The notes: generated by a model not told the origin, from the sequence alone. DNA of 39,643 nucleotides from Sulfurimonas sp. (GCF_028694895.1 NZ_JAQVKA010000008.1:1-39643), one strand, 5' to 3'. Shown: positions 1 to 39,643, numbered from the stretch's first letter. Numbers and translations are program-made.

Positions 1-144
1 ACAGTATATCACTCAGCAAATTGGCAAGGTAGCGGAGTGATAAAATAGATTTTAAAGAGTTCCTTTAAAAGTACGTTGTAATAGCATCATAAAGATTATT
101 CGATATAATGAGAAAAAAATAATTTATGTGGAGTTTTCCTCTCA

Positions 145-2241
145 ATGCTAAACCTTAAAAACCCAGATCTTTATAACAACCGCGAAATTTCATGGCTTCA
201 ATTCAATACAAGAGTTTTAAAACAGGCTCAAGATGAATCCCTTCCACTCTTAGAGAGGCTTAAGTTTTTAGCAATTTATGGAACAAACTTAGATGAGTTT
301 TATATGATTAGGGTTGCTGGGTTAAAGAAGCTCTTTACAGCAGGCATCATAGTCTCAAGTGCAGATAAGCTTACACCTCTGCAGCAGTTGCGTGAAATAA
401 GAAAATATCTTCATCAAGAACAACAAGTTGTTGAACACTGTATGAATGGTATTTTAAAAAAGCTCGAGCTTGAGGGAATAAGTATAAAGCTTTACAATGA
501 AGTAAATCAACACCAAAAACATTACCTAAACAGATATTTTAACGAAAACATATATCCAGTAATCATCCCTATTGCCATTGATGCTACTCACCCGTTTCCA
601 CACTTAAACAACCTAAGTTTTGGGCTTATTGTAAAGCTAAGAGATAGTGATAATCCAACTATAGAGAGATCTGGAATCATCCGTATTCCTCGTGTTATAG
701 AGAGATTTGTGGAGCTTGAAAATGATATTTATGTTCCAATTGAGAGTATAGTAGCGCAACACGTAGAAGATCTTTTTCCAGGTTACTCTTTGATAAAGTT
801 TGCAGCATTTAGAGTTACTAGAAATGCTGATATCGAGATCGAAGAAGAGGAAGCTGATGACTTCTTAGAGATACTTGAAGAGGGTTTAAAACTTCGTAGA
901 AAAGGTGCGATGGTTAGGCTTGAAGTTGGAAGTGATGCAGATGATGAGATTATAAATTTCTTTAATCGTCACGCAAATATTTACAAAGATGACATCTTTA
1001 AATTTCACACATTCTTAAACCTCTCAAGTCTTTGGCAGATAGTTTCAAACAAACATTTTGCACACTTACTCTCAGAGCCTTTTAAGACAAAAACTCTTCC
1101 GCCACTTGATAATAGTGATAGCATCTTTAGCTCTCTTGAAAAGCAAGATATACTGCTTTACCATCCATATGAGAGCTTTGATCCAGTTGTTAAGTTAATT
1201 CAAAGTGCAGCAAAAGATCCAGATGTTGTATCAATTAAAATGACGCTTTATCGCTCAGGAACGGATTCTCCTATAGTTAAAGCTTTAATGGGTGCTAGTG
1301 AATCTGGCAAACAGGTAACTGTAATGGTTGAGTTAAAAGCTAGATTTGATGAGGAAAATAATCTCATCTGGGCAAAAGCACTTGAAAAGGCTGGCGCACA
1401 CGTAATTTATGGCATCAAAGGCTTTAAAGTTCATGCAAAAGCAACACTTATTACAAGAAAGAAAAATGGAAAACTAAAACAATATGCACACATAGGAACT
1501 GGAAACTACAACCCAGCAACTTCAAAAATATATACAGATATGAGTTATCTAACGAGTAAAGATGAGATAACAAATGATATGACTAGGTTTTTTCATTTTC
1601 TTACAGGTTTTAGTAAAAAAGGCAAACTTAACGAGCTTTATATGTCTCCATCGCAAATCAAACCAAAGATTCTCTCTCTTATCCAAAATGAGACAAGAAA
1701 GAAAAGTGATGGAAGAATCATTGTAAAACTAAACTCTTTAGTTGATGAAGACGTTATAAAAGCTCTTTATAAAGCAAGTCAAGCAGGTGTAAAAGTTGAT
1801 CTTATCGTTCGTGGTATCTGTTGTTTAAAACCAGGAATTGAGGGCGTGAGTGAAAATATTAGAGTAATCTCTATTCTTGGTAAATACCTAGAACATGCAA
1901 GAGCTTTTTACTTTAAAAATGATGAAGCTGGAGTTTATATCTCAAGTGCGGACTGGATGCCAAGAAACTTAACGAGACGTATAGAACTTCTGACCGCTAT
2001 AAAAGATCCAAAAGCAAAAGATAAGATTATTCAGATACTAAACCTTCAATGTGCTGATAACTCTTTAGCACATGAATTACAGAGTGATGGTTCATATATA
2101 AAGGTAAAACATGATGAAACTAAAATCATAAACAATCACGTCTTACTAGAAGAGTATGTAAACAAAGTATCTAAAGCAGCTGCAAAAGAGAGTAGCGCAA
2201 CCGCAGAGCAGACTTTAAATATATTTAACGAGGAGATCTAA
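145..2241 (+). CDS. ppk1: Polyphosphate kinase 1
   Basis: 698-aa ORF; typical PPK1 N-terminus ([14 protein letters not shown]..) and motifs [55 protein letters not shown]. Confidence 0.97.
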
Positions 2242-2242
2242 T

Positions 2243-2770
2243 ATGCTTTATAACTTTAAAGCAATGGAGCCAAAAATTGGAAAAAACAGCTGGGTAGCTC
2301 CATCAGCTGATGTTATCGGTGATGTTACTTGTGGAGAGGATTGCTCTATATGGTTTGGAACAGTTGTCCGAGGCGATGTTCACTATATACAGATTGGCGA
2401 TAGAGTAAGCATACAAGATTTGAGTATGGTTCATGTGACTCATCATAAAAAAGAAGATAGAAGTGATGGACATCCAACAATAATTGGCAATGACGTAACA
2501 ATAGGACACCGAGTTATGCTTCATGGATGCACAATAGAAGATGCTTGTTTAATTGGTATGAGTGCAACCATACTCGATGGCGCAGTTATAGGCAAAGAGT
2601 CGATTGTCGGAGCTGACTCTCTTGTAACTAAAAATAAGATTTTTCCACCTCGCTCACTTATAATGGGAAGCCCTGCAAAGCTGATTAGAGAGCTGAGTGA
2701 TGATGAAGTAAAAGAGCTTTATGCTTCTGCATCAAGATATGTAGAATTTAAATCTCACTACCAAAAATAG
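2243..2770 (+). CDS. Gamma-class carbonic anhydrase-like hexapeptide-repeat protein
   Basis: Left-handed beta-helix repeats (SADVIGDVTCGEDCSIWFGTVVRGDVHYIQIGDRVSIQDLSMVHVTHH); His ligand pattern of the gamma-CA/PaaY family. Confidence 0.9.
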   Translation: MLYNFKAMEPKIGKNSWVAPSADVIGDVTCGEDCSIWFGTVVRGDVHYIQIGDRVSIQDLSMVHVTHHKKEDRSDGHPTIIGNDVTIGHRVMLHGCTIEDACLIGMSATILDGAVIGKESIVGADSLVTKNKIFPPRSLIMGSPAKLIRELSDDEVKELYASASRYVEFKSHYQK

Positions 2771-3382
2771 ATGCCTGATTACTTTATTTTTGCCGATATT
2801 ATCGGTATTGTGGCCTTTGCAATAAGTGGTTTTTTAATTGCTATAAAAAACAATCTTGATATCTTAGGCATAGTTATCGCTTCTGCTCTCACTGCTCTTG
2901 GTGGAGGTATAATCAGAGATGCTATCCTTAGCTCACCACCTTATGCTTTTACCTCTATTCACCCAGCACTTACTCTTATTTTAACGATTTTAGTTGCTTA
3001 CTTCTTTAAATTTTATCAAGAGAGTTCTATAGAGAGAAAATGGATGTTTGTGATAAGTGATACGATTGGACTTGTTGCATTTAGTATCACCGGCGCGCTT
3101 TTAGCAATCAACGCCGAGTATAACTTCTTTGGCATAGTGATACTTAGCTTTATCACCGCAGTTGGAGGAGGAGTTACAAGAGATATTATGATAAATGAAG
3201 TCCCTACTGTTTTAGTTAGTGACTTCTATGGCTCAATTGCTGTAATCGTAGCTTTAGTACTTGGTACATTAAACTTTTTTGACGCTATAAATGAATTTAC
3301 TATTATCATCACAGCTAGCTTTAGTATTGTTCTAAGGCTGATTGCATACAAGAAGGGATGGCAGTTGCCAAAACTAAGTTAG
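2771..3382 (+). CDS. Trimeric intracellular cation channel (TRIC/UPF0126) family membrane protein
   Basis: Two repeats with GGGIIRD and GGGVTRD motifs and multiple TM segments, typical of the UPF0126/YicG family. Confidence 0.9.
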   Translation: MPDYFIFADIIGIVAFAISGFLIAIKNNLDILGIVIASALTALGGGIIRDAILSSPPYAFTSIHPALTLILTILVAYFFKFYQESSIERKWMFVISDTIGLVAFSITGALLAINAEYNFFGIVILSFITAVGGGVTRDIMINEVPTVLVSDFYGSIAVIVALVLGTLNFFDAINEFTIIITASFSIVLRLIAYKKGWQLPKLS

Positions 3383-4579
3383 AGGCTCATCCTTTAAGCT
3401 ATCAGAGAACTCTTTTGCAAATAGGGTGCACTCTTTGATGGCATCTTCATCTGGTTTCCACATCATCTGGAGTCCATCATTAACTAAAGAAAATCCACTC
3501 TCAAGTAGTTTTGTATTTATAATTTTTGTGCTCTCACCACTCCATCCATAAGAGCCAAAAGATGCCGCTTTTTTATTTTTAAACTCTAAAGATTTTATAA
3601 TCTCAAATATAGCAGAGATTGAGCTTAGCACCCCTTTATTTACAGTAGGAGAACCAACTAAAATTGCTTTTGATTTGAATATTTCTGTGATTACATCATT
3701 TTTGTCTTGTTTTGATAGATGCACAAGTTTGATGATTGTTGTCTCATCTGATTTTCTAATTCCTTCTGCCATAGCCTCAGCCATAATGCTTGTAGACTCC
3801 CACATTGTGTCATATAAAATTGTTATTTGGTTCTCTTGATAATCCTGCGCCCACTTAAGATACAGCTCTATAATCTGCGCAGGATTATCTCTCCAAATCA
3901 CTCCATGTGATGGGCAAATCATATCAATAGCAAGATTTAGAGATAAAATCTCCTCTATTTTTTTGATAACCTTTAAATTGTATGGAGTTAAAATATTTGC
4001 GTAGTATTTTAAAGACTCTATCTGTAGCTCACACTGATCAACCAAATCATTATAGATAGCAGATGTAGCATAGTGTTGTCCAAATGCATCATTACTAAAT
4101 ATCATGTTGTCTTTAGTTAAATAGCAGAGCATGCTATCTGGCCAATGAAGCAGAGGCATCTCAACAAAAACAAGCTCTTTATCCCCTAGGTCAAGCTTGT
4201 CACCAGTTTTTACAATATTGAAGTTCCAATCTTGATGATATTGTCCTCTAAGAGATTTTATAGCGTTCTTAGTACAGTAAATTGGTGTATCTGGTATAAG
4301 TTTCATAAGAGTAGGAAGTGCGCCGGTATGATCTGGCTCCCCATGATTTATAACGATATAATCGATATTTTTTAAATCAATCTCATTTTTAAGATTCCGT
4401 ATAAAGACTTCAGTAAAAGGCGTATCAACTGTATCTATAAGAACATTTTTTTGCTCTTTGATGAGATACGCATTATAAGAAGTTCCTTTGTGAGTAGAGT
4501 ACTTATAACCTTGGTAACTCTCTATTTCCCAATCAACATTACCAACAAGATAGATGTTGTTTTTTATATTAAAGCCCAT
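3374..4579 (-). CDS. Flavodiiron protein (FprA family A-type flavoprotein)
   Basis: Metallo-beta-lactamase-like diiron motif (NHGEPDHTGALP) plus C-terminal flavodoxin domain (ILYDTMWESTSIMAEAMAEG, VGSPTVNKG). Confidence 0.95.
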   Translation of the reverse strand: MGFNIKNNIYLVGNVDWEIESYQGYKYSTHKGTSYNAYLIKEQKNVLIDTVDTPFTEVFIRNLKNEIDLKNIDYIVINHGEPDHTGALPTLMKLIPDTPIYCTKNAIKSLRGQYHQDWNFNIVKTGDKLDLGDKELVFVEMPLLHWPDSMLCYLTKDNMIFSNDAFGQHYATSAIYNDLVDQCELQIESLKYYANILTPYNLKVIKKIEEILSLNLAIDMICPSHGVIWRDNPAQIIELYLKWAQDYQENQITILYDTMWESTSIMAEAMAEGIRKSDETTIIKLVHLSKQDKNDVITEIFKSKAILVGSPTVNKGVLSSISAIFEIIKSLEFKNKKAASFGSYGWSGESTKIINTKLLESGFSLVNDGLQMMWKPDEDAIKECTLFAKEFSDSLKDEPLT

Positions 4580-4587
4580 CTTAGCAC

Positions 4588-4752
4588 TTAGTCTTCGTAT
4601 GGCTCAAAATCTTCTTTTTTTACTCCACAATCTGGACAAACCCAATCATCTGGAATATCTTCAAACGCTGTTCCTGGAGCAACTCCAGAATCTGGATCTC
4701 CAACTTTTGGATCATATATATATTCACACACAGTACAGATATATTTTTGCAT
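4588..4752 (-). CDS. Rubredoxin
   Basis: Translated by hand from the minus strand: [54 protein letters not shown]. Two CxxC knuckles (CTVC, CPDC). At 54 aa it falls under the ORF-track cutoff. Confidence 0.97.
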
Positions 4753-4827
4753 AATAGACTCCTTAGTTTGTTCAATACTATCTTAAGTTTGTAAATAATC
4801 TATTAGCCTTAAAAAATAAATTTTAAA

Positions 4828-5208
4828 CTAAAGACTATTTAAGAGAGCCTCTTTTGTAAAAGCTTCAAACAAGGGAGTGTTTATAAATAGTTCATCTTTG
4901 TATGAGACAAAAAAGAGAGCTGGGAACTGTTGTGTGTAAAAAAGTTCTACCGGATAGCTGTTTTTATTTTCAAAAAAAACCACAACTGATATGTATTTAT
5001 CATTTACCTTATCGGCTACTTCTTTATCCATAAAAATATCTGTAAAAACACTCTTACACTCTTTGCAATCCCTCTTTAACACTAGAAGCAAAATATTTTT
5101 TTCCTCTTTTTTTGCTTCTTTGAGAGCTGTTTCAAAATTACTCTGCCATCTTATATGCTCACCAAATATAAGTGATGTAAAAATTATAAAAATAAAAACA
5201 AGTCTCAT
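4828..5208 (-). CDS. Secreted thioredoxin-fold protein (CxxC)
   Basis: N-terminal signal (MRLVFIFIIFTSLIFG), thioredoxin-like core with CKEC motif; start overlaps the stop of the upstream cytochrome gene. Confidence 0.75.
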   Translation of the reverse strand: MRLVFIFIIFTSLIFGEHIRWQSNFETALKEAKKEEKNILLLVLKRDCKECKSVFTDIFMDKEVADKVNDKYISVVVFFENKNSYPVELFYTQQFPALFFVSYKDELFINTPLFEAFTKEALLNSL

Positions 5209-6992
5209 TTAAACTCTTTTTCTACCTTCATTAATTCTATAATAGGTGGATTTGGCAGAGTTGGAAAAGCTTTTTTAACTGCATCAGTAGTCCACTGTGG
5301 ATAGATTCTAAAGTTTAGTTTTACCTCTACGCTCAGAGGATATTTAACACTCTTTGATAAAGCAAAACTCTCAACTCTTCTCTGTTTTGATGGTATTCTA
5401 GTGTCTTTTAGAAGTATCTTATATCTCCAAAACAGAAGTCCAACAGGTTCACCGTTCTCATCACCAAAAACCTTTTGAAAGACTCTGCTATCATCTTCTA
5501 TATTGCCATCTTCTTTTAACTTTCCACTTGAGAACACAAGCTTATCATCTCTATCTTTTACGCTTACATCAAGCCAAAGTTCTCTAAAGTCTGCAACTCC
5601 TGTCGGCAGATGATGACCAGCACCTACATTTGTAACTCCAACACTTAAAGTGTTATCCTTTACATCTACATCAAGCTTTGCAGAGCTCTTTAAAAGCTCA
5701 ATTGTTTGCTCTTCATTTTTTTTATCTTTAAGCCCTGCTAAGAAGTGGTTTGAACCGCTAAAGTAGTGAACCTTTACATCCTCTTTTATGACCCCGCCAT
5801 CAGTTGAAGTTCCTCTTAGTGGTGAGAGTTTGCCATCTTTAAGATTTGTCATATGGCAATCTATACAAGTTTTATGTTTACTTTTATCTTTTGGATTGTT
5901 AAACTCAGACTTCTCCCACTCTTTAAATGTTGAGACAATTGCAATACCGTTTTTTGGATGAAACTCATCATGACACGAAGCGCAGTATCTACTCTCTTTA
6001 TAAAGTGGGTCCATATAGCTTTTTTTATGCTCATCAGGGTTTGAGTTGATAAGTTTTTCACTAAACCAATGTCCAAGAGGTGCTTTGCTATCTTCAAAAG
6101 CATATTTTTTTCGCTCCAGTGTGAGGGTATAAGAGGCATTCCCCTTACTGCTTGCATCTGTTATTCTATGACAAGTAACGCATGATACACCCTCTTCTAG
6201 CCTAAAGTTATCTTGCTCTTTAAAGTCTGCAATAAGCCCTTGTCCATCTTTTTCAAAAATCTCATCACGTAAGAAGTTCCCCTCCATATCATGAGTAGTT
6301 TTTTCATGCCCATTTAGAAGTGCACTCGGGTTATGACAGCTCATACACCACTTGCGAAAGCCCTCTCCTTCAACTTCTCCAGCTAAAGTCTCCATTACCA
6401 TGTAGTATGGGTTTGAGCCAACCATATGTTTATGGTTTGAGTTACTCCACTGTTTAAATATCTCGCTATGACATGATTTACACTTAGTAGATGATGTCCA
6501 ATCCTCACTATGATAACTTCTAGTGCTATTTACTTCTATATTTGATAGTTTCTCTTGTGAATGGGAGAGTTGTGGGTTTATAAGCGCTAAAAGTACAAGA
6601 GGAGTTATCTGTTTTTTTTCACTAAAAAAGGCGTGTGCTATAAAAAGAATGATTAATAAAAATGAGCCATATAGATGGACATTAAAAGAGAGTTCTCCAA
6701 ACATATCCCCGCCTCTGTTTCCTACTAAAAGTAGATAAAATCCGCTTGCAATTAAGAGTATAAACAGAACAAAGACAACCCAACCATTTACACTATTTAC
6801 CTTCTTTATAAAGTAATATCTACGAATATGTCTATAGATAAATGGAAGAAGTAAAAACAAAATAGCGATAGAGCTTAATATATGTGCAACTTGAATAACT
6901 CTAAAATCTTCCCAAGAGAGATCAATAACACTCCATTGAAGCACCCCTGAGACAAACATTACAAAAACTAAAATCTTTATTATCGTTCTCAT
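5205..6992 (-). CDS. Membrane-anchored pentaheme cytochrome c (cytochrome c554-like) with N-terminal multi-TM, His-containing domain
   Basis: Five CXXCH motifs (CKSCH, CMSCH, CVTCH, CASCH, CIDCH) after about four hydrophobic helices containing His residues (QVAHILSS, FNVHLYGSFLLIILFIAHAFF). Confidence 0.85.
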   Translation of the reverse strand: MRTIIKILVFVMFVSGVLQWSVIDLSWEDFRVIQVAHILSSIAILFLLLPFIYRHIRRYYFIKKVNSVNGWVVFVLFILLIASGFYLLLVGNRGGDMFGELSFNVHLYGSFLLIILFIAHAFFSEKKQITPLVLLALINPQLSHSQEKLSNIEVNSTRSYHSEDWTSSTKCKSCHSEIFKQWSNSNHKHMVGSNPYYMVMETLAGEVEGEGFRKWCMSCHNPSALLNGHEKTTHDMEGNFLRDEIFEKDGQGLIADFKEQDNFRLEEGVSCVTCHRITDASSKGNASYTLTLERKKYAFEDSKAPLGHWFSEKLINSNPDEHKKSYMDPLYKESRYCASCHDEFHPKNGIAIVSTFKEWEKSEFNNPKDKSKHKTCIDCHMTNLKDGKLSPLRGTSTDGGVIKEDVKVHYFSGSNHFLAGLKDKKNEEQTIELLKSSAKLDVDVKDNTLSVGVTNVGAGHHLPTGVADFRELWLDVSVKDRDDKLVFSSGKLKEDGNIEDDSRVFQKVFGDENGEPVGLLFWRYKILLKDTRIPSKQRRVESFALSKSVKYPLSVEVKLNFRIYPQWTTDAVKKAFPTLPNPPIIELMKVEKEFK

Positions 6993-8182
6993 TTGCTCTC
7001 ACTTACATCATACTCTACAATATTACCCTCAAGAGTTCTTAAAAATGCAACTATCTCATCAATCTGCTCTAGTGTTAGATGGCGTCCAAGCTGATGTTTT
7101 GCCATAACATTTACCGCCTCTCTTATCTTTGGCACTGCCCCATTATGAAAATATGGCGATGTTTTAGTAACATTTCTTAAAATTGGAACACGAAACAGAT
7201 GACTTTTATCTTTGCCTAAAAAGCCACCACTATTTTCAAATGGAAACTCACTATCAAACCTTTTAATCTCTGGGAAAAGTTCAAAGTTTGGTTTTAAGTC
7301 ATAAACTTGTGCAAAATCTCTAAGCGGAAATCTCTGAATACTCTGTCCACCAAGTGCAATATCGCTATGACACCCTTTACATCCAAAACTTATAAAGTTT
7401 GCCAAACCTCTCTTAGCGTCACTACTAATCGCACTGTTATTACCATCTAAAAATCTATCATAGGCTCCTCTAGTTACTAGAGTTTTTACATATATCTCTA
7501 TAGCTTTGTTGATATTTTCAAACGTTATACCATCTTCAAATGTATCATCAAACATTGCTCTATATTTGTTGCTCTTTGCAACTCTTAGCTGAAGTTCTTC
7601 TTCTGTTATATTCATCTTATAGTGTGCTAAAAAGGAGTTCTTACTCTGCTCTTTTATGCTATTTACGTCGCCACTCCATGTAAAATGTTTAGCAAAAGCT
7701 GTGTTTAGCACTGTTTGTGTGTTAAGAAGATATGGATGTGGCTCATGATTGTCGCCTTGTGAGAATGTAAATCTATCAGTACCACTTTGGTCTTTTAGAT
7801 GGCATGCTACGCAGTTGTTTATCTGCTCTTCTTTAGAGCTAATCATCTTTGACATTACACCTTTGTTTTTTAGGTCTTTATCAAAAGAGTGGCACGTAGC
7901 ACAACTTGTTTCTTTGTTTTTTGAGAGATTCACATCAAAAAATAGTTCACGTCCAAGTGCGATTTTTGAAGCACTCATAGGATTTGATGCGTCATCAACA
8001 AGTTCTAAAAGTTTTTTATATGTGTCTGGTGTAGGCTTTAACCCCTTAGATAATGCTAACTCTCTTAATTTATCATCACTATACTTTGGTATCACTTTTG
8101 ATGGTGTCAAGTAAGCAATAGATACAATTACACTTAAAACTGTAATTGCTAGTATAAGCGTATAAAAGAGTAGCTTTTTCAT
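6989..8182 (-). CDS. Cytochrome c peroxidase / MauG-family multiheme protein with three CXXCH motifs
   Basis: N-terminal TM anchor; CATCH, CVACH and CKGCH; CCP-type context (LGRELFFDVNLSKNKETSCATCH, FGCKGCHSDIALGGQS, LRNVTKTSPYFHNGAV). Confidence 0.9.
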   Translation of the reverse strand: MKKLLFYTLILAITVLSVIVSIAYLTPSKVIPKYSDDKLRELALSKGLKPTPDTYKKLLELVDDASNPMSASKIALGRELFFDVNLSKNKETSCATCHSFDKDLKNKGVMSKMISSKEEQINNCVACHLKDQSGTDRFTFSQGDNHEPHPYLLNTQTVLNTAFAKHFTWSGDVNSIKEQSKNSFLAHYKMNITEEELQLRVAKSNKYRAMFDDTFEDGITFENINKAIEIYVKTLVTRGAYDRFLDGNNSAISSDAKRGLANFISFGCKGCHSDIALGGQSIQRFPLRDFAQVYDLKPNFELFPEIKRFDSEFPFENSGGFLGKDKSHLFRVPILRNVTKTSPYFHNGAVPKIREAVNVMAKHQLGRHLTLEQIDEIVAFLRTLEGNIVEYDVSESK

Positions 8183-8995
8183 CTAGATTCCAAAAGTTTC
8201 TTTTATCTTACCCTCAAACTCTTTATCACTTAACTCTTTTCTAAGTGGGACAAATGTTGTAGCTTCAACGCCAACAGGCACGGCAATAGGAGCATCTTTA
8301 TCTTCTATAATCATCTTTATAGCATCTGCAATTGGCTGTGCCGAAGGTCCTTCGTTAATAGCTTTTGCAACAATTGGCACAAAATGTGATACTAAAGCTT
8401 TATATGGTGAATTCTCTGACGTTGTTTGTGCGTTTGCAACCAAACCTTTTTTTACAAAGTTTGTACCAAAAAGGCCAGCTTCAACAGAGTGAACTCTTAT
8501 ACCAAAAGGAAGTGTTTCAAATCTAAGTGAATCTGTTATCCCCTCAACAGCGTATTTTGAAGCATTGTAATGTGAGAGTAAAGGAAGTCCCATCTTGCCT
8601 AAAAATGAGCTAAGGTTGATAATAACTCCACCCTTTGCAGCTCTCATATGAGGAAGAACTTCTCTTGTAGTTTTTATAAGTCCAAAAACATTTACATCAA
8701 ACTGATTAAATATCTCTTCATCAGTTCCATCTTCAAGGGTTGCCAAAAGTCCATATCCAGCATTATTGACAAGAACGTCAATCTTACCCTCATTTTTTAT
8801 AATAGTTGCAACCGCATCTTTAATACTTTTAGTGTTTGTAACATCTAAATAAATTTTTTTAATATTGTCTTGACTGCCGGTTGCATTTTTATCTCTTGAA
8901 CCAGCATAGACTATGTATCCATACTCTGCTAAAAATTTTGAAGTAAGCTCACCCATTCCTGAGGTAGCACCAGTTATTAAAACTACTTTTGACAT
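8183..8995 (-). CDS. SDR family NAD(P)-dependent oxidoreductase
   Basis: Rossmann motif VLITGATSGMGELTSK and catalytic Ser-Tyr-Lys (NLSSFLG..SHYNASKYAVEG). Confidence 0.93.
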   Translation of the reverse strand: MSKVVLITGATSGMGELTSKFLAEYGYIVYAGSRDKNATGSQDNIKKIYLDVTNTKSIKDAVATIIKNEGKIDVLVNNAGYGLLATLEDGTDEEIFNQFDVNVFGLIKTTREVLPHMRAAKGGVIINLSSFLGKMGLPLLSHYNASKYAVEGITDSLRFETLPFGIRVHSVEAGLFGTNFVKKGLVANAQTTSENSPYKALVSHFVPIVAKAINEGPSAQPIADAIKMIIEDKDAPIAVPVGVEATTFVPLRKELSDKEFEGKIKETFGI

Positions 8996-9083
8996 AATAA
9001 ACTCCTTTTTTTAATAGCTAGAGTATATAGAAAAAAAGTATATCAATCAACATCACATATCAATTTTAAAGTATTGGTATTTT

Positions 9084-10262
9084 TTACGTTCTATAATCAG
9101 CGTTTATCTTAACGTACTCATGTCCCAAATCACAGCCATAAGCTTTAAAACTACCTTCACCTACGCCTAAATCGCAGCTAATTGTAAATTTTTGATGTTG
9201 CATTATAATTGCACATTTTTTCTCCATCTCTGCGTCAAAGAGTATCTCACCTCTATCATAAACACAAAGATTATCAAATGAGATTTTTAGCTTCTCTTCA
9301 TAAGCTTCAACGCCACTTGCTCCGATAGTTGAAGCGATTCTTCCCCAGTTTGGGTCTTCGCCAAATAGTGCAGTTTTAACAAGTAGTGAATCAGATAACG
9401 CTTTTGCAGCAATCTCTGCCTCTTTATCATCTTTTGCACCACTTACTTTATATGTTACAAGTTTTGTAGCACCTTCTCCATCTCTTACCATCTCTAGCGC
9501 TAAAAAGTGCATAACTTTAAAGAGAGCCTCTTTAAACGCTTCTTTATCATAAGCACCACTTCTTGCGTTTGCTAAGAGTAAAACAGTATCGTTTGTTGAA
9601 GTATCTCCATCTACGCTTATAGCATTAAAAGTTGTTTTTACTACCTCATCTAAAATCTCTTGCATCTGGGCTTTACTTACTTTTGCATCAGTTGTTATAA
9701 AGCAGAGCATTGTAGCCATAGCAGGGTTTATCATCCCAGCACCTTTAGCAATCGCGCCTATGTTAAAGCTGCTTCCATCGTCTAGTTTTACATTAAAAGA
9801 TATCTCTTTTGCAAAGGTATCAGTTGTCATAATAGCTTTTGACGCGTTACTAGAATCACGTTTACTTAAATCAAAGAGTTTCATACCCTCTATAATCTTA
9901 GCTTTTGGAAGCCTAACGCCTATAACTCCAGTTGAGCTCATGATAGGGTTTTTTGCATTTTTAGGAGAGTTTGAGAGAACCTCTTTTATATCTTCAATCC
10001 CTGCTTTACCGGTCATTGCATTTGCATTTTTTGAGTTTATGATTATAAAATTTGATTTTACATCGCCCATTTCTTTAAAGTGTCTAATTGGCGCTGCGCA
10101 CATCTTGTTTGTAGTAAAAACAGAAGCTACTTCACACTCATTTTCACTATATATAAATGCCATATCTTTGGCACCGCCCTTTTTTAGGCCTGCGCTAACA
10201 CCATCCGCAAAGAAACCTTCGCTAGCGCATACTCCGCCACTGCAATAGATTATATTATACAA
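9084..10262 (-). CDS. argJ: Bifunctional glutamate N-acetyltransferase / amino-acid acetyltransferase ArgJ
   Basis: ArgJ autoproteolysis motif KGAGMINPAMATML and C-terminal GEDPNWGRI; overlaps the K+ channel gene by 8 bp. Confidence 0.95.
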   Translation of the reverse strand: MYNIIYCSGGVCASEGFFADGVSAGLKKGGAKDMAFIYSENECEVASVFTTNKMCAAPIRHFKEMGDVKSNFIIINSKNANAMTGKAGIEDIKEVLSNSPKNAKNPIMSSTGVIGVRLPKAKIIEGMKLFDLSKRDSSNASKAIMTTDTFAKEISFNVKLDDGSSFNIGAIAKGAGMINPAMATMLCFITTDAKVSKAQMQEILDEVVKTTFNAISVDGDTSTNDTVLLLANARSGAYDKEAFKEALFKVMHFLALEMVRDGEGATKLVTYKVSGAKDDKEAEIAAKALSDSLLVKTALFGEDPNWGRIASTIGASGVEAYEEKLKISFDNLCVYDRGEILFDAEMEKKCAIIMQHQKFTISCDLGVGEGSFKAYGCDLGHEYVKINADYRT

Positions 10263-11391
10263 ATTTGAGCTCCTTTGGCTTATCTCTTTTTCTTAGTAAA
10301 TCTTTTGTAACATTTATATCTTTTTGTGTTCCAATTACAAGAAGCTTACACTCACTAGTAATTAAAACATCACCCTTTGGCATAGCCAAAAATTTTCCAT
10401 CTTTTTTTGTAATGCCCACTACTGAGGTATTTGTTATCTCCCTCATATGAGTCTCTTTTAGTTTTTTAAGAACAGCCCAGCTATATTTTGGCACTTCTAT
10501 CTCTTCCATATCAAGTGGATTATCACTCTTATATAAAAACTCTTCAAGTAAATTTTCCATATCAGGACGAGCAGCCATTGCAGTTACTCTTTGCGCAGTT
10601 AACTTTGTTGGAGAGATAACTGTATCTGCACCAAGTTTTTTAAGCTTTTCAACATCACTTACACTCTCAGCTGAAGAGATTATATAGTAAGGCCTTGGCA
10701 GGAAATGCTCTTTTTCAAAAAGTCTAACTGAAGCTATAAGGGCTATATTATCAGACATAGAGCTAGATAATGTAATGAGCCCTTTAGCAGAAGCAAGGTG
10801 CGCTTTTAACATAGTAAGTTCAGCGTGTGGTTCAGCTCTTAGATATGTTGTATAGTTATGCTCTTGTGCCCACTCATGTATCTCTTCTCTTGGATCAACC
10901 ACAACAAAAGGAATATGGTTTTCCTTTAACTGTTTAGTAACTTCAAGCGTATAATCATTATGATAACAAACTACATAATGTTTTTTGAGCCTTGCTATGC
11001 TGTATAACATTCTTCGCTCCTTTAATATTCTAGATAATTGACCTTTTCTTACAACTTCTACAACAATACCAATTGCAAAAGTAAACGTAGTAAAACCTAA
11101 AATTATAAGAGTTACTGTAAAAATCTGCCCCTCTGGAGAAAATGAACCCTCATTCATAGAGCCAAATCCAACTGTTGTAAATGTATATCCAGCTTGGAAG
11201 ATTGCATCCATGATTGAGTAATTTTCTAGATAGTAGTAACCTAACGTTCCTATTAACATAAGAAGTTGAATTAAGATTAATGGCGTTCTAAAAGGGAGAA
11301 GTTGTGCATAAAGCTCGTCATTGAGCGTGATTGCAGGTTTGGGAGAAGTCTCCCAATGTAGAAATTTTCGAATCTTCTCTAAGAGATTCAA
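10255..11391 (-). CDS. Two-TM potassium channel with RCK (TrkA-N/C) regulatory domains
   Basis: Pore helix and filter FTTVGFGSMNEG between two TM helices; cytoplasmic Rossmann-like TrkA-N region and TrkA-C-like tail. Confidence 0.9.
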   Translation of the reverse strand: MNLLEKIRKFLHWETSPKPAITLNDELYAQLLPFRTPLILIQLLMLIGTLGYYYLENYSIMDAIFQAGYTFTTVGFGSMNEGSFSPEGQIFTVTLIILGFTTFTFAIGIVVEVVRKGQLSRILKERRMLYSIARLKKHYVVCYHNDYTLEVTKQLKENHIPFVVVDPREEIHEWAQEHNYTTYLRAEPHAELTMLKAHLASAKGLITLSSSMSDNIALIASVRLFEKEHFLPRPYYIISSAESVSDVEKLKKLGADTVISPTKLTAQRVTAMAARPDMENLLEEFLYKSDNPLDMEEIEVPKYSWAVLKKLKETHMREITNTSVVGITKKDGKFLAMPKGDVLITSECKLLVIGTQKDINVTKDLLRKRDKPKELKFV

Positions 11392-11411
11392 GGCTGCGTC
11401 CTCTTATATAC

Positions 11412-11600
11412 TTAAGAGTTTTTCTTAAGTGTGCGTAACTCTCTTGCAGATATTTTAATCTTTTGAGAAGTACCATCATCTAAAGTGATACGTACAGTTC
11501 TAAGATTTAATAAAAAACGACGTTTTGTTCTGTTTTTAGCGTGTGAAACATTGTTTCCGCTCATTGGGCCCTTGCCACTGATAGCGCATTTTTTTGCCAT
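11412..11600 (-). CDS. rpmB: 50S ribosomal protein L28
   Basis: [38 protein letters not shown]: classic bL28. Confidence 0.97.
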
Positions 11601-11745
11601 AATTAGCTTCCTTATTTTAGGTTTTAAAAGTTGCGAATTATATCTATCTTAAACAAAAGTTCTGCTTAAGGGTAGATTTACAATTAATATTTCTTTTATC
11701 CTTATGAGTGTAGAATAAAGTAAATTTATAGGTACAGATAAGAGA

Positions 11746-12543
11746 ATGATAACAAAAAAGAATATTGAGAGCTTTATAGAGAAAATTCCGCCCTCACCAA
11801 AAATCTTAAATGAGACTCTTTCTCTTTTAAACATTGGTGAATTAGTAAAAGCAGCAAAAATTGCAGAGCAAGATTTAGCACTTAAATCGTACCTAAAGAG
11901 TATTGTAAATAAGCCTATATATGGATTTAAAAATGAGGTTAGCGATATAGGGCAAATCTTTGGCATACTTGGTGTTTCTTTAGCACAGCAGAGTGTTTAT
12001 AACTATATGGTGACTCTGCTTAGTCCAAATAAATGGGCACTTTTTAAATTAAACAGTACCCTATTTTATGAACTTCAAGCAAATCTCTCTAAGAGATGGG
12101 AAGCTATCTTAATACATCTTAATATTAATGATTCCAACGCTTATGCAGCTATTACCCTTCTTCCTGCTAGTATTATTGTAACTGAGGCTCTTTTTGCACA
12201 AAAAAAAGAAGAAGTTGCACTATTAAGAGCAACTAAAGCATTAGATTACAATACTATTTTAATGCGTCTATGTGGAATGGGCCTTTTTGATATATGTGAG
12301 GAGATTGCTAAAAAGTGGGAGATGGACAATAGTGTTAGTGCCATAGTTCAAGCAGCTTCTGGGGTTAAGCCCTCTGAAGATGAAGAGATAAACACTCTTG
12401 GAAAATGGATGCATCTTTTGCTTTTTTATAAACTCTCACAACCTGAGTTTATTAAAGCTGGACTAAATGATTTTGTAGACTTTCAAATCGAGTATGTTAG
12501 TGATATATATGATGATTTTGCTTCATTTATGGAGATTAAATGA
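11746..12543 (+). CDS. HDOD-domain-like signalling protein
   Basis: HDOD-like start (FIEKIPPSPKILNETLSLLNIGELVKAAKIAEQDLALKSYLKSIVNKPIYG..IGQIFGILGV); overlaps the next gene by 4 bp (ATGA). Confidence 0.75.
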   Translation: MITKKNIESFIEKIPPSPKILNETLSLLNIGELVKAAKIAEQDLALKSYLKSIVNKPIYGFKNEVSDIGQIFGILGVSLAQQSVYNYMVTLLSPNKWALFKLNSTLFYELQANLSKRWEAILIHLNINDSNAYAAITLLPASIIVTEALFAQKKEEVALLRATKALDYNTILMRLCGMGLFDICEEIAKKWEMDNSVSAIVQAASGVKPSEDEEINTLGKWMHLLLFYKLSQPEFIKAGLNDFVDFQIEYVSDIYDDFASFMEIK

Positions 12544-13934
12544 AACCCGTATTAAAAAATGGAATTGCTGTTTACTCTCCGCAAGGTTTTTTAGACGCAA
12601 ACAGTTCAAACGCATTTATGCTTATAGAAGATATAGAAGAGGCAACAAACCTAAAAGCAGAGATGATCTTAGTTTCACTGAAAAAAGTTGCCTTTTTTAA
12701 TAGAAATGGTTTAGATATTTTTATAAAATTATTTGCAAAAATTCGTAAAAAGAATCAAGCGATGGTTGGTTTTTGTGACTATGATAAAAAAAAGTATGAA
12801 GCAATAGTTAGATTTTTTCAAGATGATCTAAATTTCTCACTCTTTAAAACATTGGATATAGCCTATTTGTTCACTTCGGGCTTTAAAAATGCAAATAAAA
12901 AAATTTTGATTTACAGTAGTGATAAATCTCAACGCTCTGCCATGGCAATAGAGTTGCATGATGGAGGTCACAACCCAACAGTTGCTCAATCTATTGAAGA
13001 TTTTGATAAAAAGAAAAGAAATATAGATGCGTATGACTATATTATAGATTCAACATTTCTTGGACAAATGGGCCAAAAAGTTGCAACTCGTGTAACAGGT
13101 AATGCAATTATTTACACAATTACATCTTATTTAGATGCTGAAATAGGTGAGCAGTTCAATATAGAGTATCACAGAAACTCTCTAAATGTTGGTTTTAGAC
13201 TTTTTATATTTGACGCGTATAAAGTCCTAAGCATGAACATACACGCTTTAAACTTCTTCTCAAGACTAGCTAGCTCTGCTGCTGAGTATAATGCTAGCAT
13301 CTGTTTTGTAGGTATGAAATTTGATAAAACTCCAGAAGCATTTAAAGAGACGATGGAAGATGCAGGGATACTATTTTACAACCAAATGGATGATATCCTT
13401 CAAAACAAGGAACTCTTAAAAGAGTTAGGAGCTAGTAGCTCTTCAAATATTAAAAATAAAAGAGTTATAAATAAAGAGACTATCTTAGAGTTACCAAAAT
13501 TTATAGATGCTACTGTTGCTACATTAGAGATGATGACAAATGCAAAAGCTACCAAAGAAGCATTAAATATTCGTACTTTGGCAATTGCAGATAAAAAAGA
13601 CAAGATTGCCAGTTCTATTGGTTACTATGGTGATATTGATGGTATGGTTATTTTAGTTTTTCCAAAAGAGATTGCAAAAAAAGCTTGTGAACTTTTAATA
13701 GGTGAGAGCACTGATGATTTGGAGATGATTTTAGATACGTTAGCTGAGCTTGTAAACATTGTTGGTGGAAAGATAAAAACACTTCTCTCGGATGAAAACA
13801 TCAGTGTAAACATAACGCTTCCTAGAACATATCAAGATATAGATAGCTTAATGGAAGTTGTTGAGGGAAGAAAAGGTGTGCAAGTAGATTTGCTCTTTAA
13901 TGATGATAAATTTCTTTTCTTCTTAACAAGATAA
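12540..13934 (+). CDS. Multidomain protein with STAS-like region(s), degenerate receiver-like region and C-terminal CheX/CheC-type phosphatase domain
   Basis: C-terminus DTLAELVNIVGGK fits the CheC/CheX motif DxxxExxNxxxG; N-terminus resembles STAS; middle segment (KILIYSSDKSQRSAMAIELHDGGHNPTVAQSIEDFDKKKRNIDAYDYIIDST) is receiver-like. Confidence 0.7.
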   Translation: MKPVLKNGIAVYSPQGFLDANSSNAFMLIEDIEEATNLKAEMILVSLKKVAFFNRNGLDIFIKLFAKIRKKNQAMVGFCDYDKKKYEAIVRFFQDDLNFSLFKTLDIAYLFTSGFKNANKKILIYSSDKSQRSAMAIELHDGGHNPTVAQSIEDFDKKKRNIDAYDYIIDSTFLGQMGQKVATRVTGNAIIYTITSYLDAEIGEQFNIEYHRNSLNVGFRLFIFDAYKVLSMNIHALNFFSRLASSAAEYNASICFVGMKFDKTPEAFKETMEDAGILFYNQMDDILQNKELLKELGASSSSNIKNKRVINKETILELPKFIDATVATLEMMTNAKATKEALNIRTLAIADKKDKIASSIGYYGDIDGMVILVFPKEIAKKACELLIGESTDDLEMILDTLAELVNIVGGKIKTLLSDENISVNITLPRTYQDIDSLMEVVEGRKGVQVDLLFNDDKFLFFLTR

Positions 13935-13978
13935 AAGCAACAAAACTGTAAAATCGCACAATAAAACAAGGAAAATAA

Positions 13979-14620
13979 ATGAAAGTAGCTCCAAGTATTT
14001 TATCAGCTGATTTTGGCAATCTACAAAGAGATGTTGAAGCTATTTGTGCTGCGGGTTGCGACTTTGTGCATGTAGATGTTATGGATGGGCACTTTGTTCC
14101 AAATCTTACAATTGGGCCTGTTGTTGTCTCTGCTATTGCTGCATCTGCAACCAAGCCTCTTGATATACATCTAATGGTTGAGAACAACTCTTTCTTTGTG
14201 GACCTTTTTGCACCACTAAAGCCTGAATATATCTCTTTTCATATAGAAGAGGAAAAACATCCTCATAGACTTATCCAAAAAATTCGCTCTCTTGGGATAA
14301 AACCAGCCATTGTTCTAAATCCTCATACACCGCCAGAAACTATAGAGTACCTCTTAGCAGATTTAGATATGGTTCTACTTATGAGCGTAAACCCTGGATT
14401 TGGCGGACAAAGCTTTATAGAGAGTGTAATACCAAAAGCAAAAAAACTAAGTGCTATGAGAGATATGATAAATCCAAAATGCCTTATTGAAGTTGATGGC
14501 GGAGTAAATGATAAAAACGTCAAACTCCTTAAAGATGCTGGCGTTGATATTGTCGTAGCAGGAAGCTATGTATTTGGTCATAAAGATAAAAAAATTGCAA
14601 TTGAGTCTCTAAAAATCTAA
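13979..14620 (+). CDS. rpe: Ribulose-phosphate 3-epimerase
   Basis: KVAPSILSADFGNL, HVDVMDGHFVPNLTIGP, VNPGFGGQSFI, EVDGGVN. Confidence 0.98.
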   Translation: MKVAPSILSADFGNLQRDVEAICAAGCDFVHVDVMDGHFVPNLTIGPVVVSAIAASATKPLDIHLMVENNSFFVDLFAPLKPEYISFHIEEEKHPHRLIQKIRSLGIKPAIVLNPHTPPETIEYLLADLDMVLLMSVNPGFGGQSFIESVIPKAKKLSAMRDMINPKCLIEVDGGVNDKNVKLLKDAGVDIVVAGSYVFGHKDKKIAIESLKI

Positions 14621-14622
14621 TC

Positions 14623-15210
14623 ATGCGCACCAAGATTTGTGGAATAACCTCTTATGAAGATGCAATGAACGCTATCAACGCAGGCGCTGATGCTTTAGGA
14701 TTTGTTTTTTATGAAGCTTCACCTAGATATATATCTCCAGCAGATGCAAGAAAAATCATCAAAAAATTACCCCCATTTGTTGAAAAAGTTGCTCTTTTTG
14801 TAAATAGTGACGCTCAAATAATTAACTCATACTGCCAAGAATCAGGTGCAACTCTTGCTCAGATTCACTTTGAAGCTCCAAGCAAATTATACGAACATTT
14901 GTTCGTTCCTCATATCAAAGTTATCCGAGCAAAAGAGCCTAAAGATATTTTACTTTACAGCGATGAGTATCGACTTGTAGATGCTTACTCAGAAGCTTAT
15001 GGTGGAAGTGGAAAGAGATTAAATCTAGAGTGGTTTGATGGAGTTGAGTGCTCAAAGATTATCTTAGCTGGTGGATTAGACCCAACAAATGTAGCTTCGC
15101 TTAAAAAATATGGCTTTTATGGAGTAGATGTTAGTAGTGGTGTCGAGATCTCACATGGCAAAAAAGATCATAAAAAAGTAGAAGAGTTTATTAAAAATGC
15201 AAAGATATGA
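14623..15210 (+). CDS. trpF: Phosphoribosylanthranilate isomerase
   Basis: RTKICGITSYEDA.. GADALGFVFYEASPRYI.. LAGGLDPTNV.. GVDVSSGVE. Confidence 0.97.
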   Translation: MRTKICGITSYEDAMNAINAGADALGFVFYEASPRYISPADARKIIKKLPPFVEKVALFVNSDAQIINSYCQESGATLAQIHFEAPSKLYEHLFVPHIKVIRAKEPKDILLYSDEYRLVDAYSEAYGGSGKRLNLEWFDGVECSKIILAGGLDPTNVASLKKYGFYGVDVSSGVEISHGKKDHKKVEEFIKNAKI

Positions 15211-15213
15211 TAT

Positions 15214-16014
15214 ATGATTCTTGATGAACCATCCTTTTCTTTAGATGCAAAAAGTATCCATAAGCTCTCAACAAAAGGTTTATCTCTTAAGACATTAAAA
15301 GAGCAGATAGATAATGATTTGGATTTTTTACTAGAACTTTGGCACTCACAAGGTTTGGAGATTGTAAAGCAAGCTGGAAACTTCTACTTTACTACTGCTT
15401 TTAAACCTATGCAAGAGAGCACATTTTGTATCGTTGATATTGAGACAAATGGCTCAAAGATTGATAAACACCAAATCATAGAAATAGCAGCTTTGAAAAT
15501 AAAAAATGGTTTAGTTGTAGAGCGTTTTGAGTCTCTTGTAGAGTGTCATGAGATTAATCCTCATATAACAGAGATAACTGGTATCTCAACTAATGATACT
15601 AAAGACGCGCCAAATCTTAAACAAGTAATGTATGATTTTAGAACTTTCTTAGGTGACTCAGTCTTTATTGCTCATGATGTAAAATTTGATTATAAATTTG
15701 TCTCTTTAAGTATGCAAAAGATAGGACTTCCTCCACTTTTAAACAGATGTTTATGTTCACTCTCTTTAGCTGAGAGAACTATTGAATCTTATAGATATGC
15801 TCTCTCTTATCTCAATGAATCATTTAATCTCAACCCAAATGCTACTCATCACAGAGCAATGAGCGATGTAATAACAACGTATGAGCTTTTTAAATTATCA
15901 CTATGTAGTGTGGATGTGGAAGTAAAAACGGCTGAGGATTTAATAAGATATTCAAAAGAGGCAAAAAGATTAAAAAGACCAAAGTTTGACCCTCGTATTG
16001 AGGATCAAGAGTAG
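15214..16014 (+). CDS. 3'-5' exonuclease (DnaQ/epsilon-like)
   Basis: FCIVDIETNGSKIDKHQIIEIAALKI (ExoI), FIAHDVKFDYKFV (ExoII), HHRAMSDVITTYEL (ExoIII). Confidence 0.93.
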   Translation: MILDEPSFSLDAKSIHKLSTKGLSLKTLKEQIDNDLDFLLELWHSQGLEIVKQAGNFYFTTAFKPMQESTFCIVDIETNGSKIDKHQIIEIAALKIKNGLVVERFESLVECHEINPHITEITGISTNDTKDAPNLKQVMYDFRTFLGDSVFIAHDVKFDYKFVSLSMQKIGLPPLLNRCLCSLSLAERTIESYRYALSYLNESFNLNPNATHHRAMSDVITTYELFKLSLCSVDVEVKTAEDLIRYSKEAKRLKRPKFDPRIEDQE

Positions 16015-16016
16015 TT

Positions 16017-16952
16017 TTATTCGCTAAAAGCACCTACGCCAGTTAGTTTTTCATATCTCTCTTGCATTCTTTGCTCAGGTGACATTTGACGTAACTTTGT
16101 AAGTTCACTTAAAAAGTACTCTCCAATAGCAGCCGCAGCTCCCTCTTTATCTCTATGTGCCCCAATTAAAGGCTCTGCTATAATATCATCTATAAGGTTT
16201 AACTCTTTTAAGTCTCCGCTTGTGATTTTCATAGCATTAGTTGCAGCTTCTGCTTTTGCTGGGTCGTTCCATAAGATTGCAGAACATCCCTCTGGAGAGA
16301 TAACGCTAAAAACCGAGTATCTCATCATCGCAAATTTATCTGCGACTCCAATAGCTAAAGCTCCACCACTTCCACCCTCACCAATGACAATAGAGATAGT
16401 TTGGGTATTTAGTTGTGATAATTCTAGTAGGTTTCTAGCTATCGCTTCACTCTGATTTCTCTCTTCTGCACCAATTCCAGGATATGCACCAGGGGTGTCT
16501 ACTAACATAAGAAGAGGAAGATTAAACTTCTCAGCAAGCTTTGCAGCACGCAGAGCTTTTCTATAGCCTTCTGGATGAGGCATACCAAAGTTTCGCTTTA
16601 TCTTGTTTTTAGTTCCACGACCTTTTTGCTCACCAATAACAACAACCTTCTCATCTCCGATATATCCTATATAACAAAGGATAGCAGCATCATCACGAAA
16701 GTGTCTATCTCCGTGAATCTCATACTTATCTCTCATAAGTAAGTTTATATAATCAAGAGCATATGGTCTATCTATGTGACGTGCTAATTGAAGTTGTTGA
16801 AAAGGGGAGAGGTTAGTAAATATCTTTGAAACTTCTTTATCTAATGTTTTCTTTAACGACTCAACAAGCCCTTCATCATGGCGAACTTGCGCAGATATAA
16901 TATCTTCTTGAATAACTTTTATTTTCTGTTCAAAGTCTAAATATGTTGCCAA
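16017..16952 (-). CDS. accA: Acetyl-CoA carboxylase carboxyltransferase subunit alpha
   Basis: [69 protein letters not shown]. Confidence 0.98.
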
Positions 16953-16968
16953 TGTGGACTCCTTATAC

Positions 16969-18186
16969 TTAGATTTTTCTAAAAATTAAAACGCCGTTTG
17001 TTCCACCAAAACCAAATGAATTGCTCATTACAGTCTTTAACTCAGCAGCTCTTGCCTTGTTTGGAACAATATCTAAATCACAATTTTCATCTGGAGTTTC
17101 ATGGTTGATTGTTGGAGGGATAATTCCATCACGCATAGCCATTAAACATACAACAGCTTCTATACCGCCAGCTGCGCCAAGACAATGGCCTATTTGACCT
17201 TTAATTGAGCTCATTGGTGGGCAATTTTCTTTTCCACCAAGAAGCTCTTTAACTGCTGCTGTTTCATTTTTATCATTGATTGGAGTACTTGTTCCGTGTG
17301 CATTTACATAGTCAAGTTTAGGCTTTCCAGCCATAGTATAAGCGGCCTTCATAGCACGAGCAGGGCCATCAAGACTTGGAGTAGTAATATGACTTGCGTC
17401 TCCGCTCTCACCAAAGCCAATGATTTCACCATAAATCTTTGCTCCACGTGCAACAGCATCTTCATATACTTCAAGAACTAAAGCAGCAGCACCCTCTCCC
17501 ATAACAAATCCATCACGATCTGCATCAAAGGGACGAGAAGCTTTTTTTGGCTCTTCATTTCTTGTTGATAGTGCTTTCATAGCAGCAAATCCGCCAACAC
17601 CAGCACCAGTTACAGCACACTCTGCAGAGACAACCAACATCTTATCTGCACCACCGCACATAATAGTTTTTACAGCTTCACTGATAGCATGAGTTCCAGC
17701 AGCACACGCAGTTACACTTGATAAGTTTGGACCCTTAGTTCCATGCTCAATTGAGACAAATCCACCAAGCATATTTACAAGAGCACCTGGAATAAAAAAT
17801 GGACTTATTCTTTTTGGACCTTTTGTCTCTATGATGATTGAGTTTTTCTCAATTGAAGGTAGTCCACCAATACCAGAACCAGCACTTATACCAAATCTAT
17901 CCATATCAGTATCTGCTGGGATGTTTGCATCAGCCATAGCTTCTTGAGCTGCTTTTAGACCAAGGTGAATAAATCTATCCGCTTTTTTTACCTCTTTTGG
18001 CGACATGACCGTCTCAGGGTCAAAATTTTTAACTTCACCAGCAATCTTTACGCTGTAGTTTTCTGGGTCAAAAAGAGTAATTGTATCTATTCCACATTCA
18101 CCATCACAGATAGCTTTAAAAGAGCTCTCTTTATCATTTCCAACTGCATTTATCATGCCTAATCCAGTAACTACAACTCTTTTCAT
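16969..18186 (-). CDS. fabF: Beta-ketoacyl-ACP synthase II
   Basis: [63 protein letters not shown]. The internal ATG at 18186 (MKRVVVTG) is preferred over the 18198 ORF start. Confidence 0.97.
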
Positions 18187-18285
18187 AAAAATCTCCATGC
18201 AAAATATAAAATACTTTTAAAAGCCCAGCCAACTGAGTTTTAAAAAGTATTTCTACCGAGAATAATCTCAGTAGAATTCAGAAAA

Positions 18286-18513
18286 TTACTTGCTTTCGAT
18301 GTAGTTAACTACGTCTTTAACAGTTCTAATCTTTTCTGCTTCATCATCAGGAATTTCGATATCAAATTTCTCTTCAAGAGCCATTACTAATTCAACTACA
18401 TCAAGGCTATCAGCACCTAAATCCTCAACAAATTTTGAGTCCTCTTTAACTTCATCAGCGCTTACGCTTAATTGTTCAACTACTACCGCTTTAATATCGT
18501 CTAAAAGTGCCAT
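18286..18513 (-). CDS. acpP: Acyl carrier protein
   Basis: 75 aa with phosphopantetheine site [26 protein letters not shown]. Confidence 0.98.
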
Positions 18514-18681
18514 TCTAGCTCCTATGTTTTATGTATAAAATCTTGGAATTGTAGCATATTTAACTTAAATAACCTCTCTTGCTATAAATAAAAAGGGGGT
18601 TGTCTATGCTCTAATTATCGAATATAGCTCAATTATTAATGAAAATAATATATAAAATATTTGACCATTTTGAGCTTATAT

Positions 18682-20019
18682 TTAAAGATTTTTAAAAAGT
18701 TCTACCGCCCTCTTTGACGCTTCTTTATGTATTATGATAGGTTTTGGATAACCTTTAATATTGGCACATAGGAGATACTCTTCATTATGAATATTTTTTG
18801 CTTCAACTCTACAGAGGCAACTAATATATTTTTTTATATAAGCGGCCTCTTTATCAAATTTTTTACTCTGTAAATATGGGTTAAAAACTCTAAAATATGG
18901 TTGTGGATCCACTCCAGTTCCAGCACTCCATTGCCAAGATAAAACATTACTTGCCATGTCATAATCAAGAAGATGTTTTGCAAAAAACCGCTCTCCCCAC
19001 TGCCATGGAAGAAGCAGATCTTTTGTAAAAAAAGAGGCCACAACCATACGAACTCGATTGTGCATATTGCCAGTTTGTAAGAGTTCTCTAACTCCAGCAT
19101 CAACTATTGGTACACCTGTTTTAGCGCTACAAAAAGCTATGAACTTCTGCTCATCTTCTATACCATTGAAGCTGTATTTATAATTTTTACTCTCTATGTG
19201 TGGCGTATGAAAAAGAGAGTAAGCGTAAAAATCTCTAAATATAAGTTGTCTGACAAATGGCTCACTAACGCTATCAAGCTTTAATACTTCACGCAAAACT
19301 TCTCTTATAGATATAGTGCCAAAACGTAAATCAACGCTTAAGTGTGAACATATATCAATATCTAAAAAATCCCGCATTTCACTATATTTTGAAATATTTT
19401 TTTTAAAAATTTCAAGCTTTTGTTGTGGGTTTATAATATGTAGATTTTGTGTTTTAAACCCAATTGACTCTATGTTTAAAGGAAGCTTTGATATATCTGT
19501 ATCTATCTTAGTTATGCCCTCATAATCACTCTTGATTAAGATATTTCCAGTAACTTCTTTCTCTTTTAAATCTTTTGTAATTAGTGCAACTCTAGCTTTT
19601 TTATAAAACGGTGTAAATACAAAATATGGCGAGCCATTATCTTTGAGAACTTCTTTTGGTTTAAAAATATATGTGTCATGCAAATATTTAAAGTGAAGTT
19701 TGTGCGATATAAGAAGGTCTCTATTTTTTGCGTAACTATCATAATCCCCCGATGCAACAACCTCATCAAATCCACTTAATTGCTCAAAAACGGCCTCTGG
19801 AGTGCCATAAAATATCTTCAGATTTAGCCCGATGGATTGCAAATCAATCTTTAGTTTAAAGACATAATGAAATATAAAAGTTACTCTTCTATCATCTTTA
19901 TGCAAATCTTTTAAGATATTTACATCAAAGATAAAGATAGGTAAAACCTCCCCGCCAAAAGAGAGAAGAGGATTATCTTTTACTCTTAAATCTCGCCTAA
20001 ACCAAAGTATTCTTCTCAA
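18682..20019 (-). CDS. phr: Deoxyribodipyrimidine photolyase (cryptochrome/photolyase family)
   Basis: ILWFRRDLRVKDNP start; FAD-domain motifs MHNRVRMVVASFFTKDLLLPWQWGERFFAKHLLDYDMASNVLSWQWSAGTGVDPQPYFRVFNP. Confidence 0.96.
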   Translation of the reverse strand: MRRILWFRRDLRVKDNPLLSFGGEVLPIFIFDVNILKDLHKDDRRVTFIFHYVFKLKIDLQSIGLNLKIFYGTPEAVFEQLSGFDEVVASGDYDSYAKNRDLLISHKLHFKYLHDTYIFKPKEVLKDNGSPYFVFTPFYKKARVALITKDLKEKEVTGNILIKSDYEGITKIDTDISKLPLNIESIGFKTQNLHIINPQQKLEIFKKNISKYSEMRDFLDIDICSHLSVDLRFGTISIREVLREVLKLDSVSEPFVRQLIFRDFYAYSLFHTPHIESKNYKYSFNGIEDEQKFIAFCSAKTGVPIVDAGVRELLQTGNMHNRVRMVVASFFTKDLLLPWQWGERFFAKHLLDYDMASNVLSWQWSAGTGVDPQPYFRVFNPYLQSKKFDKEAAYIKKYISCLCRVEAKNIHNEEYLLCANIKGYPKPIIIHKEASKRAVELFKNL

Positions 20020-20028
20020 AAAAAATCT

Positions 20029-20976
20029 CTATTTAGAACTAAGTAAGCTTGAGCGTAGAGCTAACTCTTTTGGATATGGCTCTAAAAATACCTGCCCTAA
20101 AATGTAGCTAGTATTATACTTTTTAGCATAGAGTTTTATAGTTGAGAGAGGAACAATTATAGGTACTATTTTTTGTGCATACTCGTCTATTTGTTTATGT
20201 AAAATCTCTTTTTCAACACTGCTTAACTCATTTTTAAAAAACCCGCTCATATGTTCTAACACATTTCTGTTTCTCTTGATAGAGCTTTTTTTAGAGATAG
20301 CTAGTTTGAAGTTGTACTCATAGTTTGAGAAAAGCTCATGAAATAAAAGCTTCTCATGATTTGCTACTATATTCCCGAGGACTCTATATAACTTCTCATC
20401 TTTTGCTTGAAGCAAAAATTTATTTTTCATATGAAAATCAACGAGCATCTTCATAGTTGGGTTATTGTTTTTTAAAACTTCAAATGAGTTATAGGCAAAG
20501 AGTTGCATGATAAAATTCTCTCTTAGCCAATCATCTTCAAGCTTCCCCTCCTCTTGCATCGGTAAAAGTGGAAATTTTTCTCTACACAATCCTGCAAAGA
20601 GTCCATCCACTTCTGAGTCTTGAGCTGAGTTGTCTATCTGGACTTTGGTACTTCCTAATCCACAACTAGGAGAGCGAGCTTTAAATATGATGCCGCTAAG
20701 GTTTGTAGTTGAAATATTATTAAGTTCACTATTGGATTTATCGAGTAGCTCTTTGGTTAAATCTATATCGCCATCATTTGTAATCACTAGAATTTCACCA
20801 TCTTTTTTTACAAGTCTTACAGATGGTCTTGGAGTACCAAAAGCCAGTGCTTCAGGACAAAATGGGATAAATGTAGCATACTTTGCTAGTTCATTAGTTA
20901 TAAACAGTGATTGCCTATCTCCACCGTCATATCTTACTTTTATGCCTATAAGACAAGCGGATACGGCTATATGCAT
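20029..20976 (-). CDS. DUF523 + DUF1722 (YbgA-like) two-domain protein
   Basis: DUF523 start (VSACLIGIKVRYDGGDR..FCPEALAFGTPRPSVRL) with Cys motif (KARSPSCGLGSTK) and DUF1722 C-terminus (DFHMKNKFLLQAKDEKLYRVLG..). Confidence 0.9.
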   Translation of the reverse strand: MHIAVSACLIGIKVRYDGGDRQSLFITNELAKYATFIPFCPEALAFGTPRPSVRLVKKDGEILVITNDGDIDLTKELLDKSNSELNNISTTNLSGIIFKARSPSCGLGSTKVQIDNSAQDSEVDGLFAGLCREKFPLLPMQEEGKLEDDWLRENFIMQLFAYNSFEVLKNNNPTMKMLVDFHMKNKFLLQAKDEKLYRVLGNIVANHEKLLFHELFSNYEYNFKLAISKKSSIKRNRNVLEHMSGFFKNELSSVEKEILHKQIDEYAQKIVPIIVPLSTIKLYAKKYNTSYILGQVFLEPYPKELALRSSLLSSK

Positions 20977-20977
20977 T

Positions 20978-21085
20978 TGATATTACACATAAATATGAGC
21001 AAGTCCCATATTTATGGCAGGGACACATGTGTCCCTACAACCCCCTAAGGCTACCCGCTTAAGCGGGAGAGTAAATTTAATATCA
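20978..21085. repeat. Three-hairpin intergenic element, copy 1
   Basis: Outer inverted repeat TGATATTA (20978-20985)/TAATATCA (21078-21085); hairpin ATAAATATG-N9-CATATTTAT (20989-21015); palindrome AGGGACACATGTGTCCCT (21019-21036); palindrome CCCGCTTAAGCGGG (21054-21067). Confidence 0.85.
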
Positions 21086-21103
21086 TACATTTTTACTCCT
21101 CAA

Positions 21104-21850
21104 TTACGCCATATTCATTCCACCATTTACTTTTAATGTCTCACCAGTTATATAACTTGAATGATCTGAGAGTAAAAATGCTGTAGCTTCAGCTATTTCG
21201 CTAGGGTTTCCAAAACGTCCCATTGGGATTTTTGATGTAAAGCCCTCTTTAATCTGATCAGTTAGAACATCAGTCATCTCTGTTGCTATAAAACCCGGAG
21301 TGATTGTGTTGTAACGGATACCACTTGACGCTGCTTCAAGAGCAAAACTCTTAGTCATTGCTATTACTCCACCTTTACTTGCTGCATAGTTAGTCTGGCC
21401 TGCATTTCCAGTCTCACCAACAATTGAAGAGATATTTACAACTGAACCACTCTTCTTCTTTCTCATAACTTTCATAGCTTCACGACAACCTATAAAACAT
21501 GAGAGAAGGTTTGCATTTATAACCGACATAAAATCTTCACTCTTCATACGAAGTGCTAATTTGTCATTTGTAATTCCTGCATTGTTTACAAGGTAACTAA
21601 GCTCTCCATCACAATCAATTATAGTTTTTATAGCATCAACAAACGCCTCTTCACAGCTTACATCAAAGCCGATAACAGCGGCATGTCCGCCCTCTGCTTC
21701 GATAGCATCTTTTATAGCGTCAGCCTCTGCTGCACCACTTCTATAGTTTATCCAAACCTTAAGTCCATATCCAGCTAAAACCTTTGCTATCTCTGCACCA
21801 ATACCACGGCTAGAACCCGTTACTAAAACATTTTTTCCGCTAAATTTCAT
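21104..21850 (-). CDS. fabG: 3-oxoacyl-ACP reductase
   Basis: NVLVTGSSRGIGAEIAK; NNAGITNDKLALRM; YAASKGGVIAMTKS; YITGETLKVNGGMNMA. Confidence 0.96.
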   Translation of the reverse strand: MKFSGKNVLVTGSSRGIGAEIAKVLAGYGLKVWINYRSGAAEADAIKDAIEAEGGHAAVIGFDVSCEEAFVDAIKTIIDCDGELSYLVNNAGITNDKLALRMKSEDFMSVINANLLSCFIGCREAMKVMRKKKSGSVVNISSIVGETGNAGQTNYAASKGGVIAMTKSFALEAASSGIRYNTITPGFIATEMTDVLTDQIKEGFTSKIPMGRFGNPSEIAEATAFLLSDHSSYITGETLKVNGGMNMA

Positions 21851-21866
21851 ACTATTCTCCTTAATT

Positions 21867-23342
21867 TTAAACTAAACTATGATCCATCTCTTTAGGGATT
21901 TCTAGTCCCATAAGCTTTAAGATAGTTGGCGCTATGTTATTAAGAGCACCATCTTCTACTTTACTTACTCCCTCTGCTTCAACAAAACACCACACTTTTC
22001 CAACCGTATGATTTGTCAAAACATTGCCATCACTATCTATCATCTCTTCGCAATTTCCATGGTCTGATGTGATAACAACGGCATAATCCATCTCTTTTGC
22101 TTTTTGTAAAATCAACCCAAGCTGAGTATCCACTGCATTTACTGCTATTTTAGCTGCTTCAAAGTTTCCAGTGTGCCCAACCATATCGCCATTTGCAAAG
22201 TTTACAACTATAAAATCATACGCCTCGTCCATACCCTTTAGTACAACTTCACCAACTTCAAATGCACTCATTTGAGGCTTTTCATCATATGTTTTTACAT
22301 TTGGTGAGGGAATAAGAACTCTTGTCTCATTCTCATATGGTTCATCAATACCGCCATTAAAGAAGAATGTTACATGCGCATATTTTTCAGTCTCGGCCGT
22401 ATGAAGCTGTCTTAATCCAGCATCTGAAATAACTTCACTAAGAGTGTTTTTTGGTGAATCTTTTTTAAAAAGCACTGGATAAGTGAAACTTTTATCATAC
22501 TCTGTAATTGTCGCTATATGTAACTTTATATCAGATTTTGTAAATGCACTAAAATCACTACCGCCAATAGCTGTTGCAATTTCACGCATTCTATCACTTC
22601 TAAAGTTTATCATCAAAACACTATCACCATCTCTCATGCCATCATATCCACTAAAAGCGGTGGGTTCTATAAACTCATCTGTCTCACTTCTTGCGTATGA
22701 AACGTCAATATATCCTGATGGACTTAAAGTGGTTTTTGGCTTAGCATTTACTATTGCCTCATAACCTTTTTGAACTCTATCCCAACGGTTATCTCTATCC
22801 ATTGAGTAAAAACGTCCAGAGATAGTTGCTATCTTTACACTCTCACTCAAATGTTTATCAACCAGCCCAAGATACTTTTTAGCAGAAATTGGAGAGACAT
22901 CTCTACCATCTGTAATAAGATGTAGATATACCTCTTTACCCTCTTTTGCTGCGATATCAGCAATACCCATAAAATGGTCTATATGTGAATGTACTCCACC
23001 ATCGCTCATTAGCCCTACAAGATGAAGCCTTGGAGATTTTGTTAAAAGTTCTTTAAAGACCTCATTATCTCTAAATCTATTTTCACTCAAAGCAAGTGAG
23101 ATTTTTACCAAATCTTGATAAAGAACTCTACCGCTTCCTATGCTCATATGCCCTACTTCAGAGTTTCCCATCTGCCCTTTTGGAAGCCCGACGCTAAGCC
23201 CATAAGTGCTAATTAAAGAGTGAGGAGTATTTAAAAATAGTTTGTCATATGTTGGCTTTTGTGCATGATAAAATGCGTTATGTTCCACTTCTGATGAGTA
23301 ACCAATACCATCAGTAATGACTAAAATTGCTTTTTTTGCCAA
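21867..23342 (-). CDS. gpmI: 2,3-bisphosphoglycerate-independent phosphoglycerate mutase
   Basis: QMGNSEVGHMSIGSGRVLYQDL; HLITDGRDVSP; GRFYSMDRDNRWDR; NFANGDMVGHTGN; ITSDHGNCEEM. Confidence 0.97.
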   Translation of the reverse strand: MAKKAILVITDGIGYSSEVEHNAFYHAQKPTYDKLFLNTPHSLISTYGLSVGLPKGQMGNSEVGHMSIGSGRVLYQDLVKISLALSENRFRDNEVFKELLTKSPRLHLVGLMSDGGVHSHIDHFMGIADIAAKEGKEVYLHLITDGRDVSPISAKKYLGLVDKHLSESVKIATISGRFYSMDRDNRWDRVQKGYEAIVNAKPKTTLSPSGYIDVSYARSETDEFIEPTAFSGYDGMRDGDSVLMINFRSDRMREIATAIGGSDFSAFTKSDIKLHIATITEYDKSFTYPVLFKKDSPKNTLSEVISDAGLRQLHTAETEKYAHVTFFFNGGIDEPYENETRVLIPSPNVKTYDEKPQMSAFEVGEVVLKGMDEAYDFIVVNFANGDMVGHTGNFEAAKIAVNAVDTQLGLILQKAKEMDYAVVITSDHGNCEEMIDSDGNVLTNHTVGKVWCFVEAEGVSKVEDGALNNIAPTILKLMGLEIPKEMDHSLV

Positions 23343-23410
23343 TATATTTCCTTAATAATAAAAGTTTTATGCAATTATACTATAATGTCATTTTTTATTT
23401 GATTACGCAT

Positions 23411-23504
23411 TAAAATGAGTAAAATCCATTTTATGGCAAGGACATAAATGTCCTTTGCAAACCCCTAAAGCTTTTTGCATAAATGCAAAAGATTTACTTT
23501 AATA
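23411..23504. repeat. Three-hairpin intergenic element, copy 2
   Basis: Hairpin TAAAATG-N9-CATTTTA (23411-23433); AAGGACAT-AA-ATGTCCTT (23438-23455); TTTTGCAT-AA-ATGCAAAA (23473-23490); same order and near-identical spacing as copy 1, with shared linkers ATGGCA, ACCCC..TAA.GCT and TTTAATA. Confidence 0.85.
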
Positions 23505-23517
23505 AGGACTACCCACT

Positions 23518-24579
23518 TTGCTGTACTGGCTCTCAGAAATATTTCACATCAACCTACTTGGATACATAACAATACGCGCTGGGATAGCTTTCTTTTTAGC
23601 ACTTTTTTTTACACTTTTTTTAATGCCTCGTTTTATAAGATGGGCACAATCAACCTCTAGTCTTCAGCCGATTAATGAGTGGGCACCGCAGAGACATCAA
23701 AGCAAAGCAAAAACGCCAACAATGGGCGGAGTTGTTTTTATCTTTTCAACTATTTTAGCTTCACTTATTAGCATAAAATTCTCAAACCTTTATGCAGTTG
23801 GTGCAGTTGTAACTCTTATCTTTTTTGCTCTAATTGGCTTTCAAGACGATATTGCAAAAATCAAGAAAAATGAGAATCTAGCTGGATTAAAAGCTAGAAC
23901 AAAACTACTTTTACAGACTGGTTTTGCACTTATAATCTCTATCTTTTTATATAAGTTCTCTGATTTTAACACATCTCTTTATGTTCCATTTTTGAAAAAT
24001 CCTCTATTTGATATGGGTATTTTTGCTATCTTTTTTTGGACTGTTGTAATTATTGCAACTTCAAATGCAGTTAACCTAACTGATGGTCTTGATGGTCTAG
24101 CAACTGTTCCTTCTATTACTGCTCTTGCAACTCTTAGCGTTATCATATACATAACAGGAAATGCAAGTATAAGCTCTTATCTACTTATGCCAAATATAAA
24201 TATAGGTGAAGTTGTTATAGTCTCTAGTGCCCTTATAGGCGCTTTGAGCGGGTTTTTATGGTACAACTGCCATCCTGCTGAAGTTTTTATGGGAGATAGC
24301 GGCTCACTTACAATTGGCGCTTTTTTAGGCTATCTTGCCATTATCTCTAAGAGTGAAATTTTGCTTCTTCTTATAGGCTCTATTTTTGTCATAGAGACTC
24401 TCTCTGTGATTCTTCAAGTAGGAAGTTATAAGTTTAGAAAAAAAAGAGTCTTTTTAATGGCGCCAATACATCATCATTTTGAGATGAAAGATTGGGCGGA
24501 AAATAAGATAATAGTACGATTTTGGATTATAGCAACACTATCAAATATAGTAGCGCTCATCACTCTAAAGATTCGCTAA
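23518..24579 (+). CDS. mraY: Phospho-N-acetylmuramoyl-pentapeptide-transferase
   Basis: [55 protein letters not shown] start. Confidence 0.97.
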
Positions 24580-25784
24580 TGCAAAGAGTATCTCTCTTTG
24601 GTTATGGTAAAACTACAAAAGCTCTCTCAAAGCTCTTTAAAAACCCTATTTTTTATGATGATAAATGCACAAAACCATTCGCTGATGAAGATGGCTTTAG
24701 AGTAAAACCAGCTTCAGAGTTCAATCCATCTTACTCAGATTTAGAGATACCCTCCCCCGGAATTGCACCCTCAAACGCGCTTATTAAAAGAGCAAAAAAC
24801 CTCATAAGTGAGTATGACTGTTTCGTAAATGCAGCACCTCTTGCTATCTGGATAAGCGGAACAAACGGAAAAACAACAACTACACAAATGATGCAGCACT
24901 TGCTCAAAGACAGAGGCTCTTTTGAGGGTGGAAATATAGGAACTCCGCTGGCTGATTTGGATCAAAATGCTCAAATTTGGATACTAGAGACTAGCTCATT
25001 TACTATCCACTACACAAACAAAGCTTCACCAAACATATATGTTCTTCTCCCAATTACACCAGATCACTTAAGCTGGCACGGAGATATGGATGAGTATGTA
25101 AAAGCAAAGTTAAAACCTCTTTCCAAAATGAGAGAGGGTGAAGTTGCAATCATTCCAAAAGCTTACAAAGATGTCGTAAAAAGTTCTGCTTATATTATCT
25201 TCTATGAAGATGAGAAAGATTTAGCCGAGCACTTTGATATAGATACAAACAGAGTCAGTTTTAAAGGTGCATTTTTGATGGATGCACTCTTAGCTATGGC
25301 GGTTGATAAGATACTCTTTGATAGAGTAGATTATGAAAAGATAAACTCATTTGTTATAGATCCGCATAGACAAGAAGAACTCCGCGACTCTAAAGGCCGA
25401 CTTTGGGTAAATGACACAAAAGCTACAAACTTAGATGCAACTATAGTTGCTATGAAGCGTTATAGTGGCTCTTTTGTACATCTTATTTTAGGTGGCGATG
25501 ACAAGGGCGTGGATTTAAATGAACTGTTTGTTTTTTTACAAAATTGTAATGTCAAGATTTATAATATTGGTTCAAACAAAGAAAAACTCTCAGAGCTTGC
25601 AAAAAAATACACTGTAGAGTTTGAGCTTTGTAAAAATTTAGTAGATGCAGTTGAGAAAATAGATAAAAATTTAAAAGATGATGAAGTCGCACTTCTCTCT
25701 CCAGCAGCAGCTAGCCTCGATGAGTTTAAATCTTACGCTCACAGAGGCGATCAGTTTAAAGATACTATAAAAGGATTAAAATGA
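24579..25784 (+). CDS. murD: UDP-N-acetylmuramoylalanine--D-glutamate ligase
   Basis: ATG at 24579 overlaps the mraY stop (TAATG): [17 protein letters not shown]; Mur ligase P-loop WISGTNGKTTTTQMM; LGGDDKGVDL; LLSPAAASLDEF. The ORF-track start at 24522 lies inside mraY. Confidence 0.95.
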   Translation: MQRVSLFGYGKTTKALSKLFKNPIFYDDKCTKPFADEDGFRVKPASEFNPSYSDLEIPSPGIAPSNALIKRAKNLISEYDCFVNAAPLAIWISGTNGKTTTTQMMQHLLKDRGSFEGGNIGTPLADLDQNAQIWILETSSFTIHYTNKASPNIYVLLPITPDHLSWHGDMDEYVKAKLKPLSKMREGEVAIIPKAYKDVVKSSAYIIFYEDEKDLAEHFDIDTNRVSFKGAFLMDALLAMAVDKILFDRVDYEKINSFVIDPHRQEELRDSKGRLWVNDTKATNLDATIVAMKRYSGSFVHLILGGDDKGVDLNELFVFLQNCNVKIYNIGSNKEKLSELAKKYTVEFELCKNLVDAVEKIDKNLKDDEVALLSPAAASLDEFKSYAHRGDQFKDTIKGLK

Positions 25785-26338
25785 AAAGAGTAGCAATACT
25801 GGCTTCTTATAATGGAAGTGGTTTTGAAGCACTATATAACGCAGCAAAAAAAAGTGAGCTTTCGATAGAGATTCCTCTTATAATCTCAAATAACAGCAGT
25901 GCAAAAGTTATAGAAAAAGCTAAAAATTACGGTATTGACAGCTTTATTGTAAACTCAAAAACAGCTGATAATCCAGATGAAAAAATAGAAGAGTTATTAA
26001 AAGAGTATCAGTGCGAATACCTCTTTTTATCTGGCTACATGAAAAAGGTTAGCGTAAATATTGTAAAAAATTTTAAAGTTATAAACTCTCACCCAGCATT
26101 GCTACCAAACTATGGTGGGGAAGGAATGTATGGACGTTTTGTCCATGAAGCTGTAATAAAAAGTGGTGAGAAAATAAGTGGCGTGACTGTTCATGAAGTC
26201 AATGAAAATTATGATGATGGAAAGATTATTTTGCAAAAAAAACTTCAACTAGAAGAAAATGAAAGCGTTGACTCGCTAGAGACAAAGATTAAAAATCTTG
26301 AACAAATTACAATAGTAGAAGCATTTAAAAACATTTAA
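25781..26338 (+). CDS. purN: Phosphoribosylglycinamide formyltransferase-like protein
   Basis: AILASYNGSGFEAL start; catalytic region INSHPALLPNYGGEGMYG and HEVNENYDDGKIILQ. Confidence 0.82.
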   Translation: MKRVAILASYNGSGFEALYNAAKKSELSIEIPLIISNNSSAKVIEKAKNYGIDSFIVNSKTADNPDEKIEELLKEYQCEYLFLSGYMKKVSVNIVKNFKVINSHPALLPNYGGEGMYGRFVHEAVIKSGEKISGVTVHEVNENYDDGKIILQKKLQLEENESVDSLETKIKNLEQITIVEAFKNI

Positions 26339-26395
26339 CCTTACTTAAAGCTAACTTTCAGTCCTCCTTCGATAAAATTGCGCTCTTTAAAAGAT

Positions 26396-26471
26396 GGCCA
26401 ATTAGCTCAGTCGGTAGAGCAAATGACTGAAAATCATTGTGTCCTTGGTTCGATTCCGAGATTGGCCACCA
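26396..26471 (+). tRNA. tRNA-Phe(GAA), copy 1
   Basis: GGCCAAT/ATTGGCC acceptor, D-stem GCTC/GAGC, anticodon stem-loop AATGA-CTGAAAA-TCATT (anticodon GAA), T-arm CTTGG-TTCGATT-CCGAG, encoded ACCA. Confidence 0.97.
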
Positions 26472-26501
26472 CCACTTTTGAAGACTTCTAAATTTTATTA
26501 T

Positions 26502-26577
26502 GGCCAATTAGCTCAGTCGGTAGAGCAAATGACTGAAAATCATTGTGTCCTTGGTTCGATTCCGAGATTGGCCACCA
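26502..26577 (+). tRNA. tRNA-Phe(GAA), copy 2
   Basis: Sequence identical over all 76 nt to 26396-26471. Confidence 0.97.
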
Positions 26578-26623
26578 CCTTTTGTATCAAAATAATCTTA
26601 TTTACACAATATTTTTAAAACAC

Positions 26624-26632
26624 TGCTATAAT
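26624..26632 (+). promoter_or_regulatory. Extended -10 promoter element of ssrA
   Basis: TGCTATAAT (extended -10 consensus TGnTATAAT) ending 10 nt before the tmRNA 5' GGGG. Confidence 0.65.
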
Positions 26633-26642
26633 TCCACTCAAT

Positions 26643-27019
26643 GGGGCTGACCTGGTTTCGACGGGATCAAGTAGCTTCTAATTGCATGTCGGACTGAGCA
26701 TTTCCGTTACGCGGCTCAACTTGCTTAAACGCAAACAATACAAATTATCGCCCAGCTTACGCAGTAGCTTAAGTTTTAACCCCTCGAAAGAGGCGGGCTG
26801 CTTCACCTATGGACTCTGGATAGATAGGATTCGAAGTATAACCCTTATGCAGATATACTTTACGTTTGTCTCGGACGTAAAAAGAAACTTAGAGGCTCGT
26901 CTTGTGTAACTTTGCAAGCTGTGTGAAGCAAGATTAAAAAATAAACAACTTTACTAAACATGTAGACGTTAGGAGTAGCGTGGTTTCGGACTGGAGTTCG
27001 ATCCTCCACAGCTCCACCA
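26643..27019 (+). ncRNA. ssrA: Transfer-messenger RNA (tmRNA)
   Basis: 5' GGGGCTGACCTGGTTTCGACGGG and 3' GGAGTTCGATCCTCCACAGCTCCACCA; tag ORF 26731-26772 encodes ANNTNYRPAYAVA*. Confidence 0.97.
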
Positions 27020-27123
27020 TTACAAACTTATTTCAAATATTTATCCTTTTTTACATCATAATTTTAACAACCCCTCAGCACTTATTCTGTATAATCGCCC
27101 ATAAATTTTTCAAAAGGTATAAC

Positions 27124-28050
27124 ATGCGCGGTTATAAAATTTTTGCTGGTTCGGCTAGCGTTGAATTTGCAAAAGAGGTATGTCAAATATTAGATGCTCC
27201 ATTGGCTAAGGCTGATATTAAAAAGTTTAGTGATGGTGAAATCTCTGTTCAAATCGCTGAGAGTGTACGTGGAAGAGATGTCTTTATCGTCCAATCAACT
27301 GGCGCTCCTTCAAACGACAACTTAATGGAGCTCCTTATTATGACTGATGCACTTCGTCGCTCATCTGCTTCAAGCATTACAGCTGTTGTGCCTTACTATG
27401 GCTATGCAAGACAAGACAGAAAAGCTGCTCCTCGTGTTCCAATTACTGCAAGATTAGTTGCTGACATGTATGAAGCTGCTGGAATTGATAGAGTTGTAAC
27501 TATAGACTTACATGCTGGGCAAATTCAAGGCTTTTTTAACATTCCAGTTGATAACCTTTATGGCTCTGTAACTTTTGAAAATTATATAAGAAGTAAAAAT
27601 CTAAAAAATCCAATCATCGCTTCTCCAGATATTGGCGGTGTTGCACGCGCTAGATACTTTGCACAAAGAATGGGCCTTGAGATGGTAATAGTTGATAAAC
27701 GCCGTGAAAAAGCTAATGAGAGCGAAGTTATGAATATTATCGGTGATGTTGATGGCAAAGATGTAATCATTATTGATGACATGGTTGACACTGCTGGAAC
27801 TATGGTAAAAGCGGCTACTGCTCTTAAGAACAAAGGAGCTACCTCTGTAATAGCATGTGCAACACATGCAGTTCTTAGTGGAAAAGCTTATGAAAATATC
27901 GAAAACGGTGAGCTAGATGAGCTAATCATCACAAATACGCTAGAGTCAAAACCTCACAAAAAAATCATTGTTTTAACAGTAGCGCCTCTTTTTGCAGAGG
28001 TTATACGCAGAGTTTATCACAATGAGAGTGTAAATAGTCTCTTTTCGTAA
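27124..28050 (+). CDS. prs: Ribose-phosphate pyrophosphokinase
   Basis: MRGYKIFAGSASVEFAKEV.. VPYYGYARQDRK; VTIDLHAGQIQGFF; IIDDMVDTAGTM. Start set at ATG 27124; the ORF track over-extends into tmRNA. Confidence 0.97.
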   Translation: MRGYKIFAGSASVEFAKEVCQILDAPLAKADIKKFSDGEISVQIAESVRGRDVFIVQSTGAPSNDNLMELLIMTDALRRSSASSITAVVPYYGYARQDRKAAPRVPITARLVADMYEAAGIDRVVTIDLHAGQIQGFFNIPVDNLYGSVTFENYIRSKNLKNPIIASPDIGGVARARYFAQRMGLEMVIVDKRREKANESEVMNIIGDVDGKDVIIIDDMVDTAGTMVKAATALKNKGATSVIACATHAVLSGKAYENIENGELDELIITNTLESKPHKKIIVLTVAPLFAEVIRRVYHNESVNSLFS

Positions 28051-28063
28051 CTAAAGGAATTAA

Positions 28064-29854
28064 TTGAAAAACATTAGAAATTTTTCTATCATAGCGCATA
28101 TTGACCATGGCAAGAGTACTTTAGCAGACCGCATTATTCAAGAGTGTGGATCAGTTAGTGAGCGAGAGCTTGGTAAGCAGATGATGGACACAATGGACAT
28201 TGAAAAAGAGCGCGGAATTACCATAAAAGCGCAAAGTGTTAGACTTGATTATGTCAAAGATGGCGAGCACTATATCTTAAACCTCATCGACACTCCCGGC
28301 CACGTTGACTTCTCTTATGAAGTTAGCAAATCTCTAGCTTCAAGTGATGGCGCACTTTTAATAGTTGACGCTGCTCAAGGGGTTGAAGCGCAAACTATTG
28401 CAAACGTTTATCTAGCTATGGAGAACAACTTAACGCTTATTCCAGTTATAAACAAAATAGATCTTCCAGCAGCTGACCCTATAAAAGTAGCAGAAGAGAT
28501 AGAGACAAGTATCGGTATAGATGCAACTGACGCTATATTGGTCTCGGCAAAAACAGGAGTTGGTATTCGTGAGCTTATAGATGCTATTGTTGATCGTATC
28601 CCTGCACCAGTTGGAGATACAAATGCTACAACAAAAGCTATCATCTATGATTCATGGTTTGACCCATATCTAGGTGCATTGGCACTTGCTCGTGTTTTTG
28701 ATGGCGAGATAAGAGTAAAACAAAAAGTAAGACTGATGAGTAACGGTGAAGAGCATGAAGTTCTTGATCTCATGTATCCACATCCACTAAAGCGTAAAAA
28801 AACTTCTGTTATAAAAAGCGGTGAGATAGGAATTGTTGTTTTAGGATTAAAAGGGGTTCATGTTATAAATGTAGGCGACACTATTACTGATGCTAAAAAT
28901 CCTACTTTAGAGCCTGTTTTAAAATATGAAGCGGCAAAACCTTTTGTATTTGCTGGAATATATCCGATAGATACTGATAAATTTGAAGATTTACGTGAAG
29001 CGCTTGATAAACTAAAACTAAATGACTCTTCACTCTCTTATGAGCCTGAAACATCAGTAGCTCTTGGTTTTGGCTTTCGTGTTGGCTTTTTGGGAATGCT
29101 TCATATGGAAGTTATCAAAGAAAGACTTGAGCGTGAGTTTGACCTTGATTTGATAGCTACTGCTCCATCAGTTGTTTACAATGTTTATCTAACAGATAAC
29201 ACGATGGTAGAGGTGCAAAATCCTTCAGAACTTCCTCATATAAGTAGAATCGAGCGCATAGAAGAGCCTTATGTAAAAGCAACTGTTATAACTCCAACTG
29301 AATATCTTGGAAACATCATAAATCTTTTAGTTGCAAAAAGAGGCGCTCAAGATAAGATGACTTATCTAAACGAGACTAGAGTTATGCTTGAGTACTCACT
29401 TCCTATGAATGAAATAGTCGTTGATTTCTATGACAAACTAAAGTCTATCTCAAAAGGCTACGCTAGTTTTGATTATGAGCCTATTGGTTTTAGAGAGGGC
29501 GATTTGGTCAAGCTTGATGTTGTAGTTGCTGGAGAGATTGTTGATGCGCTTAGTATCATTGTTCATAGAAGTGCGGCTGAGCATCGCGGTCGCGCACTTG
29601 TAAAAAACATGAAAGAGATAGTTCCTCGTCAACTCTTTGAAGTAGCTATTCAGGCTTCACTTGGAAACAGAGTAATCGCTAGAGAAACCATAAAAAGTAT
29701 GGGTAAAAACGTTACCGCAAAATGTTATGGTGGTGACATTACCAGAAAAAGAAAGCTTTTAGAGAAACAAAAAGAGGGTAAAAAAAGAATGAAATCTATC
29801 GGAAAAGTTCAGTTGCCACAAGAGGCGTTTATGTCTGTACTTAAGATGGACTAA
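28064..29854 (+). CDS. lepA: Elongation factor 4
   Basis: [34 protein letters not shown]-like; [29 protein letters not shown]-terminal [26 protein letters not shown]. Confidence 0.98.
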
Positions 29855-29864
29855 AGAAGATAAT

Positions 29865-30440
29865 TTGCGCTGCTTGATGTGTGAGAATTTATCTCTTTCA
29901 CATATCTGCAAAAAGTGTCAAAGCACTTTTTTAACTCCCTCCATTTATAGAAGAAAAATCTTTCAAGATATAGAAGTTATCTCCTTTTACAAATACAGCG
30001 ATATAAAAAACTTGCTTCATACAAAACACACTGATTTGGGTTACTACATCTATACTATTTTAGCAAAGAACTCACTTGCAAAATTTGCTTCAGAGTTCTC
30101 TTATGAACATCAGTTAACTTCCATCGCTATTGATGATACTTTAAGTGACGCATACTCTCATACTGCTATACTTAACAAAGCCCTAAAGAGCGACTTTATA
30201 TCGCCTAAATTCAACAAACTAAGAGCAAAAAACAGGGTGAGTTACTCTGGAAAAAGTAGAGAGTTTAGGATGTTAAATCCTAGAAATTTTGAGCTTAAAG
30301 ATTTTAAAGAAAAAGAGCTTATTTTGGTTGATGATATAGTAACAACAGGCTCAACTTTTACTCAAGCCATTTCACTACTGCACTCAAAAGAGAAAAATAT
30401 TCTTTTTTGCCTCTCCTTAGCTGATGCAAGTGTAAAATAA
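29865..30440 (+). CDS. ComF-family phosphoribosyltransferase-like protein
   Basis: N-terminal CLMC..CKKC zinc-finger pattern and PRTase motif LILVDDIVTTGSTFTQA; TTG start. Confidence 0.82.
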   Translation: MRCLMCENLSLSHICKKCQSTFLTPSIYRRKIFQDIEVISFYKYSDIKNLLHTKHTDLGYYIYTILAKNSLAKFASEFSYEHQLTSIAIDDTLSDAYSHTAILNKALKSDFISPKFNKLRAKNRVSYSGKSREFRMLNPRNFELKDFKEKELILVDDIVTTGSTFTQAISLLHSKEKNILFCLSLADASVK

Positions 30441-30488
30441 GCAATAGCTATATATACTTTGTACATACTATAAATATTGAGGTTAATT

Positions 30489-32351
30489 TTGAAGTTTTTG
30501 GTTATCTTATCGCTACTACTCTCATCTGTCTATGCACAGGAGAGCAACCTTGATGACCTCCTATCAAAGTATCGCCAAGCAAATGAACTTCATAACGAAA
30601 CAAAAGATGAAAAATCTGGGCATGTTATAGTATATTCTCGCTCAGACTTAGACAAAATGCAGGCGTATACTCTTAATGATGTACTAAAGACTATCAAGCT
30701 ATTTACTCTAAAGAGCACAAATTTTGGCCTTACCTCGTTAGTTAAAACTCCATATGCAGAAAGCTCTATGCCCTCTATAAAAATATATATAAACTCTTAT
30801 GAGTTATCATCCATTACCACTGGTTCTGGACTAGCACAATATGGAAAGATGGGGCTTAACCACATAGATCACATTGAGATATATCAAGCTTCAAATACGA
30901 TAAGTTTTCATGGAGAATCTGGAAATATGGTTATAAAGTTATATACTAAAGATCCATCAAAAGAGAACGCAACCGTTCTTCAAGCCTCTGCAGACTCAAA
31001 GGGTGGCACTAGAGGTCAAATCATAGACGCTCAAAGCTTTGATGAGTACTCCTACTTGGCAAATGCTGATGTAAGTAATAGTAACTACGATGAGCAAATT
31101 AGCCCGAACGGAAGTCTTTATTCAAGAGATGGAAATAGAGGTCAGTTCTACTTTAACTTTACAAAAAAAGATGATTACATTATAGAAGGCGGAGCTTCAG
31201 TTGAAGACTATAATCTTTACAGCGGATTTGCAAGTTCCATAACAGGCGGTGATATAAATACAAAGTATACTTATCTTAGTTTTACTAAACAATTTGAAAA
31301 AAATATAGAGCTTATTTTCTCTACTACTTATGAAACAGTGGATATAGCAAATACAGACTCTTTAGGAATAAATCTATTTGATGGTAGTTCGAGCAATGCT
31401 TTAGAGATACAAAATGGCTCTTTCACACATGATTTAGTATTGCAAAAAAGAGATACATATAAAGACAACAACCTTCTTTATGGTATTCAAATAAAGAAAA
31501 AAGCCTTTTTCTTGGATTCATTTAAAAGTAACGGTGTAGAAAAGCCTATTATCCTTGGCCCAAAAAACCTCGATATATATATGCTCTTTTTTGAAGATAC
31601 ATACAGCATAAATGATAGTAACAAAATCACCTTTAGCACAAAGTTTGATCACTTTGAGAATCATGCTACAAAATCAACTACAGAAAATATTTTACGTCTT
31701 GCATATATCTCAAGGTTAAATGATGAGCTATCTGTTAAAACTATTATTCAAAATGGATATGTTTATCCTCTTGCAACACAAACAACTTTCTCTCCGCTAT
31801 ACAACATAAATCCAAACCTAGAGAGATCAAAGGTGAGTATTGCAAAAGCAGAAATAGAATATGAAAAAGATGATTTAACATTAACTCTTGGAGCAGCCGC
31901 ATCGAAGTCTAAAAATAATATTGTTTTCAATCCCACACTAAATATGTATGTAAATAATGATAGTAGTTCTGATTTTTCTCAAATGTCTTTGGGTACAGAG
32001 TATAGATTTAGCTCAGAAAATAAAATCATACTAGAATACTTCAAAGCCTTCAAAGAAAATGGCAATCTATCTTCAGACTCTGGCGCCCTGCTTCAACTAT
32101 ACACTACATATGGCAAGTTTGATATCTATAATGAGCTTGTATATAGATCATCGTATAGAGGAATAGATAATGTTTATGTTGATGATGGTTATGATTATAC
32201 AGCGGGGGCAATCTATCACCATAATAAAGATATAAATATAAAACTAAAAGGTGAGAATCTCTTTGATAAGGCAATAGAGAGTAGTATTAAAGGAGTGAGT
32301 ATCCCTTCTCTTGAGAGAAGATTGATCTTAACACTGGAGTATATTTTTTAA
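30489..32351 (+). CDS. TonB-dependent receptor-like outer-membrane protein (plug domain + beta-barrel)
   Basis: Signal peptide MKFLVILSLLLSSVYA (TTG at 30489; ORF track begins 30477); plug-like region (VIVYSRSDLDKMQAYTLNDVLKTI..IKIYINSYEL..HIDHIEIYQASNTISFHGESGNMVIKLYTKD); ends ..RRLILTLEYIF with terminal aromatic residue. Confidence 0.82.
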   Translation: MKFLVILSLLLSSVYAQESNLDDLLSKYRQANELHNETKDEKSGHVIVYSRSDLDKMQAYTLNDVLKTIKLFTLKSTNFGLTSLVKTPYAESSMPSIKIYINSYELSSITTGSGLAQYGKMGLNHIDHIEIYQASNTISFHGESGNMVIKLYTKDPSKENATVLQASADSKGGTRGQIIDAQSFDEYSYLANADVSNSNYDEQISPNGSLYSRDGNRGQFYFNFTKKDDYIIEGGASVEDYNLYSGFASSITGGDINTKYTYLSFTKQFEKNIELIFSTTYETVDIANTDSLGINLFDGSSSNALEIQNGSFTHDLVLQKRDTYKDNNLLYGIQIKKKAFFLDSFKSNGVEKPIILGPKNLDIYMLFFEDTYSINDSNKITFSTKFDHFENHATKSTTENILRLAYISRLNDELSVKTIIQNGYVYPLATQTTFSPLYNINPNLERSKVSIAKAEIEYEKDDLTLTLGAAASKSKNNIVFNPTLNMYVNNDSSSDFSQMSLGTEYRFSSENKIILEYFKAFKENGNLSSDSGALLQLYTTYGKFDIYNELVYRSSYRGIDNVYVDDGYDYTAGAIYHHNKDINIKLKGENLFDKAIESSIKGVSIPSLERRLILTLEYIF

Positions 32352-32783
32352 ATGAAGATATTTTTACTCTCCCTACTTTTAGCACTAACGCTTTTTTCAA
32401 ACGAAAACAAAGAGACTATTCAAGTAGAAATTTTAGAGAAAATTTTTCAAAATATCTCTTTAGATGATAAGATAGTAATATGGTCTGATAATAAAAATAT
32501 AATTCAAGAGTTTGAAAAAAGAGCCCACTTCTCTACGACTGAGGAGTGCCAAAAAGCTTCAATAATTGTACTTGAAGATAAGAAAAATTTAAAAGAAGGC
32601 TCTTGTGATAAAGCTATTTTTGTACTTAATTATGAGCTTTTAAAAGAGATTCCTAGAAGTTTTGGCTCGATGTTTTGGAAAAAAGGCAGACCAAACATTG
32701 TAATAATTGAGCCAAGAATAAAAGAGCAAAATATCTCAATATCTAAAAAACTTGACATATATAAAGAAGAAAAGATATGGTAA
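32352..32783 (+). CDS. Small secreted/periplasmic protein of unknown function (possibly YfiR/DUF4154-like; unverified)
   Basis: Signal peptide MKIFLLSLLLALTLFS; ends within the next gene; C-terminal SFGSMFWKKGRPNIVIIEPRIKEQNISISKKL. Confidence 0.6.
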   Translation: MKIFLLSLLLALTLFSNENKETIQVEILEKIFQNISLDDKIVIWSDNKNIIQEFEKRAHFSTTEECQKASIIVLEDKKNLKEGSCDKAIFVLNYELLKEIPRSFGSMFWKKGRPNIVIIEPRIKEQNISISKKLDIYKEEKIW

Positions 32784-34702
32784 GAAAAAGGGGACTAGTA
32801 GTCTTTTCTCTGCTCTTTATGCTTGGGCTATTTTTAGCATATACTTATAATGCTATTTCAAAAGCAAAAGAGACTATTTTTGAGCGCATTGAAAAGCATG
32901 AGATAGATCATATATCTTTAGTCTTGCAAAATCTACAAAAAGACATATGCGCAAATAATCCAATTACGGATCAAGAGGGTTTAGTCTCTTTTTTTGAGCA
33001 AAAACAAAATAGAGAAAAATATGAGCATATTCTCTCAATGGCGCTATCTTCGGATGTTAAATATTCATATATATTATATAAAGACGATGAGAATAAGTTT
33101 AGATTTTTACTTGATGCATCAAAAACAGACAAAGCAAACTTCAACCAAAAATTTGATATTAATTTAAAAGAGTATAACCTTATCTACACGCTAAAAGAGC
33201 CTCAAATTATAAAACAAAAAAATATTGAAAACATCTATGTAACCTATCTTTACCCGATTATAAGCAGCAGTGGGGTTGTCGTTGGATTTTTTAACATAGA
33301 CTTTACAACAGATATAAAGATGATTATTTTAGACTCTATCAAACCTCTAGAAGCCTTTTTTAACATACTAACTATCTTCATATTTATATTTATTGGTGTT
33401 GCACTTGTGCAAATCTTTCACTACTTTATAACTAGAAAAAAGATTTTTACAGATACTCTTACAAACACATTTAACAGAAACTATCTCGAAGAGATAGAGC
33501 ATGTACTAAACCTCGAAAAATATTCTGTTGCCATACTTGATTTGGATAAATTTAAATTTATCAATGATACATACGGGCATAAAGCTGGAGATTATATTCT
33601 CTCCCATGTCAGTGCTATATTTAAAGATTCCATTAGAGATAGTGACATATTAGTTCGTTATGGAGGAGAGGAGTTCTTACTTCTTATAAACAACAGAGAC
33701 GATTCAAAATCAAACTTAAATATTTGTGAGAGAATAAGAAGCAATATTGCTCAAGAAAATTTTTCATTTGATGGACATGATATAAAAGTAACTCTCTCTA
33801 TGGGAGTTCACAAGCATCCATCCCTAGAAAAAAATCTCCAAGAAGCTATCAAAATAGCTGATAAGATGCTTTATGAAGCAAAACGTAGTGGTAGAAATAA
33901 AATAGTTATTTATGATGAGAAACTAAGTAGCTACTCATCAGCATCTTCTTCTGCAAAATATCTGAGCTTTGTAAAAGAGGCTTTAGATGAAAATCGTATA
34001 ATATGCCACTATCAACCTATATACAATCATAAAACAGGAGAGATTTTTAAATATGAAGCTCTTGTTCGAATTATTGATAAAGATGGAAAAACAGTTATGC
34101 CTATGAGTTTTATGCCATATATAAAGCTCACAAACATGCACTATAAGCTCACGCAAAGAATCCTATCTCTAGTTTTAGATAAGTTTAAAGAGAACCAACT
34201 TCTTGTAAGTATAAATATTAATTTCTCAGATTTAATGAATCCAGATATTGAACAAAGCATTGTAAGGGCACTAAAATCAAACCATCACTTAGCTTCTAGA
34301 GTAACTTTTGAGATACTAGAGAGTGATGAGATTGATAATATTGAGCTCTTTAAACAAAAGATTCATCTTCTTCATTCACTAAAAGCAAAAGTCTCTATTG
34401 ATGATTTTGGCAGCGGATACTCAAACTTTAAAAGCGTTATTGATGTTGAAGCAAATTTTCTAAAAATTGATGGCTCTTTAATTAAAAACATAGATGTAAA
34501 TAGTAAAGATTTCAAAGTGGTCAAGAGCATCATACACTTTGCAGCACAGAGCAACATGCAGACAATCGCTGAGTTTGTGCACTCAAGAGAAGTTTATGAG
34601 AAGCTTCTTCTTTTAGATATAGACTACATGCAAGGTTACTATATATCTAAGCCAGAAGCTCATCTAGTTTTAAAAAATGAGCTTTTTAAAACAGTTTTTT
34701 AA
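32777..34702 (+). CDS. Membrane GGDEF-EAL protein with periplasmic sensory domain
   Basis: Two TM segments around a ~165-aa extracytoplasmic region; GGEEF (VRYGGEEFLLL); EAL domain with YEALVRI, SININ, FEILES, DDFGSGYSNF, LKIDGSLI, IAEFV. Confidence 0.93.
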   Translation: MVRKRGLVVFSLLFMLGLFLAYTYNAISKAKETIFERIEKHEIDHISLVLQNLQKDICANNPITDQEGLVSFFEQKQNREKYEHILSMALSSDVKYSYILYKDDENKFRFLLDASKTDKANFNQKFDINLKEYNLIYTLKEPQIIKQKNIENIYVTYLYPIISSSGVVVGFFNIDFTTDIKMIILDSIKPLEAFFNILTIFIFIFIGVALVQIFHYFITRKKIFTDTLTNTFNRNYLEEIEHVLNLEKYSVAILDLDKFKFINDTYGHKAGDYILSHVSAIFKDSIRDSDILVRYGGEEFLLLINNRDDSKSNLNICERIRSNIAQENFSFDGHDIKVTLSMGVHKHPSLEKNLQEAIKIADKMLYEAKRSGRNKIVIYDEKLSSYSSASSSAKYLSFVKEALDENRIICHYQPIYNHKTGEIFKYEALVRIIDKDGKTVMPMSFMPYIKLTNMHYKLTQRILSLVLDKFKENQLLVSININFSDLMNPDIEQSIVRALKSNHHLASRVTFEILESDEIDNIELFKQKIHLLHSLKAKVSIDDFGSGYSNFKSVIDVEANFLKIDGSLIKNIDVNSKDFKVVKSIIHFAAQSNMQTIAEFVHSREVYEKLLLLDIDYMQGYYISKPEAHLVLKNELFKTVF

Positions 34703-36683
34703 ATAATTTATCAACTTTTTCTATTACTTTTTTACCAGTTTCTGATTTTAAAAATTTCTCTAAATCAATACTAACTTTTGGAGAGTTGATATCTCCGTTA
34801 AGATTTGCATGTATTGTGTCATTTTTTATAACTATAGTTAAATCAGAATTCATCTGATTTGTTTTAGTGTTTAGCTTTGCATCTTTTGTTGTAAGTGCCG
34901 TCTCTTTTGAGCGCATATCAAGTGAAGCTAAGATGTTTTCTTTGTTTATCTTTGCACCCACTTTTCCATTGAAGTTTTCTCTATACATATCAACTTTTGT
35001 AAACTGCTTGATTAAATCAAATGTTTGATTTTTTGTAAACACTGCGTTTAAAATATCTCCATTAACCTCGCCCTTACTTTGAGCTAAATTGTAATTTACT
35101 TTTGCGTTTAATGTAGCATCAACTAACTCTGGACGCATTAACATATATAGAAGTTTCATTGTTTTTACGTCACTTATATTTGCACTAAAATCATCATTAT
35201 GAAGTTTTGCATCTAATACTCCACCAGATATGTTTGAGTGAAGTGCAAAATCTAAATCTTCCGCCTTTGAAAGCTCTCCATTTCCGACAAATCCACCTCG
35301 CATATGCTGTCCTGTTACGAAGTAAAGATTATTTAACTCATTTACACTAATCATATAATCACTCTTTAGTGAGCCATCTTTTATGTTAAATTTTGCACTC
35401 TTTATATCAAGGTTTGCAAGATTAGAGTTAAAATTAACCTTTGTATCTGCCATAGAGCCTTTTAAAACTGTAGTAGTCTTGGCGCTAAAAGTACTTCTTG
35501 GCATAGCAGATGAGAACTCATACGCTTTACTTAGATAAGCAGAGTCAAAAACTCCATTTGTGATGCTACTCTTCACCTCACCCTTTAATGAATCCACTCT
35601 TGCATCGCTAATATCTGCGTCAAGTGAAAGAAGTGCATCAGCGTAGTGTGGTTGTTTTACCATATAGAGAAGTTTTGCAACATCAAGATTTACTATCTTT
35701 GCTCTAAGTGACTCTGGAGCGAAATCTTTTAACACCGCTTCAATTGTAGTTTGTGAAGAAGCCACATCGCTATTTGCTTGAACTACAAGCTTACTTTTAT
35801 CTCCATTTAGTGTTCCATTTAACTTTAGTGCGCCTCTAATATCTGCGCCACTGATAGGCTTTAGTACTTCTAAATCTTTTACATCAAGCGCGTATTTTAT
35901 ATCAGCTTTAAAAGGCTCTGGAGTAAGTGTTCCTGAACTACTTATCTTAAAAAGATTTGATACCAAATCATAGTTATATACTACATCATCACCCTTGAGT
36001 TTTGCATCAAGGTTCATGTCAAAAGAAGTTTTTGGAACAGTTACATTAAAATCACTCTTCATAAACTCTGGATTTATAACTCCATTTTTAGTAGAGAGTT
36101 TTATCTCTCCATCGAGTTTATGAGGAGTTATGTTTTTGAGATTTATATCAAGATTTATATCTGCTACTGCATATGGGTTTTTAGCTCCCATATAAAGCAG
36201 TGAAGAGAGTTTTGCGTTTTTCATATTTGCAATAATTGAAGTTGGATTTAAATCACTAAGCTCAACGTGGTAAGAGGTGTCACTCTGCCCTACACTACTT
36301 TTTCCATCTATTGTCATAAAAGCCAAATCGCCTTTTACCGCTCCATCTGTGTTAAATGATCCATTTAAAGGCATATTTAAAATCGGCTCTAAAGATTTGA
36401 GATTTTTAAAGTCTATCTCATAATTTATATCAAAAGATTTTGCAAAAATTGAGTAACTGCCTTTTGCGATTACTAAGTTGTCTTTAGCAAGTTCAAGCAC
36501 TACTTCAAAATCACTCATACTAAGTAAAAAAGTATTTAATTTACTCTCAACCTTCGTCTGCTCTTGTATCTTCGCCTCTATGATAGGTTTAAGTAAACTA
36601 TTTCCAACTGGTGTAAAAGCAACTACATAAAGGGCTATAACTAAAAGTAAAATCAGTCCAACTACCCAAGCTAAATATTTCAT
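34686..36683 (-). CDS. AsmA-like / large periplasmic repeat membrane protein
   Basis: Single N-terminal TM (YLAWVVGLILLLVIALYVVAF) followed by repetitive beta-rich segments (LDLDIN.., 'G.FN..GAVKGDL', 'KLLYM' repeats) as in AsmA-like proteins. Confidence 0.6.
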   Translation of the reverse strand: MKYLAWVVGLILLLVIALYVVAFTPVGNSLLKPIIEAKIQEQTKVESKLNTFLLSMSDFEVVLELAKDNLVIAKGSYSIFAKSFDINYEIDFKNLKSLEPILNMPLNGSFNTDGAVKGDLAFMTIDGKSSVGQSDTSYHVELSDLNPTSIIANMKNAKLSSLLYMGAKNPYAVADINLDINLKNITPHKLDGEIKLSTKNGVINPEFMKSDFNVTVPKTSFDMNLDAKLKGDDVVYNYDLVSNLFKISSSGTLTPEPFKADIKYALDVKDLEVLKPISGADIRGALKLNGTLNGDKSKLVVQANSDVASSQTTIEAVLKDFAPESLRAKIVNLDVAKLLYMVKQPHYADALLSLDADISDARVDSLKGEVKSSITNGVFDSAYLSKAYEFSSAMPRSTFSAKTTTVLKGSMADTKVNFNSNLANLDIKSAKFNIKDGSLKSDYMISVNELNNLYFVTGQHMRGGFVGNGELSKAEDLDFALHSNISGGVLDAKLHNDDFSANISDVKTMKLLYMLMRPELVDATLNAKVNYNLAQSKGEVNGDILNAVFTKNQTFDLIKQFTKVDMYRENFNGKVGAKINKENILASLDMRSKETALTTKDAKLNTKTNQMNSDLTIVIKNDTIHANLNGDINSPKVSIDLEKFLKSETGKKVIEKVDKLFKKLF

Positions 36684-36797
36684 ACAATCTCCAATAATTT
36701 TTTATATATAATAATACTATAAAATGTCATCTCTTTAGTAACTCATACTTGATACTAATAGACTAAAGTTAATTGATATAAAAACATTTAGCTTTTA

Positions 36798-36818
36798 CTT
36801 GACATTGTTACACTCAAT
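36798..36818. promoter_or_regulatory. HAIR-like (HspR) operator candidate
   Basis: CTTGACA-N7-ACTCAAT matches HAIR CTTGAGT-N7-ACTCAAG at 11 of 14 arm positions with exact N7 spacing, overlapping the -35 box. Confidence 0.5.
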
Positions 36819-36827
36819 ATGTATAAT
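36799..36827 (+). promoter_or_regulatory. Consensus sigma70-type promoter for grpE-dnaK
   Basis: TTGACA (36799-36804), 17-nt spacer, TATAAT (36822-36827), 35 nt upstream of the grpE ATG. Confidence 0.85.
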
Positions 36828-36862
36828 TGTAACATCTTTTAAAAAGGAGTAATTTAACAGCT

Positions 36863-37420
36863 ATGTCACAAGAAAATAAAGAAGAGCTTCAAAGTGAAAC
36901 TCAAGTAACAAAAGAGGAAACTCCACAAACAAATGAAGCTGCTGCCGAGGCAGAAGCAATTGAGAATGAGTTTGACCTTTTACAAGGGGAGATGACTTCT
37001 CTAAAAGATAAGTATGCAAGAGTTCATGCAGACTTTGAAAACATTAAAAAAAGATTAGAAAAAGAGAAATATACAGCAGTTGAATATGCAAATGAGAAAT
37101 TTGCAAAAGATTTGATTCCTGTTATGGATGCCCTACATATGGCTCTTTCATCTACAGCGTCAATTGTAGATTCAGCGGAACATCTTGAAAAGTTAAAAGA
37201 GGGTATTGAACTCACGCTAAAACAGCTCACTACAGCTCTAGAAAAACATGGTGTTACAATGGTTGCACATGATGCACCATTTGATCCAAATATTCATAAT
37301 GCTATACAGAGCGTTGATAGTGATATAATAGATACTGGGCAAATAGTTCAGACTTTTCAAACTGGCTATAAGTATAAAGATAGACCTTTGCGCGAAGCAA
37401 TGGTTGTAGTTGCGAATTAA
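36863..37420 (+). CDS. grpE: Nucleotide exchange factor GrpE
   Basis: DKYARVHADFENIKKRLEKEK..; C-terminal FDPNIHNAIQSVDSDIIDTGQIVQTFQTGYKYKDRPLREAMVVVAN; upstream of dnaK. Confidence 0.97.
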   Translation: MSQENKEELQSETQVTKEETPQTNEAAAEAEAIENEFDLLQGEMTSLKDKYARVHADFENIKKRLEKEKYTAVEYANEKFAKDLIPVMDALHMALSSTASIVDSAEHLEKLKEGIELTLKQLTTALEKHGVTMVAHDAPFDPNIHNAIQSVDSDIIDTGQIVQTFQTGYKYKDRPLREAMVVVAN

Positions 37421-37465
37421 CTATTCGTTTTAGAAAAAATAAATTAAAATTAAGGAATTAAAATT

Positions 37466-39352
37466 ATGAGCAAAGTAATTGGTATAGATTTAGGAACAAC
37501 AAATTCATGTGTAGCAGTTTATGAGGGTGGCGAAGCTAAAATCATTCCTAACAAAGAGGGTAAAAACACAACTCCTTCAATTGTTGCATTTACAGATAAA
37601 GGCGAGGTTTTAGTAGGAGATCCTGCAAAACGTCAAGCGATTACTAACCCAAACAAGACTATCTCTTCAATCAAGAGAATTATGGGTCTTATGATGAGTG
37701 AAGAGAATGCTAAGTCTGCACACGACAAAGTAACGTATAACATTGTAGATAAAGATGGAATGGCAGCGGTTGATGTTGCTGGTAAGATTTATACTCCACA
37801 AGAGATTTCAGCAAAAATTTTATCAAAATTAAAAGAAGATGCTGAGGCTTATATCGGCTCAAGTGTAACTGACGCAGTTATTACAGTTCCAGCTTATTTT
37901 AATGATGCTCAAAGAAAAGCAACAAAAGATGCAGGAACAATTGCGGGACTAAATGTACTTCGTATCATCAACGAGCCAACAGCTTCAGCACTTGCTTATG
38001 GCTTAGAGAGCAAAGCAGAAGAGAATGTTCTTGTTTATGACCTTGGTGGTGGAACATTTGACGTTACAGTTTTAGAGATTAGTGATGGTACTTTTGAAGT
38101 TCTCTCAACTGATGGTAACGCATTTTTAGGTGGAGATGACTTTGACAACAAAATCGTTGATTATCTAAATGCTGAGTTCAAATCTTCTCATGGAATTGAT
38201 CTTAAAAATGACAAAATGGCACTACAGCGTCTAAAAGATGCAGCTGAGAACGCTAAAAAAGAGCTCTCAAGTTCAACTGAAACAGAGATAAACTTACCAT
38301 TTATCACTATGACAGAAGCTGGACCTCAACACTTAGTACTAAAACTTACTCGTGCTAAATTTGAGAGTATGATTGAAAAACTAATCGAAGAAACAATTAG
38401 CCATATCAAAACAGCTATGAAAGAGTCTGGCTTATCAAACAGTGATATCAAAGAGATTATCATGGTTGGTGGATCTATCCGCGTTCCACTTGCGCAAAAA
38501 ATGGTTTCAGACTACTTTGGTGGAAAAACTCTAAACAAAAGTGTTAACCCTGATGAAGTTGTAGCTGCGGGTGCTGCTATTCAAGGTGGAGTTTTACGTG
38601 GAGATGTTAAAGATGTACTTCTTCTTGACGTTACGCCACTCTCACTTGGAATTGAGACTTTAGGTGGTGTTGCTACTAAGATAATTGAAAAAGGTACAAC
38701 TATCCCTGTTAAAAAATCTCAAATCTTCTCAACAGCAGAAGATAACCAACCAGCTGTGAGCATCTCAGTTGTTCAAGGTGAGAGAGAGTTTGCAAAAGAT
38801 AACAAATCTTTAGGTCTATTTGAGCTAGGAAACATTGCAGCAGCTCCAAGAGGTGTACCTCAGATTGAAGTTACATTTGACATCGATGCAAACGGTATTT
38901 TAACTGTTAGCTCAACTGATAAAGGAACTGGTAAATCTCAATCAATCACAATTAGTGGCTCTTCAGGATTAAGTGAAGAAGAGATTAACAAAATGGTTAA
39001 AGATGCAGAGCTTCACAAAGCAGAAGACTCAAAGAGAAAAGAGTTAGTTGAGCTTAAAAACCAAGCTGACGCACTTATCGCTCAAACTGAAAAATCATTA
39101 GGCGAGATGGGTGAGAAGATTGAAGCTGATGAGAAGGCAAAAATCGAGACAGCAATAACTGAGCTTAAAGATATTCTAAAAGATGAAAATGCTACAAAAG
39201 AGCAGATTGAAGCTAAGGTTAAGACTCTAACAGAAGCAAGTCATAAGATGGCTGAGCAAATGTATAAAAAAGAGCAAGGTGGTGAAGCTGGTGAGGCTGA
39301 TACTTCAAAGAAAAAAAGCGACGATGACGTAATCGACGCAGAGATTGAGTAA
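37466..39352 (+). CDS. dnaK: Molecular chaperone DnaK (Hsp70)
   Basis: [66 protein letters not shown]-terminal [10 protein letters not shown]. Confidence 0.99.
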
Positions 39353-39365
39353 CCACCTATTCTTC

Positions 39366-39388
39366 CTCTCACACACTCAGTGTGAGAG
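39366..39388 (+). terminator. Hairpin downstream of dnaK, terminator-like
   Basis: CTCTCACAC-ACTCA-GTGTGAGAG: 9-bp perfect stem, 5-nt loop, just after the dnaK stop. The following U-rich stretch (CAATATTTT) is weak. Confidence 0.6.
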
Positions 39389-39428
39389 CAATATTTTAAA
39401 TCCCAACTTACTATTTTAAAGGTACATC

Positions 39429-39643
39429 GTGCTTTACAAAACTATGTTTTATGCGCTTATACTCTCTTTGTTTATATCTGGATGTTCCTCTCAACAACAA
39501 GCTCTAAAAGCACCTATAAAACTACCGCAATCAAAAAGCGATTATCAACCTGATAGTGGTTACTATTTTGTACTTATCCAAAAGGATAAACAAAAATGGA
39601 AGATTCTTGACATAAAGGACAAGCCTACACTAAGAAGAGCTAA
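39429..39643 (+). CDS. Lipoprotein, N-terminal part (truncated by window end)
   Basis: GTG start; MLYKTMFYALILSLFISGCSSQQQALKAPIKLPQSKSDYQPDSGYYFVLIQKDKQKWKILDIKDKPTLRRA..; lipobox FISGC. Confidence 0.7.
   Translation, partial: MLYKTMFYALILSLFISGCSSQQQALKAPIKLPQSKSDYQPDSGYYFVLIQKDKQKWKILDIKDKPTLRRA

Follow-up and report, generated by a model that had tools for sequence, protein, structure and literature searches.

The closest described systems are YfiBNR (TpbB) of Pseudomonas aeruginosa and HmsCDE of Yersinia, in which a tight gene cluster encodes an outer-membrane component, a two-TM inner-membrane GGDEF protein and, in the periplasm, a small protein of YfiR fold that carries a Cys pair. 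What YfiR/YfiB sense is still a matter of debate and, to our knowledge, the means by which signals reach most c-di-GMP enzymes are not known. In YfiR, strand 7 docks against YfiB and coincides in part with the YfiN site; one C-terminal surface serves both the outer- and the inner-membrane partner (PMC4655355). From an in silico analysis, Malone et al. (2012) described divergent YfiR-YfiN[PAS] modules, with GGDEF-EAL, Hpt or histidine kinase outputs and with YfiB often missing (PMC3375315). A modular core of YfiR and YfiN whose outputs vary is, in this sense, already known (PMC3375315).

The window (the whole stretch of Sulfurimonas sp. DNA analysed, 39,643 nucleotides) contains a trio of genes with a similar set of components. 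A preliminary description had reported three contiguous same-strand genes encoding a TonB-dependent receptor (TBDR)-like protein, a secreted protein of about 143 aa and a membrane protein with GGDEF and EAL domains, and had drawn a parallel to YfiB-YfiR-YfiN. The coordinates, strand and spacing were as described, with 0 nt between the TBDR gene and the small-protein gene, and a 7 nt overlap between the latter and the GGDEF-EAL gene (32777-34702, + strand). The trio is flanked by comF on one side and by an oppositely oriented AsmA-like gene on the other. The features are:

30489..32351, + strand: TBDR gene (signal peptide, short conserved N-terminal region, plug, and beta-barrel with a final F)
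30546..30632, + strand: N-terminal periplasmic region of the receptor before the plug, motif LLxxYxxxSxLSxxTKxExxG (142 module receptors)
32352..32783, + strand: gene for the small secreted protein (143 aa), predicted YfiR fold (AF2 and Foldseek), no Pfam or PDB sequence match
32664..32708, + strand: hairpin G105-x3-W109-x-KGRPNI and final strand of the small protein, near-invariant in 142 members
32777..33424, + strand: periplasmic sensor domain of the transducer, of the single-Cache (PDC) type, with its two TM helices (AF2 pLDDT 92; Foldseek)
33446..33901, + strand: GGDEF domain of the transducer (PF00990, 7e-36; GGEEF with RxxD I-site; motif RDSDILVRYGGEEF)
33974..34654, + strand: EAL domain of the transducer (PF00563, 1e-58; EALVR, DDFGSGYS and KIDGSLIK in the translation)

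The TTG at 30489 was preferred as the start of the TBDR gene over an alternative in-frame TTG at 30477 because GAGG is present just upstream of the former. The Pfam Plug match of the window receptor fell below the cut-off (18.4 vs 23.9 bits), and the ortholog in L031 exceeded the cut-offs for both Plug and barrel. On these two results the first gene was classed as a TBDR with a plug and a 22-strand barrel, in line with the preliminary description. Pfam gave no STN match in the window receptor, and only about 24 residues separate the signal peptide from the plug. No canonical TonB box was obvious there by eye; the conserved LLxxYxxxSxLSxxTKxE region stands in its place, with L29 (98%), T42 (98%) and G48 (99%) the most conserved residues (n=142). 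The region at 30546..30632 is where a TonB box or a partner-binding site would lie, and it may act as either. A profile of the receptor N-terminus and plug was bimodal, with 59 module receptors at E <= 5e-39 and all others at E >= 2e-14. No usable ligand class for the receptor emerged from sequence comparison to the PDB. The host genome has three TonB genes and, besides the window receptor, three receptors that contain a plug.

The small protein has a signal-peptide-like N-terminus and, consistent with its earlier description as secreted and of no clear family, gave no match in Pfam, NCBIfam or, by sequence, in the PDB (phmmer, and family profile vs PDB). Comparison of folds was therefore needed. 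An AlphaFold2 model built on 55 family sequences (pLDDT 91.4, pTM 0.82) was searched with Foldseek against 350,542 PDB chains, and P. aeruginosa YfiR occupied ranks 1-9. The best match was 4yn9_B (E 9.9e-4, probability 1.00, TM 0.63, 8% identity), and the ranks after 9 held further YfiR entries followed by one-lobe or half-domain binding proteins (8wgl, 3lft, 3lkv). PF13689 (DUF4154), on the other hand, matched 0 of the 55 family members. The DUF4154 profile reached YfiR in the PDB at 2.6e-6, and the small-family profile gave no YfiR match there. When aligned to true DUF4154 proteins of the same genomes, the small-family profile was colinear but weak, at 21% probability (hhalign). Because this profile-profile similarity was weak, the kinship with YfiR is drawn from the fold (TM about 0.6, 8% identity). 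The small protein is thus predicted to represent a YfiR-fold family that lies outside DUF4154 by sequence; of the folds that the preliminary description had considered for 32352-32783, that of YfiR was recovered and membership of DUF4154 was not.

The highest conservation in the family was found in the hairpin at 32664..32708, namely W109 (99%), R113 (99%), G105 (98%), K111 (98%) and P114 (94%; n=142). Through the weak colinear alignment, the last strand would correspond to strand 7 of YfiR, the one that docks on YfiB and YfiN. The pair of cysteines, which in the window protein are C66 and C85, was complete in 94 members, absent in 40 and discordant in 8, and appears to echo the paired cysteines or disulfide pairs of YfiR. 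No plasmid relatives of the small protein were found.

The third gene encodes a transducer with TM helices at about residues 5 and 188, Pfam matches to GGDEF (7e-36) and EAL (1e-58) and, between the helices, a single Cache/PDC fold (AF2 pLDDT 92), which agrees with the membrane protein with periplasmic domain, GGDEF and EAL described initially. The catalytic motifs are kept in both output domains (GGEEF and the RxxD site; EAL, DDFG and KID), and the GGDEF output, having GGEEF and RxxD, is to judge by its sequence of the diguanylate-cyclase type. The best Foldseek matches of the sensor were the sensor domains of WalK/YycG, KinD, Tlp3 and CitA, and residues D113 and D175 of the Cache domain were near-invariant. 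Neither CHASE8 nor HAMP was found by Pfam in the window transducer or its relatives, and no CHASE8 was found in the host genome. A single sensor profile recovered GGDEF-EAL, GGDEF and histidine kinase proteins alike. Since some modules combine a degenerate GGDEF with an intact-looking EAL, the net output may be either synthesis or hydrolysis.

To determine the distribution of the trio, genomes were searched with the small protein. Relatives were found in 46 of 99 related genomes, and the profile matched 87/397 genomes and 24/68 sampled genera of the phylum Campylobacterota. Carriers included Sulfurimonas, Sulfuricurvum, Sulfurospirillum, Hydrogenimonas, Nitratiruptor and Nautiliaceae among others, and a scan of named genomes added the Aquificaceae and Hydrogenothermaceae of the Aquificota; the trio is shared by many sulfur- and hydrogen-oxidising bacteria. 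A TBDR gene was directly upstream of the small gene in 169 of 179 non-redundant copies, with zero spacing or an overlap in 161 of these 169, which goes far beyond what chance would give. Directly downstream, a two-TM signalling protein was encoded in almost all of the 179 copies: GGDEF-EAL in 98, a GGDEF motif in 45, a kinase in 15 and EAL with a degenerate GGDEF in 6, the remainder being other, truncated or at contig ends. In Aquificota the copies consist of these three genes as well, the output being GGDEF-EAL or EAL. The linkage of TBDR, small secreted protein and GGDEF or kinase protein envisaged in the preliminary description is therefore conserved in two phyla. Across the 99 related genomes, all three parts were present in 44 and none in 51 (Fisher p between 1e-27 and 1e-23, without correction for phylogeny). 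Orthologous trios were usually located at lepA-comF. Since they were found elsewhere in L036 and L042, and the order was rearranged to transducer-TBDR-small once (G062, L088), the linkage does not reflect one frozen context.

Compared with YfiBNR and HmsCDE, the trio has a TBDR in place of the OmpA-like lipoprotein YfiB and no OmpA domain, its small protein is outside PF13689, and its sensor is a Cache rather than a CHASE8 domain, without HAMP and with an EAL domain present. The genes are in the order receptor-small-transducer, and the phyla are Campylobacterota and Aquificota. Unlike in YfiBNR, histidine kinases take the place of the c-di-GMP enzymes in one clade of trios. The YfiB-YfiR-YfiN parallel drawn initially accordingly stands for the YfiR fold, the outer-membrane partner (here a TBDR) and the GGDEF transducer, and fails for DUF4154, CHASE8, HAMP and the kinase clade. 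The modules of Malone et al. are alike in their YfiR-type regulator and exchangeable outputs, but that analysis was confined to the homologous YfiR/YfiN family (PMC3375315).

True DUF4154 genes in the relatives were then considered, and 19 of 21 had a TBDR within two ORFs. Scanned examples of such TBDR-linked DUF4154 genes had CHASE8-GGDEF or CHASE8-HAMP-kinase neighbours (Pfam). Two Sphingobium plasmids carry a TBDR-YfiR-CHASE8 hybrid kinase trio, one of which is named in RefSeq 'TonB-dependent receptor, YfiR family protein, ATP-binding protein'; SIDU_RS18035-18045 of Sphingobium indicum pSRL1 is an example that is annotated but undescribed. These loci share the three-part layout of the present trio, in which a TBDR gene precedes those for a YfiR-family protein and a sensor transducer, but they contain true DUF4154 and CHASE8 and form a parallel lineage, the Campylobacterota versions of which have a different N-terminus (SLEDLLxxExxxxxxVGSR). 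Pairing a YfiR-type protein with a TBDR in the outer membrane is thus a recurrent design. That the design is shared by two separate YfiR lineages, with two different sensor folds, argues for a functional partnership between the TBDR and YfiR-type proteins, and is the strongest evidence for such a partnership.

Together, the three genes probably form a relay that reports to the cell what a surface receptor meets. The dedicated outer-membrane TBDR would sense or import a ligand, and its state would alter its grip on the small YfiR-fold protein, probably via the conserved N-terminal periplasmic segment or the plug. The free or released YfiR-like protein would then dock on the Cache domain of the transducer and set the activity of the cytoplasmic GGDEF-EAL portion. 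By analogy to YfiR-YfiN, the docked state would most likely inhibit the GGDEF domain, with relief when the receptor captures the small protein; this repressor-and-sequestration sign is taken from YfiR-YfiN-YfiB (PMC3375315, PMC4655355). Direct contacts, ligand dependence and the sign of regulation are what we infer. The relay over all three compartments, from TBDR through YfiR-fold protein and Cache transducer to GGDEF-EAL, is judged to be fairly likely. The fold search supports it, in that YfiR provided the nine best matches in a blind search of the PDB with the model and the near-invariant hairpin appears to map to the YfiR docking region. It is also supported by the co-occurring Cys pair, the TBDR linkage (169/179), the transducer directly downstream in almost all copies, the co-occurrence (44/99) and co-absence (51) of the parts, the trios outside lepA-comF or in rearranged order, the exchangeable outputs, the DUF4154 parallel and the TonB genes of the host. 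Against it count the weak profile-profile similarity to DUF4154 and the fact that L083 and L084 keep the small protein together with a kinase that has a different sensor. Correlated distance trees of the module partners (r 0.82-0.87) carry no weight as evidence of contact, since operon co-inheritance gives the same result.

The predicted fold is found in lobes of binding proteins too (3lft, 3lkv) and would fit a ligand carrier, which makes a shuttle the main rival. The small protein would here be a one-lobe binding protein to which the TBDR passes its imported ligand; the Cache domain would then be presented with this ligand or with the liganded protein, with no sequestration at the outer membrane. 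LuxP for LuxQ and NspS for MbaA are analogies of this type. In these Vibrio systems a periplasmic protein likewise controls the periplasmic domain of an inner-membrane transducer, which in MbaA is a GGDEF-EAL protein, but they have full two-lobe binding proteins and no outer-membrane receptor in the unit. The shuttle would agree with the substrate-binding proteins of YfiR-like half-domain fold retrieved by Foldseek (8wgl among them), and with the near-invariant D113 and D175 in a type of Cache domain that is often ligand-binding. However, YfiR structures outranked all binding proteins, the most conserved residues lie on the hairpin that would be equivalent to the YfiR docking strand and seem not to be spread round a cleft, and no transporter gene recurs in the unit. 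The shuttle is rated rather unlikely.

The Cache domain could also bind a small molecule itself. It would then sense the imported ligand directly, the small protein would help the receptor to assemble or its plug to function, and co-expression of uptake and sensor would be all that the operon provides. The resemblance of the sensor fold to the ligand-binding domains of CitA, KinD and Tlp3, and the tight attachment of the small gene to the receptor gene (zero or overlapping in 161/169), are both compatible with this. It leaves unexplained the YfiR fold, as well as the repetition of the neighbourhood by DUF4154-YfiR proteins with a different sensor, and is considered improbable. In most close relatives the trio does share the one conserved lepA-comF context, as would be expected of a fortuitous or frozen operon without functional coupling. 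That reading is already largely refuted by the co-occurrence across unrelated contexts, given the 24/68 sampled genera, the second phylum, the joint loss and the rearranged order, and its probability is put very low.

The preliminary description was largely right, its architectural half being strongly supported and its interpretation as a whole partly so. It had allowed for an earlier report of a YfiR-TBDR-DGC module; no description of YfiR joined with a TBDR as a unit was found in the open-access literature. Open-access papers naming both YfiR and TonB concern other subjects, as far as their titles and abstracts indicate, and the main text of PMC3375315 does not mention TonB. In TonB-dependent transducers (FecA-FecR-FecI, FpvA, HasR), a TBDR likewise relays ligand status inward over the envelope. 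The trio differs in having no STN signalling domain, anti-sigma or sigma factor, with no FecR/FecI found within it, and in its output, which is c-di-GMP or a kinase. In a wider reading, which could be right or wrong about equally, TBDRs would be a broad class, so far undescribed, of inputs from the outer membrane to periplasmic relays of YfiR type. Receptor occupancy would be passed by a messenger of YfiR fold to transducers of the Cache or CHASE8 type and on to c-di-GMP or a phosphorelay. The class would have arisen in at least two YfiR lineages, would span Campylobacterota, Aquificota and Pseudomonadota, and would provide a second general signalling route for TBDRs beside FecA-FecR-FecI.

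TBDRs normally import iron complexes, vitamins or polymers. A TBDR fixed beside a YfiR-fold protein would offer a concrete input, by which a surface ligand controls the sessile/motile switch, and a second TBDR signalling route that is independent of sigma factors. It would account for many small periplasmic genes labelled 'hypothetical' in Campylobacterota and Aquificota and give a likely role to the TBDR-linked DUF4154 genes annotated in Pseudomonadota.

Changes of output were also mapped on the tree of TBDR plus small protein, and 10 were counted compared to 38 expected from shuffled labels. L253 was rejected as a recent histidine-kinase swap, as its sequence is a truncated GGDEF-EAL protein, and was relabelled as such. 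The kinase outputs formed one clade, and the remaining changes were gains or losses of EAL.

The TonB-dependent receptors (TBDRs) of the three-gene modules (142 receptors) shared a conserved N-terminal segment, LLxxYxxxSxLSxxTKxExxG (30546-30632 in the window), which occupies the place expected for a TonB box. TBDRs were also found adjoining true DUF4154/YfiR genes (loci L278-L294, L296, L297 = NZ_CP013071.1 and L298 = AP027331.1), with Sphingobium plasmids among the carriers, and the Campylobacterota receptors of this kind had a differing segment, SLEDLLxxExxxxxxVGSR, at a similar position. Transducers with the YfiN-type sensor domain CHASE8 likewise adjoined true DUF4154/YfiR genes in the scanned examples. 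This arrangement appears to be both widespread and undescribed.

In one group of modules (loci L226, L241, L247, L252 and L266), the GGDEF motif was degenerate (GGSEF, GGAEF, GGGEF or SGAEF) and EAL looked intact, a combination of motifs which suggests that the net output would be phosphodiesterase activity.

Apparent decay of the module was seen in three related genomes. A stop interrupted the small gene in G004 (L040, G004:C13), both partner genes being open, and the receptor gene was split in G011 (L056) and G048 (L051).

Two further features of the window were recorded:
26396-27019, two tandem tRNA-Phe genes with equal scores, followed by tmRNA
34686-36683, (-) strand, AsmA-like repetitive protein of 665 aa

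The start of prs lies just downstream of the tRNA-Phe/tRNA-Phe/tmRNA stretch. The AsmA-like protein gave no Pfam match; its gene, which runs antisense to the transducer gene, shares 17 nt with the 3' end of the latter, and most syntenic relatives encode a protein of similar length at this position.
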